This document shows, one piece after another, positions 1 through 64,000 of a stretch of 64,000 bases of DNA (the first letter of the stretch is position 1; each line of letters starts with the position of its first letter). The position numbers were made by a program, and so were the translations under genes. Origin of the DNA: Rubrivivax gelatinosus (GTDB lineage Bacteria; Pseudomonadota; Gammaproteobacteria; Burkholderiales; Burkholderiaceae_C); the NCBI RefSeq assembly GCF_016583785.1, contig NZ_NRRU01000002.1:1-64000 (forward strand), in the 5' to 3' direction. The notes under the pieces were generated by a model. It was not told where the DNA came from. It made no database searches and saw only the letters and a program-made list of their open reading frames with translations.

Positions 1-40
1 AAACGGCGGGGCCGGTGCTGGTGATCGGGGTCGGGCTCAT
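1..40 (-). CDS. 5' end of an unidentified gene leaving the window
   Basis: An ATG at 38-40 on the minus strand is preceded by a good AGGAG ribosome-binding site and reads MSPTPITSTGPAV before the window ends. Nothing can be said about function. I call it a gene because a sigma-54-type promoter (68-81, minus strand) lies directly upstream at the spacing seen for other genes in this window. Confidence 0.55.
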   Translation of the reverse strand, partial: MSPTPITSTGPAV

Positions 41-67
41 GGCTTCTCCTGGTGAGGCTTTCGCCCG

Positions 68-81
68 GCAACAGGCGTTCC
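68..81 (-). promoter_or_regulatory. sigma-54-type -24/-12 promoter
   Basis: Minus-strand GGAACGCCTGTTGC has GG and GC separated by 10 bases and the TTGC block, one base from the GGCACG-N4-TTGC consensus. The predicted start near 56 gives a leader of about 16 bases before the ATG at 40, with its ribosome-binding site inside. It sits 5 bases from a plus-strand element of the same kind. Confidence 0.65.
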
Positions 82-86
82 GGCCG

Positions 87-100
87 GGTACGACTGTTGC
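87..100 (+). promoter_or_regulatory. sigma-54-type promoter, divergent partner
   Basis: GGTACGACTGTTGC is one base from consensus. The predicted transcription start near 112 falls on the ATG at 113, so the message would be leaderless or the downstream gene starts later. Confidence 0.5.
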
Positions 101-112
101 CTGCGCCGGACG

Positions 113-409
113 ATGAACAAACCTTCGTCCCCGCCGCCGTCCGCCTCCCGGACGCGCCCCCAGCCCCCGTCGCCGGCAGCCGTCGGCAAGCCGCCGGTGG
201 CGCCGGGCAACGACGCCAGCGACGACGGCAGCGGGCTGCCGCTGCCGCACGAACGCGACGAGGCACCCGACGCGCCCGGAGGCAAGCCGCGGCCCGTCAT
301 CGAACAGGCGCGGCGCGACATCGAGAGCGGCCAGGTCGACACCGACATGCGCAGCTCCGCCGGCCTCGACGCCGACGCGCGCAAAAAGGCTTTGCGCGGC
401 GGGTCCTGA
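113..409 (+). CDS. hypothetical proline-rich hydrophilic protein
   Basis: The 98-residue product is unrecognised. The first 50 residues are rich in Pro, Ser and Ala and probably disordered. The C-terminal half is charged, with PGGKPRPVIEQARRDIESGQVDTD the most gene-like part. There is no signal peptide or membrane segment, so it is probably cytoplasmic. The start is uncertain because the sigma-54-type promoter at 87-100 would begin transcription at about this ATG and no ribosome-binding site is visible; an internal GTG is possible. It points at a convergent gene ending at 424. Confidence 0.5.
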   Translation: MNKPSSPPPSASRTRPQPPSPAAVGKPPVAPGNDASDDGSGLPLPHERDEAPDAPGGKPRPVIEQARRDIESGQVDTDMRSSAGLDADARKKALRGGS

Positions 410-423
410 GGGCGGCGGCGCCT

Positions 424-747
424 TCAGCGGCGCAGCGCCTGCTCGAGTTGCGCCTTGTCCATCGCCGAACGGCCGGCGATGCCGGCCTTGCGCGCTTCCT
501 CGTAGAGCTGGCGGTAGCTGCGGCCGCCTTCGCCGCGGTGCGAGCGCAGGCCGCCGCGGCGCGACGGCGACAGGTCTTCGGTCGACGCCGGGCTCGCGCT
601 CTCGGCCTCGCCGGCCTGGGCGCGCACCTTGTTCACGGTGCGTGCCGCGATCTCCTCGGCGCTGTCCTCGGACTTGCCGCGCTCCAGCAGCCCGTCCTTG
701 ATGTGTTCGTACTGGCGTTCGCGCTTGGCGCTCCAGGCCTTGGGCAT
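424..747 (-). CDS. Rho-N-like / plasmid-stabilisation-like small basic protein
   Basis: The 107-residue product begins MPKAWSAKRERQYEHIKDG and continues with an AEEIAARTVNKVRAQ helix, a pattern I know from small proteobacterial proteins annotated as plasmid stabilisation or ChaB/Rho-N-like proteins. The middle is Ser/Gly/Arg-rich (RRGGLRSHRGEGGRS). The last 35 residues (YEEARKAGIAGRSAMDKAQLEQAL) resemble the SAP-like fold of Rho N-terminal domains and may bind nucleic acid. GGAG precedes the ATG. It lies 11 bases downstream of the hemerythrin gene on the same strand and is probably cotranscribed. The family is recognised, but its function is not established. Confidence 0.75.
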   Translation of the reverse strand: MPKAWSAKRERQYEHIKDGLLERGKSEDSAEEIAARTVNKVRAQAGEAESASPASTEDLSPSRRGGLRSHRGEGGRSYRQLYEEARKAGIAGRSAMDKAQLEQALRR

Positions 748-758
748 GCCGTGCTCCG

Positions 759-1313
759 TCAGTCCGGACGCAGCGGCTCGGCGGCGTCGGTCTGCTCGCG
801 CACCACGTCGCGCGGCGCGCCGTCACGGCGCAGACGGCCCTGCTCGCGCAGCATCTCGTGCCCCAGCTCCTGGCGCCGCGCCTTCGGCAGGGCCAGCACG
901 ACCTGCGGGAACAGGTGTTCCTCCTCCTCGCCGTGGTGGTGCACGCACTGCTCCTGCAGCACGTGCGCCTTGGCGCCGAAGGTGGCGTCGGCCGGGTCCA
1001 GGTCGAGCAGGTCGGCGAGCAGGCGCTTGAGCGACAGGTGCTCCTCCAGCGACTCGAGCAGCACGTCCTCGGTGCGTGCGCCGGCGACCGCGGGATAGAA
1101 CACCCGCTCTTCGGCCAGCACGTGCATCGTCAGCTCGTCGCCGACGGCGACCAGCGCCTGCGCGCGTGCATCCGGCTGCTCGGCGGCGTGGAGCCGGCGC
1201 AGCAGTTCCTCGAGGCGGCGGTGCTGGGCGACGAGCATCACGACGGCGTCGTCGGCTTCCGGAAGGGCGTGTTCCACGGCGTTCTCATGAGTGGTGATGG
1301 CAGCTGCGGGCAC
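759..1313 (-). CDS. hemerythrin-like (HHE cation-binding) domain protein
   Basis: This 184-residue protein has hemerythrin-type iron ligands in order: LVAQHRRLEEL, EERVFYP, EEHLSLKRLL, HHHGEEEEHLFP. They fit a four-helix bundle with a di-iron or other metal site for O2, NO or redox sensing or buffering. No signal or membrane segment is seen. The drawn start is a GTG with no clear ribosome-binding site, so an internal GTG is possible. It is the first of four HHE proteins in 20 kb. The next gene (424-747) follows after 11 bases. Confidence 0.85.
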   Translation of the reverse strand: MPAAAITTHENAVEHALPEADDAVVMLVAQHRRLEELLRRLHAAEQPDARAQALVAVGDELTMHVLAEERVFYPAVAGARTEDVLLESLEEHLSLKRLLADLLDLDPADATFGAKAHVLQEQCVHHHGEEEEHLFPQVVLALPKARRQELGHEMLREQGRLRRDGAPRDVVREQTDAAEPLRPD

Positions 1314-1336
1314 GCCGCGTGCCCGAGTGCGGGCCG

Positions 1337-2386
1337 ATGACCGAACCCGACCGTCCCCCGCCGCCTACACCCCGCCGCTCCGGGGGCGGCGGCCTCCGGG
1401 TCGGCCCCTGGCTGCTGCTGCTGCTCGCGCTGGCGCTGGCCTGGGTCCTGGTCGACGTGCTGATGCTGGTGTTCGCGGCGCTGCTGTTCGCCTTGATCCT
1501 GCGCGCGATGGCGCTGCCGCTGGAGCGCCGCGCCGGCCTGTCGCCGCGGCTGTCGCTGCCGCTGGTGCTGGTGGCGCTGGTGCTGGTCGTCGGCGGCGCC
1601 ATCGGCGTGGCCGGCGCCGGTGCCGTCGAGCAGATGCAGGCGCTGCGCGAGACGCTGCCGCGCGCCTGGACGGCGTTCCAGCGCTGGCTCGCCGACTACA
1701 CCACCGGGCGCTGGCTGCAGGAGCTGTGGCACAGCGCCAAACCCTTCGAAGACTGGAGCCGGCTCGCCGGCCTGGCCACCGGCACGATCAACGCCGCCAC
1801 CGGCGCGATCGGCGCCGCGGTGCTGCTGGTCGTGCTCGGCATCTACCTGGCCGCCGACCCCGGCACCTACCGCGACGGCCTGCTGAAGCTGGTGCCGCGC
1901 AGCCGGCGCGAGCTCGTCGCGCGCACGCTCGACGCCGCCGGCCGCGACCTCTCGCGCTGGCTGCTGGGCCAGGGGGTGTCGATGCTGCTCGTCGGCGCGC
2001 TCACCGGCATCGGGCTGGCGCTGATCGGCATGCCGCTGCTGCTGTCGCTGAGCCTGATCGCCGGGCTGCTGGAGTTCGTGCCCTACTTCGGGCCGATCAT
2101 CTCGGGCGTGCTGATCGTCGGCGTCGCGCTCGCCGAGGGCGAGGGGCTGGCGCTGCAGGCGCTGGTGGTCTGCGTCGCGGTGCAGCAGGCCGAGGGTTAT
2201 GTCGTGCAGCCGCTGGTGCAGCGCTGGGCGGTGCGGCTGCCGCCGGTGCTGGGCATGTGTTCGGTGCTGGTCTTCGGCGTGCTGTTCGGCCTGCCCGGGG
2301 TGCTGCTGGCGATGCCGCTGATGGTGCTGACGATGACGCTGGTCAGCGAGCTCTACGTCAAGACCGTGATCGAGCCGCAGCGCTGA
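1337..2386 (+). CDS. AI-2E family transporter (PerM/YdiK type)
   Basis: This is a 349-residue polytopic inner-membrane protein. After a short Pro-rich cytoplasmic N-terminus come two helices (WLLLLLALALAWVLVDVL, then PLVLVALVLVVGGAIGVAGAGAV). A soluble loop follows (QMQALRETLPRAW...), then further helices containing LLEFVPYFGPIISGVLIVGVAL, the family's conserved signature. The family includes AI-2 exporters and Na+/H+ antiporters, so substrate cannot be assigned from sequence. ATG at 1337 was chosen over an upstream GTG. A second member lies at 10960-12087. Confidence 0.88.
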   Translation: MTEPDRPPPPTPRRSGGGGLRVGPWLLLLLALALAWVLVDVLMLVFAALLFALILRAMALPLERRAGLSPRLSLPLVLVALVLVVGGAIGVAGAGAVEQMQALRETLPRAWTAFQRWLADYTTGRWLQELWHSAKPFEDWSRLAGLATGTINAATGAIGAAVLLVVLGIYLAADPGTYRDGLLKLVPRSRRELVARTLDAAGRDLSRWLLGQGVSMLLVGALTGIGLALIGMPLLLSLSLIAGLLEFVPYFGPIISGVLIVGVALAEGEGLALQALVVCVAVQQAEGYVVQPLVQRWAVRLPPVLGMCSVLVFGVLFGLPGVLLAMPLMVLTMTLVSELYVKTVIEPQR

Positions 2387-2535
2387 CGACGGCAAAACTT
2401 GCCCGCTGCCGGTCATTCGAGCGGCGCAGGGCTTGGCTTTCGCGCGTTTTCCCCGGTGATGGCGGTGTTTTGTCGCGGCATGCTTCTTGAAGGGAACACG
2501 CGGGGACGCCTGTGCCAGGCGCCGGAGGACAGCAG

Positions 2536-2694
2536 ATGAGCCCGAACCGCATCCGCGGCTGGCGCCGTTTCGGCGTCGGCCTGTTGTTGGTGGCTTCGCC
2601 CGCCTTCGGCGGCGACGCCGAGGTGTTCGAGATCGAGACGCTGGACGGCACGCCGCGGCTGCTGGTGCAGGCCGACAGCGGCGTGCGCAGCTGA
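2536..2694 (+). CDS. small secreted or periplasmic hypothetical protein
   Basis: The product is 52 residues. MSPNRIRGWRRFGVGLLLVASPAFG is a clear Sec signal peptide, likely cleaved after AFG, leaving about 27 residues (GDAEVFEIETLDGTPRLLVQADSGVRS). A strong GGAGG sits 8 bases before this ATG and fixes the start. An imperfect -24/-12 element (GGCATGCTTCTTGA, 2477-2490, with A where the -12 C belongs) lies upstream. Function is unknown. Confidence 0.6.
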   Translation: MSPNRIRGWRRFGVGLLLVASPAFGGDAEVFEIETLDGTPRLLVQADSGVRS

Positions 2695-2696
2695 CG

Positions 2697-2710
2697 GGTA
2701 TGGTCCTTGC
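2697..2710 (+). promoter_or_regulatory. sigma-54-type promoter of the CBS operon
   Basis: GGTATGGTCCTTGC followed by T keeps GG-N10-GC and TTGCT. The predicted transcription start near 2722 is about 26 bases before the CBS gene. Confidence 0.6.
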
Positions 2711-2747
2711 TTTGCGCGGTCACACACTCGAACCGGACACCCAGCCG

Positions 2748-3185
2748 ATGAACACGATTGCCGACGTCATGACGCGCGACCCGATCGCCATCCGGCCGAA
2801 GGAGACGGTGCAGCGCGCCGCGCAGCTGATGGACGAACTCAACGTCGGCTGCCTGCCGGTGTGCGAGGACTGGCAGGTGCGAGGCATCGTCACCGACCGC
2901 GACATCACCGTGCGCGCCATCGCCGCCGGGCTGGACCCTGCGGTCACCGAGATCGGCTCGGTGATGAGCGCCGGCGTGCGCTGCTGCTCGCAGCGCCAGC
3001 CGGCGGCCGAGGTGCTGCGGCAGATGTCGGCGGTGCAGATCCGGCGCCTGCCGGTGGTCGACGACCTGGGCCGCCTGGTCGGCATCGTCTCGCTCGGCGA
3101 CATGGCCGCAACCGGCACCGAGGGCGTCGAGGAAACGCTGCGCTGCATCTCGACCCCGGCCGGCCCGGACCGGGCCGCCGCATGA
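2748..3185 (+). CDS. tandem CBS-domain protein
   Basis: This 145-residue protein consists almost entirely of two CBS motifs (about residues 8-60 and 70-125: VMTRDPIAIRPKETVQRAAQLM and VMSAGVRCCSQRQPAAEVLRQM, each followed by a ...RLPVVDD/GIV turn). Paired CBS motifs bind adenosyl ligands such as AMP, ATP or NADH and sense energy or redox state. The first-domain sequence CLPVCEDWQVRGIVTDRDITVRAIA is typical of stress-related stand-alone CBS proteins. It overlaps the sugar dehydrogenase gene by ATGA, so the two are translationally coupled. Confidence 0.88.
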   Translation: MNTIADVMTRDPIAIRPKETVQRAAQLMDELNVGCLPVCEDWQVRGIVTDRDITVRAIAAGLDPAVTEIGSVMSAGVRCCSQRQPAAEVLRQMSAVQIRRLPVVDDLGRLVGIVSLGDMAATGTEGVEETLRCISTPAGPDRAAA

Positions 3186-4531
3186 GACCGCAGGACTGGT
3201 CCGCACCCACTGCCCTCAGGCCGGCCACGACGGCTGCCGCGCTGCTGCTCGCGGTGGCCGTGCTCGGCGGCTGCTCAGAGACCTCGCGCCTGCAGGTCGG
3301 TGCCGACGTCGGCCCCGAGCCGACGCTGGTCGAGCCGGTGCGGCGGCTGGTGCCGACGGTGAAGGTCGCGAAGGCCGTGGGCTGGCCCGCGGACACCGCG
3401 CCGGTCGCGGCCCCCGGGCTCGAGGTCCGGCCCTTCGCCACCGGGCTGGAGCACCCGCGCTGGCTGCAGGTGCTGCCCAACGGCGACGTGCTGGTCGCCG
3501 AGAGCAACGCGCCCGCACGCCCGGAAGAGGGCCGCGGCTTCAAGGCCTGGGTGATGAAGCTGGTGATGAAACGCGCCGGTGCCGGCGTGCCCAGCGCCGA
3601 CCGCATCACGCTGCTGCGCGACGCCGACGGCGATGGCCGGGCCGAGCTGCGCACGCCCTTCCTCGAGAACCTGCACTCGCCCTTCGGCATGGCGCTGATC
3701 GGCGACCGCTTCTTCGTCGCCAACACCGACGCGGTGATGGAGTACCCCTACCGCAGCGGCGACACCCGCATCACCGGCGCCGGCCGACGCCTGGCCGAAC
3801 TGCCGGCCGGCGCACGCAACCACCACTGGACCAAGAGCCTGATCGCCAGCCTGGACGGGCGCACGCTCTACGCCACCGTCGGCTCCAACAGCAACGTCGC
3901 CGAGAACGGCCTCGAGGAGGAGCGTGGCCGCGCCGCGATCTGGGCCATCGACGTCGCCAGCGGCGCGATGCGGCTGTACGCCAGCGGGCTGCGCAACCCC
4001 AACGGCATGGTCTGGGAGCCGGCGACCGGCGTGCTCTGGACCGTGGTCAACGAACGCGACGAACTCGGCAGCGACCTGGTGCCCGACTACCTGACTTCGG
4101 TGCGCGAAGGCGGCTTCTACGGCTGGCCCTGGCGCTGGTGGGGCCGCCACGTCGACAACCGGGTCGAGCAGCCGGCCTCGCTGCCCGAGGTGCTGGTGCC
4201 CGACTACGCGCTTGGCGCCCACGTTGCCGCGCTCGGCCTGGCCGCCGCGCGCGGCGCCGCGGTGACGACGCCACTGGGCGGCGCCACCGACGGCATGTTC
4301 ATCGGCCAGCACGGCTCGTGGAACCGCAGCCCGCCTTCGGGCTACAAGGTGGTGTTCGTGCCTTTCGTCGGCGGCCGGCCCTCGGGCCAGCCGGTGGACG
4401 TGCTGACCGGCTTCCTCGACGACGAGGGCCAGGCACGCGGGCGCCCGGTCGGGGTCGCGGTCGACCGCCGCGGCGCGCTGCTGGTGGCCGACGACGTCGG
4501 CAACGTCGTCTGGCGCGTCGCGCCGCGCTGA
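3182..4531 (+). CDS. PQQ-type glucose/sorbosone dehydrogenase-like lipoprotein
   Basis: The 449-residue protein begins with a lipoprotein signal (LLAVAVLGGC, lipid Cys about residue 31), so it is probably anchored in a periplasm-facing membrane. The rest is a beta-propeller of the GSDH/sorbosone dehydrogenase family: GLEHPRWLQVLPNGDVLVAESN opens the first blade, SNVAENGLEEERGRAAIWAID and ASGLRNPNGMVWEP are characteristic, and GQHGSWNRSPPSGYKVV is near the end. Members oxidise aldoses with pyrroloquinoline quinone; no PQQ synthesis genes are visible here, so cofactor and substrate are inferred. ATG overlaps the CBS stop. Confidence 0.85.
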   Translation: MRPQDWSAPTALRPATTAAALLLAVAVLGGCSETSRLQVGADVGPEPTLVEPVRRLVPTVKVAKAVGWPADTAPVAAPGLEVRPFATGLEHPRWLQVLPNGDVLVAESNAPARPEEGRGFKAWVMKLVMKRAGAGVPSADRITLLRDADGDGRAELRTPFLENLHSPFGMALIGDRFFVANTDAVMEYPYRSGDTRITGAGRRLAELPAGARNHHWTKSLIASLDGRTLYATVGSNSNVAENGLEEERGRAAIWAIDVASGAMRLYASGLRNPNGMVWEPATGVLWTVVNERDELGSDLVPDYLTSVREGGFYGWPWRWWGRHVDNRVEQPASLPEVLVPDYALGAHVAALGLAAARGAAVTTPLGGATDGMFIGQHGSWNRSPPSGYKVVFVPFVGGRPSGQPVDVLTGFLDDEGQARGRPVGVAVDRRGALLVADDVGNVVWRVAPR

Positions 4532-4542
4532 GGTCCCGACAC

Positions 4543-4569
4543 GAGGGCGGCGCGCCAGGCGCCGCCCTC
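4543..4569. terminator. stem-loop between convergent genes
   Basis: An 11-bp GC stem (4543-4553 with 4559-4569) and 5-base loop lie between the dehydrogenase stop and the convergent gene ending at 4577. There is no T-tract, so termination efficiency is uncertain. Confidence 0.45.
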
Positions 4570-4576
4570 GCCGCCG

Positions 4577-5098
4577 TCAGCGGTAGACGCCTTCGGCGCT
4601 GGCGCCGCGCCAGTTCTGCTCGAACCAGGCCGCGTCTTCGTCGTTGCGCGGGCGCACGCCCATCAGGATGCCGCCTTCGCGGATGCCGCTCTCGTACGCC
4701 TTGACGCGTTCTTCCGGGATGCCCCAGCCGATCAGCGCGCCGAGCAGGCTGCCGGCCGCGCCGCCGGCACCGGCCCCGGCCAGCCCGGCGGCCAGCGGGC
4801 CCGCGATCACCAGGCCCAGGCCCGGCAAGGCGAGCGTGGTGCCGATGGCCGCCACCGCCGCGGCCACGGCGCCGACGGTGCCGCCGATGCCGGCGCCGAT
4901 ACCGGCGCCTTCGGCCGCCTTGGTGCCCATCTCGGTCTGGGGTGCGTCGGCGTTGGTGAAGTGGCGCTGGCGGGTCTCGTCGGACATCACGAGGTTGACG
5001 TCGTCACGGCCGTAGCCGCGGTCGACGACACCCTGGTAGGCCGCCTCGGCCGCTTCGCGGTCGCGGAACAGGCCGGTGAGTACTTTGGGTTCAGTCAT
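4577..5098 (-). CDS. general stress protein 17M-like (YflT) domain protein with glycine-zipper segment
   Basis: The product is 173 residues. Residues 1-45 (MTEPKVLTGLFRDREAAEAAYQGVVDRGYGRDDVNLVMS) are a YflT/GsiB-17M-like alpha-beta domain. Residues 60-130 are an Ala/Gly-rich hydrophobic stretch with repeated GxxxG spacing (GIGAGIGGTVGAV, LAAGLAGAGAGGAAGSLLGALIG) that could insert in a membrane. The C-terminus returns to a soluble fold (YESGIREGGILMGVRPRNDEDAAW). An AGGAG ribosome-binding site and sigma-54-type promoter (5130-5143) precede it, divergent from the gene at 5237. Confidence 0.8.
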   Translation of the reverse strand: MTEPKVLTGLFRDREAAEAAYQGVVDRGYGRDDVNLVMSDETRQRHFTNADAPQTEMGTKAAEGAGIGAGIGGTVGAVAAAVAAIGTTLALPGLGLVIAGPLAAGLAGAGAGGAAGSLLGALIGWGIPEERVKAYESGIREGGILMGVRPRNDEDAAWFEQNWRGASAEGVYR

Positions 5099-5129
5099 GT
5101 CTGGCTCCTGGTTGCATGCCGCCGGTTTG

Positions 5130-5143
5130 GCAAGGCCTGTACC
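5130..5143 (-). promoter_or_regulatory. sigma-54-type promoter
   Basis: Minus-strand GGTACAGGCCTTGC; the predicted transcription start near 5118 is 20 bases from the start codon at 5098. Confidence 0.65.
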
Positions 5144-5166
5144 CGTGCCTGCGAAGCAGCACGCGC

Positions 5167-5180
5167 GGCACAGCCCTTGC
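5167..5180 (+). promoter_or_regulatory. sigma-54-type promoter
   Basis: GGCACAGCCCTTGC matches all of GGCAC and TTGC. The leader to the ATG at 5237 is about 45 bases. It is the divergent partner of 5130-5143. Confidence 0.7.
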
Positions 5181-5236
5181 CGCCCGAGGGCAGGCGGCCC
5201 AGGAGGGCCGGCCGAAACCTGAGAAAGGATGCAGAG

Positions 5237-6283
5237 ATGACTCAGCACGACGATCGTTTCAGGCAGCAAGGCAGTTCCCCCGACGAGCGCCGCCAGTGGG
5301 AGCAGGCGGGCCGCTCCGACGCGCAGGCCGGCAGCGGCGGCACGCGCAGCAGCGGCGGCAGCAACTACGGCGACTGGCGCGGTGACGACAACAACCGCGG
5401 CCAGATGGGCAGTGGCCAGGACGACTACAGCCGCCAGGGCGGACAGCAGGACCAGTACAGCTCGCGTGGCGGCCAGCAGGGCGGCAACCCGGGCTGGAGC
5501 CAGGGCGGCACGCCTGGTTACGGCTCCGGCAGGCCGGGCGAGCGTGCCTATGGCTCGACGGGCCCGGGCCGCGGTGCGCCGAGCGGCTACGGCGGGTCCG
5601 ACCGCTTCGGCAGCAGCGAAGACACCTTCCGCGGCGGCAGCCCCGAGTACGGTGCCGGCGGCAGCCGCGGCGACTGGAGCAGTTCCGGCCGCCAGGGCGG
5701 CATGGGTGGGATGGGTGGCCTGGGCGACTGGGGTTCGCCGCAGCGCCATGAGGACTGGGGCCGCAACCCGGCAGGAGGCGGCGCGTGGGGCCAAGGCAGC
5801 CAGGGCGGCTGGAGCCCGGGTCAGCAAGGCGGCACCGCCGGCCAAGGCGCCTGGAACCAGAGCCAGCAAGGCGGCTACGCCGGCCAGGGTGGCTGGAATC
5901 AGGGCCAGGGGCAGGACCACCACCCGCACGACCCTGACTACCACCAGTGGCGCAGCGAACAGATGCGCGCGCTCGACGACGACTACCGCAACTGGCGCCA
6001 GGACCGCTACAAGAAGTTCTCCGACGAGTTCAACCAGTGGCGCAGCAACCGCAGTGCCGGCGCTTCGCCCAGCGGCTCGGTCTCCGACAGCCGTTCCACC
6101 CAGGCCAGCCTGGGTTCGTCCTCGTCGGGCGTGGGCGGCAGCGGCATGGCCGGCAGCACAGGCAGCACGGGCAGCAGCTCCACCGGCAACGGCGGGGCCG
6201 GCAGCAGCCTGGGTGGCACCGGCAGTGGCAGCCTGAACGGCGAGTCCGACACCGGCGCCGGCAAGGGCGCCAAGACGCGCTGA
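5237..6283 (+). CDS. Gly/Ser/Gln-rich low-complexity protein
   Basis: The 348-residue product is dominated by Gly, Ser, Gln, Asn and Trp, with imperfect repeats such as GGWNQGQ, GAWNQSQ and GGWSPGQ (residues 175-230). A charged helical block (HHPHDPDYHQWRSEQMRALDDDYRNWRQDRYKKFSDEFNQWRSNR, split here as residues about 230-277) is the only ordered-looking part and is the conserved element in similar Burkholderiales proteins I have seen. A Ser/Thr/Gly-rich tail follows. There is no signal peptide. The composition suggests a hydrated, aggregation-prone stress or matrix protein. AAAGGA precedes the ATG, and a sigma-54-type promoter lies at 5167-5180. Confidence 0.8.
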   Translation: MTQHDDRFRQQGSSPDERRQWEQAGRSDAQAGSGGTRSSGGSNYGDWRGDDNNRGQMGSGQDDYSRQGGQQDQYSSRGGQQGGNPGWSQGGTPGYGSGRPGERAYGSTGPGRGAPSGYGGSDRFGSSEDTFRGGSPEYGAGGSRGDWSSSGRQGGMGGMGGLGDWGSPQRHEDWGRNPAGGGAWGQGSQGGWSPGQQGGTAGQGAWNQSQQGGYAGQGGWNQGQGQDHHPHDPDYHQWRSEQMRALDDDYRNWRQDRYKKFSDEFNQWRSNRSAGASPSGSVSDSRSTQASLGSSSSGVGGSGMAGSTGSTGSSSTGNGGAGSSLGGTGSGSLNGESDTGAGKGAKTR

Positions 6284-6301
6284 TCCCGCCGCGACCATGG
6301 C

Positions 6302-6327
6302 AAAGGGGCGCCGCGAGGCGCCCCTTC
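6302..6327. terminator. bidirectional stem-loop terminator
   Basis: AAGGGGCGCC-GCGA-GGCGCCCCTT forms a 10-bp stem between the low-complexity gene and the convergent rpoN gene, with short T and A runs on either side. Confidence 0.6.
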
Positions 6328-6346
6328 TGGTTCGGCCGCGGCAGCT

Positions 6347-7783
6347 TCAGCTGTGGCGGCGACGGCGCTCGACTGACTCGATCTTCAGCATCTGCCGGTA
6401 CTTGGTGACGGTGCGGCGCGCGACCACCAGGCCCTGGCGCGCGAGCTGGCGCGTGATCTCGGCGTCCGACAGCGGGCTCTCGGAGCGTTCGGCCTCGATG
6501 ATGTCCTTGATCAGGCCGCGGATCGCGGTCGCCGAGCAGGCGCTGCCGTTGGCGCTGATCATCGCGCGCGAGAAGAAGTACTTCAGCTCGAAGACGCCGA
6601 TCGGCGTAGCCATGTACTTGTTGTTCGTGACGCGCGAGACGGTGGACTCGTGGATGCCGACCTCGTCGGCGATCTCGCGCAGCACCAGCGGCTTCATCGC
6701 CATCGGCCCGTACTCGAGGAAGTGGCGCTGGCGGCGCACGATCGCGGTGGCGACGTCGAGGATGGTCGAAAAACGCTGCTCGACGTTGCGCAGCGTCCAG
6801 CGTGCGTCCTGCAGATGACCGGCCATCTCGGTGTTCTGCGCGCTGCGGTGGCGCTGGAACAGCTCGGCATAGACCTGGTTGAAGCGCACCTTGGGCACGA
6901 CGGCCGGGTTCAGCTGCACGTTCCACTGCCCGCGCACGCGTCTGACCAGCACGTCGGGCACGACGTAGGCCACCTGCGTCGAGCCGAAGTGCCAGCCGGG
7001 GCGCGGGTCCAGGCGGCGGATGCGGTCGCAGACGGCCTCGACGCGCGCCGGCGTCTCGCCGAGCTGGTGCGCCAGGCCGTTGACGTCCTTGGCCGCCAGC
7101 GTCTGCAGGTGCTGGCCGACGATGCGTTCGGCCAGCGCGCGCATCTGCGGACAGTCGATCTTGCCCAGCTGCAGCTGCAGGCATTCGGCGACGCTGCGCG
7201 CGGCCACACCCGCCGGGTCCAGCGACTGCACGCGCTTGAGCGCGATCGTCAGCTCCACCAGCGTCGGCGGCGGGTCCAGCTGCAGCACCTGGGCCACCTC
7301 CTCCAGCGGGGTGCGCAGATAGCCGTCGTCGTCGAGCGACTCGACGATGGCGCGCGCCAGCATCAGGTCGCGGTGGGCCAGCGGCAGCACCCCGAGCTGC
7401 TCGTGCAGATGCATGTTCAGCGTCGTCTCGACCGCCATCATCTCCATCGCCGAAATCTCGCCGTCCTCGGCGCGGCGGGTCGACCCGGCGGTATCGCCCT
7501 GCCACATGTCGCGGTCGTCGCCGGCCTCGTTGCCGGCGATGCCGTCCAGTTCCTGCGGCTCCGAGTCGCGATCGGATTCGCGCTCGGCGGCGTCGTCGGC
7601 GCCCGGCAGGGCTTCGCCGTCGTCGCCTTCCTCGGTCTCGAGGAACGGGTTCTGCCCGAGCTTGTCGCGCACCATCGCCGCGAAATCCAGCGAGGACATC
7701 TGCAGCAGGCGCACGGCGTGCTGCAGCCGCGGCGAAAGCGTCTGCGTCTGTCGGTGTTCGGTCCTCAGGTCCATCGATGCCAT
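6347..7783 (-). CDS. rpoN: RNA polymerase sigma-54 factor (RpoN paralog)
   Basis: This 478-residue protein is a complete sigma-54. Region I is Gln/Leu-rich (LRTEHRQTQTLSPRLQHAVRLLQMSS, residues 5-30). Region II is acidic (about 45-100). The core-binding domain is at about 110-300. The HTH ESTVSRVTNNKYMATPIGVFELKYF is near 370. The RpoN box is ARRTVTKYRQML near the C-terminus, close to the canonical ARRTVAKYRE that contacts the -24 element. AGGAGG precedes the ATG. The usual rpoN neighbours (lptB, hpf, pts) are absent, so this is probably an extra copy. Its own upstream region has a perfect sigma-54 promoter (7860-7873), suggesting autoregulation. Confidence 0.95.
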   Translation of the reverse strand: MASMDLRTEHRQTQTLSPRLQHAVRLLQMSSLDFAAMVRDKLGQNPFLETEEGDDGEALPGADDAAERESDRDSEPQELDGIAGNEAGDDRDMWQGDTAGSTRRAEDGEISAMEMMAVETTLNMHLHEQLGVLPLAHRDLMLARAIVESLDDDGYLRTPLEEVAQVLQLDPPPTLVELTIALKRVQSLDPAGVAARSVAECLQLQLGKIDCPQMRALAERIVGQHLQTLAAKDVNGLAHQLGETPARVEAVCDRIRRLDPRPGWHFGSTQVAYVVPDVLVRRVRGQWNVQLNPAVVPKVRFNQVYAELFQRHRSAQNTEMAGHLQDARWTLRNVEQRFSTILDVATAIVRRQRHFLEYGPMAMKPLVLREIADEVGIHESTVSRVTNNKYMATPIGVFELKYFFSRAMISANGSACSATAIRGLIKDIIEAERSESPLSDAEITRQLARQGLVVARRTVTKYRQMLKIESVERRRRHS

Positions 7784-7859
7784 CGGTGTGTGCCTCCTGA
7801 TTGGTTGTGTGCTCCGTCGCCGGCTTCGCCGTGCCGGCACGGGCGCGACGGACCCAACC

Positions 7860-7873
7860 GCAACCCCCGTGCC
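7860..7873 (-). promoter_or_regulatory. sigma-54-type promoter of rpoN
   Basis: Minus-strand GGCACGGGGGTTGC is a full match to GGCACG-N4-TTGC. The predicted transcription start near 7848 gives a 65-base leader before rpoN at 7783. Confidence 0.75.
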
Positions 7874-8068
7874 GGAGCGCGGACGCGGATGCAAACCGAT
7901 ACAAAGCCTGCCGCAGCCCCCCGGAATCCCGGGCAACGGCGTGTAACCAGCTTTAAGCACGGCGAACGGCCGCCTGGCAGGTGCGCCGGCCGGCTTACCG
8001 ACGGCAACGCTTTTGCGGCAAAGCGTGCCGGCGGGCACGCCGGCGGGCACGCCGGCGGCGGCAATGGC

Positions 8069-8082
8069 GGCACATCGATTGC
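8069..8082 (+). promoter_or_regulatory. sigma-54-type promoter
   Basis: GGCACATCGATTGC has GGCAC and TTGC intact, and its leader is about 29 bases to the hemerythrin gene at 8123. Confidence 0.72.
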
Positions 8083-8122
8083 CTCGGGAGGCCGCCCATC
8101 AGCCAACTCCGAGGAGGCCTCC

Positions 8123-8707
8123 ATGCCCCGTTTGTCCCGCGCAGCCCAAGTGGCACGCGACCAGGTTTTCGCCGAGCTGAAGAACGATCACAAGCGCGTC
8201 AGGAAGGCCTACAAGGACTTCGAGAAGCTCGACAAGAGCGACACCGAGGCCTGCAGCCGCATCGTCGAGCAGGTGCTGCTCGAGCTGAGCGTGCATGCGA
8301 CGCTCGAGGAAGAACTGCTCTACCCCCCTGCCCGTGCGGCGCTCACGGAGACCGACCTCGTCGACGAAGCCGAGGTCGAGCACGAGTCGGCACACCAGCT
8401 GATCGACCAGCTGCGCACGATGAGCCCCGACGACGACAAGTACGCCGCGCGTTTCACCGTGCTGTGCGAATACGTGCTGCACCACGTGAAGGAAGAGGAA
8501 GGCGAGTTCTTCCCGGCGCTGGAGAACCTGCGCCTGGAATGGGAACGGATCGCCGCCGACATGAGCGCCCGGCGCCAGGAACTGCTGGCCGACGAGAGCG
8601 ACGATGCGCCGGCCATCATCGGCGAGCCCGAGCTGATCGCCGACGACGACCGGCTGCCGGCCAATGGCGTCGCCGACTCCGGCGCGGCCAACCCTCGCAA
8701 GATCTGA
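8123..8707 (+). CDS. hemerythrin-like domain protein
   Basis: The 194-residue protein is an HHE four-helix bundle: ELKNDHKRVRKAYKDFEKL, VHATLEEELLYPPARA, VEHESAHQLIDQL and YVLHHVKEEEGEFFPALENL carry the His/Glu/Asp metal ligands. The last 50 residues are acidic and probably unstructured. GAGGAGG lies just upstream of ATG 8123 and fixes the start. It is divergent from rpoN, each with its own sigma-54-type promoter. A role in handling O2, NO or oxidative stress is inferred from the family. Confidence 0.9.
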   Translation: MPRLSRAAQVARDQVFAELKNDHKRVRKAYKDFEKLDKSDTEACSRIVEQVLLELSVHATLEEELLYPPARAALTETDLVDEAEVEHESAHQLIDQLRTMSPDDDKYAARFTVLCEYVLHHVKEEEGEFFPALENLRLEWERIAADMSARRQELLADESDDAPAIIGEPELIADDDRLPANGVADSGAANPRKI

Positions 8708-8754
8708 CCGCGCACGGCGCGGCCACCCCCACTGCACGGCCTGCGGGCCGCCGA

Positions 8755-9969
8755 ATGCCCACCATGTCCCTGCCCGTCCTGGTCGTCTTTTCCCACCTGC
8801 GCTGGAGCTTCGTCTGGCAGCGCCCGCAACACCTGATGTCGCGCCTGGCGCGGCGCTGGCGTGTCGTCTTCGTCGAGGAGCCGGTGCACGACACCGGCCC
8901 GGCGCGGCTGGAAGTGCATGACGCGATGCCCGGCGTCAGCGTGCTCGTGCCGCACACGCCGGTGCTCGCAGCCGGTTTCCACGACGACCAGCTGGCGCTG
9001 CTGGAGCCGCTGGTCGCGCGCCACCTGCACGCCGCCGGCGTGCGCGAGGCCGTCGTCTGGCTGTACACGCCGATGGCGCTGCCGCTGGTGAAGACGCTGG
9101 CGCTGCGCTGCCTGGCCTACGACTGCATGGACGAGCTCGCCGCGTTCAAGGACGCGCCGCGCCAGCTGCGACAGCGCGAGAACGCGCTGCTCAAGCGTGC
9201 CGACGTCGTCTTCACCGGCGGCCCCTCGCTGTACGACGCCAAGCGTGAGCTGCACCCCAACGTGCACTGCATCCCGAGTTCGGTCGACGCCGCGCACTTC
9301 GAACCCGCCGGCCTCGTCGCGGGCAGCGAACACGCGCTCGCCGCGGCCGCGCTTCAGGGTGCGCTGCCCGGCCCGCGGCTGGGTTATTACGGCGTCATCG
9401 ACGAACGCCTGGACCTGGCGCTGGTTGCCGCGCTGGCCGATGCCCGCCCCGAGTGGCAGATCGTGATGGTCGGGCCGGTGGTCAAGATCGCACCCGAGTC
9501 GCTGCCCCGCCGCGCCAACCTGCACTGGCTGGGCATGCAGCCCTATGCGCGCCTGCCCTACCTGCTGGCCGGCTGGGACCTGGCGCTGATGCCGTTCGCG
9601 ATCAACGACGCCACCCGCTTCATCAGCCCGACCAAGACGCTGGAGTACATGGCCGGCGAGAAGGCCACCGTCAGCACGCCGGTGCGCGACGTGGTCTCGC
9701 TCTACGGCGACGTGGTCAGCATCGCGCGCGACAGCGCCGGCTTCGTCGAGGCCTGCGAGACCTTGCTCGCGGAGAGCGTCGCGGCGCGCTGCCAGCGCGT
9801 GATGCGCATGCTGAACGCGGTGTCGGCGCACTCCTGGGAGCGCAGCGCCGACTGCGTGCACGACCTGCTGGTGCAGGCCACGGTACGCGCGACGCCGGCC
9901 CGGGTCGAGGCCCTCGCCCCGGCGGCACCGGCCGCCGCGCTGGCCGCCAGCGCCGGCGGCCGCGCCTGA
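8755..9969 (+). CDS. glycosyltransferase family 1/4 protein
   Basis: This 404-residue GT-B protein opens with SLPVLVVFSHLRWSFVWQRPQHLMSRLARRWRVVFVEEP, a form typical of glycosyltransferases that accompany UDP-galactopyranose mutase genes; glf is at 44774 in this window. The donor-binding C-terminal half includes LGYYGVIDERLDLALV, IVMVGPVVK and NDATRFISPTKTLEYMAGEKATVSTPVRD. No membrane segment is seen. The gene follows the hemerythrin gene by 47 bases and may be cotranscribed. Either of the first two Met codons (8755, 8764) could be the start. Donor and acceptor are unknown; galactofuranosyl transfer is a guess. Confidence 0.85.
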   Translation: MPTMSLPVLVVFSHLRWSFVWQRPQHLMSRLARRWRVVFVEEPVHDTGPARLEVHDAMPGVSVLVPHTPVLAAGFHDDQLALLEPLVARHLHAAGVREAVVWLYTPMALPLVKTLALRCLAYDCMDELAAFKDAPRQLRQRENALLKRADVVFTGGPSLYDAKRELHPNVHCIPSSVDAAHFEPAGLVAGSEHALAAAALQGALPGPRLGYYGVIDERLDLALVAALADARPEWQIVMVGPVVKIAPESLPRRANLHWLGMQPYARLPYLLAGWDLALMPFAINDATRFISPTKTLEYMAGEKATVSTPVRDVVSLYGDVVSIARDSAGFVEACETLLAESVAARCQRVMRMLNAVSAHSWERSADCVHDLLVQATVRATPARVEALAPAAPAAALAASAGGRA

Positions 9970-9976
9970 AGCGCGC

Positions 9977-10450
9977 TCAGGACGGCTGGTCGTAGTCGCC
10001 CGTCAGTTCGATCCGGCGCGCGCGCAGGCGCGCGCCGAGTTCGAACAGGTCCAGGCCGGCCGCCAGCGCGAACACCGTCTCTTCCTCGAAGCGTGCGTGC
10101 GCGGCCAGCGCCCGCGCGAGCGCGTCGACACCCCCGTCGGCCTGCGCGCCGCCGGCTTCGGCGATGCGCCGCAGTTCGGCGTCCAGGCGCTCGTGTTCGG
10201 CGTGGGCGCGCTGCAGCGCCTCGCTGTGCGGCAGCGCCGGATAGAAGATCTCGTCCTCGATGCGCGCGTGGATGCGCATGCGGCCGCCGATGCGCGCGAT
10301 CAGGCCGCTGCGGTCGGCGGCGCTGGCATCGGCCTGCACCAGACGCTGGTACTCGACGCACAGCGCCTCCAGCCGCCGGTGGTCCTCACGCAGCATCTCG
10401 AGCGCGTGGTGCGACTTGACGCGCTCGGGCGCGGTCTGGGTGACGGTCAT
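9977..10450 (-). CDS. hemerythrin-like domain protein
   Basis: This 157-residue protein has the HHE pattern: LREDHRRLEALCVEYQRLV, IHARIEDEIFYPAL, EHERLDAELRRI and HARFEEETVFALA. The third-helix His and fourth-helix ligands are present, so metal binding is likely. AGGAGG stands 5 bases before the ATG. A sigma-54-type promoter (10485-10498) lies 35 bases upstream, almost touching the divergent one for the BON gene. It converges with the glycosyltransferase, with 7 bases between the stops. Confidence 0.9.
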   Translation of the reverse strand: MTVTQTAPERVKSHHALEMLREDHRRLEALCVEYQRLVQADASAADRSGLIARIGGRMRIHARIEDEIFYPALPHSEALQRAHAEHERLDAELRRIAEAGGAQADGGVDALARALAAHARFEEETVFALAAGLDLFELGARLRARRIELTGDYDQPS

Positions 10451-10484
10451 GCATTACCTCCTGCGAGCTCAATCGCGGCCCTCG

Positions 10485-10498
10485 GCAATGAACGTTCC
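10485..10498 (-). promoter_or_regulatory. sigma-54-type promoter
   Basis: Minus-strand GGAACGTTCATTGC; the predicted leader is about 23 bases to the start at 10450. Only 8 bases separate it from the opposing element. Confidence 0.7.
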
Positions 10499-10506
10499 CG
10501 GGGGCG

Positions 10507-10520
10507 GGTACAGCGCTTGC
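10507..10520 (+). promoter_or_regulatory. sigma-54-type promoter
   Basis: GGTACAGCGCTTGC; the predicted leader is about 27 bases to the BON gene. It is the divergent partner of 10485-10498. Confidence 0.7.
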
Positions 10521-10558
10521 CCTCAGCGCTGCACCCTGTTCACAAGGAGAAACCGAAG

Positions 10559-10882
10559 ATGAAAACCCCGTCCCTGCTGCTCTCCCTCTGCCTCGCCGTC
10601 GGTGCCGTCGCGACCACCGGCTGCGCGGTCACCGATGGTCAGAGCAGCGTCGGCCAGTACGTCGACGACACGACGATCACGGCCCGTGTCAAGAAGCGCA
10701 TGGCCGAAGACCCGACCGTGAGCGCGATGCGCATCACCGTCGAGACCCTCAACGGCACCGTGCAGCTCTCGGGCTTCGCGACCAATCAGAGCGAGAAGGA
10801 CCACGCGGCCCAGATCGCGCGCGCCGTGCCCGACGTGAAGGACGTGCGCAACAACATCACCGTGCGCGCGGCGACCCAATGA
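10559..10882 (+). CDS. BON-domain lipoprotein (OsmY-like)
   Basis: The product is 107 residues. Residues 1-21 form a lipoprotein signal (SLCLAVGAVATTGC, lipid Cys at 21). The remainder is one BON domain (DDTTITARVKKRMAEDPTVSAMRITVETLNGTVQLSGFATNQSEKDHAAQIARAVPDVKDVRNNITV, given here for residues about 35-104), a phospholipid- or envelope-associated fold found in osmotic-stress proteins. Periplasmic outer-membrane attachment is likely. AAGGAG precedes the ATG. Expression from the sigma-54-type promoter at 10507-10520 is predicted. Confidence 0.92.
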   Translation: MKTPSLLLSLCLAVGAVATTGCAVTDGQSSVGQYVDDTTITARVKKRMAEDPTVSAMRITVETLNGTVQLSGFATNQSEKDHAAQIARAVPDVKDVRNNITVRAATQ

Positions 10883-10959
10883 GCCCGGCCCGCCGCACGC
10901 GTCCTGCCCGGTGCAGCGGCACGCGGGCGGCGGGCTCGCTCGCGCACGGCTGACCCGCC

Positions 10960-12087
10960 GTGCCGCCGCCGGCCGTTCCTCCCCGTGAGCCGGGCGGGAC
11001 GGCCTTGCGCGGCCTCTTCGTGCTGGCGCTGCTGGCCTTCGTCAAGCTCGCCCAGCCGCTGCTCGCACCCATCGTCTTCGCCCTCGTGCTCACCGTCGTG
11101 CTCGCGCCGGCGGTACGGGCCTTGCGGCGTCGCGGCGTGCCCGAGTTCATCGGCGCCGGCGTCGTCGTGACGGCGGGGCTCGCGAGCGTCGTGCCGCTGG
11201 CGGCCGCACTGGCCGAACCCGCCGCCGCCTGGTGGGCGCGCGCGCCCGAGGTGCTGGCCGGGCTGCTGCAGCGCCTGGAGCGGCTGCGTGCCGCCGTCCC
11301 GGGCCTGGACAGCGGCGGCCCCGGCGCCGGACCGGGTGCGCTCGGCGAGCGCCTGGCCAGCGAAGGCGTGGCGCTGACCGGCCTGGTGCTCGGCCATGGC
11401 CTGGCCTTCGCGCTGTCGGCATCGGCCACCGTGATCCTGCTCTACTTTCTGCTTGCGTCGGAACACTGGCTGCTGGCGCGCGCGGTGCGTACGCTGCGCC
11501 GGCCGCGCCAGCGTGCGCTGGTGCTCGCCGGCCTGCTCGCGGCGCAGCGCGACATCGGCCGCTTCCTGTGGTCGCTGACGCTGATCAACATCGGCGTCGC
11601 GCTGGTCGTCGCGCTCGGCCTGCAGGCCATCGGCATGCCCGACCCGCTGCTCTGGGGCGTGGTCTGCGGCGTGCTGAACTTCATCCCCTATCTCGGGCCG
11701 GTGATCATCGTCGTGCTGCTGGGGCTGGCCGGGCTGCTGGCCTTCGGCCACCTGGGCGCGGCGCTGGCGCCGCCGGCGCTGTTCCTGGCGGTGCACGCGA
11801 TCGAAGCGAACCTCATCGCCCCCTGGTTCGTCGGCCGACGCCTGGTGCTGAGCCCGATCTCGGTCTTTCTCGCGGTGATGGTGTGGGGCTGGCTCTGGGG
11901 CATGGCCGGGGCTCTGATCGCGGTGCCGCTGCTGATCGGGCTGCGCGCACTGTGCCGGCGCTGGCCGCCGCTGCGCTGGCTGGCGGCCTATCTCGACGGC
12001 CGCCAGGCGCGGCCGCCACCGCTGCGTTCTCTGCTCGCGCCGCAGCGTCCGGCGGCGCCGCGGCGCGGTGACGGCAGCGGGCCTTAA
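10960..12087 (+). CDS. AI-2E family transporter (second copy)
   Basis: This 375-residue polytopic membrane protein begins with GTG. Early helices are GLFVLALLAFVKLAQPLLAPIVFALVLTVVLAP and FIGAGVVVTAGLASVVPLAAAL. The family signature is GVLNFIPYLGPVIIVVLLGLAGLLAF, and the last helices are FLAVMVWGWLWGMAGALIAVPLLIGL. The substrate is unknown. It differs substantially from the copy at 1337-2386, so it is not a recent duplicate. Its stop overlaps that of the convergent gene at 12084 through a TTAA palindrome. Confidence 0.88.
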   Translation: MPPPAVPPREPGGTALRGLFVLALLAFVKLAQPLLAPIVFALVLTVVLAPAVRALRRRGVPEFIGAGVVVTAGLASVVPLAAALAEPAAAWWARAPEVLAGLLQRLERLRAAVPGLDSGGPGAGPGALGERLASEGVALTGLVLGHGLAFALSASATVILLYFLLASEHWLLARAVRTLRRPRQRALVLAGLLAAQRDIGRFLWSLTLINIGVALVVALGLQAIGMPDPLLWGVVCGVLNFIPYLGPVIIVVLLGLAGLLAFGHLGAALAPPALFLAVHAIEANLIAPWFVGRRLVLSPISVFLAVMVWGWLWGMAGALIAVPLLIGLRALCRRWPPLRWLAAYLDGRQARPPPLRSLLAPQRPAAPRRGDGSGP

Positions 12088-12392
12088 GGCTGTTTGTCCT
12101 GGACGCCGGGCGGCTCGTGGCCGGGCGCGGGCTCACGCAATCCCGGCGCGATGCCCGGCCCTGCAAGCTCCGCCGACGAAGCCGGTTGCGATGCCGGCAG
12201 CGCCTGCCGTGGCGGCAGCGGCGCGGGCTGCTGCAGCGGCGGCGCGAGCGGCGCACCGCCTCCAGTCGGAGCCGGCGGCGGCAGTGTCGGGATCGCGTTC
12301 GGGTCGGTGTCGCTGGTCTGGGCGGCAGCCGCGCCGGCGACGAGCACGAACAGCGCGGCGAACGCGAGACGGCGGGAGGCGATGGCGCTCAT
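12084..12392 (-). CDS. secreted proline-rich small protein
   Basis: The product is 102 residues. MSAIASRRLAFAALFVLVAGAAAAQ is a Sec signal peptide. The mature part is Pro/Ala/Gly-rich (PTLPPPAPTGGGAPLAPPLQ, then QPAPLPPRQALPASQ) and probably extended or disordered in the periplasm. ATG 12392 was chosen because it starts the signal peptide and lies about 24 bases after the predicted sigma-54-dependent start. Function is unknown. Confidence 0.7.
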   Translation of the reverse strand: MSAIASRRLAFAALFVLVAGAAAAQTSDTDPNAIPTLPPPAPTGGGAPLAPPLQQPAPLPPRQALPASQPASSAELAGPGIAPGLREPAPGHEPPGVQDKQP

Positions 12393-12427
12393 CGGACGGA
12401 CCTCGGCGGATGGGGATGGGCAAACAG

Positions 12428-12441
12428 GCAAGACCGATGCC
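12428..12441 (-). promoter_or_regulatory. sigma-54-type promoter
   Basis: Minus-strand GGCATCGGTCTTGC keeps GG-N10-GC and TTGC, with two mismatches in the CACG part. Confidence 0.55.
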
Positions 12442-12472
12442 GCCCGCGTCCGCGGGGGACGGTGCGGCGACG

Positions 12473-12486
12473 GGCACAGGCTTTGC
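12473..12486 (+). promoter_or_regulatory. sigma-54-type promoter
   Basis: GGCACAGGCTTTGC; the predicted transcription start near 12498 is 34 bases before the PLD-family gene. Divergent partner of 12428-12441. Confidence 0.7.
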
Positions 12487-12531
12487 CGTACGCCGCGTCA
12501 ACGGGATCTCGCCCCCCGCTCGGTGTCCGCC

Positions 12532-13680
12532 ATGTCCAAGTCGAACGACCCTCGCCCCTGGCGACCAACCGGTCAGCCGCCGCCTCGTGCCGATTGGGGC
12601 TCGGGTCTGGCCGAGCCCCTGGTCGACGGCAACCGCGTGGAACTGCTGGCCGAAGGCGAGTCGGCGTTCCAGGCGATCTCGAACGCCCTCGACGGCGCGC
12701 GCGACCACGTCAACGTCGAGAACCTCGTCGACGATGCCGAGGCCGGCCGCGAGTTGCTGGAGCGGCTCGCCGCCCGGGCTCGGCAGGGCCTGCGCGTGAA
12801 CCTGCTGGTCGACCACGCGCAGCTGGCAGCACCGGCGGCCGAGGCGCTGGAGCCGCTGCGCCAGGCCGGCGTCAGCCTGGCCGAACACGACTCGCAGGGC
12901 TGGAACGGCCTGCTGCCGCGGCGCTGCGAAGCGCGCGAGCTGCTGGTCGTCGACGGCCGCGAGGCCTTCATCGGCGGGCTCGACGCCCACGGCGGCCGGG
13001 GCCAGCCGCGGCTCGCGCGCATCGGCCCGCGGCTGCGGGTGCAGGGGCCCGTGCTGCAGGGGCTGCAGCGGCTGTTCATCGCCCACTGGCAGCGCTTCGC
13101 CCGCGGGCCGATGCAGGCGGCGCGTTACTTCCCGGCGCAGACGCCGGTCGGCCTGCACCGCGTCGGCATCGCCGCCGGCGAGAGCGGCCAGCACAACAGC
13201 TTCGTCGAGGTGCTGTTGTCGGCGATCGGCAACGCGGCAGCACGCGTCGTCCTCGCCTCGCCCTGCGAGCAGCCGCCGCGCCGCCTGCTGCAGGCCCTGG
13301 CCCAGGCCAGCAAGCGCGGCGCCGAGGTCGAGGTGCTGCTGCCGCGTGCCGGCAGCGGGTTGCTGCGCGGCATGCCGATGCGCCAGGTGCTGCAGGCCTC
13401 GGGCGTGCGCGTGCACGAGGCGCAGCCGGCGCAGTGGCATGCGCGGCTGTGCGTCGTCGACGGCGAATGGGTCGGCCTCGGCTCGGTGCGCCTGGACTGG
13501 CACAACGTCGTGCGCGACGCCGAGTCCGGCGTGGTCGTGGTCGACCCGGGCCTGGCGCAGCGGCTGGAGCAGCTGTTCCAGGCCGATGTGCAGCGCGGTC
13601 GCACCGCCGCCGCCTGGCGCGGCAGCCAGACCCAGCACTGGCAGCGCGAATCGTCCGGCGCCTTCGACGCCCGCCCCTGA
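12532..13680 (+). CDS. phospholipase D-like protein (cardiolipin-synthase-type, diverged)
   Basis: The 382-residue protein aligns in architecture with ClsB/ClsA-type enzymes: GNRVELLAEGESAFQAISNALDGARDHVNVENLVDDAEAGREL is the usual N-terminal fold. The two HKD regions are however altered. The first reads EARELLVVDGREAFIGGLD with no HxK; the second reads WHARLCVVDGEWVGLGSVRLDWHN, where H is present and the Lys position is Arg. Canonical catalysis is therefore doubtful. There is no membrane segment. Predicted control is from the sigma-54-type promoter at 12473-12486. Confidence 0.8.
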   Translation: MSKSNDPRPWRPTGQPPPRADWGSGLAEPLVDGNRVELLAEGESAFQAISNALDGARDHVNVENLVDDAEAGRELLERLAARARQGLRVNLLVDHAQLAAPAAEALEPLRQAGVSLAEHDSQGWNGLLPRRCEARELLVVDGREAFIGGLDAHGGRGQPRLARIGPRLRVQGPVLQGLQRLFIAHWQRFARGPMQAARYFPAQTPVGLHRVGIAAGESGQHNSFVEVLLSAIGNAAARVVLASPCEQPPRRLLQALAQASKRGAEVEVLLPRAGSGLLRGMPMRQVLQASGVRVHEAQPAQWHARLCVVDGEWVGLGSVRLDWHNVVRDAESGVVVVDPGLAQRLEQLFQADVQRGRTAAAWRGSQTQHWQRESSGAFDARP

Positions 13681-13746
13681 GCCGGGCACCCGTGCCACAC
13701 CGGGGCGGTTGGCCGGTGGTGGTGTCATCAGCCACACTGGACGCCG

Positions 13747-15954
13747 ATGCTGTCCATATCCATCCGCTCCCGCCTGCTGCTGCTCGTCCTGGCCGTGCTG
13801 CTGCCGGCGGTGGCCGCTGCCGCCTTCGTCATCGTCCAGACCTACGCCGCCGAACGCGAGGCGGTCGATCGCAACCTGCGCGACACCGCGCGCGCGCTGT
13901 CGACCGTCATCGACCGCGAGATCGACCAGCGCGCCACCATCGTGCGCGTACTGGCCACGGCGCGCGCACTGGAGAACGCGCCACAGCTGACGGCCGAGCA
14001 GCGCCGCGTCTTCGACCGCCAGGCGCGGCGTGCGCTCGACGGCCTGGACGGCTGGCTCGAGCTGACCGACGGCGCCAAGGTGGTGCTGAGCACGCAGTTG
14101 CCGCCGGACATGGTCTCGCCGGCGGCCTCGGCGGGTGAGCTCGCCCAGTCGGCGGCGGTGCGTTCGCTGGCTGCGGCCGGCGACGCGCCAGGCCCGCACG
14201 CGCGGGTCGTGCAGCCGGTGCTGCGCGACGGCCGCGTCGTCGCCAACCTCGAGCTCACGATCATGCCGTCGGAGCTGCAGCGCATCATCGACCGCCAGAA
14301 CCTGCCGCCGGGCTGGCTCGGCACCATCCTCGACGCCGACGCCACCGTGGTGGCACGCCATCCGGGCGGCGTGCAGCACGCCGGGCGCCCGGCGACGCCG
14401 GACATGCTCGAGCGCCTGCGCCGCGAACGCGAGGGCTTCTTCGAATCGGTGTCGCTCGACGGCACCCCCGTCCGCGGCTACTTCAGCAAGTCGGCGCGCG
14501 GCTGGACCTACATGACGGCGATGCCACGCCAGGCCGTCGCCGGCAGCCTGCCGCCGACGGTGTCGCAGCTGGCCATCGGCGGCGCGCTGCTGCTCGCGCT
14601 GGCGATCGCCGGTGCGCTCTTCGTGTCGCGCCGCATCGTCGGCCCGGTCAACTCGCTGAAGGAAGCGGCGGCGTGGATGCGGGCCGGCCAGCCGGTGCCG
14701 CACCGCGCGACCGGGCTCGCCGAATGCGACGAGGTCGGCACCGCGCTGGCCGAAGCCGCCGAGGCGATCCAGCACGCGCAGGCCGACCTCGAGCGCCAGG
14801 TCGCCGAGGCGGTGGCGCGCACCCGCCAGGCCGAGCAGCGGGTCTCGCTCAGCCAGCGTGTCGAGGCGCTGGGGCGGCTCACCGGCGGCGTCGCCCACGA
14901 CTTCAACAACCTGCTGGGTGTGATCAGCAACAGCGCCCATCTGATCCAGCGCCGCGCCAGCTCACCCGACATCCAGGCGCCGGTGGCGGCGACGCTGCGT
15001 GCGGTCGAGGTCGGCAGCCGGCTGACGCAGCACCTGCTGCGCTTCTCGGGCCGGCACCCGACACGGCCGGCGCGCATCGAACTCGGGCGCTACCTCGCCG
15101 ACTCGCAGGAGCTGATCCGGGTCGTGCTCGGCAAACGCTGCGAGCTGCAGGTCACGGTGGCGCCGGACACGCGCGGCATCATGGTCGACTCGAGCGAGCT
15201 CGAACTCGCGCTGATCAACCTCGCGCTGAACGCGCGCGACGCCCTGCCCGCCGGCGGCCACGTCTGGATCGAAGCCGGCAACGCCGCGCCCGAGGACCTG
15301 CCCGAGCTGCCGCCGGGCGACTACGTGCAGATCGCCGTCAACGACGACGGCACCGGCATCGCCGAGGCCATCGCCGACCGCGTCTTCGAGCCCTTCTTCA
15401 CCACCAAGGGCGTGGGCAAGGGCACCGGCCTGGGCCTGAGCCAGGTGCACGGCTTCTGCGTCCAGGCGGGCGGGCGCGCGGCGCTGGCCAGCACCCCGGG
15501 CCTGGGCACGACGGTGACGCTGCTGCTGCCCGCGGCCGCACCTGAAGCCGCGGCCCCCGGCCCCGCGCCGGCGCCGCTGCCGGAAGGCGGGCTCTACGGC
15601 GTGCGCGTGCTGCTGGTAGAGGACAACGAGGAACTCGCCGACGTCACCGCTGGCCTGCTCGACTCGCTGGGCTGCCGCGTGCTGCGCGCGCGCAGCCCCG
15701 ACGAAGCGCTGCTGCTGGCCGGCGAAGCACGCACGCTGGACGTCGTGCTGTCCGACGTCGTGATGCCGGGCGACATGGACGGCATCGCCCTCGCCCGCAC
15801 GCTGCGCCAGCGCCGGCCGCAGCTGCCGGTGGTGCTGATCAGCGGCTTCAGCAGCGCACTCGGCGGCAACCACGGCTTCCCGGTGCTGCACAAACCCTGC
15901 ACGCCCGAGGACCTGGTGCTGGCGCTGCGCGGCGCGATCGACGCCGCGCGCTGA
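13747..15954 (+). CDS. membrane hybrid histidine kinase with Cache sensor and C-terminal receiver
   Basis: The 735-residue protein has TM1 at about residues 9-28, a periplasmic Cache-like sensor (about 30-265), TM2 at about 271-297 (LAIGGALLLALAIAGALFVS), then HAMP and a coiled coil. HisKA contains GGVAHDFNNLLGVISNSAHL (phospho-His near 382). HATPase_c has N, G1 and G2 boxes (NLALNARDAL, DDGTGI, GKGTGLGLSQV). The receiver (from about 617) contains VLLVEDNEELADV, phospho-Asp in VVLSDVVMPGDMDG, and the Lys in HKPC. The signal is unknown. No response regulator gene adjoins; the single-receiver protein at 22725 or the NtrC-type activator at 40530 are possible partners, but this is a guess. Confidence 0.93.
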   Translation: MLSISIRSRLLLLVLAVLLPAVAAAAFVIVQTYAAEREAVDRNLRDTARALSTVIDREIDQRATIVRVLATARALENAPQLTAEQRRVFDRQARRALDGLDGWLELTDGAKVVLSTQLPPDMVSPAASAGELAQSAAVRSLAAAGDAPGPHARVVQPVLRDGRVVANLELTIMPSELQRIIDRQNLPPGWLGTILDADATVVARHPGGVQHAGRPATPDMLERLRREREGFFESVSLDGTPVRGYFSKSARGWTYMTAMPRQAVAGSLPPTVSQLAIGGALLLALAIAGALFVSRRIVGPVNSLKEAAAWMRAGQPVPHRATGLAECDEVGTALAEAAEAIQHAQADLERQVAEAVARTRQAEQRVSLSQRVEALGRLTGGVAHDFNNLLGVISNSAHLIQRRASSPDIQAPVAATLRAVEVGSRLTQHLLRFSGRHPTRPARIELGRYLADSQELIRVVLGKRCELQVTVAPDTRGIMVDSSELELALINLALNARDALPAGGHVWIEAGNAAPEDLPELPPGDYVQIAVNDDGTGIAEAIADRVFEPFFTTKGVGKGTGLGLSQVHGFCVQAGGRAALASTPGLGTTVTLLLPAAAPEAAAPGPAPAPLPEGGLYGVRVLLVEDNEELADVTAGLLDSLGCRVLRARSPDEALLLAGEARTLDVVLSDVVMPGDMDGIALARTLRQRRPQLPVVLISGFSSALGGNHGFPVLHKPCTPEDLVLALRGAIDAAR

Positions 15955-15972
15955 AGACCTTTCGCCCCAGCG

Positions 15973-15986
15973 GGAACGCGGCCTGC
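15973..15986 (+). promoter_or_regulatory. sigma-54-type promoter
   Basis: GGAACGCGGCCTGC has GG-N10-GC but CTGC rather than TTGC. The predicted leader is about 49 bases to 16047. Confidence 0.5.
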
Positions 15987-16046
15987 CGGCAGTTCGTCAT
16001 GGCGCGGCCGTCGAGGCCGGCGCCTGCCACGAACGAAAGGAAACCC

Positions 16047-16505
16047 ATGATGGACCGCAAAGACGTCGTCGACACCCTGAACCGCCTGATCGAGACCAGC
16101 AAGGACGGCGAGTACGGTTTCCGTACCAGCGCCGAACACGCCCGCGACCCGCAGCTGCAGCAGACCCTGCAGTCGCGCGCCGAGGAGTGCCGCCAGGGCG
16201 CGGCCGAGCTGCAAAGCCTGGTCGTGCAATACGGCGGCACCGCCGAGGACAGCGGCTCGGCCACCGGTGCGATGCACCGCGGCTGGGTCGCCGTGAAGGG
16301 CACGCTGGCCGGCTACAGCGACCTGGCCATGCTCGAGGAGTGCGAGCGCGGCGAGGACACCGCGATCGAACGTTACCGCAGCGCACTCGCCGAAGACCTG
16401 CCCAGCGACGTGCGCATCGTCATCGAGCGCCAGTTCGAAGGCGTCAAGCGCAACCACTCGCAGATCCGCCTGCTGCGCGACACGGCGCGCGCACGCACCG
16501 CCTGA
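16047..16505 (+). CDS. DUF2383 / PA2169-family four-helix-bundle protein
   Basis: The 152-residue protein starts MMDRKDVVDTLNRLIETSKDGEYGFRTSAEHA, the usual opening of this ferritin-like helical family, and has ECRQGAAELQSLVVQYGG and ECERGEDTAIERYRSALAEDLP with Glu/His spacing suggestive of a metal site. It is cytoplasmic. AAAGGAAA precedes the ATG. The family accompanies stress genes in many proteobacteria, but its biochemistry is not established. A strong terminator follows. Confidence 0.88.
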   Translation: MMDRKDVVDTLNRLIETSKDGEYGFRTSAEHARDPQLQQTLQSRAEECRQGAAELQSLVVQYGGTAEDSGSATGAMHRGWVAVKGTLAGYSDLAMLEECERGEDTAIERYRSALAEDLPSDVRIVIERQFEGVKRNHSQIRLLRDTARARTA

Positions 16506-16521
16506 ACCGGGTGAGTGACCG

Positions 16522-16549
16522 AAGGCGCCCGGAGCGATCCGGGCGCCTT
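16522..16549 (+). terminator. intrinsic terminator
   Basis: A perfect 12-bp stem (AAGGCGCCCGGA with TCCGGGCGCCTT) and 4-base loop are followed by TTATTTTGTT. A-richness on the other side allows weak action on the convergent gene at 16559. Confidence 0.85.
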
Positions 16550-16558
16550 TTATTTTGT

Positions 16559-17203
16559 TCAGCGGCCGGGCACACGCCGTTCGGCGTCGGCGTCGGGGTC
16601 GTCCTCGGGTTCGTCGTCGCCCGACTCCTCGGCGGGCAGGTCATCGCCGAGTTCGTCGGGTGCGACCGGCGGCGTGCGCCCCGGCACCGACGGCGGGGCG
16701 CCGACGGCTGCATCGGCGTCGGAATGGCCGTCGCCCACCGGGTCGGCCGCTTCGTCCTCGACGCCGCGGCGCGGCCGCGGGGCCTCGTCCGGCTCGCCCT
16801 CGGCCAGTTCGTCCTCCAGCGGGTCGCCCGCCTGGGCACGGTCGACGAAATCGAGTTCGGGGTCTTCGTCTTCGTGATCGATCTCGCCGCCGTCGGCCTC
16901 GACGATGTGGTCGACGCCGATGTCGGCGGCTTCGCGCCCGGCGTCGTGGCCGGCGCTGCGCTGCTCGCCGGTGCCGGCGGCATCGCTGCCTTCGCCGCCC
17001 GAGACGTCGCGGCCGGCCGGCCGCTCACGGCCCGCGTCGAGCGCGGCGTCCAGCGGCTCGCCCGGGTCGAGCTGGTCCAGGTCCTCGATGCCGGCCATGT
17101 CGCTGCCGGAGTCGGAGCTGTCGCTGGGGCCCAGCGTGCCGACGTCGCGGCCGGCGGGTTGGGTGTCGGCGCGTTCGATGCCGAGCAGGGGGCTGTGTCC
17201 CAT
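16559..17203 (-). CDS. highly acidic hypothetical protein
   Basis: The 214-residue product is extremely rich in Asp, Glu, Gly, Ala and Pro (DPLEDELAEGEPDEAPRPR, ESGDDEPEDDPDADAERR) and has no predicted fold, signal or membrane segment. The start at ATG 17203 (MGHSPLLGIERADTQPAGRDV) is supported by AAAGGA 8 bases upstream. A perfect sigma-54-type promoter is at 17247-17260. It may be an intrinsically disordered stress protein; no family is recognised. Confidence 0.7.
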   Translation of the reverse strand: MGHSPLLGIERADTQPAGRDVGTLGPSDSSDSGSDMAGIEDLDQLDPGEPLDAALDAGRERPAGRDVSGGEGSDAAGTGEQRSAGHDAGREAADIGVDHIVEADGGEIDHEDEDPELDFVDRAQAGDPLEDELAEGEPDEAPRPRRGVEDEAADPVGDGHSDADAAVGAPPSVPGRTPPVAPDELGDDLPAEESGDDEPEDDPDADAERRVPGR

Positions 17204-17246
17204 CGTGCGTCCTTTCGTCGCCATGCAGGCGTGTTGGCCTGCGGCG

Positions 17247-17260
17247 GCAAGCGCCGTGCC
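17247..17260 (-). promoter_or_regulatory. sigma-54-type promoter
   Basis: Minus-strand GGCACGGCGCTTGC, a full match to GGCACG-N4-TTGC; the leader is about 32 bases. Confidence 0.75.
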
Positions 17261-17317
17261 CTCAGCGGCCCGGCTTGCGCTGCAGCGCTCTGCCAGGCGC
17301 CGGCCGGCATCAAGGCC

Positions 17318-18202
17318 TCAGCGCTCGCCCCAGTGCTGCACGCGCTCGACCGCGAAGCCCTCGGCACGCGCGACCTCGAGCAGCGCCGCCACCATCTGCG
17401 GCGCCGGTGTCGGCGTGCGCGACAGCAGCCACAGCGCTTGCCGGCTCGGGTGGCCGACGAGCGCAACGCTGTAGCCGCGGTCCAGCGCGATGATCTGGTA
17501 GTCGGCCCAGCCCAGCGGCAGGCCGTGCAGCCAGGCGGGCAGGAAGTTCAGCTGCAAGCGCGCGTTGCCGCTGTCGGGCACGACGCGGGCGACGCCGCGC
17601 ACGACTTTTTCGCTGCCGTCGGGCCCGGCGCAGCGGTTCTCGACCTCGAGCTGCTCGCCGTCGAGCCGGTAGTGCGCGGTCGGCTGGCCCTCGCAACCGG
17701 CCTCGAAAGGCGCGCCCAGGCGTGCCACCTCGTACCAGCGGCCGGCATAACGCGTCAGGTCGACGTGTTCGACGGTGGCCAGCGGCGGCCCTTGGCGGCG
17801 CTGCAGCAGCTTGGTCACCAGCGGCAGGCCGATGCTCATCACGGCCGCCACGGTGCCGGGGCTGGTGCGGGCGCGCCAGCGGGCCGGCAGCAGCGGCCAG
17901 ACCAACCCCAGCAACCCGACCCAGGGAACGGCATGGGCGGCGCCGGCAGCAAGCGACGGCGGCTCGGTGTCGGTGCGCGCGGCCGTGCCGCCACGGCGCA
18001 GCGACCACCACAGCGTCGTGCCCGCCAGCAGCACGCCAGCGCCGGTGGCGGCCAGGCGCCAGGGGCTGACGGCATGGCGCACGCGCCGGCCCAGGTCGTC
18101 GACGGCGTCGACGAGGCGGCGCTGGCGGGCGACCAGCGCCTGCTCGGCGGCAGCGATGCGTTGGTCCAGGTCTGCGTCAGGCGGCGGCACGTGCGGGTTC
18201 AT
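17318..18202 (-). CDS. lipocalin fused to an N-terminal membrane region
   Basis: The product is 294 residues. Residues 1-45 are a charged helix (DLDQRIAAAEQALVARQRRLVDAV). Residues about 49-130 contain hydrophobic segments (LAATGAGVLLAGTTLWWSL; AVPWVGLLGLVWPLL). From about 140 comes a Blc-type lipocalin with the GxW signature (VDLTRYAGRWYEVARLG) and later strands QLNFLPAWLHGLPLGWADYQIIALD. Bacterial Blc is normally a lipoprotein of about 175 residues; here the lipobox is replaced by helices resembling the neighbouring membrane proteins. It overlaps the YqjE-like gene by 26 bases, last in a four-gene operon. Confidence 0.85.
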   Translation of the reverse strand: MNPHVPPPDADLDQRIAAAEQALVARQRRLVDAVDDLGRRVRHAVSPWRLAATGAGVLLAGTTLWWSLRRGGTAARTDTEPPSLAAGAAHAVPWVGLLGLVWPLLPARWRARTSPGTVAAVMSIGLPLVTKLLQRRQGPPLATVEHVDLTRYAGRWYEVARLGAPFEAGCEGQPTAHYRLDGEQLEVENRCAGPDGSEKVVRGVARVVPDSGNARLQLNFLPAWLHGLPLGWADYQIIALDRGYSVALVGHPSRQALWLLSRTPTPAPQMVAALLEVARAEGFAVERVQHWGER

Positions 18203-18656
18203 CGGCAGTTTGTTTGGACGGCGCCGGCGCGAGCGGCGACAGCGTCGTCAGCGTCGTCAGCGTCGTCAGATGGCGCCGCGTCGCCGGCAGGTGCAGCAGC
18301 GGCAGCAGCGAGCGGATGCGCAGCACCGCCAGCCAGGCCGCCAGCAGGTTGGCGCCGAGTACGGCGATCAGCGCCCAGCCCCAGTAGAGCCCGGCTTCGA
18401 TCAACGCGCCGGTGATGCCGGCCCACAGCGCCAGCCAGCCGGTCACGCCGAGCACCGCCGCAGCGACGAGCAGCGCGACGATCTGTGCCAGCGCGCGCCC
18501 GGCGCGGTTGACTTCGAGCACGAACAACTCGACCCGGTCGCCGACCAGACCCGGCAGCTCGCGCAGAACCGACTGCAGCGCGTCGAGCCAGCCTTGCCGC
18601 GCCGGGCGCTCCGGCGCGGCACCGCCCGTCCCGGGCGGCACCGTGCTGTCGTCCAT
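18177..18656 (-). CDS. phage-holin-family / YqjE-like membrane protein
   Basis: The 159-residue protein has the DUF1469 layout: a short N-terminus, an amphipathic helix (GWLDALQSVLRELPGLVGDRVELFVLEVNRA) and two hydrophobic hairpins (IVALLVAAAVLGVTGWLALWAGI and GWALIAVLGANLLAAWLAVLRI). Homologues sit beside ElaB/YqjD proteins as here (gene at 18663, 6 bases away). These are ribosome- or membrane-associated stationary-phase proteins; the molecular role is unclear. Confidence 0.85.
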   Translation of the reverse strand: MDDSTVPPGTGGAAPERPARQGWLDALQSVLRELPGLVGDRVELFVLEVNRAGRALAQIVALLVAAAVLGVTGWLALWAGITGALIEAGLYWGWALIAVLGANLLAAWLAVLRIRSLLPLLHLPATRRHLTTLTTLTTLSPLAPAPSKQTADEPARAAA

Positions 18657-18662
18657 CGCGCG

Positions 18663-19016
18663 TCAGCGCGCCAGACGCGCGACCAGCATGCCGACGGCCA
18701 GGGCCGTGGCGATCGCGGCGATCGGGTGCTCGCGCACCGTGTCGCGCAGGTCGTCGGTCCATTCGTGGCCGGTTTCGCGCAGGGCGTCGGCCTTGGCGTG
18801 CAGCTTTTCGCTGGCGTCGTGCACGCCGCCCTGCAGCCGGTGCACGTGCGGCGCCGCGCGCTCGGCGAGACGGTCGATCGTCTCGTGAGCGCCCTGCACC
18901 ACACGCTGCAGCAGTTCGTCCGAACCGGCGCCGTTGCCGAGTGGTGCGGCACCGGGCGTGCCGGTGCCCGGACCCGGGTCGGCGGCACCGAAGCTGTCTT
19001 CTGGAGTGGAAGCCAT
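18663..19016 (-). CDS. DUF883 (ElaB/YqjD-like) membrane-anchored protein
   Basis: The product is 117 residues. A Gly/Pro-rich N-terminus is followed by an amphipathic helix (ELLQRVVQGAHETIDRLAERAAPHVHRLQGGVHDASEKL) and a C-terminal membrane anchor with the family hallmark REHPIAAIATALAVGMLVARLAR. E. coli members anchor stationary-phase ribosomes to the membrane. It lies between glsB-like and yqjE-like genes with gaps of 17 and 6 bases, so one transcript is likely. Confidence 0.88.
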   Translation of the reverse strand: MASTPEDSFGAADPGPGTGTPGAAPLGNGAGSDELLQRVVQGAHETIDRLAERAAPHVHRLQGGVHDASEKLHAKADALRETGHEWTDDLRDTVREHPIAAIATALAVGMLVARLAR

Positions 19017-19033
19017 CGCGGGATCTCCTGGGT

Positions 19034-19303
19034 TCAGCGCGGCGAGCCGCGACGTACGAGGTTGACGATGGCCAGCAGGATCACCGCGCCGACGAGCGAC
19101 ACGAGCAACGCACCGAGGCTGAACACGCCCTGGTTGATGGTGCCGACGCCGATCAGCGGCGACACCAGCCAGCCCCCGAGCGCCGCGCCGATGATGCCGA
19201 CGACGACGTTGAGGATCACGCCCTGCTGGGCATCGGTATGCATGATCTTGCTTGCGACCCAGCCGATGAGACCGCCGACGACGAGCCAGATGATGAGGTT
19301 CAT
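19034..19303 (-). CDS. GlsB/YeaQ/YmgE family membrane protein
   Basis: The 89-residue transglycosylase-associated protein family member has three hydrophobic segments (LIIWLVVGGLIGWVASKIM; GVILNVVVGIIGAALGGWLV; ALLVSLVGAVILLAIVNLV) and the conserved MHTDAQQGVILNVVVGIIGA motif. It is an inner-membrane stress protein of unknown mechanism. AAAGGAG precedes the ATG. First gene of the glsB-DUF883-yqjE-lipocalin operon, behind a perfect sigma-54-type promoter at 19332-19345. Confidence 0.92.
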   Translation of the reverse strand: MNLIIWLVVGGLIGWVASKIMHTDAQQGVILNVVVGIIGAALGGWLVSPLIGVGTINQGVFSLGALLVSLVGAVILLAIVNLVRRGSPR

Positions 19304-19331
19304 GAGTGAACTCCTTTCTGCAGCCGTCACG

Positions 19332-19345
19332 GCAATCGACGTGCC
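19332..19345 (-). promoter_or_regulatory. sigma-54-type promoter of the four-gene operon
   Basis: Minus-strand GGCACGTCGATTGC, a full match; the leader is about 17 bases and carries AAAGGAG. Confidence 0.75.
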
Positions 19346-19380
19346 GCAGCTGGCAGGCGGCGGCGGCCGCGCCCCGGTCG

Positions 19381-19394
19381 GGAGCCGGGCTTGC
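19381..19394 (+). promoter_or_regulatory. sigma-54-type promoter
   Basis: GGAGCCGGGCTTGC keeps GG-N10-GC and TTGC with a weaker CACG part. It lies about 19 bases before ATG 19425 after allowing for the start point. Confidence 0.5.
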
Positions 19395-19424
19395 CGCAGC
19401 GACGGCACTTCCAAGGAGTCCACG

Positions 19425-20018
19425 ATGAACACGCTGCTCAGCAAGATATCGCCGACGGCCACACGCCTGATCCGCATGGACCACAGCCATGCGATGACCC
19501 AGTTCCACAAGCTCGAGCCCGGGCTTTCGGCCAGCGTGCGCCAGGCCACCGTGCGCCAGCTGTGCAGCGCGCTCGAGATCCACGCCCAGCTTGAGGAGGA
19601 AGTCTTCTACCCGGCGCTGCGCGAAGCCGGCATCGACTCGCCGCAGCTCGAGCGCAGCGTGCCCGAGCACGACGAGATGCGGGAGCTGATCGCTCGCGTG
19701 CGGGGCCTGGACGAGCAGCCCGAAGCGCAGCAGCAGGCCTTGTGCGAGCTGATGCGCGCGGTGATGCACCACGTCGCCGAAGAGGAAACGACGCTGCTGC
19801 CAACGGCCGAGCAGCGCCTGGGCGAGCGCCTGGGCGAACTCGGCGCGCGCATGACCGAGCGCCGCCTCGAACTCGCCAAGCCGCAGGCCGGCCAGATCGC
19901 CGCCGACATGGCGCGTGCGTCGCCGGGCAAGGCGGCGCTGGTCGTTGCCGGCACGCTGGCCGCCGGCGCGCTGCTGGTGGGCGGCATGCGGCGCGGCCGG
20001 CAGAAGCACCACGCCTGA
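19425..20018 (+). CDS. hemerythrin-like protein with C-terminal membrane helix
   Basis: The product is 197 residues. The HHE bundle spans about residues 10-145 (RLIRMDHSHAMTQFHKL, IHAQLEEEVFYPALRE, VPEHDEMRELIARV, VMHHVAEEETTLLP). Unlike the other three HHE proteins here it ends in a hydrophobic segment (KAALVVAGTLAAGALLVGGMRRG) with basic residues, so the bundle is probably tethered to the cytoplasmic face of the membrane. AAGGAG precedes the ATG. It is divergent from the glsB operon. Confidence 0.9.
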   Translation: MNTLLSKISPTATRLIRMDHSHAMTQFHKLEPGLSASVRQATVRQLCSALEIHAQLEEEVFYPALREAGIDSPQLERSVPEHDEMRELIARVRGLDEQPEAQQQALCELMRAVMHHVAEEETTLLPTAEQRLGERLGELGARMTERRLELAKPQAGQIAADMARASPGKAALVVAGTLAAGALLVGGMRRGRQKHHA

Positions 20019-20035
20019 GCGCGGCCGGTCGCGCT

Positions 20036-21061
20036 TCAGTCGAAGCCCGCCGCGAGCGTGCGCACGATCTCGGCCGCCGGCAGCTCCCGGCAGCCGTCGC
20101 GGCGTGTGCCCGACCACAAGGGCGTGAAGTCGTCGCGACCGAGCGCCTCGGCACGTTCGCGCAGCGGTGCGAGTGCGGCCGACGCGAGCGGAAACGGCGG
20201 CGCCAGGGCACTGACCGGGCCGAGCTCGCGCAGCACGCGGTTCACCAGCCCACGCGCCAGGCCGCCCGAGAAGACATTGGTCAGCACCGTCGGCGCCGAG
20301 TGCTCGCGCAGCCGGGCCCGGTGCAGCGGCCCGGTCAGCGCCTCGTCGCAGAGCAGGAACACGGTGCCGAGCTGCACCGCGCTCGCGCCGCGCGCCATCA
20401 TCGCGCGCACGCCCTCGGCGTCGGCAATGCCGCCGGCGGCGACCACCGGCACCGCCAGACGCGCGACCAGCGCCGACACCAGCGTCGCCGTGTCGAGCTG
20501 CTGCGCCGGGTCGGTGTCGAGGAAGTGACCGCGGTGGCCACCGGCCTCCAGTCCCTGCGCGATCACGGCGTCGGCACCGCTCGCCTGCAGCCACAGCGCC
20601 TCGGCCAGCGTCGTCGCCGACGCGATCACGAAAGCGCCACGGGCCTTGACCCGCGCCAGCAGCGCCGGCGCCGGCAGCCCGAAGTGAAAGCTGACGACAG
20701 CCGGCCGGAAGGCCTCCAGCACCTCGGCCGCCTGGGCACCGAAGGGCTGGCGGCTGGCACCCGCCACCGGCGGCGCCGGCGGCAGCCCGAGCTCGGCGTA
20801 GTACGGCGCCAGAGCCTCGGCCCAGCGCTGCGCCCGCGCGGCGTCGGCCGCCAGCGTCACGTGGGCGAAGAAGTTGACGTTGCAGGGCCGGCCCGCAGCC
20901 TGCAGCGCCTGCAGTTCGGCCTCCAGCTTCACCGGCGACAGCATCGCCGCCGGCAGCGAACCGAGGGCGCCGGCGGCGCCCGCGGCCAGCGCCAGGCGCG
21001 TGTCCTGCACGCCGGCCATCGGTGCCTGGATCAGCGGCAGCGCCGCACCGGGGATCTTCAT
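20036..21061 (-). CDS. nitronate monooxygenase family flavoprotein
   Basis: The 341-residue TIM barrel begins LPLIQAPMAGVQDTRLALAAGAAGALGSLPAA. It has the FMN-binding and catalytic-region hallmarks of class I nitronate monooxygenases: ASATTLAEALWLQASGADAVIAQGLEAGGHRG (family His in AGGHRG), VPVVAAGGIADAEGVRAMMARGASAVQLGT. The enzymes oxidise alkyl nitronates such as propionate-3-nitronate. It follows the SDR gene after 44 bases on the same strand. Detoxification is inferred. Confidence 0.92.
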   Translation of the reverse strand: MKIPGAALPLIQAPMAGVQDTRLALAAGAAGALGSLPAAMLSPVKLEAELQALQAAGRPCNVNFFAHVTLAADAARAQRWAEALAPYYAELGLPPAPPVAGASRQPFGAQAAEVLEAFRPAVVSFHFGLPAPALLARVKARGAFVIASATTLAEALWLQASGADAVIAQGLEAGGHRGHFLDTDPAQQLDTATLVSALVARLAVPVVAAGGIADAEGVRAMMARGASAVQLGTVFLLCDEALTGPLHRARLREHSAPTVLTNVFSGGLARGLVNRVLRELGPVSALAPPFPLASAALAPLRERAEALGRDDFTPLWSGTRRDGCRELPAAEIVRTLAAGFD

Positions 21062-21105
21062 GCGCCGATTCTGGCGCGCGATGCCGGCCGTGCCGCGCGC
21101 AGGGT

Positions 21106-22074
21106 TCAGATCGCGCCGACGCTGCCGGTCACCGGCAGCACGATGCCGGTGATGTAGCCCGCGCAGACCGGCGAGGCCAGGAAGACGTAGGCCGGCGACA
21201 GCTCCTCGGGCTGGGCGGCGCGCTTGAAGTCGGTCTGCTGGCCGAACTCGGCCACGTCTTCGGCCGGGCTGTCGGCCGGGTTCAGCGGCGTCCACACCGG
21301 GCCGGGCGCGACCGCGTTGACGCGGATGCCGCGGCCGATCAGGTTGCTCGCCAGCGACTTGGTGAAGGCGTGGATCGCGCCCTTGGTCGCCGAATAGTCC
21401 AGCAGCCGCGCACTGCCGCGCAGGCCCACGACCGAGCCGGTGTTGATGATCGAGCCGCCCCGGCGCAGATACGGCAGCGCGGCGCGCGCCATGCGGAAAT
21501 AACCGCCGATGTTGGTGTCCAGCGTTTCCATCAGGCGCAGGTCGTCGATCTCCTCCAGGCCTTGCGCGTGCTCCTGGAAGGCGGCGTTGTTGACGAGCAC
21601 GTCGAGCCGGCCGAAGGCGTCGACCGTCTGCTCGACGGCCTGGCGGCACCAGGCGTCGTCCTTGACGTCGCCCTTGAGCAGCAGGCAGCGCCGGCCTTCG
21701 GCTTCGACGTGGCGCCGGGTTTCCTGCGCGTCATCGTCCGACGAGTGGTAGGCGACGGCGACGTCGGCACCTTCGCGTGCGAACAGCACCGCCACCGCCC
21801 GGCCGATGCCGGAATCGGCGCCGGTGATCAGCGCCACGAAGTCCTGCAGCTTGGCGCTGCCGCGGTAGTCGGGCGCGAGGAAATGGGGCTTCAGTTCGAG
21901 GTCGGCCTCCTGCCCGGGTTTGTCCAGGTGCTGGGCCGGCAGTCGGACCGGCTGTTCACGCGCGCCGGCCTGCACCGCCGCCGCCTCGGGCGCCTCGGTC
22001 CGGGCGGCGTCGCGGCCGTCCTGCTGCTGCTGGATGTCGCGCTGCGTCTGCAGCGTGCTGTCGTCGGTCGCCAT
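21106..22074 (-). CDS. SDR-family oxidoreductase (YghA-like)
   Basis: The product is 322 residues. The first 45 are a Gln/Asp-rich extension; YRGSAKLQDFVALITGADSGIGRAVAVLFAREGADVAV contains the TGxxxGIG nucleotide-binding motif, NNAAF the next block, TGSVVGLRGSARLLDYSATKGAIHAF the catalytic Ser and YxxxK, and PVWTPLNPAD the substrate loop. The long N-terminus plus PGPVWTPL are typical of YghA-type short-chain aldehyde/alcohol oxidoreductases seen with stress genes. It overlaps nothing and is probably in one transcript with the genes at 22096 and 20036. Confidence 0.92.
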   Translation of the reverse strand: MATDDSTLQTQRDIQQQQDGRDAARTEAPEAAAVQAGAREQPVRLPAQHLDKPGQEADLELKPHFLAPDYRGSAKLQDFVALITGADSGIGRAVAVLFAREGADVAVAYHSSDDDAQETRRHVEAEGRRCLLLKGDVKDDAWCRQAVEQTVDAFGRLDVLVNNAAFQEHAQGLEEIDDLRLMETLDTNIGGYFRMARAALPYLRRGGSIINTGSVVGLRGSARLLDYSATKGAIHAFTKSLASNLIGRGIRVNAVAPGPVWTPLNPADSPAEDVAEFGQQTDFKRAAQPEELSPAYVFLASPVCAGYITGIVLPVTGSVGAI

Positions 22075-22095
22075 CGGTGCTCCTGTGATGCCGGC

Positions 22096-22602
22096 TCAGC
22101 GCGGCGTGTCCTCGGGCGCCGGCCGCAGGTCGGCGCGTTCGCCCTCTTCGCCCGACCGCGTCTGGGCATCCAGGCCGCGGTCGGGCGACTCGGCGACCTG
22201 CGGCAGGTCGCCCGGGTGGTCTATCAGTTCCTCGATGACGAAGCGGCCGTAGAGCTGGGCGCGTTCGGCACCGTGCGGGCGCACCGCGTCCGCGATGCGC
22301 TGGGCGAGTTCGTCGTCACCGGCGCGCACGACCAGCCAGTGGTAGCCGCGTGCGGCAAGTTCACGCTGCGCCTTCGCCAGGTTGAGCTCCTGCCCGAGCG
22401 CGGCCAGAGGGCTGGCGTGGGCCAGGTCCTCGTCCAGGCGCTCGAACATCTCGCGGTCGCTGAAGCGGCGCAGGTCGCCCGGCGGCAGTGCCAGCGGGGC
22501 CAGCGCCTGCTCGGCCGCCGCGGCCTGCACGGCAGAGGGAAACGAGATCACGACGTGCCCCTCGGGCTTGAACACGCCGAAGCTGCGTTCTTCTCGGTCC
22601 AT
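22096..22602 (-). CDS. hypothetical cytoplasmic protein
   Basis: The 168-residue soluble protein (EERSFGVFKPEGHVVISFP...) is of a type I have seen only as a hypothetical in Burkholderiales. Residues 10-130 look like a folded alpha-beta domain, including HWLVVRAGDDELAQRIADAV and YGRFVIEELI; the last 35 are charged and disordered. AAGGAAG precedes ATG 22602 and a sigma-54-type promoter lies at 22638-22651. It is first in a likely transcript with the SDR and nitronate monooxygenase genes. Confidence 0.75.
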   Translation of the reverse strand: MDREERSFGVFKPEGHVVISFPSAVQAAAAEQALAPLALPPGDLRRFSDREMFERLDEDLAHASPLAALGQELNLAKAQRELAARGYHWLVVRAGDDELAQRIADAVRPHGAERAQLYGRFVIEELIDHPGDLPQVAESPDRGLDAQTRSGEEGERADLRPAPEDTPR

Positions 22603-22637
22603 GTCTTGCTTCCTTGGGGCGTCGATGGCCGATGTCG

Positions 22638-22651
22638 GCAAAGGAGGTTCC
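22638..22651 (-). promoter_or_regulatory. sigma-54-type promoter
   Basis: Minus-strand GGAACCTCCTTTGC with GG-N10-GC and TTGC; the leader is about 24 bases. Confidence 0.55.
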
Positions 22652-22724
22652 CGATGAGCTCTTGCAGACCTGCGCCGCGGCAAAGCTTGCCGAAGCGCTT
22701 TCCGGGAACCCGGGGCGACGGCAG

Positions 22725-23168
22725 ATGAGCGCCCCGGAGTCGCTGGAGACGCGCTCCAGCAGTGCCGCAGCGGCCGCGGGCACGGTCCCCGGCCGCGCCC
22801 GGCCACAGGTCCTCTACATCGAGGACGAACCGCTGAACGCCGAGCTGATGCGCGCGCTGTTCGACCGCCGGCCGCATCTGGAACTGATCGTCGCCGCCGA
22901 CGGTGCGACGGCGGCTGCAATCGCGCCGACGATCAGCCCGCAGCTGCTGCTCGTCGACCTGCGCCTGCCCGACTGCCTGGGCAGCGAACTGCTGCCGCTG
23001 CTGCGCCTGCGTTTCGGCTGGCGCGAGGTGCGCGCGGTGGCGGTCACCGCCGAACACGGCTTCGGCGTCGGCTCGTCGAGCTTCGCCGAGGTCTGGCACA
23101 AGCCGATGGACCTGGTGCACGTGCTGCGCCGGCTCGACGAGTGGTTGCCGCCGGACACATCCGACTGA
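22725..23168 (+). CDS. single-domain response regulator (REC only)
   Basis: The 147-residue protein is a stand-alone receiver: PQVLYIEDEPLNAELMRALF supplies the acidic pair, PQLLLVDLRLPDCLG the phospho-acceptor Asp, VRAVAVTAEHG the Thr and VWHKPMDL the Lys. There is no output domain, so it may act by protein contact or in a phosphorelay with one of the hybrid kinases (13747, 48125). ATG 22725 was preferred because the upstream in-frame ATG would overlap the divergent gene's promoter region. Confidence 0.88.
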   Translation: MSAPESLETRSSSAAAAAGTVPGRARPQVLYIEDEPLNAELMRALFDRRPHLELIVAADGATAAAIAPTISPQLLLVDLRLPDCLGSELLPLLRLRFGWREVRAVAVTAEHGFGVGSSSFAEVWHKPMDLVHVLRRLDEWLPPDTSD

Positions 23169-23196
23169 CAAGCCGCCTGCTCTCCGACAGGCCGTG

Positions 23197-23210
23197 GGAA
23201 CGGACGTTGC
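23197..23210 (+). promoter_or_regulatory. sigma-54-type promoter
   Basis: GGAACGGACGTTGC, one base from consensus; the leader is about 68 bases to 23290. Confidence 0.65.
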
Positions 23211-23289
23211 CAAGTCCAGGGGGCGGACGACCGCGACGTGCGCCGCACGACGCGGCGGTCCTTCCACTCAACAGATCGGAGATCAGGAC

Positions 23290-23658
23290 ATGACCAAGCT
23301 GAACAAGACTCTCACGGCGCTGGCAGTCGGCGCGATGCTCGCTTCGGGCGCCGCCTTCGCCCAGGGCACCGGCACCGGCACGGGCCAGGGCCAGAGCGGC
23401 ACCCAGGGCCAGGGCGGCGGCACCGATGCCTATCCGGCGAACACCGGCTCGCAGACCGGCACGCCGGCCGGCGGCCCGAACAGCGGCGTCGGCGACCCGC
23501 GCAACGGCACCGTGACCGGCACCGGCACGGGCACGGGCACCACCGGCACGTCCGGCACCCTGGGCGGCACCGGCACCAACTCGACGACGGGTACCGGCAG
23601 CAGCACCGACGGCAGCAGCACGGACACGATGCGCCAGCCGCGCAGCGACCGCAACTAA
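23290..23658 (+). CDS. secreted Gly/Thr-rich low-complexity protein
   Basis: The product is 122 residues. KTLTALAVGAMLASGAAFA is a Sec signal peptide. The mature chain is almost wholly Gly, Thr, Ser, Gln and Asn with GTGTGTG- and TGT-type runs, then a short DTMRQPRSDRN tail. It is probably disordered in the periplasm or extracellular matrix. A sigma-54-type promoter and a strong terminator bracket it as a single-gene unit. No family is recognised. Confidence 0.75.
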   Translation: MTKLNKTLTALAVGAMLASGAAFAQGTGTGTGQGQSGTQGQGGGTDAYPANTGSQTGTPAGGPNSGVGDPRNGTVTGTGTGTGTTGTSGTLGGTGTNSTTGTGSSTDGSSTDTMRQPRSDRN

Positions 23659-23676
23659 GCCTGGCCCCCCGGCACA

Positions 23677-23703
23677 ACGGAGCGCCTCGGCGCTCCGTTT
23701 TTC
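23677..23703 (+). terminator. intrinsic terminator
   Basis: AACGGAGCGC-CTCG-GCGCTCCGTT, a 10-bp stem followed by TTT, sits between convergent genes at 23658 and 23702. Confidence 0.85.
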
Positions 23704-24385
23704 ATTCGGCCGACGGCAACAGCTGCGGGAACACCTGGGCCGGCTTGCGCCACTCGGGCAGCACGTAGACGACACCGGGGCGGCGCGAGAAGGTCGGCCA
23801 CACGACCTGGTCGTAGAACGAGGCCGGCACGTTGATGCAGCCAAACGAGATGCGGTTGTCGGCCGGCGTCGCCGAAGCCAGACGCTGCAGACGGCGCTCG
23901 GCCGCCACCGTCGGGCGCACGCGGTGCATCGACACCGCGGCCTCGTAGTCGACCCAGAGGATGTGGTCGCCGCGGGTGTTGCGCCCGGGTTCGAGCTCGA
24001 AGCGCCCGGCCGGTGTCGTGCGCTCCTCGGGGCGGATCTGCGCCAGCGGCCGCTCGCCGATGCCGGGCACCGAGTCGTCGCCGGCGGCCAGCCCCAGCAG
24101 CACCGGCGCACTGCCGACGACACGCGCACGCGCGTCCAGCACCCACAGCCGCGCCAGGCGCTTGTCGATGACGGCGAAGGGGCGCGCGCCGTGGTCGCGC
24201 GCGGCGACGACCGCGGCCACCAGCGCACGCGCGTCGTCGGACAACGGCGCGCTCGCGCCCTCGGCACCGGCCGCCAGCGCCATCAGCAGCGTGACCAGGC
24301 CGGTGCATCTCACTGGGGCACCCTTAGTCCTGGCGGCCGGTCCCGCCAGGCGGGAATGAGCCCCGGACAAGTCCTGAGGGCTCAT
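23702..24385 (-). CDS. L,D-transpeptidase (YkuD) family protein
   Basis: The 227-residue protein has a hydrophobic stretch near residues 25-45 (GLVTLLMALAAGAEGA) suiting export and a YkuD domain (PFAVIDKRLARLWVLDARARVVGSAPVLLGL onward). The active site is seen as MHRVRP (His) and ISFGCINVP (catalytic Cys). Such enzymes make 3-3 peptidoglycan cross-links or attach lipoproteins. ATG overlaps the stop of the metallopeptidase gene (ATGA), so translation is coupled. An internal Met about 40 codons in could also serve as start. Confidence 0.88.
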   Translation of the reverse strand: MSPQDLSGAHSRLAGPAARTKGAPVRCTGLVTLLMALAAGAEGASAPLSDDARALVAAVVAARDHGARPFAVIDKRLARLWVLDARARVVGSAPVLLGLAAGDDSVPGIGERPLAQIRPEERTTPAGRFELEPGRNTRGDHILWVDYEAAVSMHRVRPTVAAERRLQRLASATPADNRISFGCINVPASFYDQVVWPTFSRRPGVVYVLPEWRKPAQVFPQLLPSAE

Positions 24386-25560
24386 GCCGTCTGCGCCCCC
24401 GACCACAAAGGCTGCGCCCCGTTCGGCTGCACACGTTCGGCGGCCGGCGCCGGCGTACGCACGCCGACCACGCGGTGCACGAAATGCAGCTTGCGCAGCG
24501 CCGGCGGCGACAGCACGAAGGGATAGAAATCGGCCACGCCCATGCTGCGCGACAGCTCGTTGAGCACCCCGGTCAGCTCCATCCAGCCGTTGACGATCGC
24601 CAGGAAGGGCCCGGGATTGCGGTCGCCGCTGTCGGCCAGCGCCGAGTTGCCGAAACGTTCGTAGTTCAGCTCCACCGTCTCGCCGTCCAGGCCGAAACTG
24701 CGTGCGGTGTCCAGCGTATCGATCATGTGCAGGTAATGGGCCCAGGTCTCGGCCCAGTCCTCCCACGGGTGGCTGCTGGCGTAGGCGCTGACGTGGCGCG
24801 CACCCCAGTCGGGCGGAGCACCCTGCTCGTAGTGGCGCGCGAGCGCGGCGCCGTAGTCGGCGCGTTCGTCGCCGAACAGGCGCCGGAAGGGCTCGTGCCA
24901 GCCGCTGTTGTCGACCAGGCGCTGCCAGTAGTAGTGGCCGACTTCGTGCCGCAGGTGGCCGAGCAGCGTGCGGTAGGGCTCGCCTAGCGCATGCCGGCGC
25001 TGCTCGCGCGTCGGGTCGTCGGCTTCCTCGACGTCGATCGTGATGATGCCGTCGGCATGCCCGGTGACGACCGCCGGCCCGCCGGGTGGCGTCTGCAGCA
25101 GGTCGAAGGCCAGGCCGCGCTGGGTGTCTTCGGCCACCCGGCTCTTGACCGGCAGGCCCAGCCCGATCAGCTGCGACACCAGGCGCCGCTGTGCGGTCGC
25201 CAGGCGCGCCCAGCGTTCGGCGTTGGCCATGATCGACAGGTCGGGCAGCGTGCGTGTCAGCCGGCAGCAGCGGCACTGCTGCGGCGACAGCGCGCCTTCG
25301 TCGGCGGGGTCGATGAGCCAGTTGCAGCCCGAGGCGCTGTCCAGGTTGGCGCAGCGCCGGTAGCGCCGCGGCCGGCGCGGGCGTGCCTCCTTCCACAGGT
25401 CGATGCCGGGCACCGGCTCCAGCGGCAGCAGGCGCCGGCGCTCGGGGTCGTAACCCAGCGGCGTGTGGCAGGCGATGCACTCGCTGTTGCGGAAGAAGAC
25501 GGGCCGGCTGCAGCGGCATTCGAACTTGCGCGGCGTGATCGGCTCGGGAATGGCGGCCAT
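24382..25560 (-). CDS. putative zinc-binding metallopeptidase (DUF2248/zinc-ribbon type)
   Basis: The product is 392 residues. An N-terminal zinc ribbon (FECRCSRPVFFRNSECIACHTPLGYDP, residues about 13-40, then CANLDSASGCNWL and QQCRCCRL) is joined to a peptidase-like domain with LLGHLRHEVGHYYWQRLVD (HExGH zinc site near residue 195) and ASSHPWEDWAETWAHYLHMIDTLDTARSFG. I recognise this as the conserved family annotated as putative zinc-binding metallopeptidase; the substrate is unknown. AGGAGG precedes the ATG. Confidence 0.9.
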   Translation of the reverse strand: MAAIPEPITPRKFECRCSRPVFFRNSECIACHTPLGYDPERRRLLPLEPVPGIDLWKEARPRRPRRYRRCANLDSASGCNWLIDPADEGALSPQQCRCCRLTRTLPDLSIMANAERWARLATAQRRLVSQLIGLGLPVKSRVAEDTQRGLAFDLLQTPPGGPAVVTGHADGIITIDVEEADDPTREQRRHALGEPYRTLLGHLRHEVGHYYWQRLVDNSGWHEPFRRLFGDERADYGAALARHYEQGAPPDWGARHVSAYASSHPWEDWAETWAHYLHMIDTLDTARSFGLDGETVELNYERFGNSALADSGDRNPGPFLAIVNGWMELTGVLNELSRSMGVADFYPFVLSPPALRKLHFVHRVVGVRTPAPAAERVQPNGAQPLWSGAQTA

Positions 25561-25576
25561 GTGTCCTCCTGCTGCT

Positions 25577-26134
25577 TCAGAGCGTCATCAGCACCAGGGT
25601 GCCGGTCAGCGCGCCGAGCGCGGCACCGGCGGCGACGTCGCTCGGGTAATGGACCCCCAGCACGATGCGGGCCAGCGCCACCAGCAGCGCAAAGAGCGCC
25701 AGCAGCGGCGCCCAGGCCGGATAGAAACCGGCCAGCAGCAGCCCGAAGGCGACCGCGTGCAGCGTATGCCCGCTCGGGAAGCTGAAACGGTCGGGTACCG
25801 GGCAGCAGGCGCGGATGCCGGGGCACTGGTCGAAAGGCCGCGAACGCCGCGTGCCGCGCTTGAGCACCGAATACAGCATCAGGTTGACGAGGCCGAGTTC
25901 GGCGAACAGCAGCGAACAATGGCGCCCGGTCGGCCCGCCGAAGACCGCGAGCGCGACGCACAGCGTGATCCAGGGTCCGGCGTCGCCCAGTCTGCAGCAG
26001 AGCACCAGCAGCTTGACCAGCAGCGGGCGCGTCGCCCCGCGATGCAGCGCCAGCGCCCAGCGGCGGTCCAGCGCCACGCCTTGCAGGCGCGAGGCATCAA
26101 GCCAGCGCGGCATCACCCACCCGGTCGAACGCAC
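25577..26134 (-). CDS. PAP2-family phosphatase
   Basis: The 185-residue membrane protein has the three PAP2 phosphatase motifs: KRGTRRSRPF (KX6RP-like), FSFPSGHTLHAVAF (PSGH) and ARIVLGVHYPSDVAAG (R-x5-H-x3-D). Hydrophobic helices lie between them. It likely dephosphorylates a lipid phosphate or pyrophosphate carrier in the inner membrane, useful for recycling undecaprenyl pyrophosphate in glycan export. It overlaps the glycosyltransferase gene by 38 bases if the first ATG is used; ATG 26113 is an alternative. Confidence 0.9.
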   Translation of the reverse strand: MRSTGWVMPRWLDASRLQGVALDRRWALALHRGATRPLLVKLLVLCCRLGDAGPWITLCVALAVFGGPTGRHCSLLFAELGLVNLMLYSVLKRGTRRSRPFDQCPGIRACCPVPDRFSFPSGHTLHAVAFGLLLAGFYPAWAPLLALFALLVALARIVLGVHYPSDVAAGAALGALTGTLVLMTL

Positions 26135-27317
26135 GCCGCTCGGCGACCGCGCACAGCCGCTGCTCGAAACGCTGCAGCACCGCGCTCCAGTCGGCGGCGA
26201 GCGCGCTCTCCCGGGCGCGCCGGCGCAGCCGCGAGTCGGGGGCGGCTTCGTCCAGCGCGGCCTGCAGCGCCTGCTCGAAACCGGCTTCGTCGCCCGGAGG
26301 CGCGAGCCGGCCGTTGTCGCCGTCGATCACGTGCACCGCGGCCGCGGCGGCGTCGAAACCGGCATAGGCCAGGCCGCTGGCCAACGCCTCCAGCGTGACG
26401 TTGCCGAAGGTGTCGGTGAGGCTGGGGAAGGCGAAGGCGTCGGCGCTGGCGTAGTGGTGGGCGAGCTCGTCGCCGGTGCGCAGGCCGACGAAACGTGCCT
26501 GCGGATGGCGCTGCTCGAGCTGCGCGCGCTGCGGCCCGTCGCCGACGACCACCAGGCGCAGCGCCGGCCGTTCCTGCCGCAGCCGTTCCCAGCAGCGCAG
26601 CGCCAGCGCCACGTTCTTCTCGGCGGCCAGGCGCCCGACGTGCAGCAGCACCGGGTCGGCCGGCGCCGCGCCCCAGCTGGCACGCAGCGCCTCGTCGCGC
26701 CGCGCCGGGTCGAAACGGGTCGCGTCGACACCGCGGCCGCTGACCGCCAGGCGCACGAAACCCGCGGCCTGCAGGTCGCGGGCGAGCGCGGCGGTCGGCA
26801 CGAAGCTGCAGTCGGCGAGCGCATGCAGCCGGCGCAGCCAGGCCAGCACCACCGGCTCGAGCCAGCCCAGCCGGTAGTGGCGGCTGTAGGCGTGGAAGTT
26901 GGTGCGGAAGTCGGCGCTGGTGGCGATGCCTTCGGCACGTGCCGCCGACAGCGCGGCCAGCGCCAGCGGCCCGGGCGTGGCGGCATGCACCAGCGCCGGC
27001 TTGAGCTCGCGCCAGCGCCGGCGCAAGGCGCCGCGCCGGGCCAGGCCGTAGCGCAGCTCGGGATACATCGGGATCGGGCCGCCGTGGCTGCGCCACTCGT
27101 TTTCGTCGTCGCAGAGCGCTTCGCCCGCCTGGCGCGGCCGGACCACGAGCACGCGGTGGCCGGCAGCGCGCAGATGGGCCACCGCGCGGGCGGCGGTGAG
27201 CGCGACGCCGTTGATCTCGGGCGGGTAGGTTTCGGTGACGTAGGCGATCTGCACGGTCTGGCTCTCGGTGAGGTCCGACGGCAAGGGCCGTTCCCGGCGC
27301 GGCATGGCGATTGCCAT
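26097..27317 (-). CDS. glycosyltransferase family 4 protein
   Basis: The 406-residue GT-B enzyme has QIAYVTETYPPEINGVALTAARAVAHLRAAGHRVLVVRP as the acceptor-side Rossmann start, TSADFRTNFHAYSRHYRLGWLEP, then donor-side HVGRLAAEKNVALAL and ADAFAFPSLTDTFGNVTLEALASGLA (E-x7-E-like). It resembles mannosyl/sulfoquinovosyl-type GT4 enzymes. The start is uncertain: homologues usually begin near QIAYVTE, which would fit a GTG at 27254; the drawn ATG adds 21 residues. First gene of a leftward unit with PAP2, metallopeptidase and L,D-transpeptidase. Confidence 0.9.
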   Translation of the reverse strand: MAIAMPRRERPLPSDLTESQTVQIAYVTETYPPEINGVALTAARAVAHLRAAGHRVLVVRPRQAGEALCDDENEWRSHGGPIPMYPELRYGLARRGALRRRWRELKPALVHAATPGPLALAALSAARAEGIATSADFRTNFHAYSRHYRLGWLEPVVLAWLRRLHALADCSFVPTAALARDLQAAGFVRLAVSGRGVDATRFDPARRDEALRASWGAAPADPVLLHVGRLAAEKNVALALRCWERLRQERPALRLVVVGDGPQRAQLEQRHPQARFVGLRTGDELAHHYASADAFAFPSLTDTFGNVTLEALASGLAYAGFDAAAAAVHVIDGDNGRLAPPGDEAGFEQALQAALDEAAPDSRLRRRARESALAADWSAVLQRFEQRLCAVAERRAFDRVGDAALA

Positions 27318-27461
27318 CTGCCCCCGGATGCGTGCCGCTGCCAGCGGCTTTCCGGGCTGCATTGAGCCGGTGCCGCGTGACAGCGCCGTGAGCGCCCCTG
27401 CCACGAAGCCGTCATGCCCGCACGGCGTCCATCCCGAACCGAAACCGCCCCAGGAAGACCG

Positions 27462-28229
27462 ATGACCTTGCCCGCCCTGCTCCGCGCCCAGGCGCCCGAA
27501 ACCGCGTCCCTGCGTGGACGTGTCGTGCTGATCACTGGCGGTGCCCAGGGTCTGGGCGCTGCGATCGCGCAGGTGCTCGGTGAATCCGGCGCCCGCGTCG
27601 TGCTCGCCGATCCGGCGCTGGAGCGCGCCGAGGACTGGGCCGCGGTGCTGGCCGAACGCGACATCGACGTGATGGCGCTGCGGCTGGACCTGCGCGACGT
27701 GCAGGCCTGCGAACGCACGGTCGCGGCCGTGCACAGGCGTTTCGGGCGCCTGGACGCGCTCGTCAACAACGCCGCGTTCGAGATCGCCGCGCCGCTGGCC
27801 GAGCTGTCGGTCGAGCAGATCCACGGCGCGATCACGTCGCAGCTGGCCGGCCCGTTCGTGATGGCCAAGCTCTGCGCGCCGCTGATGGCCGCCCAGACCG
27901 GCGGCGGCCACATCGTCAACATCGCGCCGCACGCCTCGCGCAGCGTCGGCCCGCACGCCAGTGTCTGCCACGCGACCAAATGGGGGCTGCTGGGCTTGTC
28001 GCAGGCGCTGCAGGCCGAACTCGAGCCGCAAGGCGTCAAGGTCTGCGCGATCGTCGCCGGCGGCCTGCGCACGCCCTTCATGCTCGAGCGATTCCCCGAG
28101 CTCGACCCGGACCGTCTGCAGGACCCGCTGCACGTCGCGCGTGTCGTGCGTTTCGTGCTGCTGCAGCCGGGCGAGACGGCGATCCACGAACTCAGCGTGC
28201 TGCCGGCCGGCGAGACCTGCGCGGCCTGA
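27462..28229 (+). CDS. SDR-fold protein lacking the catalytic tetrad
   Basis: The 255-residue protein keeps the SDR nucleotide-binding features (VVLITGGAQGLGAAIAQVLG, NNAAFE), but the active site is changed. The usual N in vNxxG is Gln (TSQLAGPF), the Ser 13 residues before Tyr is Pro (NIAPHAS), and the Tyr of YxxxK is Cys (VCHATKWG); only Lys remains. Oxidoreductase activity is thus doubtful and a binding or regulatory role is possible. AGGAAG precedes ATG 27462. It opens the rightward glycan cluster. Confidence 0.9.
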   Translation: MTLPALLRAQAPETASLRGRVVLITGGAQGLGAAIAQVLGESGARVVLADPALERAEDWAAVLAERDIDVMALRLDLRDVQACERTVAAVHRRFGRLDALVNNAAFEIAAPLAELSVEQIHGAITSQLAGPFVMAKLCAPLMAAQTGGGHIVNIAPHASRSVGPHASVCHATKWGLLGLSQALQAELEPQGVKVCAIVAGGLRTPFMLERFPELDPDRLQDPLHVARVVRFVLLQPGETAIHELSVLPAGETCAA

Positions 28230-28309
28230 ACCGATGGCCAAGGGCGCGCGGGGGCTCGGCGGCGGGCGCTGAAAGGCCGCACGCGGCCGCCCAGACGCTG
28301 ACGCGCCGG

Positions 28310-28323
28310 GGCATGCGGTTTGC
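28310..28323 (+). promoter_or_regulatory. sigma-54-type promoter within the glycan cluster
   Basis: GGCATGCGGTTTGC; the predicted start near 28335 precedes the ATGs at 28361 and 28376 and argues against an upstream in-frame ATG at 28313. Confidence 0.6.
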
Positions 28324-28375
28324 CGAACGCCGCGCCAACACCACCCTCGCCTGCACCGCCATGCCGCCATCCCCG

Positions 28376-29650
28376 ATGAACGTCGTGCTCATCAGCGAAC
28401 ACGCCTCGCCGCTGGCCGGTGCCGGGGGCGTGGACGCCGGCGGCCAGAACGTCTACGTCGAACACGTCGCGCGCCGGCTGGCCGCGGCCGGGCACCGCGT
28501 CGACGTGCTGACGCGGCGCGACACCCGCGAGCTGCCGCGGCAGCTGGAGATGGCGCCCCGGCTGCGCCTGCACCACATCGACGCCGGCCCGGCGGCCTTC
28601 GTGCCGAAGGAGGCGCTGCTGCCGCACATGCCGGCCTTCGCCCGCGCCGCCGGCCAGCTGCAGGCGGTGCAGGCAGCCGATGTCGTGCACGCCAACTTCT
28701 TCATGTCGGGCTGGGTCGGCCTGGCGCTGCAGCGGCGCCTGCGCGTGCCGCTGGTGACGACCTTCCACGCGCTCGGCCTGGTGCGGCGTGAACACCAGGG
28801 CAGCGCCGACACCTTCCCGCCGGCCCGCATCGCGATCGAACGCACGCTGGTGCGGCGCAGCGAACGCCTGGTCGCCGAATGCCCGCAGGACCGCGACGAC
28901 CTGGAGCGCCTGTACGACGCCGAGGGCGAGCGCATCGCCTGCGTGCCCTGCGGTGTCGACACCGCGGCCTTCCGCCCCGGCGACCGTGCCGCCGCGCGCC
29001 GGCGGCTGGGGCTGGACCCGGACGAGTTCATCGTGCTGCAGCTCGGCCGCCTGGTGCCGCGCAAAGGCATCGCCACCGTCGTCGAGGCGATGGCGCGGCT
29101 GCCGCCGGCGCTGCCGGCGCGGCTGGTGGTGGTGGGCGGCGACACGCGCACGCCCGATGCGGCGCGCACGCCGGAGATCGCCCGGCTGCGCATGCTGGCC
29201 GCACTCGGCGGCGTCGGCGGCCGGGTGCAGTTCGTCGGCCGGCGCGAGCGCCACGAGCTGCGCGACTGGTACGTCGCCGCCGACGTCTTCGCGACCACGC
29301 CCTGGTACGAGCCCTTCGGCATCACGCCGCTGGAGGCGATGGCCTGCGGCACGCCGGTGATCGGCAGCGCGGTCGGCGGCATCCGCCACACGGTGCTCGA
29401 CGGCCGCACCGGCTTCCTGGTGCCGCCGCACGATCCCGACGCGCTCGCAGCCCGCATCGTCGCGCTGCACGCCGACCCGGCGCTGGCGCGCACGCTCGGT
29501 GCGGCCGGGGTGCGCCGCGTGCGCGCCGGCTTCACCTGGGACTTCGTCGCCGCCGAGCTGGCCAGGCTCTATGCCGGCCTGCTGACGCAGCGCCGGCGGG
29601 CGCCGCAGCTCGCTCCGCAGGCGCGCACCGCCGCGCGCCTGGCTTCCTGA
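28376..29650 (+). CDS. glycosyltransferase family 4 protein
   Basis: This 424-residue GT-B enzyme of sucrose-synthase-like/GT4 type has NVVLISEHASPLAGAGGVDAGGQNVYVEHVARRLAAAGH (glycine-rich acceptor loop), LGRLVPRKGIATVVEAMARL (donor-site K), and EPFGITPLEAMACGTPVIGSAVGG (E-x7-E). The GGQNVYV motif is shared with trehalose- and sucrose-phosphate-type and mannosyltransferases. ATG 28376 gives the canonical N-terminus; 28361 is possible. It is followed by gmhB after 28 bases. Confidence 0.92.
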   Translation: MNVVLISEHASPLAGAGGVDAGGQNVYVEHVARRLAAAGHRVDVLTRRDTRELPRQLEMAPRLRLHHIDAGPAAFVPKEALLPHMPAFARAAGQLQAVQAADVVHANFFMSGWVGLALQRRLRVPLVTTFHALGLVRREHQGSADTFPPARIAIERTLVRRSERLVAECPQDRDDLERLYDAEGERIACVPCGVDTAAFRPGDRAAARRRLGLDPDEFIVLQLGRLVPRKGIATVVEAMARLPPALPARLVVVGGDTRTPDAARTPEIARLRMLAALGGVGGRVQFVGRRERHELRDWYVAADVFATTPWYEPFGITPLEAMACGTPVIGSAVGGIRHTVLDGRTGFLVPPHDPDALAARIVALHADPALARTLGAAGVRRVRAGFTWDFVAAELARLYAGLLTQRRRAPQLAPQARTAARLAS

Positions 29651-29678
29651 TGCCGGCGCCCGGCGCCGCGGGGCGGCG

Positions 29679-30263
29679 ATGAACACCCGCCCGGCGGTCT
29701 TCGTCGACAAGGACGGCACGCTGGTCGTCGACCGGCCCTACAACGTCGACCCGGCGCTGCTGGCCTGGCAGCCGGCGGCGCCGCAGGCGCTGGCGGCGCT
29801 GGCGCAGGCGGGTTTCGCGATCGTCGTCGTCAGCAACCAGCAGGGGCTGGCGCTGGGCCGCTTCAGCGCGGCGCAGTTCGAGGTCTTGCGGCAGGCCTTG
29901 CAGGAACGGCTGCTGGCCGAGGCCGGTGTCGAGCTGACCGACTTCCTCTTCTGCCCGCACGCGCCGCTGGCCAGCGGCGCCCCGGCCTGCGCCTGCCGCA
30001 AGCCCGAACCCGGCATGCTGCTGGCCGCCGCCGAGCGCCACCAGCTGGACCTGGCGGCGTCGTGGATGGTCGGCGACACGCTCGACGACGTCGAAGCCGG
30101 GCGCCGCGCCGGCTGCCGCAGCATCCTCTACGACAGCGGCGGCGAGACGCTGTGGCGCAACGGCCCGCTGCGCGCGCCGCAGGCGCGGGTGCAGGACTGG
30201 GACGAGGTCGTGCACCGGGTGCTCGCCGACGCCCGCACCGAACGCCCGGAGCCCGGCCGGTGA
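29679..30263 (+). CDS. gmhB: D-glycero-D-manno-heptose-1,7-bisphosphate 7-phosphatase-like HAD enzyme
   Basis: The 194-residue HAD-IIIA hydrolase has FVDKDGTLVVDRPYNVDP (Asp nucleophile motif; DxDGT varies to DKDGT), VVSNQQGLALG (motif II region), the zinc-loop cysteines and His (CPHAPLASGAPACACRKPEPGML) and MVGDTLDDVEAGRRAGC (motif IV). These identify GmhB, which removes the 7-phosphate in ADP- or GDP-heptose synthesis. Neighbouring GT9 heptosyltransferases support a heptose-containing glycan. Its TGA overlaps the GTG of the next gene. Confidence 0.9.
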   Translation: MNTRPAVFVDKDGTLVVDRPYNVDPALLAWQPAAPQALAALAQAGFAIVVVSNQQGLALGRFSAAQFEVLRQALQERLLAEAGVELTDFLFCPHAPLASGAPACACRKPEPGMLLAAAERHQLDLAASWMVGDTLDDVEAGRRAGCRSILYDSGGETLWRNGPLRAPQARVQDWDEVVHRVLADARTERPEPGR

Positions 30264-31401
30264 CGCCGGGCCTGCCGCTGCTGTCCGGCACCCGGCGCGC
30301 CTGGTCGCAGGCGCGGCGCGTGCTCGCGCTGCGGCTGGACAACCTGGGCGACCTGCTGATGACGACGCCAGCGCTGGCCGCGATCCGCGAGAGCCTGCCG
30401 CCGGAAGCACGGTTGACGCTGCTCACCTCGCCCGCAGGCGCCGCCGCGGCTGCCCACCTGCCCTTCGTCGACGAGCTGCTGGTTTTCGACGCGCCCTGGG
30501 TCGGCGGCGGCACGCCGAAGACGGCGATCGGCCTGGCCGAGACCGCGCTGCTGCTGCGGCTGGCCGACGGCGCCTACGACGCCGCGGTGATCTTCACCGT
30601 CTGCACCCAGAGCGCATTGCCGGGCGCGCTGCTGTGCCGCATGGCCGGCATTCCGCTGGTGCTCGCGCACAACCGCGAGAATCCCTATGCCTTGCTGAGC
30701 GACTGGATAGCCGAACCCGACCACGTGGCCGACACCATGCGCCACGAGGTGCGCCGCCAGCTCGACCTGGTGGCCGCCGTCGGCTGGCGCACCGACGACG
30801 AGCGGCTGCGCTTCGAGCTGCGCCAGGCCGACCGGGCGCGCGTGGCCGCAGCCCTGGCCGCCGCCGGCGTCGCGCCGGCGCGGCGCGACGCCGGCGCTAC
30901 GCGCTGCTGCACCCGGGCGCATCGGCCGCATCGCGGCGCTGGCCGGCCGAACGGTTTGCCGGCGTCGGCCGGGCACTGGCCGCGGCCGGGCTGGCGGTGC
31001 TGGTGGCCGGCGACGGCGCCGACGAACCGCTGTGCGCCGCGGTGCTGGCGGGCATGCGCGGCGCGGGCCGGACGATCGGGCCGACGACGCTGGGTGAACT
31101 GGCGGCGTTGATCGCCGGTGCCGAGCTCCTGGTCGGCAACAACAGCGGCCCGGTGCACCTGGCGGCCGCCGTCGGCACGCCGGTGCTCGTGCTTTACGCC
31201 CAGACCAATCCGCAGCACACGCCCTGGCGCGTCCCGGCGCGTGTGCTGAGCCACGCGGTCGCGTGCCGCTGGTGCCTGAAAAGCCGCTGCCCGCAGGTGC
31301 ACCACGGCTGCCTGCTGGGCGTCGGCGTCGACGAAGCGGCCGAGGCCGCGCTCGCCCTCGCCTCGGCGCAACGCACGATGAAGATGGAGCAGGACGCATG
31401 A
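30260..31401 (+). pseudogene. GT9 heptosyltransferase-like gene with an internal frameshift
   Basis: GTG at 30260 opens a GT9 reading frame (VLALRLDNLGDLLMTTPALAAIRE, the usual N-terminus) that runs to about 30890. Homology then continues one frame away from about 30892 (RRYALLHPGASAASRRWPAERFAGVGRAL, ELLVGNNSGPVHLAAAVGTPVLVLYAQTNP, which carry the ADP-heptose-binding site). A one-base loss or two-base gain in the GC-rich run near 30870-30897 explains it. With the shift removed the protein is about 380 residues, normal for the family. It may be a real inactivation, a sequencing error or rarely recoded. The ATGA junction with the next gene is intact. Confidence 0.85.
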
Positions 31402-33224
31402 TCACGCTTGGACTCAACGCCGCCTTCCACGACAGCGCCGCGGTGCTGGTCGTCGACGGCGTTCCGGTCGCCGCCGCCGAGGAGGAGCGTTTCTCGCGCA
31501 TCAAACACGCGAAGCGGCCGCTGCCCTTCACCGCCTGGGAACTGCCGTTCCAGGCCATCGCCTGGTGCCTGGAGCACGCCGGCCTGACGCTGGAGGCGGT
31601 CGACCACGTCGGCTACAGCCTGGACCCGGCGCTGTTCGCCGAAGGCCGCGAGGACCTGCGCGCCGACGACCGCATCCTGCTGCCGCTGCGACCGACCGCC
31701 GATGCGCGCCTGGCACCCTGGGACAGCCCCTGGGACCCGCTGTTCCTGTCCTACGTCGTCAACGCACCGCGCCAGCTGCGCGACGGCGCGCCGCACCACC
31801 TGCGCGCGCGCCTGTACGGCTCGCGCCCCGAGGCCATGCACTGGCGCTTCCACCACCTGCCGCACCACCTGTGCCACCAGGCCAGCGCCTTCCTCGCCGC
31901 ACCGTTCGACAGCTGCGCGGTGATGACGCTGGACGGCCGCGGCGAACGTGCGACCAGCTGCTACGGCGTCTGGCGCGACGGCCGCTACCGGCCGCTGGGC
32001 GAGGTGCGCATGCCGCATTCGCTCGGGCTGCTGTACGAACGCGCCACCTCCTACCTCGGCTTCCTGCACGCCAGCGACGAGTACAAGGTGATGGCGCTGG
32101 CAGCGATGGGCAAGCCGCGCTGGGCGCGCGAGATCGGCGCCGCGGTGACGGTACACGGCGACGGCCGGTTCGAAGTCGGCGCGATGGACTTCGCCGCGCT
32201 CGCCGGCCCGGCGCGCCGGCACGGTGCCGCGCTCGAACAGCGCCACCTGGACCTGGCGGCTTCGCTGCAGGCGGTGCTGGAGGCCAAGGCGCTGGAGATC
32301 GCACGCTGGCTGCGCGAGGCCAGCGGCGAGCGCCAGCTGGCGATGGCCGGCGGCGTGGCACTGAACTGCCTGATGAACGCGCGGCTGCGCGACGAAGGCC
32401 CGTTCGAGCGCGTCTGGGTGCAGCCGGCGGCCGGCGACGCCGGCACCGCACTCGGTGCGGCGCTGTGGGTCGACGGCCGCGAACGCCTGGCTGCGGCCGG
32501 CGGCGACGGCGCCGCCGACGCGCAGGGCGCACTGCCGCTGGCGGCACGCGAATGGACCCAGACCCACGCCTACCTAGGCCCCGCCTGGAGCGACGAGGCG
32601 GTCGAGAAGGCGCTGGCCTGGGCCGGCCTGGACTACGAGGTCTGCGCCGACGACGCCGCGCTCGTCGACCGCACGGCGCAGCTGCTGGCGGCCGACTGCA
32701 TCGTCGGCTGGTACCAGGGGCGCATGGAATGGGGCCCGCGTGCGCTCGGCGCGCGCTCGATCCTGGCGTCGCCGATCTCGCCGGCGATGCAGCAGCGCCT
32801 GAACGAGTTGAAGGACCGGGAGGACTTCCGCCCGGTGGCGCCGGTGCTGCCGCTGGAGGACTTCGGCGACTGGTTCGAACCGGCCACGGCCAACGGCGGT
32901 GAAGCGCCGTTCATGCTGTTCACCTTCCAGACCCGCGCCGACCGGCTGGCGCGCATCCCCTCGGCCTGCCACAGCGACGGCAGCGCACGCGTGCAGACGG
33001 TGCAGGCCGACAGCAACCCGCGGCTGCATGCGCTGCTGCGGCGCTTCGGCGTGCTGACCGGCGTGCCGGTGCTGGTCAACACCTCGTTCAACGTGCGCGG
33101 CCAGCCCATCGTCTGCAGCCCGCACGACGCGCTCGAGGCCTTCTTCGCGACGCCGCTGGACGCGCTCGCGATCGGCCGCTGCGTCATCGTCAAGCGCCGC
33201 GCGCGCGAGGTGCAGGCCGCGTGA
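31398..33224 (+). CDS. NodU/CmcH-family carbamoyltransferase
   Basis: This 608-residue protein has an N-terminal Kae1-like ASKHA domain (LGLNAAFHDSAAVLVVDGVPVAAAEEERFSRIKH at residues 3-37; HHLPHHLCHQASAFLAAPFD with metal-site histidines near 155; MTLDGRGERATS) and a C-terminal YrdC-like domain (YQGRMEWGPRALGARSILA, LNELKDREDFRPVAPVL, VNTSFNVRGQPIVCSP). Members transfer carbamoyl from carbamoyl phosphate via carbamoyl-AMP to hydroxyls of sugars or antibiotics. Position between heptose genes suggests a carbamoylated sugar; this is inference. Coupled on both sides (ATGA, GTGA). Confidence 0.95.
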   Translation: MITLGLNAAFHDSAAVLVVDGVPVAAAEEERFSRIKHAKRPLPFTAWELPFQAIAWCLEHAGLTLEAVDHVGYSLDPALFAEGREDLRADDRILLPLRPTADARLAPWDSPWDPLFLSYVVNAPRQLRDGAPHHLRARLYGSRPEAMHWRFHHLPHHLCHQASAFLAAPFDSCAVMTLDGRGERATSCYGVWRDGRYRPLGEVRMPHSLGLLYERATSYLGFLHASDEYKVMALAAMGKPRWAREIGAAVTVHGDGRFEVGAMDFAALAGPARRHGAALEQRHLDLAASLQAVLEAKALEIARWLREASGERQLAMAGGVALNCLMNARLRDEGPFERVWVQPAAGDAGTALGAALWVDGRERLAAAGGDGAADAQGALPLAAREWTQTHAYLGPAWSDEAVEKALAWAGLDYEVCADDAALVDRTAQLLAADCIVGWYQGRMEWGPRALGARSILASPISPAMQQRLNELKDREDFRPVAPVLPLEDFGDWFEPATANGGEAPFMLFTFQTRADRLARIPSACHSDGSARVQTVQADSNPRLHALLRRFGVLTGVPVLVNTSFNVRGQPIVCSPHDALEAFFATPLDALAIGRCVIVKRRAREVQAA

Positions 33225-34249
33225 GCGCGCTGCCGGCCGACGCTCCGCAGCGCGACCCGCAGGCGCGCCGGCCGCGGGTCTCGGTCGTCGTGCCGACGCA
33301 CGGCCGCCCGGCGCTGCTGCTGCGCTGCCTGCAGGCGCTGACGGCGCAGACGCTGGCGCCGGCCGACTACGAGATCCTCGTCGTGGACGACGAACGCAGC
33401 GACGTCACGCACGCCGCGGTCGAGGCCTTCGCCATCGGCCTGCAGCCCGGCTTGCTGCGTTACCTGCGCGCCGACAGCGGCCACGGGCCGGCGGTGGCAC
33501 GCAACACCGGCTGGCGCGCTGCCGCGGCCGATGTCGTCGCCTTCACCGACGACGACACCATCGCCGACCCGGGCTGGCTCGACGCCGGGCTGTTCGCGAT
33601 GGCGCAAGGGCGCTGGGTGGCGGTCGGCGGCCGTGTCCTCGTGCCGCGGCCCGACGATGCCGACGAGCGCCCCACCGACCACGAGCTGATGACACGCGGC
33701 CTGGAGACGGCCGAGTTCGTCACCGCCAACGCCTTCGTGCGGCGCGCGGCGCTGCAGCTGCTGCAGGGCTTCGACGAGCGCTTCCGCCGCGCCTGGCGCG
33801 AAGACTCGGACCTGCAGTTCCGGCTCGAGGCCGTGGGTGTGGTCGGGCGCTGCGACGCGGCAATCGTGCTGCACCCGGTGCGGCCGGAGCGCTGGGGCGT
33901 GTCGCTGCGCCAGCAGAAGAACGTCTTCTACGACGCCCTGCTCTACCGCAAGCACCCGCGCGCCTACCGCGAACGTGTGCACCCGGTGCCGCCCTGGGAC
34001 TACTTCGCCGTCGTCGCGCTGGTGCTGACGGCGCCGCTGCTGCTGCTGGCCGGCGCGCCGGTGACGGCCGGTGCGGCGCTGCTGATCGCGCTGGCGCTGA
34101 TCGCCGCCTTCGCCTGGCGCCGGCTGCGCACCACCACGCGCCGGCCGGCGCATGTGCTGGAGATGCTGGCGACCTCGGCGCTGATCCCCTTCCTCGCGGT
34201 CTACTGGCGGCTGCGCGGCGCCTGGCACTTCCGCGTCGCCTTCGTGTGA
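33221..34249 (+). CDS. GT2-family glycosyltransferase with C-terminal membrane helices
   Basis: The product is 342 residues. The GT-A domain has RVSVVVPTHGRPALLLRCLQAL, GHGPAVARNTGWRAAAADVVAFTDDDTIADP (DDD metal site) and RRAWREDSDLQFRLE (acceptor/base motif). The last 90 residues include two hydrophobic helices (FAVVALVLTAPLLLLAGAPVTAGAALLIALALIAAFAW), placing it at the inner membrane. GTG start overlaps the previous stop (GTGA), and its own stop overlaps the next GTG. Confidence 0.93.
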   Translation: MSALPADAPQRDPQARRPRVSVVVPTHGRPALLLRCLQALTAQTLAPADYEILVVDDERSDVTHAAVEAFAIGLQPGLLRYLRADSGHGPAVARNTGWRAAAADVVAFTDDDTIADPGWLDAGLFAMAQGRWVAVGGRVLVPRPDDADERPTDHELMTRGLETAEFVTANAFVRRAALQLLQGFDERFRRAWREDSDLQFRLEAVGVVGRCDAAIVLHPVRPERWGVSLRQQKNVFYDALLYRKHPRAYRERVHPVPPWDYFAVVALVLTAPLLLLAGAPVTAGAALLIALALIAAFAWRRLRTTTRRPAHVLEMLATSALIPFLAVYWRLRGAWHFRVAFV

Positions 34250-35292
34250 ACCCGCTGCCGGCGGGCCTGCGCCGTGTCGTCGTGCTGCGCGCGCTGATGC
34301 TCGGCGACCTGCTGTGCGCGACGCCGGCGCTGCGTGCGCTGCGGGCCGGGCTGCCGGGCGCACGCATCGCGCTCGTCGGCCTGCCCTGGGCGCGCGAACT
34401 GGTGCAGCGCCTGGAGAGCCTGGACGAGTTCATCGAGCTGCCCGGCTGGCCCGGCCTGCCCGAAACCGAGACGGCACCGCTGGCCCAGGCGCTCGGTTTC
34501 GTCGCCACGATGCGCCAGCGCCGCTGGGACCTGGCGCTGCAGCTGCATGGCAGCGGCGCCGTCGTCAACCCGCTGCTGGCTTCGTTCGGCGCGCGCCTGA
34601 ACGCCGGTTTCGCGGCGCCGGGCACGCCGCGGCCGGCGGCCGACCGGCGCCGCTTCGTCGCCTGGCCGGAGCACGGCAGCGAGCTCGAGCGCCTGCTGGT
34701 GCTGACCGACGCGCTCGGCCTGCCGCGTCGCGGCACGCAGCTGGACTTCCCGCTCTTCGACGAGGACCGCCGCCGCGCCGCAGCGCTGCTCGGCGAAGGC
34801 CGCTGGGCCCTGGTGCACGCCGGCTCGCAGCTGCCGTCGCGGCGCTGGCCGCCGGAACGTTTTGCCGCCGTCGCCGACGCGCTGGCCGACAGCGGCCTGC
34901 AGGTCGTGTTGACCGGCAGCGCAGCCGAGGCGCCGCTGGTCGCGGCGCTGCGGCAGAAGATGCGGCAACCGGCGCTGGACCTCGCCGGCCGCACCGAGCT
35001 GTGGACGCTGGGCGCGATCGTCGAACGTGCCGCGCTGGTGGTCTGCAACGACACCGGCATCTCGCACATCGCGGCGGCGCTGGGCACGCCCAGCGTCGTC
35101 GTCGCCAGCGGCAGCGACGTCGCGCGCTGGGCGCCGCGCGACGCCAGCCGCCACCGCGTGCTCTGGCATCCGGTGCCCTGCCGGCCCTGCGCCCACCCCG
35201 TCTGCCCGACCGAACACGAATGCGCCGCCGGCGTCGAGGCTGCCGCGGTGCGCGCCGCGGCGCTGGCGGCGCTGGAGACCGACCATGCCTGA
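34246..35292 (+). CDS. GT9-family glycosyltransferase (heptosyltransferase-like)
   Basis: The 348-residue GT-B enzyme has RRVVVLRALMLGDLLCATPALRALRAGLPGARIALVG at the N-terminus, GRWALVHAGSQLPSRRWPPERFAAVADALADSG in the linker region, and LVVCNDTGISHIAAALGTPSVVVASGSD as donor site. The C-terminus carries four cysteines (PCRPCAHPVCPTEHEC) that may bind zinc. It is an intact relative of the frameshifted gene at 30260. GTG start within GTGA. Heptose transfer from ADP-heptose is the family activity. Confidence 0.92.
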   Translation: MNPLPAGLRRVVVLRALMLGDLLCATPALRALRAGLPGARIALVGLPWARELVQRLESLDEFIELPGWPGLPETETAPLAQALGFVATMRQRRWDLALQLHGSGAVVNPLLASFGARLNAGFAAPGTPRPAADRRRFVAWPEHGSELERLLVLTDALGLPRRGTQLDFPLFDEDRRRAAALLGEGRWALVHAGSQLPSRRWPPERFAAVADALADSGLQVVLTGSAAEAPLVAALRQKMRQPALDLAGRTELWTLGAIVERAALVVCNDTGISHIAAALGTPSVVVASGSDVARWAPRDASRHRVLWHPVPCRPCAHPVCPTEHECAAGVEAAAVRAAALAALETDHA

Positions 35293-36247
35293 GTTCCGCC
35301 CCCGGCGCCGCCTGCGCATCCTCACCTGGCACGTGCACGGCAACTACCTCTACAACCTGACCCAGGTGCCGCACGACTTCTGGCTCGTCACCGACGAGCA
35401 GCGCAGCCCCCATCACGGCGGGCGCTGCGGCGTGCTGCCCTGGGGCGACAACGTGCACGAGGCGCCGGTCGAGCGCCTGCGCGAGATGGACTTCGACGTG
35501 CTGCTGTTCCAGTCGCGCCAGGCCTGGGAGCAGGAGCAGCACCAGGTGCTAAGCGCGGCGCAGCGCGCGCTGCCGCGCATCGTGCTCGAGCACGACCCGC
35601 CGCAGCTGAGCCCCACCGACACGCCGCACTGGTGCACCGACCCCGGCGCGCTGCTGGTCCACGTGACGCCGTACAACGCGCTGATGTGGGACAACGGCGC
35701 GGTGCCGGTGCGCGTCATCGAACACGGCGTCAAGCCGCTGGCCGAACCGCCCTGGACCGGCGCCGACCTGCGCGGCCTGGTCGTCGTCAACAACCTGCGG
35801 CTGCGCGGGCGCCGCCTCGGCCTGGACGTCTACCAGACGATGGCTGAACGCGTGCCGCTGCGCCTGGTCGGCATGGACAGCGCGTCGGTCGGCGGCGACG
35901 GCGAGCTCTCGCAGCTGGAGCTGCCGGCGGCGCTGGCGGCGCACCGATTCTTCTTCCACCCGATCCGCCACACCAGCCTGGGCCTGGCGGCGATCGAGGC
36001 GATGATGGCCGGCCTGCCGGTGGTCGGCCTGGCGACGACCGAACTCGTGACCGTGATCGACAGCGGCCGCAACGGCTTCATCGACACCCGGCCCGAGCGC
36101 CTGGAGCAGGCGATGCAGGCGCTGCGCGCCGACCGCGGCCTGGCGGCCGAATGGGGCGCGGCCGGCCAGCGCGACGCGCGCGAGCGTTTCGGCATCGCCC
36201 GCTTCGTAGCCGACTGGCTGCGGCTGCTGGCCGAAGCGACCGCCTGA
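35285..36247 (+). CDS. glycosyltransferase family 1/4-like protein
   Basis: The 320-residue GT-B-like protein has RILTWHVHGNYLYNLTQVPHDFWLV at the start and FFFHPIRHTSLGLAAIEAMMAGLPVVGLATTELVTVIDSGRNGFID with the E-x7-E-like donor-binding motif. The acceptor domain is short. It starts inside the preceding gene (8-base overlap). The stop TGA lies directly against the convergent pectin-acetylesterase-like gene's stop in the palindrome TGATCA, with no intergenic space. Sugar specificity unknown. Confidence 0.85.
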   Translation: MPEFRPRRRLRILTWHVHGNYLYNLTQVPHDFWLVTDEQRSPHHGGRCGVLPWGDNVHEAPVERLREMDFDVLLFQSRQAWEQEQHQVLSAAQRALPRIVLEHDPPQLSPTDTPHWCTDPGALLVHVTPYNALMWDNGAVPVRVIEHGVKPLAEPPWTGADLRGLVVVNNLRLRGRRLGLDVYQTMAERVPLRLVGMDSASVGGDGELSQLELPAALAAHRFFFHPIRHTSLGLAAIEAMMAGLPVVGLATTELVTVIDSGRNGFIDTRPERLEQAMQALRADRGLAAEWGAAGQRDARERFGIARFVADWLRLLAEATA

Positions 36248-37417
36248 TCAGCGGCAGGGCAAGGGCTGCAGGCAGTCGCGGCAGGCGCGGTTCTGCCAGC
36301 GCGGGCTCTCGGCACGCGGCGCGAGCTGCGCCTGCAGCCAGCCGGTGAAGGCCTGGCCGCCGGCACGTGCGCTGTAGAAACCGTCGTCGCGCAGCAGCGT
36401 GTGATAGCTGCCGGCGGCGATGAAATGGCGGTAGTTCGGCAGCGTGCGGTCGGACGCGAGCTGTGCCGTCATCTGCCCGTTCCAGTCGAGCGCGACGTTG
36501 GGGCATTCGCCGCCGGGGCCGTAGTACTGCTCCATCAGGCCGTAGAAGCCGACCTGCACCTGGTCGAGCACGGTCGTGAACTGCGCCAGCCGGGCCTGCG
36601 GCAGGCCGGCGGCGGCACGATGCATCATCTGCGAGCCGGGCATGGTCTCGGGCGCGCCGAAGATCCAGGGCGCGAGCTGCGGGTTCCAGCCGGCGCGGCC
36701 CGGGTTGCCGAAGTCGAAACCGGGTGTCGTCACGCCCTGGCTGGAGTCGGCGAGCACGGCCAGCCGCGCCTCCGGGTAGGCCTTTGCGACCCAGGGCGAG
36801 TTGGCGGTGGCGCCGTAGCCGCCGGCGCTGGAGCCGGCGACCAGCACCTGGCTCGGCGCCGGCACATGCTGGCGTGCCCACTCGAGCACGACCATGAAGT
36901 TGTCGAAGCCGCGGTGCTCGATCGGGAAGGTCGACGGCAGCGGATACACCGGATGGCCGGCATTGGCGTAGCTGCGCGTCGCCGAGCCGGTGTGGATGTC
37001 GCCGGTGCAGTACGGGATGTAGACCTGGGTCCAGTCGTGCACCGGATTGGACGGGTCGTCGGCCCGGAACAGGCCGCCCAGGTCTTTCGGGCCGGGCTCG
37101 GCCGGTGCCTGGGGCACGAAGAACTGTGGCACGCCTTCGGGCAGGCCGTCGGCGGCCGGGTAGGTGCAGGTGAGGTCGTCCCAGCAGGCGCCGCCGCCCT
37201 CGAAGAAGACGACAAGTTTGTCGCTGCGGCCGGCACGGGTCCAGAAGCGGAAGGTGGCGTCGGTGCCGGGATAGCCCGAACAGGTCGCGGCGTGGCTGCG
37301 GCCGTCCAGCCCGGTGACGGGCGGCGGTGCGTCGATGCGCTGCCAGTCGGCGGCGCCGGCCTGGGCCGCAGCCAGTGTCAGCGCGCCCGCCAGCGTCAGC
37401 ATCCCGGTTCGATTCAT
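36248..37417 (-). CDS. secreted pectinacetylesterase-family serine hydrolase
   Basis: The 389-residue protein has a signal peptide (MLTLAGALTLAAAQAGAA). The PAE-family fold shows KLVVFFEGGGACWDDLTC (oxyanion region), WTQVYIPYCTGDIHTG, and VLVAGSSAGGYGA (nucleophile Ser in GxSxG), with RHFIAAGSYHTLL near the C-terminus providing His. Plant members deacetylate pectin; bacterial ones are poorly studied, and removal of acetyl groups from the cluster's own glycan is a plausible guess. AGGAGG precedes the ATG. Confidence 0.9.
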   Translation of the reverse strand: MNRTGMLTLAGALTLAAAQAGAADWQRIDAPPPVTGLDGRSHAATCSGYPGTDATFRFWTRAGRSDKLVVFFEGGGACWDDLTCTYPAADGLPEGVPQFFVPQAPAEPGPKDLGGLFRADDPSNPVHDWTQVYIPYCTGDIHTGSATRSYANAGHPVYPLPSTFPIEHRGFDNFMVVLEWARQHVPAPSQVLVAGSSAGGYGATANSPWVAKAYPEARLAVLADSSQGVTTPGFDFGNPGRAGWNPQLAPWIFGAPETMPGSQMMHRAAAGLPQARLAQFTTVLDQVQVGFYGLMEQYYGPGGECPNVALDWNGQMTAQLASDRTLPNYRHFIAAGSYHTLLRDDGFYSARAGGQAFTGWLQAQLAPRAESPRWQNRACRDCLQPLPCR

Positions 37418-37538
37418 GGGGCTCCTCCTGATGTAGGCCGGGTCGTTCCGGCCGGCCGACTCTAGGGAGACTCCGGCGCGCGGCGTCCTGCGCAGCTAGG
37501 GATGGTGTTCGGTGCCAGCTGGAGGCAATTCGACGGCG

Positions 37539-37552
37539 GGAACGCCATTTGC
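37539..37552 (+). promoter_or_regulatory. sigma-54-type promoter
   Basis: GGAACGCCATTTGC; the predicted transcription start near 37564 nearly coincides with ATG 37566, so either the message is almost leaderless or translation begins at a later Met (for example 37623). Confidence 0.55.
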
Positions 37553-37565
37553 CGACAGCGCCGCC

Positions 37566-38762
37566 ATGCAGACACTCGCATCGACCGACCGGCGTGGCCG
37601 CCCGCATCTGCTGGATGCGTCGATGTTCCGCACCGCCGAGGGCGGCGGCGGCGTGCACCGGGTGCTCGGCGCCAAACGCGAAGGCCTGCTGGAACGCGGC
37701 TGGCGCCACAGCGTGCTCGCGCCCGGCGCCACCGGCGCGGACGAGATCGACTGCGGCGGCGTGCCGATCCCCGCCTCCGGCGGCTACCGCTTCGTGCTGC
37801 GCCGCCGGCACGCGGCTCGCCTGATCGAGGCCGCCGAACCCGACATCGTCGAAGCCGCCGACCCGTATGTGCTCGGCTGGGCCGTGCTCGACGCCACCGC
37901 GCGGCTGAACGTGCCCTCGGTGGCGTTCTGCCACAGCGACCTGCCGACGCTGATGGCGCGTCTGGTCGGCGGCCCGGCGGCGACGGCACGTGGGCGCTGG
38001 GCCGAAAGCCATGCGGCCCATTACCTCTGCCGGCTCTACAGCCGTTTCGACCTCGTGCTCGCGCCCAGCCGCGCGATGACGCAGCGATTGCACGCGCTCG
38101 GCATCAGCCACGCCCAGCACCAGCCGCTGGGCGTCGACTGCGCGGCCTTCACGCCCGCGGCCAACTCGCCGCGCTGGCGCGAGCGGCTCGCGGCCGGGCT
38201 CGGGCTGGCGCCGGCGACGCGGCTGCTGGTCTACACCGGGCGTTTTGCGCCGGAGAAGAACCTCGACCTGCTGGCCGACGCCGTGCGCAGGCTCGGCCCC
38301 GGCCACGCGCTGGTCGCGATGGGCTCCGGGCCGCGCCCGCCGCAAGGCGCTCATGTGCGCCTGCTGCCGGCGAGCAGCGACACGCGCCGCATCGCCCGGC
38401 TGCTGGCCAGTGCCGATGCCTTCGTGCACGCCGGCGACCAGGAGACCTTCGGCCTGTCGGCGCTGGAGGCCATGGCCTGCGGCACGCCGGTCGTCGTGCA
38501 CGCCGCCGGCGGACTCGGTGAACTGGCCACCGGCGTCGGGCTGACGGTGCCCTCGCTGCGTGTCGAGGTCTGGGCCGAGGCCTTGCGTGCGGCGCTGGAC
38601 CACGGCGCCTCGCCGCTGGCCTGGGCCGGCATGGCGCGCGCTCGGGCGCACGACTGGAGCCTGGTGCTGGAACAGCTGACGGCGCGCTACCGGCTCGCGA
38701 TCCGCGAGCACCAGCGCGCACGCGGCCACGGCGTCCTGTTCGCACCGCCGCAACCCTCGTGA
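37566..38762 (+). CDS. glycosyltransferase family 4 protein
   Basis: The 398-residue GT-B protein has HLLDASMFRTAEGGGGVHRVLGAKREGLLERGWRHSVLAP at the acceptor side, VAFCHSDLPTLM, then LLVYTGRFAPEKNLDLLADAVRRLG and ADAFVHAGDQETFGLSALEAMACGTPVVVHAAGG (E-x7-E). The ATG is uncertain because of the promoter position. Its stop overlaps the GTG of the deacetylase-like gene. Sugar specificity unknown. Confidence 0.9.
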   Translation: MQTLASTDRRGRPHLLDASMFRTAEGGGGVHRVLGAKREGLLERGWRHSVLAPGATGADEIDCGGVPIPASGGYRFVLRRRHAARLIEAAEPDIVEAADPYVLGWAVLDATARLNVPSVAFCHSDLPTLMARLVGGPAATARGRWAESHAAHYLCRLYSRFDLVLAPSRAMTQRLHALGISHAQHQPLGVDCAAFTPAANSPRWRERLAAGLGLAPATRLLVYTGRFAPEKNLDLLADAVRRLGPGHALVAMGSGPRPPQGAHVRLLPASSDTRRIARLLASADAFVHAGDQETFGLSALEAMACGTPVVVHAAGGLGELATGVGLTVPSLRVEVWAEALRAALDHGASPLAWAGMARARAHDWSLVLEQLTARYRLAIREHQRARGHGVLFAPPQPS

Positions 38763-39556
38763 CTGCCGCCGCCGCGCCCAGGCGCCACGTCGCGGTGGTG
38801 CTGCACGACGTCGCACCGTCGCGCTGGGCCGGCTGCACCCGCGTCATCGCCCAGTGCCAGCAGGTGGCGCGCCATGCCGGCGTCGCGCTGCCGCTGACGC
38901 TGCTGGTCGTGCCCGAGATGCACGGCGAGGCGGCATCGCCGGAATTCCTGCGCTGGCTGCGGCGCCAGGTTCAGCTCGGCCACGAACTGGCGCTGCACGG
39001 CTACAGCCACCACGACGACGGGCCGCGGCCGAACAGCCTGGCCGAACACCTGCTGCGACGCTGGTACACCGACAACGAAGGCGAGTTCGCCGCGCTCGCA
39101 CACGAAGCCGCCGCCGAACGCCTGAGCGCCGGCCTGGCCTGGGCCGAGCGCCACGGGCTGCCGATCGCCGGCTTCGTCGCCCCGGCCTGGCTGATGAGCC
39201 CCGGCGCCTGGGCCGCCGTGCGCGCCGCCCCCTTCGACTACACCTGCACGCTGGCCGGCGTGCACGCGCTGCCGGGCGGCGAGGCGCTGCACGCGCGCAG
39301 CTTCGTCTTCAGCACGCGTGCCGCCTGGCGCCGCCAGGCCTCGCTGCTGTGGAACCGCACGCTGGGCCTGGTGCAGTACCGCGCCCCGCTGCAGCGTTTC
39401 GAGTTGCATCCGAGCGACTGCGACCAGGCCTCGGTGAGCCGCTGCTGGTCGACGCTGCTGGAACGCGCGCTGCGACAGCGCGAACCGCTGAAGATGGCCG
39501 AGGCCGCGGCACTGGCGCGCCGCACCGGCACGCCGCCTGCCCGGGCGGCGGCATGA
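38759..39556 (+). CDS. DUF2334 polysaccharide-deacetylase-like protein
   Basis: The 265-residue protein belongs to the DUF2334/NodB-like superfamily: VAVVLHDVAPSRWAGCTRVIAQ opens the barrel, VQLGHELALHGYSHHDDG has the HGYxHH metal site, and LPIAGFVAPAWLMSPGAW is the conserved second block. It probably N- or O-deacetylates a sugar residue. GTG start in GTGA coupling, ATGA to the next gene. No signal peptide, so action on a cytoplasmic lipid-linked intermediate is likely. Confidence 0.88.
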   Translation: MTAAAAPRRHVAVVLHDVAPSRWAGCTRVIAQCQQVARHAGVALPLTLLVVPEMHGEAASPEFLRWLRRQVQLGHELALHGYSHHDDGPRPNSLAEHLLRRWYTDNEGEFAALAHEAAAERLSAGLAWAERHGLPIAGFVAPAWLMSPGAWAAVRAAPFDYTCTLAGVHALPGGEALHARSFVFSTRAAWRRQASLLWNRTLGLVQYRAPLQRFELHPSDCDQASVSRCWSTLLERALRQREPLKMAEAAALARRTGTPPARAAA

Positions 39557-40529
39557 AAAACCCGCCGCCCTCCACCGCCCACGCGGTCCTCGTCACCGGC
39601 GCCGCCGGTTTCGTCGGCAGCCACCTGTGCGAGCGCCTGCTCGAACGCGGCTGCCGCGTGCTCGCGCTCGACAACCTGTCCTCAGGCGACGCCCGTCACC
39701 TGGAGCCGTTGCAGCGCCATCCGGCGTTCCGCTTCCTGCACCACGACATCACCGAGCCGCTGCCCGCCGAGGCGCACGCGGTCGAGCGCATCTTCAACCT
39801 CGCCTGCCCGGCCAGCCCGGCCTATTACCGGCGCCACCCGGTGGCCACCGTGCTGTCGAGCGCGGTCGGCGCCTGGCGGCTGCTGGAGCTGGCGCAGCTG
39901 AACGGCGCCCGCCTGCTGCACGTCTCGACGAGCGAGGTCTACGGCGACCCGCAGGTGCACCCGCAGCCCGAGCACTACTGGGGCCACGTGAACCCGATCG
40001 GCGAACGCTCGTGCTACGACGAAGGCAAACGCTGCGCCGAGGCGATGTGCATGGCCTACGCGCGCGAGCGCGGCGTCGTCGTGCGCCTGGCGCGGCTGTT
40101 CAACTGCTACGGCCCGCGGCTGCGCCCGGGCGACGGCCGCGTCGTCAGCAACTTCGTCGTGCAGGCGCTCGCCGGACGGCCGCTGACGGTCTACGGCGAC
40201 GGCCGCCAGACGCGCAGCTTCTGCTACGTCGACGACACCGTCGCCGGGCTGCTGGCGCTGATGGACGGCGAGACCGTCGGCCCGATCAACCTCGGCAACC
40301 CCGAGGAGCACACGATGCTGGAGCTGGCCCGGCGCGTGCTGCGCCTGACGTCCAGCCGCTCAGCGCTGGAGTTCCACCCGCTGCCGGCCGACGACCCGGT
40401 GCGGCGCAAGCCCGACATCGCCGCGGCCCAGGCCGCGCTGGGCTGGGCGCCGCGCATCGCGCTGGACGACGGGCTGGCGCGCACCATCGGCTACTTCGCC
40501 GCGCTCGCGGCGCCGGCGCAGCTTCAGGC

Positions 40530-41945
<1,416 letters not shown>

Positions 41946-42197
41946 GGTGTGTCGGGCGCCTCGTGAGCGCCATGGCGAGTTTGCGGTCGAACGATCATCG
42001 GCGACGCCGCCCCCGCTTCCGGGAGCGGGTACGACGGTCTTGTATCGATCTGTGTCCTGCTCGGGGTGGCGCCCGCCGCGCCCGATGCCATCGCGGACCC
42101 CGATTCAACGCCCACGGCCGCGGCGGCGCAAGCACAGCCGGGCCGACGATAGGCGCTTTGTTTCAGAGGGTGATGCGACAAGCGAAAACGTGATCGC
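41946..42197. other. intergenic region upstream of the activator gene
   Basis: The 252 bases hold no convincing ORF and no GG-N10-GC element with TTGC in the direction of the activator gene, so that gene is probably not sigma-54-dependent. I see no clear terminator for the leftward GH-GT gene that ends upstream... its transcript may run into the activator gene on the same strand. Confidence 0.4.
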
Positions 42198-44399
42198 TCA
42201 GCGCAGCAGTGCGCGCAGGTGCTGTTGCAGCCGGTCGAGCGCCGGTGCCCACGACCGCTGTTCCAGCAGCGGTTGCAGCCGCGCCTGCCGCTCCAGACGC
42301 GCCGCAAGCGGCTCGGCCAGCGCGGCGTCGCCAGCGCACGCGAGCCCGGCGACATCGGCTGCGAGCAGCAGGCCGGGTAGCACGCCCGGTGCCGGGTCGC
42401 CGAGCGCGACGACGGCCAGCCCGGTCGCGAGTGCACTCCAGGCCTCGACGCCGGGCGCTCGCGCGTCCACCGGCGTCGGCAGCAGCAAGCAGGCCGAACG
42501 CGCGGCCAGCTCCGGCAGCAGCCGGGCCGGCGCGAAGCCGATCGGGTGCAAGTTGGGCGCTGGCGGCATCGCGCCCGGCCCCGCGCCGGCAGCGAGCACG
42601 AAGCTCCAGTTCGGCCGCCGCGCCGCGAGTTCGCACACGAGCGCGAGCGCCGCGGCATCGGGTATCGCGCCGCACAGCACGCGCGGCGCGGGGATCCCGG
42701 CCAGCAGATGCCCGGCTTCGTAGCCGTCCCAGCCGCCGTCGCTGACGCGAGCCCCAGCGGCCGGGTCGACACCGTCGGGCAGCACGAAGTCGGTCGCGGC
42801 AGGCCCCGGCCGGTCGCGCACGACCCAATCGGCGGCGGCCAGCGCGTCGGCATCGGCCCCGGCGCAGCCGGCGTCGACGACGATTGCAGCCGGTTCCAGC
42901 GCACGCGCCAGCGCCAGCACGCCGGGCCGGGCGAGCCAGGCCAGCGGCTGCGGCCAGCCCTCGTGCTGCCAGGCCTGCTGCAGCAATGCCTCGAGCGCCT
43001 GCTGCTCCTGCGCCGCGCCGAGGCCGGGCGGCAGCTGCGGCACCAGCGACAGCAGCGCCGGTCCGCGGCTGATGCGGTCCAGCCGCGGTTCGTCGCCGGG
43101 CTGCGTCGGTTCGACGACCACCACGCGCCAGCGCCCGGCCAGGCGCGTGGCGATCTCGCGCGTGCGCTGCGGCAGGGGTTCCCAGGGTTCGGGCGCGAAC
43201 ACCAGCAGCAGCGGCGCGGCCGGCGCCGGCGGCTCGGGCAGCGCCTGCTGCCAGGCGGCCAGTGCGGCGGCGTAGACGGGCTCGAGCACCCGCCGCCGCG
43301 GCCGGCCGGGCGGCACGTGCCACAGACCGCTGCGGTGCCAGACGGCGGGCTCGTGCCAGTCGGGACGGTCCAGCAACGGATACAGGCACAGGCCCTGCAC
43401 CGGCACCCCCGCGGCACGGGCGCGCCGCACTTCGTCGGCGACCTCGTCCAGCCACGCGGCGCGGCCGGCGCCGACGTGGCCGGTCTCGGCCAGCACCAGC
43501 GGCCGCCGGTAGCGCTGCCAGGCCTCGGCGAGCAGGCGCGACAGCGGCATGCGGCGCGCGTCGTGCAGGTGCCAGGCCAGGCGCTGCTCGGTCAGCGCCT
43601 CCCACTGGCTGGCGTGGTAGTGGTTCAGGCCGATCAGGTCGAGCGCACCCTCATGGCCGCCGAGTTCGGGCTCGGCGCGGCCGCTGAGCAGGTCGCAGGT
43701 CTGCCACTGCCAGCTGCGGATCTGTTCGGCCAGCGGCGCCAGCTCCGGCTGGCCACTCGGCGCGACCACGTGCACGATGGGCTCGACGTGCAGGAAGCGG
43801 CAGCGCGGCTCGGCCTCGCGCATCGCCGCCATCGCCGCCAGCGCGGCGCGCACCAGGCGGCGCTTGACGGCGTAGCCGCTGATGCGCGAACCCTCGTCGG
43901 CCGTGTCCGGCCCATCGTCGGGCGCATGAAGCAGCCCGCGCTGCGACGCCGCCCAGGCCAGGAAGCCGATCTCGTTGACCGGCGTGAACAGCGGCGGCTG
44001 CAAGCTGGCGCGTCCGACCGTTCGCGCGACCTCGGCGGCGAAGGCCGCGAAACGCGGGATGAGCCGGTCGTCGTGCAGGCACAGGTCGGGCGGGATGCCG
44101 TAGTGCCACAGCGTCCACGCGACCTGCAGCCCGGCGCTGTCGGCGCTGCGCGCGATGCGCCCGGCACGCGTCAGGTCCCAGCGGCCGGGCGCGGTTTCGG
44201 CCAGGCGCCAGCCTATGCTCTCGCGGACCCAGGTGAGGCCGGCGGCGCGCGCCCGCAGATGGTCGCCTTCGAGGCAGTCGACATGGCCCTGCCAGGCGGC
44301 GAGGTCGAGGCGGTCGCCGCGTGCGTTGACGTGGTCGGCACCTTCGAAGCCGCCGCCCCAGAAGCCGGCGAGCGCGGCCTCGTCCGCGGCCGGCGTCAT
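42198..44399 (-). CDS. fusion of a clan GH-A glycoside-hydrolase-like domain and a GT-B-like domain
   Basis: The product is 733 residues. Residues about 10-385 are a TIM-barrel hydrolase-like domain: GLTWVRESIGWRLAETAPG, acid/base Glu in FTPVNEIGFLAW, ALDLIGLNHYHASQWEAL, and nucleophile Glu in PLVLAETGHVGAG. Residues about 395-733 look like a glycosyltransferase GT-B half: LLLVFAPEPWEPLPQRTREIATRLAGRWRVVVVEP, NWSFVLAAGAGPG, and LLPTPVDARAPGVEAWSALATGLAVVALGD. Both Glu residues expected for retaining GH-A enzymes are present. The start may be ATG 44399 or GTG 44414. Downstream of a small gene with a sigma-54-type promoter. Confidence 0.8.
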   Translation of the reverse strand: MTPAADEAALAGFWGGGFEGADHVNARGDRLDLAAWQGHVDCLEGDHLRARAAGLTWVRESIGWRLAETAPGRWDLTRAGRIARSADSAGLQVAWTLWHYGIPPDLCLHDDRLIPRFAAFAAEVARTVGRASLQPPLFTPVNEIGFLAWAASQRGLLHAPDDGPDTADEGSRISGYAVKRRLVRAALAAMAAMREAEPRCRFLHVEPIVHVVAPSGQPELAPLAEQIRSWQWQTCDLLSGRAEPELGGHEGALDLIGLNHYHASQWEALTEQRLAWHLHDARRMPLSRLLAEAWQRYRRPLVLAETGHVGAGRAAWLDEVADEVRRARAAGVPVQGLCLYPLLDRPDWHEPAVWHRSGLWHVPPGRPRRRVLEPVYAAALAAWQQALPEPPAPAAPLLLVFAPEPWEPLPQRTREIATRLAGRWRVVVVEPTQPGDEPRLDRISRGPALLSLVPQLPPGLGAAQEQQALEALLQQAWQHEGWPQPLAWLARPGVLALARALEPAAIVVDAGCAGADADALAAADWVVRDRPGPAATDFVLPDGVDPAAGARVSDGGWDGYEAGHLLAGIPAPRVLCGAIPDAAALALVCELAARRPNWSFVLAAGAGPGAMPPAPNLHPIGFAPARLLPELAARSACLLLPTPVDARAPGVEAWSALATGLAVVALGDPAPGVLPGLLLAADVAGLACAGDAALAEPLAARLERQARLQPLLEQRSWAPALDRLQQHLRALLR

Positions 44400-44441
44400 C
44401 GACGCCGCGGGCACGGCGCCGGCACGCCGCGCCTCACACGC

Positions 44442-44648
44442 TCAGTGCCGGGCCGGCATCGGCGGCGGCGTGCCGGGCTCGATGATCGGCGGCACCTCGG
44501 TCGGCGTCGGCGGCTCGATGATCTCGGGCGGGATCTCGTCGGGCCCGGGCGGCGGCGCCGGAGAAGGAGGCGGCGGCACCGTCTCGGGCAGCGGTTGCGG
44601 GACATGCAGCGCCAGCGGCGCGACGGTTGGTGTCTCGGAAATCCACAT
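44442..44648 (-). CDS. small proline-rich protein
   Basis: The product is 68 residues: MWISETPTVAPLALHVPQPLP followed by Pro/Glu-rich repeats (PPEIIEPPTPTEVPPIIEPG). There is no signal or fold. AGGGAG 6 bases before ATG 44648 and a near-consensus sigma-54-type promoter at 44680-44693 support expression. It lies 42 bases before the GH-GT fusion gene. The repeat resembles a spacer or SH3-like ligand; function unknown. Confidence 0.65.
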   Translation of the reverse strand: MWISETPTVAPLALHVPQPLPETVPPPPSPAPPPGPDEIPPEIIEPPTPTEVPPIIEPGTPPPMPARH

Positions 44649-44679
44649 CGGGTGCTCCCTGGGGCGATGACCGGATGTG

Positions 44680-44693
44680 GCAACACCCGTTCC
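44680..44693 (-). promoter_or_regulatory. sigma-54-type promoter
   Basis: Minus-strand GGAACGGGTGTTGC, one base from consensus; the leader is about 20 bases. Confidence 0.7.
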
Positions 44694-44712
44694 CGCAGCC
44701 CGGCCTGCAGCG

Positions 44713-44726
44713 GGAACACCGTTTGC
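44713..44726 (+). promoter_or_regulatory. sigma-54-type promoter of glf
   Basis: GGAACACCGTTTGC followed by A; the leader is about 36 bases to the glf ATG. Divergent partner of 44680-44693. Confidence 0.7.
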
Positions 44727-44773
44727 ACCCGGTTTGCACCCGGCGGCCTCCTGCCCCGTCCCGAAAGCCCCCG

Positions 44774-45940
44774 ATGCCACCCCTGTCCGCGCCGAGCTAC
44801 CACGAGCAGATCGGGGCGCCGTCGGCGCGCGACGGCGACGGCTTCGACACCCTGATCGTCGGCGCCGGGTTTGCCGGCAGCGTCATCGCCGAACGCCTGG
44901 CCGGCGATGGCGGCGAGCGTGTGCTCGTCGTCGAACGCCGCCCCCATGTCGGCGGCAACGCCTACGACCGCTACGACGACGCCGGCCTGCTGGTGCACCC
45001 CTACGGGCCGCACATCTTCCACACCAACTCGGCCGATGTCTTCGAACACCTCTCGCGCTTCACACGCTGGCGGCCGTACCAGCACCGCGTGCTGGCCAGC
45101 GTCGACGGCCGCCTGCTGCCGATACCGATCAACCTCGACACCGTCAACACGCTCTACGGGCTGAAGCTGAGCGCGCTCGAGATGGAGGCCTTCCTCGCCT
45201 CGGTCGCCGAGCGTGTGGACCCGGTGCGCACGTCCGAGGACGTGGTCGTCACCCGGGTCGGGCGCGAGCTCTACGAGAAGTTCTTCCGCGGCTACACGCG
45301 CAAGCAGTGGGGGCTGGATCCGTCGGAGCTGGACGCCAGCGTCACGGCGCGCGTGCCGACACGCAGCAACCGCGACGACCGCTATTTCACCGACACCTTC
45401 CAGGCGATGCCGCTGCACGGCTACACGCGCCTGTTCGAGAACATGCTGCGCCACCCACGCATCAGCGTGATGCTGAACACCGACTACCGCGACGTGCTGC
45501 GCCTGGTGCCCTGGAAGCGCCTGGTCTACACCGGGCCCATCGACGCCTTCTTCGACCACCGCCACGGCAAGCTGCCCTATCGCAGCCTGGACTTCGAGCA
45601 TCAGACCCTGGACCAGGAGCGCTTCCAGGCCGTCGGCACGGTGAACTTCCCGAACGACTACGCCTACACGCGCGTGACCGAGTTCAAGCACCTCACGGGC
45701 CAGCAGCATCGCCAGACCTCGATCATCTACGAGCACCCGCGCGCCGACGGCGATCCCTACTATCCGGTGCCACGCGCCGAGAACCACACGCTGTTCCGGC
45801 GCTATGAAAGCGACGCCGAGCAACTGTGCGACGTCGTCTTCGTGGGTCGCCTGGCGAGCTACCGCTACTACAACATGGACCAGGTCGTCGCCCAGGCCCT
45901 TGTCACTGCGCGCCGGCTGCTGGCGCAGGGCCGGCCATGA
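44774..45940 (+). CDS. glf: UDP-galactopyranose mutase
   Basis: The 388-residue flavoenzyme has DTLIVGAGFAGSVIAERLAGDGGERVLVVERRPHVGGNAYD (FAD site), VHPYGPHIFHTNSADVFEHLSRF, EKFFRGYTRKQWGLDPSELDASVTARVPTRSNRDDRYF and VVFVGRLASYRYYNMDQVVAQAL, all hallmarks of Glf. It interconverts UDP-Galp and UDP-Galf, supplying galactofuranose for surface glycans. A typical length. ATG overlap couples it to the small gene at 45937. Confidence 0.96.
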   Translation: MPPLSAPSYHEQIGAPSARDGDGFDTLIVGAGFAGSVIAERLAGDGGERVLVVERRPHVGGNAYDRYDDAGLLVHPYGPHIFHTNSADVFEHLSRFTRWRPYQHRVLASVDGRLLPIPINLDTVNTLYGLKLSALEMEAFLASVAERVDPVRTSEDVVVTRVGRELYEKFFRGYTRKQWGLDPSELDASVTARVPTRSNRDDRYFTDTFQAMPLHGYTRLFENMLRHPRISVMLNTDYRDVLRLVPWKRLVYTGPIDAFFDHRHGKLPYRSLDFEHQTLDQERFQAVGTVNFPNDYAYTRVTEFKHLTGQQHRQTSIIYEHPRADGDPYYPVPRAENHTLFRRYESDAEQLCDVVFVGRLASYRYYNMDQVVAQALVTARRLLAQGRP

Positions 45941-46101
45941 CGCCGCGCCCGCTGCCCCCGCCGCCCGACGACAGCTCGGTCGCCGGCGAAGAAGATCCTG
46001 GCGCGGCCGTCGACGACGGCGTCGGCGGCCCGCCGGTGCCCGACGTGCCGGTGGCGCCGCAACCGGCACCGCCCAAGGACGCGCCGGTACGCGGCAACTG
46101 A
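45937..46101 (+). CDS. small proline/acidic-rich protein
   Basis: The product is 54 residues (TPRPLPPPPDDSSVAGEEDPG ... PAPPKDAPVRGN), disordered and unrecognised. The ATG overlaps the glf stop as ATGA, favouring translation by coupling. A short stem-loop follows near 46112-46129. Could be a non-functional tail ORF. Confidence 0.45.
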   Translation: MTPRPLPPPPDDSSVAGEEDPGAAVDDGVGGPPVPDVPVAPQPAPPKDAPVRGN

Positions 46102-46134
46102 GAAGAAGAGCCCGGCATCGACCGGGCGCCGGCT

Positions 46135-46386
46135 TCAGCGGCTGGCGGCCGAGGCCGGGTCCATCGCGCTGCCGGCGGTGCTGTCGGAGCCGGTGGCGCC
46201 CATCGTGCCGGTGCTGCCGGTGCCGGTGGTGGTGGACGGCATCGTCGGCGCCGGTGCTGCAGGCGCGGTCTCGGTCGTCGGTTGGGGGGGCTCGTTGCCG
46301 CGACGGTCGCAAGCCGCCAGCGTGAAGGCCGCGGCTGCGGCCAGGACGATCAGTGCCGGAGTCCGGCGCAGGGTCGGGTGGGTCAT
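46135..46386 (-). CDS. small lipoprotein with Thr/Ser/Gly-rich mature part
   Basis: The product is 83 residues. ALIVLAAAAAFTLAAC is a lipoprotein signal (lipid Cys near residue 26). The mature chain is Pro/Ala/Thr/Gly/Ser-rich (TTTGTGSTGTMGATGSD), similar in composition to the secreted protein at 23290. It follows the small membrane protein gene, separated by a stem-loop at 46429-46449. Function unknown. Confidence 0.65.
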   Translation of the reverse strand: MTHPTLRRTPALIVLAAAAAFTLAACDRRGNEPPQPTTETAPAAPAPTMPSTTTGTGSTGTMGATGSDSTAGSAMDPASAASR

Positions 46387-46428
46387 CGGGGGTTTCTCGG
46401 TGAAATGCCGCCCGCGGGCGGCGAAAGA

Positions 46429-46449
46429 CGCCCGCCACGGCGGGCGCCA
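46429..46449 (-). terminator. stem-loop with short T-run
   Basis: On the minus strand a CGCCCGCC/GGCGGGCG hairpin is followed by TCTTTC, between the genes at 46463 and 46135. It is probably a partial terminator. Confidence 0.45.
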
Positions 46450-46462
46450 CACGGGGTCTTCT

Positions 46463-46633
46463 TCAGGCCGGTCGGCCGTAGGCGGCGGTCGACGACAGCG
46501 GCGCCGGGCTCGGCGTGCTGTCGTAACGCACCTGCGGCTTGGGCGTGCGTCCCAGTTCGAGCAGCGCCCCGACCAGCGGCGCGCAGATGATCCAGAGCGG
46601 AATCAGGGCGCCCCAGCTGTTGCTCATTTCCAT
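46463..46633 (-). CDS. small membrane protein (56 residues)
   Basis: MEMSNSWGALIPLWIICAPL starts a protein with one hydrophobic helix (about residues 8-26) and a Pro/Ser-rich tail. GGAG stands 7 bases before ATG 46633 and a full-match sigma-54-type promoter lies at 46681-46694. It is below usual ORF length cut-offs but the promoter, ribosome-binding site and helix make it credible. Function unknown. Confidence 0.65.
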   Translation of the reverse strand: MEMSNSWGALIPLWIICAPLVGALLELGRTPKPQVRYDSTPSPAPLSSTAAYGRPA

Positions 46634-46680
46634 CGTGGTCTCCTATGGCAGCCGCCCTCGGCTGCAGTGCCGGCCGGGCG

Positions 46681-46694
46681 GCAACAGACGTGCC
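46681..46694 (-). promoter_or_regulatory. sigma-54-type promoter
   Basis: Minus-strand GGCACGTCTGTTGC, full match; the leader is about 36 bases. Confidence 0.75.
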
Positions 46695-46728
46695 CGCCGC
46701 GGCAGCGCCCAACGGCCAGGACACGCCG

Positions 46729-46742
46729 GGTAGCCGGCTTGC
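46729..46742 (+). promoter_or_regulatory. sigma-54-type promoter
   Basis: GGTAGCCGGCTTGC with GG-N10-GC and TTGC; upstream of the mini-ORF and the PEBP gene. Confidence 0.55.
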
Positions 46743-46771
46743 CCGTGGGCGCCGGACTTCAAGGAGTCGAC

Positions 46772-46819
46772 GTGCACACGATGGTCAAACGCAAGCCTGG
46801 CGGCGCCGGGCGCGCCTGA
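46772..46819 (+). CDS. possible 15-codon leader ORF
   Basis: GTG at 46772, 5 bases after a perfect AAGGAG, reads MHTMVKRKPGGAGRA and stops 5 bases before the PEBP ATG. The PEBP gene has no ribosome-binding site of its own, so this ORF may couple its translation. A frameshift joining the two frames is an alternative. Confidence 0.4.
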   Translation: MHTMVKRKPGGAGRA

Positions 46820-46824
46820 CGGCG

Positions 46825-47454
46825 ATGCTCGAAAAACTGCCCGACACGCTGGGTCACGCGCTGCACGGCATGCGCGCCGGTCGTGACAAGACGCTGTTCC
46901 ACGCCATCGACCTGCGCGCCGGCATGGGCGCGATCCGGCTCGAAAGCCTCGCCTTCGGCGACCACGCACCGATCCCGGCGCTCTATACCGCCGACGGCAC
47001 CGGGATCTCGCCGCCGCTGCACTGGAGCGGCGTGCCGGCGGCGGCGGTCGAACTGGTGCTGATCGTCGAGGACGCCGACTCGCCCAGCCCGCAGCCGCTG
47101 GTGCACGCGATCGCGCACGCGCTGCCGGCCGACGCGGCCGGCGCACTGGCCGAAGGCGCGCTCGGCGGTGGCAACAGCGCACCGGCGGTCGCCACAGGCC
47201 TGAACTCGCTGCTGCAATCGGCCTGGCTCGCGCCCGACCCTCCGCCCGGCCACGGCCTGCATCACTACCTGTTCCAGGTCTTCGCGCTCGAGGCCGGCGA
47301 AGGCCTGGGTTCGACGCCGGGCCGCGACGCGCTGCGCCAGGCAGTGCTGGCGCGCGGCCTGGCCAGCGGCTGCCTGGTCGGCTGTTACGAGCGGCGCGAC
47401 GGGAGCATCACCGAAGGCGCTGCCGGCCCGGTGGGTGCCGCCCGCATCGCCTGA
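46825..47454 (+). CDS. YbhB/YbcL (PEBP, Raf-kinase-inhibitor-like) protein
   Basis: The 209-residue protein is a PEBP fold: LESLAFGDHAPIPALYTADGTGISPPLHWSGVP, LVLIVEDADSPSPQPLVHAIAHALP (ligand-pocket DxDxP-like and VHA/His), HHYLFQVFALEAGEGL and C-terminal GSITEGAAGPVG. Bacterial members have no firmly known function. ATG 46825 gives the usual N-terminus MLEKLPDTLGHAL. No ribosome-binding site is present; see the mini-ORF at 46772. Confidence 0.88.
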   Translation: MLEKLPDTLGHALHGMRAGRDKTLFHAIDLRAGMGAIRLESLAFGDHAPIPALYTADGTGISPPLHWSGVPAAAVELVLIVEDADSPSPQPLVHAIAHALPADAAGALAEGALGGGNSAPAVATGLNSLLQSAWLAPDPPPGHGLHHYLFQVFALEAGEGLGSTPGRDALRQAVLARGLASGCLVGCYERRDGSITEGAAGPVGAARIA

Positions 47455-47478
47455 CGGCGGACGGGCGGCGGCCAAGCG

Positions 47479-48066
47479 TCAGCGTGCCTTCGCGACGGTG
47501 TCGTGCAGCGCACGCGCGGCCTGCAGATGGTCCCGCAGCGTCGGCAGCGTCTTGGTCGCGAACGCCTTCAGCTCGGCGTCGTCGCCGCTGCGGCTTTGCT
47601 TCTCGAACAGCTCGACGGTGCGCTCATGGTCGTCGACCATCGCCTTCATGAACTCGCGGTCGAACTCGGCGCCTTTGAGCTGGGACAGCTTGTCCAGCGA
47701 GCGCCGTTGACGCCGGTCGGATTCGGCCGGCGTGCCGACGCCGCGAGCGACGGCCAGGCGAGTGACCTCCTGGTTGGCGCCGGTGTGGTCCTGGACCATG
47801 CGCTCGCCGAACTGGCGCACCTGCGGATTGGAAGCACGTTCCTTGGCCATGTTGCCCAGCGCCACCTCGGCCATGCCGCCGGCAGCGGCATGCTCCAGGA
47901 ACTGGCGGTCGCCGCGGGCGACGTCGCGGCCGGTGGCGGTTGCCTTGGCAGCGCCGGCCGAAGCGCCGGCTGCGGGCTGCTGCGCCGTGCTCTGGGCGCC
48001 GGCGGCGGCGGCAAACGAGATCAGGACGGCAGCCAGGGCGGCGCGTTGCATGCGGGTATCGATCAT
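47479..48066 (-). CDS. DUF4142 exported protein
   Basis: The product is 195 residues. RAALAAVLISFAAAAGAQ is a Sec signal. The DUF4142 ferritin-like helical domain follows: DRQFLEHAAAGGMAEVALGNMAKERASNPQVRQFGERMVQDHTGANQEV and EFDREFMKAMVDDHERTVELFEKQ, with His/Glu positions of the family. It is probably periplasmic. An imperfect sigma-54-like element is at 48103-48116. Often found with stress genes; function unknown. Confidence 0.92.
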   Translation of the reverse strand: MIDTRMQRAALAAVLISFAAAAGAQSTAQQPAAGASAGAAKATATGRDVARGDRQFLEHAAAGGMAEVALGNMAKERASNPQVRQFGERMVQDHTGANQEVTRLAVARGVGTPAESDRRQRRSLDKLSQLKGAEFDREFMKAMVDDHERTVELFEKQSRSGDDAELKAFATKTLPTLRDHLQAARALHDTVAKAR

Positions 48067-48102
48067 TCGGGTGTCCTCGTTCTCGGGTGGGAACAGGACA
48101 AG

Positions 48103-48116
48103 GCAATCGACGTGCG
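48103..48116 (-). promoter_or_regulatory. imperfect sigma-54-type element
   Basis: Minus-strand CGCACGTCGATTGC keeps ACG and TTGC, but the first G of GG is C; the leader is about 25 bases to 48066. Confidence 0.4.
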
Positions 48117-48124
48117 CACCGCCC

Positions 48125-50311
48125 TCAGCTGCCGCCTGCGGCCCGCCGCCGGCCTGCCAGGCCGTGCTCGACCAGCAGCGCCTGGAAGGCTTGCAGGTCC
48201 AGCGGCTTGACGAGATAACCGTCGAAGCCGGCTCGCGCGGCGGCCTCCCGGTCGGCTTCGGTGTTGTAGCCGGTCAGCGCGAACAGCCGGGTCGTGCTGC
48301 CCTCGGCGCGCACCGCCGCCGCCAGGGAGTGGCCGTCGAGACCGGGCAGCCCGAGATCGACGAGCGCCAGCTCGGGCCGTTCGCGCCTGATGGCTTCCAG
48401 CCCCGCCTGCCCGTCGGCCGCGGTGCTGACGGCGTGGCCCTGCAGTTCCAGCAGCGCCGCCAGCATCTCGCGGCTGTCGGCGTTGTCTTCGACCAGCAGC
48501 ACACGCAGCGCGCCGGCGGGCGCCGATGCCGCCGCGTCGCCGTGCCCCGCAGCCGGCGGCGCGCAGCGCGCCAGGCGCACGTTGAACAGCGAGCCTCCGA
48601 GATCGCCGCCGTTGGACGCCGAGACCTTGCCGCCGTGCAGCACGACGAGCTGTTGCACGATCGACAGGCCCAGGCCGACACCTCCGGGCGAGCGGTCGAT
48701 CAGGCGCGGCCCTTGCGAGAACGACTCGAAGACCCGCGGCAGCAGCTCGGGCTCGAGGCCGGGGCCGTCGTCGGCCACCGTCAGCACCGCCTCGTCGCCG
48801 TCGGCGGCCACGCTCAGGCGTACGTGGCCGCCGGCCGGCGTGTACTTGCAGGCGTTGTCCAGCAGGTTGGAGACGATCTGCTCGAGCCGCACTTCGTCGC
48901 CTTCGACCCAGACCGGCTCGGCGACGAGCTCGATGCGCAGCCCGGAGCAGCGGCCGGCGGCATCGAAATGCCCGACCACGTGGCGTGCGATCGCCGCCAG
49001 GTCCACCGGCCGGCGCTGCAGCTCGAGCTTGCCGGAAGCCAGGCGCGTGGCGTCGAGCAGGTCGTCGACCATCTTGCGCAGATGGCGCACCTGACGCTGC
49101 ACGACCTCGAGCGCCCGGCTGCGGTCGCGCGCCAGCGCCGCCGGCTCGGCCAGCACCGCGCTCGCCGACGCGATGGCGCTCAGCGGGTTGCGCAGTTCAT
49201 GGCCCAGCATCGCGATGTACTGGTCCTTGGAGCGGCTGGCGGCCTCGGCGATGGCTCGGGCCCGGGTCTCGCTGGCCAGCGCACGCGCCTGGGCCTCGTC
49301 GCGCGCACGGCGTGCATCGGCCGCTTCCTGCGCCTTCTGGCGCACGGTATCGGCGTCGATCTGCCCGAGCACACGCGCCTCGCCGGGCTCGTCGTCGGCG
49401 AGGCCGGCGGCCATCTCGAGCACGCCGGTCATCGCGCTGGCGATGCGGTTGCTGATCACGGCAGCCAGCAGCAGCGCCGCGATCGTGGCCGCCGTCAGCG
49501 ACACCACCGTCACCAGCGTCGTCTTGCGCACCGTGCCGTCGAGGATCGCCACCGGCACGCCGCTGGACAGCACCCAGCCCGCCGACCGCATCCGGCTGAA
49601 GGCGCTGAAGTAAGGCGTGCCGTCCAGGTTGCGGGCGGTGAGCACGCCCTCGTCCTGGTCGCGGGTCGCCTGCAGGAACTGCGGGTCGGCGTCGCGGCCG
49701 ACCCACTGTTCGTGCTCGAGCGTGCGCGCGGCGATGCGGCCGCTGCGGTCGCTCAGCGTGATCGTGCCCGGCCCGGCGATGTCGTAACGGCGCAGGAAGG
49801 CCAGCCATTCGGCGTCGCCTATGGTCGCGAGCAGCACGCCGACGGTGCGCCCCTGGCGCTGCACCGGCACCGCCAGGTAGCTGCGATTCCCCTCGACGAC
49901 GTCCGACAGCACCCCGCCGGCAGCCTGGCTGGCCTGCTCGAGCACGGCCGCCGGCGGCGCATCCGTGCTCGCGCCTTCCCGCGCCAGATGCCAGGCCGTG
50001 CCGCCTTCTGCAAGCGGCTGCAGCGTGATCGCACGCCACAGCGGATGGCTCGCGAACAGCGCCGCCGCGTCGCTGCTGGCGACGAGTTCGTTGCGGGCCG
50101 AAGACGAGCTGGCGAGGCCGGTCAGCGCGCGCAGGCCCGACTCGATCTGCGTGTCCAGCGCCAGCCGCAAAGCCGTCACGCGCTCGCGCAGCCGTTCTTC
50201 CTGCTCATGGCGCTGCACCGACTGCAGTTGCACCAGCGTGGCGCCGGCCAGCAAGGTGATCGGGACGACGAGCGCGATGACGAGCGCGACGAGCTGCGAG
50301 CGAATGCGCAC
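48125..50311 (-). CDS. membrane hybrid histidine kinase with C-terminal receiver
   Basis: The product is 728 residues. TM1 is at about 8-30 (LVALVIALVVPITLLAGATL). A periplasmic Cache-like domain (about 35-270) and TM2 (TVVSLTAATIAALLLAAVIS) follow, then HAMP and a coiled coil (AQEAADARRARDEAQARALA). HisKA has YIAMLGHELRNPLSAIASAS, HATPase_c has NLLDNACKYTP, DDGPGL and GGVGLGLSIVQQL, and the receiver has VLLVEDNADSREML with Asp in LALVDLGLPGLDG and Lys in YLVKPLDL. Signal and partner are unknown. Confidence 0.94.
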   Translation of the reverse strand: MRIRSQLVALVIALVVPITLLAGATLVQLQSVQRHEQEERLRERVTALRLALDTQIESGLRALTGLASSSSARNELVASSDAAALFASHPLWRAITLQPLAEGGTAWHLAREGASTDAPPAAVLEQASQAAGGVLSDVVEGNRSYLAVPVQRQGRTVGVLLATIGDAEWLAFLRRYDIAGPGTITLSDRSGRIAARTLEHEQWVGRDADPQFLQATRDQDEGVLTARNLDGTPYFSAFSRMRSAGWVLSSGVPVAILDGTVRKTTLVTVVSLTAATIAALLLAAVISNRIASAMTGVLEMAAGLADDEPGEARVLGQIDADTVRQKAQEAADARRARDEAQARALASETRARAIAEAASRSKDQYIAMLGHELRNPLSAIASASAVLAEPAALARDRSRALEVVQRQVRHLRKMVDDLLDATRLASGKLELQRRPVDLAAIARHVVGHFDAAGRCSGLRIELVAEPVWVEGDEVRLEQIVSNLLDNACKYTPAGGHVRLSVAADGDEAVLTVADDGPGLEPELLPRVFESFSQGPRLIDRSPGGVGLGLSIVQQLVVLHGGKVSASNGGDLGGSLFNVRLARCAPPAAGHGDAAASAPAGALRVLLVEDNADSREMLAALLELQGHAVSTAADGQAGLEAIRRERPELALVDLGLPGLDGHSLAAAVRAEGSTTRLFALTGYNTEADREAAARAGFDGYLVKPLDLQAFQALLVEHGLAGRRRAAGGS

Positions 50312-50643
50312 GGGCCGTCGTCCGCCTCAGACGCCGTGGCCGGCGCGGCGCCCGACGGCGGACCAGGCGGCGGGGCGACAGGCAGGTGGATGCATCGGGT
50401 TCTCCTGCGGTGCCGCTGGCCGGCGGCTGACCGGGGGCCAAGTATGGTCCAGCAAGGCCGGTGCCGCCCGGTCAGCCCCATCGGTGCACGGGCTAGCCCC
50501 GCGCCCGCGGGGTGGCACGATTGCACAGCCCCGGCCGGCGGGCGGCAGCGGCACGGGCTCAGGCGCGAAGGGTCGATGCTGCATTGCAGCATCCTCTGCT
50601 ATAAAGGGTAAACCCTGAACCGCGGCCCGCCGCCGACACCACC
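50312..50643. other. intergenic region with a 19-base palindrome
   Basis: No credible ORF is seen. A near-perfect palindrome (GATGCTGCA-T-TGCAGCATC, 50575-50593) is followed by TATAAAGGGTAAACCCTG, with an AGGGT/ACCCT dyad, about 50 bases before the next gene. It could be an operator and promoter for the gene at 50644. Confidence 0.4.
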
Positions 50644-50865
50644 ATGATCCGCTCCTCGCTCGTCCTCGCCGCCATGCTGCTCAGCTTCTCCGCCGCCCAG
50701 GCGTCCGATCTCGGCTACCACCCGGCGCTGTCCAAGTCGCGCCCGACGGCCAGCGGCATCGACCCGTCGACCTTCATCCCGCGCCATCCGGCCGGCGGCA
50801 CCGTCGGCCATGCGCCGGCGGCGGACAAGGTGGTCCAGGCCGCGGCCACGCCCAAGGCGCGCTGA
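50644..50865 (+). CDS. small secreted hypothetical protein
   Basis: The product is 73 residues. MIRSSLVLAAMLLSFSAAQAS is a clear signal peptide. The mature 52 residues (DLGYHPALSKSRPTASGIDP...) are unrecognised. The next gene (NifX-like) starts 17 bases downstream, so the pair may form an operon. No ribosome-binding site is obvious. Confidence 0.65.
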   Translation: MIRSSLVLAAMLLSFSAAQASDLGYHPALSKSRPTASGIDPSTFIPRHPAGGTVGHAPAADKVVQAAATPKAR

Positions 50866-50881
50866 GGAGCTGGGTCCCAGC

Positions 50882-51268
50882 ATGCGCATCGCCATCGCCG
50901 TCGATCCCAGCGGCCGCGAGATCTCGGGCCATGCCGGCCAATGCCGCAACTGGCAGCTCTACGACTGCCGTGCCGGCGAGGGCTTGCCGCAGCCGGTGCC
51001 GGTCGAGCTGACGCGCGAGCAGCTGCCGCATCATCTGAAGGACGAGGACCCGCACCCGCTGAAGGGCTGCGAGATCCTGGTCGTCGGCAGCGCTGGCGAC
51101 GGCTTCGTGCGCCACATGGCCGGCTGGGGTGCGCAGGTGGTGCGCACCGGCGAGCGCGATCCGCGGCAGGCGCTCGAACGCCTGATCGCCGGCGAGGCGC
51201 TGCCCGATACCCGGCCCGACCTGAGCCTCGTGCTCTGCAAGCTGCGCGATCTGTTCTCGCGCCATTGA
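50882..51268 (+). CDS. NifX/NifB C-terminal-like dinitrogenase iron-molybdenum cofactor protein family
   Basis: The 128-residue protein has MRIAIAVDPSGREISGHAGQCRNWQLYDC, the family HAGxCxxW signature, and PHPLKGCEILVVGSAGDGFVRHMAGWGAQVVRTGE. The family includes NifX, NafY and small stand-alone proteins that carry Fe-S or FeMo-co precursors; many members exist outside nif clusters. No nif genes are visible, so a nitrogenase role is not assumed. Confidence 0.88.
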   Translation: MRIAIAVDPSGREISGHAGQCRNWQLYDCRAGEGLPQPVPVELTREQLPHHLKDEDPHPLKGCEILVVGSAGDGFVRHMAGWGAQVVRTGERDPRQALERLIAGEALPDTRPDLSLVLCKLRDLFSRH

Positions 51269-51320
51269 CCGCGTCCCCGGTCGGCGCGAGCATGGCCGGT
51301 CGCTGCTACCGGCCCGTCCG

Positions 51321-51689
51321 ATGACCGTCGCCTCCCTGACTTCGCCGCGCCTGCTGCTGCTCGTGTTGCCGGCCTTGCTGCCGCTTGGCGGCTGTGCCGG
51401 TGCGGCGGCCGCGAGCGTCACCGTCTACACGGCCGCCGGCAGCCGCCAGTGCGAAGCGCCTCCGCCCGAGCCCCAGGCCGCGGCGGTTGCACGACTGGTC
51501 GCGGCCGGACTGGAGCCACGCTCACCGCGCTGCGGACACGACGGCCGCATGCGGGCGGCGATGTGCGGTCTGGCCGACGGGCGCATCGTCGTCGTCGACC
51601 TGCCGGCCAGCGCGCTCGATGGCGCGCGAAACCTGGGCTGGAAGCCGCTGTCGGAACTGCCTGACGCGCGCGTGCAGGCCTGCGACTGA
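51321..51689 (+). CDS. hypothetical lipoprotein
   Basis: The product is 122 residues. RLLLLVLPALLPLGGC is a lipoprotein signal (lipid Cys near 25). The mature part has four further cysteines (QCEAPP, RCGHDG, MCGLADG, QACD) that could form two disulfides, and an IVVVDLPASALDGARNLGW segment. No family recognised. It converges with the gene at 51736. Confidence 0.7.
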   Translation: MTVASLTSPRLLLLVLPALLPLGGCAGAAAASVTVYTAAGSRQCEAPPPEPQAAAVARLVAAGLEPRSPRCGHDGRMRAAMCGLADGRIVVVDLPASALDGARNLGWKPLSELPDARVQACD

Positions 51690-51735
51690 AGGCGGCGGCT
51701 GGCGCCTGCCGGGGCGCGCTGCCCTGCGCCCGGCC

Positions 51736-52761
51736 TCAGTGCAGCAACTCGAAGCGGGAGGCCCAGCGGCTGCTGCCGTCGGCGCCGACGCGGCGTGCGG
51801 CGGCGCGCTCCTCGTGGAAGGCGCGGCCGCTGACGACGACGACCAGATCCGGGTTCTTCGACACCGAACGTGCACCGGCGATCGTGCGCGCCAGGCGCTC
51901 GAGACGATGCGAGCGCCGGAACGACGGGCTGAGCGAAACGCAGAGCACGTCGTAGTGACGCGCCGCGACCAACGTCTGAAGGGCTTCGTCGCTGTCGGGG
52001 TACTCGGACTGCGGCAGCCAGCCCGCCTGCCACAAGGACTCGGCGTCCAGTGCGGCGCCGAGCATGTGCGACTCGCCCGGCTGCGGAACCACCAGCGCCG
52101 AGCGCCCGGCGTGCCCGGCGACGCGTGCGCAGCAACCGTCGAGCTGGCGCAGTTCGGAGAGCAGCCGGCACAGGCCGATCGTGACCTCGGCCTCGGTGCA
52201 GTCGTCCACCGCCCACAGGTCGCCCATGCGCCGCGCCGCGGGCTCGACCAGCCCCGTGAACAGGCGATGCAGCGAGCCGTGTCCGGCGTAGTGCTCGCAG
52301 AGCAGTTCGCGCGCGCCGGCCCCGGTCGGCCCGATCAGGCGGCGCGCCAGTTCGATGCTGCGGCGTTCGTCGACGCAGGCGGGCAAGGACTGGTGCCAGG
52401 CCACCAGCCCCGGCAGCAAAACCGATTCGATCAGCCGCATCACGTCCGGATGCGAACGGCAGATGCCGTGCAGGGGCGCCGGCGGCACCTGCGCAGACGA
52501 GGCCGGCGTCGCGCTCGGCCGCAACACCAGGTTGGCCCCGGCGAAGGCGGAAACACCCATGGGCAGCGCCATGGGCACGGTGCGGCGCTTCACCGCCGCA
52601 CCGAGCACGCCGCGCCAAAGGCGCACAAGGCGGTCGGCTGGGCGTTCGAGCCAGAGAGCCGCGCGATTGGCTCCACTCCACAGCAACGAAACCAGCCTGG
52701 AGGCTTGGCTTGTCGGGGGCGGATCCAAAGCGGGCGCAGGTCCGGTGCTGCGTTCCGTCAT
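51736..52761 (-). CDS. B12-binding-domain regulator of PpaA/AerR type
   Basis: The product is 341 residues. After a disordered N-terminus, residues about 130-215 resemble the helical cap of cobalamin-binding regulators (RLFTGLVEPAARRMGDLWAVDDCTEAEVTIGLCRLLSEL, with the DLW...D/E pattern). Residues 220-330 form a B12-binding Rossmann fold with GESHMLGA (ExHxxG in place of DxHxxG, His ligand kept), YDVLCVSLS, and DLVVVVSGRAF. In purple bacteria such proteins (AerR, PpaA) modulate photosynthesis genes with CrtJ/PpsR. No photosynthesis genes are seen here. Confidence 0.8.
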   Translation of the reverse strand: MTERSTGPAPALDPPPTSQASRLVSLLWSGANRAALWLERPADRLVRLWRGVLGAAVKRRTVPMALPMGVSAFAGANLVLRPSATPASSAQVPPAPLHGICRSHPDVMRLIESVLLPGLVAWHQSLPACVDERRSIELARRLIGPTGAGARELLCEHYAGHGSLHRLFTGLVEPAARRMGDLWAVDDCTEAEVTIGLCRLLSELRQLDGCCARVAGHAGRSALVVPQPGESHMLGAALDAESLWQAGWLPQSEYPDSDEALQTLVAARHYDVLCVSLSPSFRRSHRLERLARTIAGARSVSKNPDLVVVVSGRAFHEERAAARRVGADGSSRWASRFELLH

Positions 52762-52879
52762 GGCCCAATCCTAATCACGAATGGCGACAGCGCATGGTGT
52801 TGCAGCAAACAGTGCGCACTTTCCCTGATGGGCGGACCGGGGCGTTTCCAAGCAACGAGAACGCATCCCGCCAAGCGAT

Positions 52880-54310
52880 ATGAAAACGCCAGGAACGATG
52901 CGCGAGCGGGCCATCCGTTATCGTGGGCCGATGATCCGTTCGAGCATCAAAGGCGCACGTGCGCAGCGATGGCGTGAGGCCGTGCTGCAACTCGGCGCCT
53001 GGGCCTCGCTGACGCTGGCGGTGGCCGCGCTGGCAGCCGCCTGGCTGGCCTACCGCTGGCTGGACCCGACGCCCGAGCGCCGGATCGTGATGGCCAGCGG
53101 CCCGGAGCAAGGTGCGTACGAGGAGTTTGCGCGCCGGTACGTGCCGCTCTTGCGCGCCTACGGCGTCGAGCTCGAGCTGCGCCAGACGCAGGGCTCGGCG
53201 GAGAACCTGCGGCTGCTGCGCGACCCTTCCTCGGGTGTGCAGGTGGCATTCGTGCAAGGCGGTGTCGATCCGCGCGCCGACGCCGGCAATGACGCCCTGG
53301 TATCGCTCGGCACCGTGGCGCACGAGCCGCTGTGGATCTTCTACCGCGAGGACCGTGCCCGCCGTCTCGGGCCAGGCGGGCTCACCCGCGTCGCCCAGTT
53401 GCGCGGCTGGCGTGTCGAGGCCGGCACCACCGGAAGCGGCACGGGGCCGCTGCTGCAGCAGATCCTGCAGGCCAACGGCCTCGAACTCGAGGAGCTGCGG
53501 CTCGGGCGCAGGCCGACGGTGTTCGGCGTCGTCGAGCTGATCCAGGGCCGCGCCGACGCGCTGGTGATGGTGTCTGCCGCCGACGCGCCGCTCGTCCAGT
53601 ACCTGCTGCGCGCGCCGGGCGTGCGCCTGCTGGGCTTCGAACAGGCGGATGCCTATGCCCGGCGTTTCGCCTTCCTCCAGGCGCTGGTGCTGCCGCGTGG
53701 TGTTGTCGACCTCGCCCGTGACGAACCCGCTCGCGACCTGCAGCTGATCGCGACGAACGCGTCGCTGGTGGCGCGCTCCGATCTCCACCCTGCCCTGGTT
53801 CAGCTGCTGGTGCAGGCGGCGAAGCAGGCACACGGCGCCGCCGGCTGGCTTCATGCGGCCGGCGACTTTCCGCAGGCGACGAGCGCCGAATGGCCGCTGG
53901 CGCCGGAGGCCGAGCGCCTGGCGCGCAGCGGGCCGCCCTGGCTGCAGCGGCACCTGCCGTTCTGGCTCGCCAACTTCGTCGATCGCATGTGGATCGTGCT
54001 GCTGCCGCTGCTGGCCGCGATGGTGCCGCTGTCGCGGCTGGTGCCGCCGCTGGTGGCGATGCGTTTTCGCTCGCGGGTCTATCGCTGGTACGCCAACCTG
54101 CGTGAACTGGAACAGGCACTGGAGAAACCGGACGCCGACCTCGGCCGGCTGCAGGCCGAACTCGACCGCATCGACGCGCAGATCGCCCGCATCGGGCTGC
54201 CGCTGGCCTACACCGGCGAGCTCTACGAGTTGCGCGGCCATGTGCACATGGTCAGGAAACGTCTGCTCGCACGCGCCGAACCGTGCGACGCCGCCCCCGC
54301 GAACGCGTGA
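52880..54310 (+). CDS. TAXI-family TRAP transporter solute-binding protein with membrane anchors
   Basis: The 476-residue protein has an N-terminal helix (WASLTLAVAALAAAWLAYRWL, about 45-65), a periplasmic TAXI domain (RIVMASGPEQGAYEEFARRY, AGTTGSGTGPLLQQIL, FGVVELIQGRADALVMVSAAD) and a second helix (IVLLPLLAAMVPLSRLVPPLV, about 375-395) followed by a cytoplasmic helical tail. This anchored form differs from soluble TAXI proteins and lacks a TRAP permease neighbour, so sensing or scaffolding is as likely as transport. An alternative ATG is 52931. Confidence 0.85.
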   Translation: MKTPGTMRERAIRYRGPMIRSSIKGARAQRWREAVLQLGAWASLTLAVAALAAAWLAYRWLDPTPERRIVMASGPEQGAYEEFARRYVPLLRAYGVELELRQTQGSAENLRLLRDPSSGVQVAFVQGGVDPRADAGNDALVSLGTVAHEPLWIFYREDRARRLGPGGLTRVAQLRGWRVEAGTTGSGTGPLLQQILQANGLELEELRLGRRPTVFGVVELIQGRADALVMVSAADAPLVQYLLRAPGVRLLGFEQADAYARRFAFLQALVLPRGVVDLARDEPARDLQLIATNASLVARSDLHPALVQLLVQAAKQAHGAAGWLHAAGDFPQATSAEWPLAPEAERLARSGPPWLQRHLPFWLANFVDRMWIVLLPLLAAMVPLSRLVPPLVAMRFRSRVYRWYANLRELEQALEKPDADLGRLQAELDRIDAQIARIGLPLAYTGELYELRGHVHMVRKRLLARAEPCDAAPANA

Positions 54311-54469
54311 CGCGAGCGCCGGCGCGCACGCCATTTGCCAAGTTTCGAGCGGCGACATCTGGCTATTGCCGCATGCCGGCAGGGCCATGCGAAACCGGCC
54401 ACATTGGCGTCGCGCCGGACGGCCGGCGCGACATGGCCGCAAAGCACTTCCACCTGGACCGAGGCCATC

Positions 54470-54724
54470 ATGGACGAGACCCCGAATCCGATTCGTCACA
54501 ACACGAGCGCCCCTCCGGTCGCCTTGCCCGCCGGGCACGTCGGGCCGGTGATGTTGCCGGGCACGAACCGCGAGATCTGGTGGACCGGGCGGGTGGCGAT
54601 CGGCCTGCGTTACGAACCGCCGGCACCGCGGGAGCCGATCAGCCGGTCGGCGGCCTGGGTACAGTCGCTGATGCTGGCCTGGTCGCGCCGCCAAGGGCAG
54701 CGCCGCAGCGCCCGCACCGCATGA
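54470..54724 (+). CDS. hypothetical 84-residue protein
   Basis: MDETPNPIRHNTSAPPVALPAGHVGPVMLPGTNREIWWTGRVAIGLRYEPP (residues about 1-50) has a compact conserved-looking core (PGTNREIWWTGRVAIGLRY) and a basic C-terminus. There is no signal or helix. Start ATG 54470 has no clear ribosome-binding site. Unrecognised family. Confidence 0.6.
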   Translation: MDETPNPIRHNTSAPPVALPAGHVGPVMLPGTNREIWWTGRVAIGLRYEPPAPREPISRSAAWVQSLMLAWSRRQGQRRSARTA

Positions 54725-54751
54725 GACGCAACAGCGTCGCACCCACCCGCT

Positions 54752-54919
54752 TCAGGTGATCATGCTGCCCACGACGGCCAGCAGCACGAGCGCGCCGGTG
54801 GCGTAGATCACGGTACGCAACAGCTCCCAGTCCAGCCGATCGGCGAGCGCCGCGACTTCGCGCTCGAGCTCCGAATCGGTGATGTCCTCGGGAAACTCCT
54901 CGTCTTCGCTCGCATTCAT
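54752..54919 (-). CDS. small single-pass membrane protein
   Basis: The product is 55 residues: an acidic N-terminus (MNASEDEEFPEDITDSELER) is followed by helix RLDWELLRTVIYATGALVLLAVVGSM. GAGGA precedes the ATG at 10 bases. Orientation is probably N-in with a short periplasmic end. Function unknown. Confidence 0.55.
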   Translation of the reverse strand: MNASEDEEFPEDITDSELEREVAALADRLDWELLRTVIYATGALVLLAVVGSMIT

Positions 54920-54975
54920 GGCTTTCGATCCTCGTCGAGTGCGGCCAGGAGATGGCGCCGTGGCGGGCGCGCCGG

Positions 54976-55443
54976 TCAGCAGGAGACTGAAGGTGGCTTC
55001 GATCTTTGCGGCTGGCGCTTGACGTCCCGCGCAGCCGCAGCCGTGCGGCCATGCCGCCGCAGCACACGCAGGATGGTGCAGACCGTGTCGCGCCAGGGAA
55101 GCTCGTGCGTGAGACGGTTCAGCGCGACGATCGCCGACAGGCGCTCGTCCGAAGCCGGGGTCGGCACGAGACAGCGCAGGTTGGACGCGATGGCGTTCGG
55201 ATCGCTGAGCACGACGACACCCGGGCGCAGTTCGGTCCAGCCCCAACTGGCGGCCACTTCGACACCCTCGAGCGTCGCGGCCCAGACGGTGTCGCCGCTC
55301 CAGCGACCGGCGCCGTCGCGTTTTTCGTTCACGCGTGTGCCCAGATGCCACCACGATGGCCATTCGGCCGGGTCCTCCGGCATGTACCATTCGCGCACCG
55401 GCCACGACCGGATCATCCAGGGTTCGACGCAAACAGAGCCCAT
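54976..55443 (-). CDS. hypothetical Trp-rich protein divergent from luxR
   Basis: The 155-residue soluble protein has unusually many Trp residues near the start (EPWMIRSWPVREWYMPEDPAEWPSWWHLGTRV), then GDTVWAATLEGVEVAASWGWTELRPGVVVLSDPNAI and a basic C-terminal tail. The divergent position and 61-base gap to the LuxR gene suggest a functional link. RsaM-type quorum-sensing modulators of Burkholderia are of similar size and lie next to luxR, but I cannot confirm homology. ATG 55443 has a weak ribosome-binding site. Confidence 0.6.
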   Translation of the reverse strand: MGSVCVEPWMIRSWPVREWYMPEDPAEWPSWWHLGTRVNEKRDGAGRWSGDTVWAATLEGVEVAASWGWTELRPGVVVLSDPNAIASNLRCLVPTPASDERLSAIVALNRLTHELPWRDTVCTILRVLRRHGRTAAAARDVKRQPQRSKPPSVSC

Positions 55444-55504
55444 TACATTACCGTCTGCGAAGGAGTTTGTCGGAACAGCGGCGTTTTGGCGCCTGTGAAC
55501 CGGC

Positions 55505-56233
55505 ATGATGGTTACCGCGATGAAATACCAGGATTACCTGGACATCGGCACCGCCACCGACCGCGCGACGTTCGAATCGCGTCTCGTGCGTTTCGCCCAG
55601 GATCTCGATTTCCCGATCGTGCAGGCCGTGCTGATGGTCAAGCGGCCGGCACAGCCGGCCCTGGTCGCGCGCCTGGGCAATCTGCCGCGCAGCTTCCAGG
55701 AGGCCTCGCTCGACGAAACCGACTCGCGGCGCGACCCGGTCCTGCAGCGGCTGCTGACGGCCAGCCTGCCCTTCGTCTACGACCAGGCGACCTATGTCGA
55801 CGCCGGCGCGGGGGATCTGTGGGAGACGCAGGCGCACTACGGCTTTCGCACCGGGATCTCGATGGCGCTGCACATGCCGGGTGGACGCCAGTTCCTGTTC
55901 GGCGTCGACCGTGACCAGCCGTTGCCCGCGGACGACCGCGATCTGACGCGGCTGATGGCCGACCTGCAGCTGCTGGCCGTCTACGCGCAGGAAACAGCTG
56001 CCCGCGTGATGCTGCCGTCTGCCGAACGCAGCCCGGCCCGCCCGAGGCTCACGCCCCGGGAGCGGGAGGTGCTGCAATGGACACGCGACGGCAAGTCGGC
56101 CTGGGCGATCGGCCAGATCCTGTCGATGAGCGAGCACACGGTGGTTTTTCACCTTCGCAACGCAATGAGTAAGCTCGAGGTCTCCAGCAAACACAGCGCG
56201 GTGCTGAAGGCCATGGAACTGGGCCTGCTCTGA
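55505..56233 (+). CDS. LuxR-family regulator with autoinducer-binding-like domain (LuxR solo)
   Basis: The product is 242 residues. An N-terminal autoinducer-type domain (about 10-165) includes RRDPVLQRLL and HYGFRTGISMALHMPGGRQFLFGVDRD. The C-terminal GerE/LuxR HTH is LTPREREVLQWTRDGKSAWAIGQILSMSEHTVVFHLRNAMSKLEV. Compared with TraR, the Asp-Pro and Gly are kept, but Trp57, Tyr61 and Trp85 appear as Phe, Ser and Tyr, so the ligand may not be a usual AHL. No luxI is present. Start may be 55505 or 55520. Confidence 0.9.
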   Translation: MMVTAMKYQDYLDIGTATDRATFESRLVRFAQDLDFPIVQAVLMVKRPAQPALVARLGNLPRSFQEASLDETDSRRDPVLQRLLTASLPFVYDQATYVDAGAGDLWETQAHYGFRTGISMALHMPGGRQFLFGVDRDQPLPADDRDLTRLMADLQLLAVYAQETAARVMLPSAERSPARPRLTPREREVLQWTRDGKSAWAIGQILSMSEHTVVFHLRNAMSKLEVSSKHSAVLKAMELGLL

Positions 56234-56264
56234 CGATGCGCCTTCGGCGCACCGTGCCGATGGT

Positions 56265-56299
56265 GAAAAAAGAGGCGTCGCCCATGGAGGGCGACGCCT
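56265..56299 (-). terminator. intrinsic terminator for leftward transcript
   Basis: AGGCGTCGCCC-ATGGA-GGGCGACGCCT (11-bp stem) is followed on the minus strand by CTTTTTTC. It would end a transcript coming from the lux-box region; it can also stop read-through from the convergent luxR gene less well. Confidence 0.85.
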
Positions 56300-56386
56300 G
56301 ACGCGAGCGCGCTGGAGGGACGAACGCTCCCGCATCGAATGCCCGGGTCGTGATCACCAGCACTTACCGGGCGCAGAAAACGGAAT

Positions 56387-56461
56387 GCGATCTCCGAAAG
56401 GATCGACCACCGGCCTTATGCAATCAGGCCGGTCATGCAATCGTCATAATTCGGAGATCGC
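56387..56461 (-). ncRNA. candidate structured RNA segment
   Basis: An outer perfect 12-bp inverted repeat (GCGATCTCCGAA, 56387-56398 with 56450-56461) encloses an inner 7-bp stem (ACCGGCC/GGCCGGT, 56409-56415 with 56427-56433) and a repeated ATGCAATC. It lies between the 17-codon ORF and the terminator, so it is probably part of a leftward transcript of about 300 bases. No known RNA family is recognised. Confidence 0.5.
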
Positions 56462-56469
56462 AGCAGGCA

Positions 56470-56523
56470 TCAAAGCCCGCCGGTACGAGGAAAGCCGAAG
56501 AGTTCCGCCAGAAGATCCCACAT
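56470..56523 (-). CDS. possible 17-residue peptide ORF
   Basis: ATG at 56523 reads MWDLLAELFGFPRTGGL. GGAGA is 6 bases upstream, the best ribosome-binding site in this stretch. An in-frame upstream ATG (56577, 35 residues total) lacks one. The gene is located 75 bases downstream of a perfect lux-box dyad. Expression is unproven. Confidence 0.4.
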   Translation of the reverse strand: MWDLLAELFGFPRTGGL

Positions 56524-56597
56524 TTCAGTTCTCCAAATGCCGCCGAATGGCGTTGAATTCGATGTGGTGAATTCCATCAGGAGAGGCCGCATTTGGG

Positions 56598-56617
56598 ACC
56601 TGCAAACCTTTGCAGGT
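56598..56617. promoter_or_regulatory. lux-box-like 20-base dyad
   Basis: ACCTGCAAA-CC-TTTGCAGGT is a perfect 9+2+9 inverted repeat with the ACCTG/CAGGT ends typical of LuxR-type binding sites. It is 365 bases from the luxR gene's end. If it controls leftward transcription, its position relative to the peptide ORF, structured segment and terminator is that of a promoter operator. Confidence 0.65.
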
Positions 56618-56928
56618 TCTGATGCGGTGACCGCCGCAGGGCGGCGCTGCCGGCCGATTGGCAGACGCGACAGGGCGCGGCCATGGCCGGGACACTCGGC
56701 GGCGGCGCCCTGGCGGGACCAGGGGCCGGCGGGTGTCGAGTACGAAGAGCCGGTGCGCAGGCGCGGCGCCGGCTGGCCCGGCAGAGGCGGGCTCGGGGAG
56801 GCGGCGCGGCGCCTTCAGGTGGGCGCGGGCACCGGCAGCACGGACGGCGGCAGCAGCGGCGCCGTCAGCGCCAGACGATCACAGACAACCGGCAGACGAT
56901 TCGTTATCGCCTGCCGCTCGGACCGGGC
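56618..56928. other. intergenic region, no gene recognised
   Basis: About 310 bases of GC-rich sequence. ORFs here are overlapping open frames without start signals or family features, so I do not call any. No luxI remnant was seen. Confidence 0.35.
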
Positions 56929-57153
56929 TCAGCCGAAGGCACAGGAGCCGGGCCCGCCGGCGCGCCCGCAACCGGCGCAAGGGCTCGGCGCGGCAGGGGC
57001 CGCTTCAGGTGCGGCTTTGCCCGCGGCAAATACCGACAACTGCTTCTCGAGCGAAGTCGATTGGCATTGGGGGCAGGCGGGGACGGTGTCGGAACGCACC
57101 AGCGTCTCGAAACGTTGTCCGCAGTCCTGGCAGGCGTATTCGTAGATCGGCAT
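56929..57153 (-). CDS. FmdB-family zinc-ribbon protein
   Basis: The 74-residue protein begins MPIYEYACQDCGQRFETLVRSDTVPACPQCQSTSLEKQLSVF, the FmdB zinc ribbon with two CxxC knuckles. A second cysteine-rich stretch (CAGCGRAGGPGSCAFG) is at the C-terminus. The family was first linked to formamidase regulation, but its general role is unknown. The gene has no close same-strand neighbour. Confidence 0.9.
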   Translation of the reverse strand: MPIYEYACQDCGQRFETLVRSDTVPACPQCQSTSLEKQLSVFAAGKAAPEAAPAAPSPCAGCGRAGGPGSCAFG

Positions 57154-57506
57154 GTCGTCTTGCTTCTGGCCGCGGTGCGGCGTGGTCAACACGCGATTCT
57201 GCGCCAGCGGCGAGTCTGCAAACGCATCATGCGCACCCGAAGAAGCGGCCGCGGCCGCGGCATCGGGCAAGCAGACGCAAGGCATCGACGAAGCAAGTGG
57301 CAGGACGCCCGAGGACGTATTGCGGCTGCACCCGCCCCGGGGCCTCAGTTCGGAGTCGAAACCACGCGTCGTGCACGATGCGCAGCCTGCGCAGAAGCGA
57401 AAAAGCCCGCCCGGTTTCCCGGGCGGGCTCTCGCCGAACTGTGTCTCCGCTTGCGGTTCCTGGTATCCGGAGTGATCCGGAAGAAGGCAAGACGAAAACG
57501 AATAAA
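57154..57506. other. intergenic region between fmdB-like gene and tRNA-Pro remnant
   Basis: About 350 bases without a credible gene; it contains the tRNA terminator at 57399-57429. Confidence 0.4.
57399..57429 (-). terminator. intrinsic terminator downstream of the tRNA-Pro 3' half
   Basis: An 11-bp stem AGCCCGCCCGG/CCGGGCGGGCT with TTTC loop is followed on the minus strand by TTTTTC. It is placed about 80 bases after the tRNA 3' end, as expected for the original tRNA-Pro transcript. Confidence 0.9.
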
Positions 57507-57558
57507 TGGTCGGGGTGGCGGGATTCGAACTCGCGACCCCTTGCACCCCATGCAAGTG
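57507..57558 (-). pseudogene. 3' half of split tRNA-Pro(GGG), including attachment-core copy
   Basis: Read leftward, CACTTGCATGGGGT (the repeated core) is followed by GCAAG, the T arm GCGAG-TTCGAAT-CCCGC, the acceptor strand CACCCCG, A and CCA. This is the 3' part of a tRNA-Pro from the anticodon stem on. The T stem has an A-C mismatch, consistent with loss of function. Joining it to 58326-58364 restores a 77-nt tRNA. Confidence 0.9.
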
Positions 57559-58057
57559 ATCCGCCATAAAAACCCTTAAGAATCAACCGCTTAGCTCGCG
57601 ACCCAGAGATTTCCGGGCATTTTATCCGGGCGCTCCTGCTGCCTCGCGGCTACTGTAAACACGGAGTCCGGCGTTGACCTATGGCTACAGACGCTGAGCC
57701 AAGGTCGCCTGCGACTCGGTCGACATCCATCCTAAGCAAGTTCTGGCCCTTCGTTCGGAGGCCAAAGAGCGCAGTCGAGCCGGTGTGGCCGAGATGCAGG
57801 CCGTCCGCGCCCGGTTTGACCCGGGCGCCGCGCACTTAGAGGTGGTGCGGTTTGCGTCTTGGGCAGTCGCCGAAGATGGTTAACATGCACTCCAACGTTT
57901 GAACGCAATAGAGCGCACGCGTCTAATCATGTGCGCCGTGGCACGATAATAGACGGCGTACTAATAAAAGCACGCTAGGCGAACTGCATAAGTCCGAATT
58001 ACGCGAGACAACACATCCAAAAATTATGTGATGCACGCCGTAACCCAGCATAGAAAA

Positions 58058-58134
58058 TGGTCGGGATGACAGGATTTGAACCTGCGACCCTCGGTCCCCC
58101 AGACCGATGCGCTACCAGGCTGCGCTACATCCCG
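58058..58134 (-). tRNA. tRNA-Pro(GGG), intact, inside the insertion
   Basis: The 77-nt sequence has acceptor CGGGATG/CATCCCG, D arm GCGC-AGCCTGGTA-GCGC, anticodon arm TCGGT-CTGGGGG-ACCGA (anticodon GGG), T arm GCAGG-TTCAAAT-CCTGT, discriminator A and encoded CCA. It differs from the split copy at many positions in the anticodon and T arms, so it is not a simple duplicate. Confidence 0.95.
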
Positions 58135-58161
58135 ACTGCCTCTCCCAAACGGGCGAGGAAT

Positions 58162-58216
58162 GCAAGTGCGTTACCGGGCGTGCTTCCCGGTGACGCACTT
58201 GCCTCACGGGCAAGTG
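58162..58216. repeat. competing hairpins built from tRNA-Pro-like repeats
   Basis: A 17-bp stem (58162-58178 with 58186-58202, one G-T pair) shares its right arm with a second stem (58196-58203 with 58209-58216), so the two cannot form together. The left arm with its flank (ATGCAAGTGCGTTACC, 58160-58175) matches 15 of 16 bases of the tRNA-Pro D/anticodon region at 58331-58346. Confidence 0.8.
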
Positions 58217-58325
58217 ATGCACCGGACGTTCACAGGGGTATCAGAACGATACCCGGATCGGCCTTGCAATGTACTGAACCACTACGACAGGGTATAGATT
58301 TTGCACCAAAACGAGGTTTCCAAGA

Positions 58326-58364
58326 ACCCCATGCAAGTGCGCTACCAGGCTGCGCTACACCCCG
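58326..58364 (-). pseudogene. 5' half of split tRNA-Pro(GGG)
   Basis: Read leftward, CGGGGTG-TA-GCGC-AGCCTGGTA-GCGC-A-CTTGC-ATGGGGT is the 5' 39 nt of a tRNA-Pro through the anticodon loop. After this the sequence (TCTTGGAAACC) no longer matches a tRNA. The promoter-proximal half still has a TATACT -10 element upstream. Confidence 0.92.
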
Positions 58365-58376
58365 ACGAAGCCTCGC

Positions 58377-58408
58377 AGTATACCCTAGAAGAACGCCAAT
58401 CGAGTCAA
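58377..58408 (-). promoter_or_regulatory. probable promoter of the tRNA-Pro locus
   Basis: TATACT (58377-58382) lies 13 bases before the tRNA 5' end. A TTGACT at 58403-58408 is the best -35, though the 20-base spacer is long. Transcription would pass through the half tRNA and the hairpins before the intact tRNA-Pro. Confidence 0.5.
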
Positions 58409-58857
58409 GGCGTCAACAATTCGCGAATCGACAGCAGTTCGGCGCGCAGCCCGTCCAGATCGTCCGACGAAGCGAGCACGCCGCGGTCGCCGAGGCCGAT
58501 CAGGTCGCCGACACCGCGCTCCACGTCGGGTGTGTCTTCGCCATCCAAGGCCGGCAGCGCGGTCGCGTCGGCCGGATCGACTGCGGCGGAACGCGCACCG
58601 GGGTGATTCTCGGACAGTCGGTTGCGGGCTCCGCTGATCGTGAAGCCCTGCTCGTAGAGCAGTTCGCGAATGCGCCGGATCAGCAGCACCTCGTGGTGCT
58701 GGTAGTAGCGCCGGTTGCCACGGCGCTTCATGGGCTTGAGCTGCGTGAACTCCTGCTCCCAGTACCGCAGCACATACGGTTTGACACCGCAGAGCTCGCT
58801 CACCTCACCGATCGTGAAGTAGCGTTTGGCGGGGATGGCGGGAAGCGTTTTCTCCAC
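58405..58857 (-). CDS. MerR-family transcriptional regulator
   Basis: The 150-residue protein has the MerR winged-helix start AKRYFTIGEVSELCGVKPYVLRYWEQEFTQLKPMKRRGNRRYYQHHEVLLIRRIRELLYEQGFTISGARNRL (residues about 10-80) with no effector domain, only an acidic tail. This form always follows ihfA in Burkholderiales. Start is GTG 58857 (MEKTLPAIPAKRYF), preferred to an upstream TTG. Role unknown; it is not obviously metal-responsive, as no C-terminal cysteines are present. Confidence 0.92.
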   Translation of the reverse strand: MEKTLPAIPAKRYFTIGEVSELCGVKPYVLRYWEQEFTQLKPMKRRGNRRYYQHHEVLLIRRIRELLYEQGFTISGARNRLSENHPGARSAAVDPADATALPALDGEDTPDVERGVGDLIGLGDRGVLASSDDLDGLRAELLSIRELLTP

Positions 58858-58890
58858 TGAAAACAACAGGATCGACGCGGGATCGAGACT

Positions 58891-59250
58891 TTACTCGAAG
58901 TCCCCCTCGGCGGGCGTGTCGCCTTGCACGATCGCCTTCAACTTGTGACTCGCGTGGAAGGTGACGACGTTGCGCGCCTTGATCGGGATGAGCTCGCCGG
59001 TCCGCGGGTTGCGCCCCGGACGCGGAGCCTTGCGCCGGATGTTGAAGTTGCCGAAGCCCGAGAGCTTGACGTCGTCGCCCGCGACCAGCGTGCCGTGCAC
59101 GATCTCGAAGAAGGCCTCGACCATGTCCTTGGACTCGCGCTTGTTCAGGCCCAGGCGGTCGAACAGCAGGTCGGCGAGTTCGGCCTTGGTCAGCGTCGGC
59201 GTCTCCAGCGACGGCAGGATGACACGTTCCCTGGCGGTGTTGTCGGTCAT
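58891..59250 (-). CDS. ihfA: integration host factor subunit alpha
   Basis: The 119-residue protein is IHF-alpha: [59 protein letters not shown] (beta-arm with the minor-groove Pro) and ITFHAS-like [14 protein letters not shown]. It bends DNA with IhfB, and is relevant here because sigma-54 promoters commonly use IHF. ATG 59250 ([10 protein letters not shown]) is the usual start. It lies 22 bases downstream of pheT. Confidence 0.97.
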
Positions 59251-59272
59251 GTGGTTCCTCGCTCCCAGTGCC

Positions 59273-61681
59273 TCAGCCGCGCAGCCGTGCCCCACAGGCA
59301 CGGGCGACGCGGTCCACCGCCGCAGCGGTCGCGGCTTCGATGCGTTCGTCCGTCAGCGTCGCGGCCGGGTCCAGCAGTTCCAGGCGCACGGCCAGGCTGC
59401 GTTCGCCGGCCTGCAGGCCGCCGCCAGGCTGTGCGGGCTTGTAGATGTCGAAAAGCGTCGCCTGGCGCACCAGCGGGTCGTCGCGCAGCGCGGCGACCAG
59501 CGCATCGTGGCGCACCTGCTCGCCGACGACCAGCGCCAGATCACGCCAGACCGACTGCTGACGCGACAGCGGCTCGAACACCGGCAGCGGGCGCTGCAGC
59601 AGCACCGCGGCCTCCAGTTCGAAAACCACCGGCGGCTGCGGCAACTCGTAGGCCTGGCGCCACTTCGGGTGCAGTTCGCCGACGTGGCCGACAGCACGGC
59701 CGTCGACCTCGACACGCGCGCAGCGCCCCGGATGCAGCGCCGGGTGGGTGTCGGCGACGAAGACGACACGGCGCGGCGCGAACAGCGCCTCGACGTCGCC
59801 CTTGACGTCGAAGAAGTCGACCGCCCGCTCCTTCTGCCCCCACTGCAGCGGCAGTGCGTTGCCATAAGCCAGGCCGGCGATGCGCAGCGGCTGGTCGACA
59901 CCGGCCACCGCAAGCGGGCCATCGACGGCCGCCGGGTCGCGGCGGAAGACGCGGCCGATTTCGAACACACGCACGCGCAGCGCCTTGCGCGCCAGGTTGC
60001 CACGCAGCACCGCGACCAGGCTGCCGATCAGGCTGGAGCGCATCACCGCCAGCGGCGCGGCGATCGGGTTCAGCACCTTGATCGGGTCGGGGTTGCCGGC
60101 GAGCTCACGCTCCCAGCGTTCCTCGACGAAACTGAAGCTGATCGTCTCCTGGTAGTCGAGCGCCGCGACCGCGCGTTGCAGCGCCGACGCGCTGCGCCGC
60201 GCCTCGGGCCGCACGCGCGCCGTCACCGGCGCCTGCGGCGGCGTCGCCGGCAGCTTGTCGTAGCCGACGACACGAACGACCTCCTCGATCAGGTCTTCCT
60301 CGATCTTCAGATCGAAACGCCAGCTCGGCGGCGTCACGGTCAGGCAGCCGGGTTCCTCGCTGAACTGCAGGCCCAGGCGGCGGAAGACCTCGGCGCACTG
60401 CGGCTGCGTCAGCGGCAGGCCCGTCACCTTGGCAGCGCGTTCGACGCGCAGCGTCACGGCTTGCGCCTTCGGCAGCGCCAGCACCTGGTCGTCCATCGGG
60501 CCGGCTTCGCCGCCGCAGATCTCGATGATCAGCCGCGTGATGCGTTCGATGTGCTCGACCGTCAGCGCCGGGTCGACGCCGCGCTCGAAGCGGTGGCCGG
60601 CGTCGGTACTGAAGTTGTAGCGCCGCGAACGGCCCTGCACCGCCTCGGGCCACCAGAACGCGGCCTCGACGTAGACGTTCTTCGTGTCGTCGGACACCGC
60701 GGTGGCGTCGCCGCCCATGATGCCGGCGAGCGACTCGACTTCCTTCGCGTCGGCGATGACGCCGACCTGGGCGTCCACGGTGATCGTGTTGCCGTTGAGC
60801 AGCTTCAGCGTCTCGCCCTCGCCACCCCAGCGCACGACCAGCTTCTCGTGGATCTTGTCGAGATCGAAGATGTGCGACGGCCGGCCGAACTCGAACATCA
60901 CGTAGTTCGAGATGTCGACCAGTGCGCTGACGCTGCGCTGGCCGCAGCGCGCCAGGCGGTCGACGATCCACTGCGGCGTCTTGGCCTGGGTGTTCACGCC
61001 ACGCACGACACGGCCCGAGAAGCGGCCGCACAGGTCGGCCGCCTGCACCTCGACCGGCAGGCGCTGGTCGTGTGCCGGCACGACGGGGGCGATCGCCGGC
61101 GTCACCAGCGGCGTGCCGGTCAGCGCCGAGACCTCGCGTGCGATGCCGTAGACGCTGAGCGCATGCGCCAGGTTGGGCGTGAGCTTGAGCGTGAAGACGG
61201 TGTCGTCGAGATTCAGGTATTCGCGGATGTTCGTGCCCACCGGCGCATCCGCCGGCAGCTCGAGCAGGCCGCCGTGTTCGTCGGCGATCTTCAGCTCGCG
61301 TGCCGAGCACAGCATGCCGAAGCTCTGCACGCCGCGCAGCTTGCCGACGCCGATCTTGAACGGCTTGCCGTCATCGCCGGGCGGCAGCACCGCGCCGACG
61401 GTGGCCAGCGGCGCCTTCAGGCCGGCGCGTGCGTTGGGCGCGCCGCAGACGATCTGCAGCGGCTCGGCGGCGCCGATCGACACCTTGCACACGCGCAGCC
61501 GGTCGGCCTGCGGGTGCGGCTCGGCTTCGAGGATCTGGGCGACGACGATGCCGGTGAACGGCGGCGCCACCGGCTCCAGGCTCTCGACCTCGAGGCCGGA
61601 CATGGTCAGCAGGTCAGCGAGCTGCTGCGTGCCGAGCGGGGGGTTGCAGAACTCGCGCAACCAGGATTCTGGAAACTGCAT
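59273..61681 (-). CDS. pheT: phenylalanine-tRNA ligase beta subunit
   Basis: The 802-residue protein has the EMAP/OB tRNA-binding domain ([25 protein letters not shown], about 47-72), B3/B4 editing, B5, catalytic-like core and the FDX-ACB anticodon domain at the C-terminus ([24 protein letters not shown]). Length is typical. It forms the alpha2-beta2 enzyme with PheS, whose gene ends 12 bases upstream. Confidence 0.98.
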
Positions 61682-61693
61682 GCGGCTCTCGTG

Positions 61694-62767
61694 TCAGCGG
61701 AACTGGGAAAGGAAACGCAGGTCGTTGTCGAAAAACAGGCGCAGGTCGGGCACGCCGTAGCGCAGCATCGCCAGCCGGTCCGGGCCCATGCCGAAGGCGA
61801 AGCCGATGTGGCGCTCAGGGTCCAGGCCGAAGTTGCGCACGACGTTCGGGTGCACCTGGCCGGAACCGGCGACTTCGAGCCAGCGCCCGGCCAGCGGGCC
61901 GCTGCGGAAGGCGATGTCGATCTCGGCCGAGGGTTCGGTGAACGGGAAGAACGACGGCCGGAAACGCACGTCGAAATCGTCGGTCTCGAAGAACTGGCGG
62001 ATGAACTCCGAGAAGACGAACTTCAGGTCCTTGAAGCTGACGTTCTCGCCGATCCACAGGCCTTCGCACTGGTGGAACATCGGCGAGTGCGTCGCGTCGC
62101 TGTCGACGCGGTAGGTGCGGCCGGGGGCGACGACGCGGATCTCGGGGATGGTCTGGCCAGCGGCGAGCTCGGCCGCGTACTTCGCGGCGTGGGCACGGGC
62201 GTAGCGCACCTGCATCGGGCTGGTGTGCGGGCGCAGGTTCAGCCAGCGGCCTTCGCTGTCCTTCAGATCGACGTAGAAGGTGTCCTGCATCGAACGCGCC
62301 GGATGGTTCTCCGGGTTGTTCAGCGCGGTGAAGCTCATCCAGTCGGTCTCGATCTCGGGGCCTTCGGCGACGTCGAAGCCCATCGAACCGAAGATCTGTT
62401 CGATGCGTTCGATGACGCGGCTCACCGGGTGCAGCCCGCCGACCGAACGGCCGCGGCCGGGCAGCGTGACGTCCAGCGCCTCGGCCCGCAGCTGCGCGGC
62501 GAGTTCGGCTTCGGCCAGGCGTTCGCGCGCGGCCGTCAGCTCGGTTTCGATGCGGACCTTGGCCTGGTTGATCTCGGCGCCACGCGTCTTCTTCTGCTCG
62601 GGCGGCAAAGCGGCCATGCCCTTCAACAGTTCGGTCACGCGGCCGCTCTTGCCGAGGTAGCGCGCCTTGGCGTTCTCCAGTTCGGCCGGGCTGGGCGCCG
62701 CGCCGAAATCGGCGACAGCAGCCTGCACCAGCGATTCGAGGTCGTTCATGTCGGCGTCGGTCAACAT
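61694..62767 (-). CDS. pheS: phenylalanine-tRNA ligase alpha subunit
   Basis: The 357-residue class II synthetase has an N-terminal coiled coil, motif 1 ([19 protein letters not shown]), motif 2 ([23 protein letters not shown]) and motif 3 ([25 protein letters not shown]). It carries Phe activation for PheST. A terminator-like hairpin lies between rplT and this gene (62798-62829). Confidence 0.98.
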
Positions 62768-62797
62768 GAGCCGCCGCCGCAGCGTCGGCTCGAAAAA

Positions 62798-62829
62798 AGA
62801 AAAAAGGCCGCCTGGAAGGTGACGGCCTT
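62798..62829 (-). terminator. terminator or attenuator before pheS
   Basis: AAGGCCG/CGGCCTT (62804-62810 with 62823-62829) is followed on the minus strand by TTTTTTC. It can reduce transcription from rplT into pheST; in E. coli pheST is attenuated, but no Phe-rich leader ORF is clear here. Confidence 0.7.
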
Positions 62830-62867
62830 TGGAAAGCTCATGCCCCGGTCAAGCCGGGACTTGCTGG

Positions 62868-63224
62868 TCAAGCGAGCTGGGCCTTCACCTTCGCCACGAT
62901 GGCGCCGAAGGCAGCCGGGTCCTTGACCGCGAGATCGGCCAGGACCTTGCGGTCGATGTCGATCTGGGCCTTCTTCAGGCCGGCCATGAACTTGCTGTAG
63001 GTGATGCCGAGTTCACGGCTCGCGGCGTTGATACGCGCGATCCAGAGCTGACGGAACACCCGCTTGCGGGTACGACGGTCACGGTAGGCGTACTGGCCCG
63101 CCTTCATCACCGCCTGCTTGGCGATGCGGAAGACGTTCTTGCGACGGCCGCGGAAACCCTTGGCCAGGGCCAGGATCTTCTTGTGGCGGGCGTGGGCGGT
63201 TACACCGCGTTTGACGCGAGGCAT
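62868..63224 (-). CDS. rplT: 50S ribosomal protein L20
   Basis: The 118-residue basic protein ([55 protein letters not shown]..., shown in part; key start [15 protein letters not shown]) matches L20 in length and sequence. It binds 23S rRNA early in 50S assembly and in many bacteria represses its own operon. Gap to rpmI is 30 bases. Confidence 0.98.
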
Positions 63225-63254
63225 TGTGTGGCTCCTTGTGCGTGCGGAAGAAGA

Positions 63255-63458
63255 TTACAGGCCGGCGAAGGGCAGCATCGAAGCGATGTGGCCCATGTCG
63301 GTCTCGTGCACGTTGGTCGCACCACGCAGGTGGCGCTTACGCGTCGTCGTCTTCTTCGTCAGGATGTGGCGCTTGAACGCCTGACCGCGCTTGACGGTAC
63401 CACCCGGACGCACGCGGAACCGCTTCTTGGCGCCGCTCTTGGTCTTCATCTTGGGCAT
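63255..63458 (-). CDS. rpmI: 50S ribosomal protein L35
   Basis: The 67-residue protein begins [20 protein letters not shown], with the conserved [20 protein letters not shown] centre. Typical L35. Good AGAAGGAG ribosome-binding site. It lies in the infC-rpmI-rplT order. Confidence 0.97.
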
Positions 63459-63590
63459 GACTGCTCCTTCTAAGTTACCCCTGCAGGCGTCACCGGAGGA
63501 CTCCGGCGAACTTGTCTGCCTGCAGCGGCTTTTGTTCCACCACCGCGGTGACCGACCACGGCAGCGGAAATCTCTTGCCTGGACCTGGCC

Positions 63591-64000
63591 TTACTTCCGC
63601 TTCGGCGCCAGCACCATGATCATCTGACGGCCTTCGAGCTTGGGCATGTGCTCGACGACCGCCACGTCCGCCAGTTCGTCACGGATGCGCTCGAGCAGCC
63701 GCATGCCGATGTCCTGGTGGGTGATTTCGCGGCCGCGGAAACGCAGCGTGACCTTGCCCTTGTCGCCGTCCTCGCCGATGAAGCGGCGCAGGTTGCGCAT
63801 CTTGATCGCGTAGTCGCCTTCGTCGGTACCGGGGCGGAACTTGACTTCCTTGACCTCGATGACCTTCTGTTTGGACTTGGCTTCGGCGGCCTTCTTCTGC
63901 TCCTGGTACTTGAACTTGCCGTAGTCCATCAGCCGACACACCGGCGGATCCGCAGTGGCCGCGATCTCGACGAGATCGACGTCCAGCTCGCCAGCCATGC
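63591..64000 (-). CDS. infC: translation initiation factor IF-3, 5' end beyond window
   Basis: The visible 136 codons cover the end of the N-terminal domain ([35 protein letters not shown]) and the C-terminal domain ([41 protein letters not shown]). The Met at 63998 is internal; IF-3 normally starts about 40 residues earlier, often with a non-ATG codon, outside the window. Confidence 0.97.

What the first reader, a model, noticed from the sequence alone, without database searches (positions are those of the whole stretch)
57507..58364. tRNA-Pro split by an insertion that carries a replacement tRNA-Pro
Seen: two halves of one tRNA-Pro(GGG), each next to a copy of a 14-bp repeat, 781 bp apart; joining them gives a perfect 77-nt cloverleaf length. 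The insert contains a full tRNA-Pro(GGG) of different sequence. Known: tyrosine integrases often target the anticodon loop of tRNA genes, usually restoring the tRNA from attP. Inference: here the element destroyed the host gene and compensated with its own tRNA, so the element became essential. The 3' half has a T-stem mismatch, fitting decay.
Basis: partly seen in the sequence, partly recalled or inferred. Interest (0 to 1): 0.9.

Follow-up and report, generated by a model that had tools for sequence, protein, structure and literature searches.

The report
Foreign tRNA replacing a split tRNA
In one Rubrivivax-like bacterium a small apparent leftover of an integrated mobile element has cut the cell's proline tRNA gene in half and carries a foreign-type proline tRNA gene that now stands in for it, a stripped-down case of a recently described phage trick that shows how a conserved tRNA gene could be swapped for another.

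Summary
A tRNA-Pro(GGG) gene beside ihfA-merR is cut in its anticodon loop by a 767-bp insert flanked by a 14-bp direct repeat. The joined halves are identical to the intact gene at the same place in 16 of 29 same-genus genomes examined, and the sister genome has the empty site. The insert's full tRNA-Pro(GGG) is the only GGG proline tRNA among the 45 tRNA genes found. It is of a non-native type. Best reading: relic of an integrase-borne element that broke its target tRNA and replaced it, as in 'tRNA-dependent lysogeny' (PMC10865867) and in Sinorhizobium (PMC11476347). No integrase gene is in the insert, so integrase and phage origin are inferred. New here: a different host group from those precedents, an element reduced to little more than the tRNA, a perfect internal core-like palindrome, and two other lineages of the genus with foreign-type tRNA-Pro(GGG), unsplit, in the native slot.

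The parts
58327..58364 (-). 5' half of the native tRNA-Pro(GGG), 38 nt, ending in the anticodon loop
57507..57545 (-). 3' half of the native tRNA-Pro(GGG), 39 nt including CCA
   Evidence: joined halves = 77 nt identical to the gene in 16 of 29 relatives
58326..58339 (-). 14-bp core repeat CACTTGCATGGGGT at the junction with the 5' half
57545..57558 (-). 14-bp core repeat CACTTGCATGGGGT at the junction with the 3' half
57559..58325 (.). insert, 767 bp, apparent relic of an integrated element; no recognisable protein gene
   Evidence: the parts either side of its tRNA match no phage or plasmid record
58058..58134 (-). intact replacement tRNA-Pro(GGG), non-native type, same orientation as the split gene
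   Evidence: ARAGORN, Rfam 65.3 bits, only GGG proline tRNA among 45 tRNAs
58196..58216 (-). perfect palindrome CACTTGC-N7-GCAAGTG with the arms and spacing of the anticodon stem and loop; putative integrase core-type site (inferred)
58160..58179 (-). 18 of 20 nt copy of the D-arm/anticodon-stem part of the native 5' half; an arm at 58186-58202 is complementary to this stretch
   Evidence: families D6, I1
58365..58404 (-). upstream of the split gene: retained -10-like TATACT, also in sister G024; may drive the replacement tRNA (inferred)
   Evidence: sequences read by eye; the promoter scan of 57380-58480 found no site

Best explanation
A mobile element with a tyrosine integrase (phage or integrative element) recombined a 14-bp core with the anticodon stem-loop of the host's only tRNA-Pro(GGG) gene. 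The core was too short to rebuild the gene, so the target was split, and the element's own tRNA-Pro(GGG) took over reading CCC and CCU codons. The element then lost its other genes, leaving 767 bp in which the tRNA is the only recognisable functional gene. Shown: empty site in the sister, duplicated core, split target, intact non-native tRNA as the only GGG reader found. Inferred: the integrase, the phage-like origin, expression of the new tRNA (possibly from the old promoter) and the deletion of the rest.
For: The joined halves equal the native gene in 16 of 29 relatives. The flanks are collinear with sister G024 with an exact 14-bp overlap; the sister pair has support 1.0 in a 30-genome tree. 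The breakpoint is the anticodon stem-loop, where a tyrosine-integrase prophage also sits in a viral contig (L079); a Pseudomonas prophage uses tRNA-Pro(GGG) in the same gene order, with the target restored and a 45-bp displaced copy at the other end (L116). The inserted tRNA is the sole tRNA-Pro(GGG) of 45 tRNAs and is not the type of 67 of 71 genus genomes. The insert carries a second core-type palindrome, 14 of 14 arm positions, reached by 0 of 3000 shuffles of the 192-nt stretch that holds it; the motif was chosen after it was seen. The same logic is documented: core 8-17 bp, no reconstruction, cognate tRNA carried (PMC10865867 Table 2; PMC11476347 passages).
Against: There is no integrase or any phage gene recognised in the insert. 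The parts either side of its tRNA match none of 50,697 phage and 72,556 plasmid records at E 0.01, and no genome of 299 in the family or 300 in the order convincingly (only two candidates per genome were scored, and the 190-bp right part was not searched alone in genomes). No complete version of the element was found. The halves carry no mutation, so the insertion looks young, yet the element is already tiny. The closest relatives of the tRNA include a member of the same genus, G033 (74 of 77), so a foreign donor is not pinned down. Expression and charging were not tested.
Confidence: 0.8

Rival explanations
1. The insert is a natively small, non-autonomous element (attachment site plus tRNA) moved by another element's integrase, rather than a shrunken prophage.
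For: The halves are unmutated although the non-coding DNA just downstream does not align with the sister, so little time seems to have been available for shrinkage; a second core-type palindrome is present; the genome has 6 PF00589 matches elsewhere.
Against: Only one copy in its own genome, neither broken junction in the other 80 genus genomes, and no relative of the non-tRNA part.
Confidence: 0.12
2. Transposon insertion with a 14-bp target-site duplication that happened to carry a tRNA.
For: There is a direct repeat and a short insert.
Against: No terminal inverted repeats (best 12-mer match 8 of 12); no transposase recognised; the repeat is exactly the 5' anticodon stem and loop, a known integrase site.
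Confidence: 0.03
3. Assembly or binning artefact joining foreign DNA into the contig.
For: Fragmented assembly of 247 contigs; no read data available.
Against: Both flanks collinear with the sister and the junctions exact to the base on a 101-kb contig; completeness 100, contamination 1.02.
Confidence: 0.04
4. Self-splicing intron or trans-spliced split tRNA, so that the native gene still works.
For: Group I introns can sit in bacterial tRNA anticodon loops (recalled).
Against: No intron family in Rfam at E up to 1 in 57480-58400; the 14-bp core is duplicated and a full second tRNA lies inside.
Confidence: 0.01

Closest known systems
tRNA-dependent lysogeny (mycobacteriophages Fionnbharth, Gabriela, Gaia; Gordonia phages; PMC10865867, abstract, passages and sections 10-11 seen)
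   Same: Short core (8-17 bp there, 14 bp here), target tRNA not rebuilt, element carries a tRNA of the same anticodon.
   Different: There: intact phages of Actinobacteria with integrase and a tested requirement. Here: a 767-bp relic without integrase in a Rubrivivax-like genome, tRNA-Pro(GGG), no experiment.
Prophages like Mesorhizobium phage vB_MloP_Lo5R7ANS in Sinorhizobium meliloti (PMC11476347, passages seen)
   Same: Host tRNA-Leu(UAG) inactivated and replaced by a prophage tRNA whose best match is in other species.
   Different: Alphaproteobacterial host, prophages still present, different tRNA.
Classic tRNA-targeting prophages and islands (Islander, PMC4383910, listing and abstract start only; phiLM21 in tRNA-Pro(GGG), PMC12429752, passages; the MT121966.1 prophage)
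   Same: Tyrosine integrase and a tRNA target; in MT121966.1 the same tRNA-Pro(GGG) gene in the same gene order.
   Different: They rebuild the tRNA from a long attP copy (45 bp in MT121966.1); this one does not.

Membership tests
tRNA-dependent lysogeny | Insertion in a host tRNA gene with a short common core | tested here: met
   14-bp core, split gene, empty site in the sister
tRNA-dependent lysogeny | Functional tRNA not reconstructed at either junction | tested here: met
   ARAGORN and Rfam find only the internal tRNA; the 3' half scores 18.5 bits to tmRNA, below the gathering score 47
[quoted passage not shown]
   tRNA-Pro(GGG) at 58058-58134; sole GGG among 45 tRNAs
tRNA-dependent lysogeny | Tyrosine integrase encoded by the element | tested here: not met
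   No integrase seen in six-frame translation of the insert; the 61-aa open stretch has no Pfam or PHROGs match. The genome has 6 PF00589 matches, all on other contigs, 5 over the cut-off
tRNA-dependent lysogeny | Temperate phage; its tRNA required for viable lysogens | not testable with these tools
   No phage genes recognised; needs genetics
Classic tRNA-targeting island (target restored) | Intact regenerated target at one end | tested here: not met
   Both ends hold only halves
Transposon with target-site duplication | Terminal inverted repeats or transposase | tested here: not met
Group I intron | Conserved catalytic core | tested here: not met
   no intron family at E up to 1

The most novel reading that the evidence does not exclude
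Integrative elements repeatedly replace this conserved tRNA gene wholesale: the element splits the native gene and supplies another; it shrinks; then recombination between the native 5' half and the incoming tRNA (they share the 22-nt TGTAGCGCAGCCTGGTAGCGCA) leaves the incoming tRNA behind the native promoter. This genome is caught midway. G026/G035 (grouping with native-type G010) and G033 (placement weakly supported), which carry unsplit foreign-type tRNA-Pro(GGG) in the native slot, would be finished products.
Probability: 0.4. Interest if true: 0.65.

Novelty: new member of a known kind. Interest (0 to 1): 0.48.

Why it matters
tRNA genes are treated as conserved host furniture. This locus looks like an intermediate of a swap: native gene cut, another tRNA in charge, element almost gone. 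It extends tRNA replacement by mobile elements to a Rubrivivax-like host and suggests that, after the element decays, a tRNA of other origin can remain as the only copy in the genome. It also gives a testable route for the scattered foreign-type tRNA alleles seen in relatives.

Tried and rejected
Decay of the native 3' half: rejected, because its T-stem mismatch is in all 67 native-type genes listed by the genus pattern search and the joined gene is identical to that of 16 of 29 relatives. Source of the non-tRNA insert: whole-locus searches gave 182 phage and 178 plasmid records, 20 rows of each seen, matching the tRNA or the halves only, at most 12% and 16% of the query covered; the two non-tRNA parts searched alone gave no match in either collection at E 0.01. 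In 299 family genomes the listed matches lay in the tRNA. In 300 order genomes (own included) four weak hits at E 5e-5 to 5e-4, 31-66 bases long; the alignments were read for all four and the ORFs around three; judged chance. The 61-aa open stretch 57698-57880 gave no phage match, one weak plasmid match (E 0.3) and no Pfam or PHROGs family. A complete element: the right-junction pattern, the left-end pattern and two foreign-type tRNA patterns found nothing in viral contigs; a loose palindrome pattern found three viral contigs without tRNAs in the stretches held, judged unrelated by eye. The internal palindrome as a copy of another host tRNA: best match among the 45 tRNAs is 14 of 21. Intron: no Rfam match. 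Transposon: no terminal repeats.

Limits: only two candidates per genome were scored (a few genomes had fewer) and the long lists were cut. Searches need exact matches, so junctions with other bases would be missed. The genus pattern missed 10 of 81 genomes, 3 of them among the 53 that are at least 90% complete and at most 5% contaminated; these were not followed up, except that a 9-kb stretch of G020 showed only tRNA-Pro(TGG) and tRNA-Arg. The family pattern matched 111 of 299 and says nothing of the rest. The tree uses 30 of 81 genomes, protein fragments of pheT, ihfA and merR, and has weak deep nodes (G033: 0.27).

Full report
What is there. The window is on contig 2 of a 5.35-Mb, 247-contig genome. 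On the minus strand the order is pheS, pheT, ihfA, a merR-type gene, then tRNA-Pro (protein names by eye from the ORF translations). The tRNA-Pro(GGG) gene is cut in its anticodon loop: 5' half 58327-58364, 3' half 57507-57545, with the 14-bp CACTTGCATGGGGT at both cuts and 767 bp of unique insert.

Is it more than chance? Joined, the halves give 77 nt identical to the intact gene at this locus in 16 of the 29 relatives examined; 10 more differ by 1-3 nt and 3 carry another type. A genus-wide pattern for the gene matched 71 of 81 genomes, once each: 67 native type, 4 not (counted by hand); the 10 misses include 3 of the 53 good genomes. Sister genome G024 (support 1.0) has the empty site with collinear flanks and an exact 14-bp overlap. 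Exact patterns for the two broken junctions hit only this genome among 81.

The replacement. The insert holds one intact tRNA-Pro(GGG), 58058-58134, in the same orientation, 60 of 77 identical to the native gene. The genome's 45 Rfam tRNA matches, 44 fetched and one in the window, were retyped with ARAGORN and contain one GGG, one TGG and one CGG proline tRNA. So the GGG reader is the inserted one. In E. coli the UGG isoacceptor reads all four proline codons thanks to cmo5U34 (PMC4519876, passages); here the CmoB model gave 34.6 bits against a cut-off of 275, and among 14 control genomes one passed. CCC and CCT make up 22 of 91 proline codons in pheT, pheS, rplT and ihfA. This makes the inserted tRNA likely to be important; essentiality could not be tested.

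Origin of the tRNA. The closest sequences found are 74 of 77: in G033 of the same genus, itself deviant, and in a bin titled uncultured proteobacterium. G026 and G035 match at 69 of 77. In a 398-genome phylum sample that lacks those three, the 19 best-placed other genomes are all of the phylum but outside the class, at 92, 91, 88% and lower. In the family sample the listed best match is 87%. Two actinobacterial plasmid records match 90.7% over 75 bases. Seventy-seven bases cannot fix a donor; that it is not the family's usual type is clear, that it came from another class is likely but not shown.

The rest of the insert. No protein family; no relative in phages or plasmids; nothing convincing in 299 family or 300 order genomes. 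It holds a perfect palindrome CACTTGC-N7-GCAAGTG at 58196-58216, the arms and 7-bp spacing of the anticodon stem-loop with another spacer. With two mismatches allowed, the window has two such sites, this one and the left core; 2 of 100 whole-window shuffles have as many. None of 3000 shuffles of the 192-nt stretch reaches 14 of 14, best 12; the motif was picked after inspection. Beside it lies an 18 of 20 copy of the native D-arm/anticodon stem. I read these as integrase core-type sites or relics of a further attachment site; that is inference.

Age. The halves show no change from the commonest native type, while the non-coding DNA just downstream does not align with the sister and the upstream gene stretch is 85% identical. 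The insertion therefore looks young relative to that split, and loss of the element's other genes, if it happened, was fast.

Comparison loci. MT121966.1, deposited as a Pseudomonas phage, contains IF-3 and, by eye, rplT, pheS, pheT and merR-like ORFs, then an intact tRNA-Pro(GGG), an unannotated PF00589 integrase and, 41 kb on, a 45-bp perfect copy of the tRNA 3' part: the classic restoring mode at the same gene. Viral contig L079 has a tyrosine integrase beside a lone 3' half (a tRNA-Pro by eye) with the same core; only 7.4 of its 31.2 kb was held, so its far end was not seen.

Other lineages. G033, G026 and G035 carry foreign-type tRNA-Pro(GGG), unsplit, directly behind merR, with no halves in the 12, 15 and 3.5 kb searched. 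G026/G035 group with native-type G010 (support 0.999); the placement of G033 is weak (0.27). In G026 versus G010 homology stops exactly at the tRNA 3' end. With this genome that suggests three separate replacements. That elements caused the two unsplit ones is a hypothesis.

Known work. Guerrero-Bustamante and Hatfull (PMC10865867; abstract, passages, sections 10 and 11 read) defined tRNA-dependent lysogeny: short core, tRNA not rebuilt, phage tRNA complements; they cite Lactobacillus prophage Lj965 as an earlier case and call for work outside Actinobacteria. The Sinorhizobium study (PMC11476347; passages read) reports tRNA-Leu(UAG) inactivated by a prophage and replaced by its tRNA. A related paper (PMC12429752; passages) finds phiLM21-like prophages, one of them in tRNA-Pro(GGG), to rebuild their targets. 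A search for 'tRNA-dependent lysogeny' listed 15 of 18 papers; no title or abstract start shown names Rubrivivax or Burkholderiales. Searches with near terms (20 of 23, 3 of 3, 12 of 742, 8 of 542, 8 of 10 papers listed) showed nothing closer in the listings. So the mechanism is known; host group and reduced relic appear new within those searches.

Verdict. It works like tRNA-dependent lysogeny. Formal membership is incomplete because no integrase is in the insert and phage origin is inferred.

Noticed in passing
L116 (MT121966.1) 1-7489 and 47490: Record deposited as a Pseudomonas phage includes several kb of host chromosome (infC to tRNA-Pro) before the prophage; the integrase ORF next to the tRNA is not annotated, another integrase at 21176-22456 is.
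   Followed up: partly
L034 8917-8993; L035 3023-3099; L036 3099-3175: Unsplit foreign-type tRNA-Pro(GGG) genes in the native merR slot of three genus members; downstream DNA differs even between the close pair G026 and G035.
   Followed up: partly
genus genomes G020, G379, G389: Genomes at least 90% complete in which the tRNA-Pro(GGG) pattern found nothing; the gene may be divergent, missing or broken.
   Followed up: no
window 57595-57604: A 10-nt piece of the native T-arm region (CTCGCGACCC) recurs inside the insert 65 bp from its copy in the 3' half; it may be chance or a trace of an older attachment site.
   Followed up: no
family genomes G112, G227, G304: Two native-type tRNA-Pro(GGG) genes 300-414 bp apart in tandem in three genomes of one genus.
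   Followed up: no
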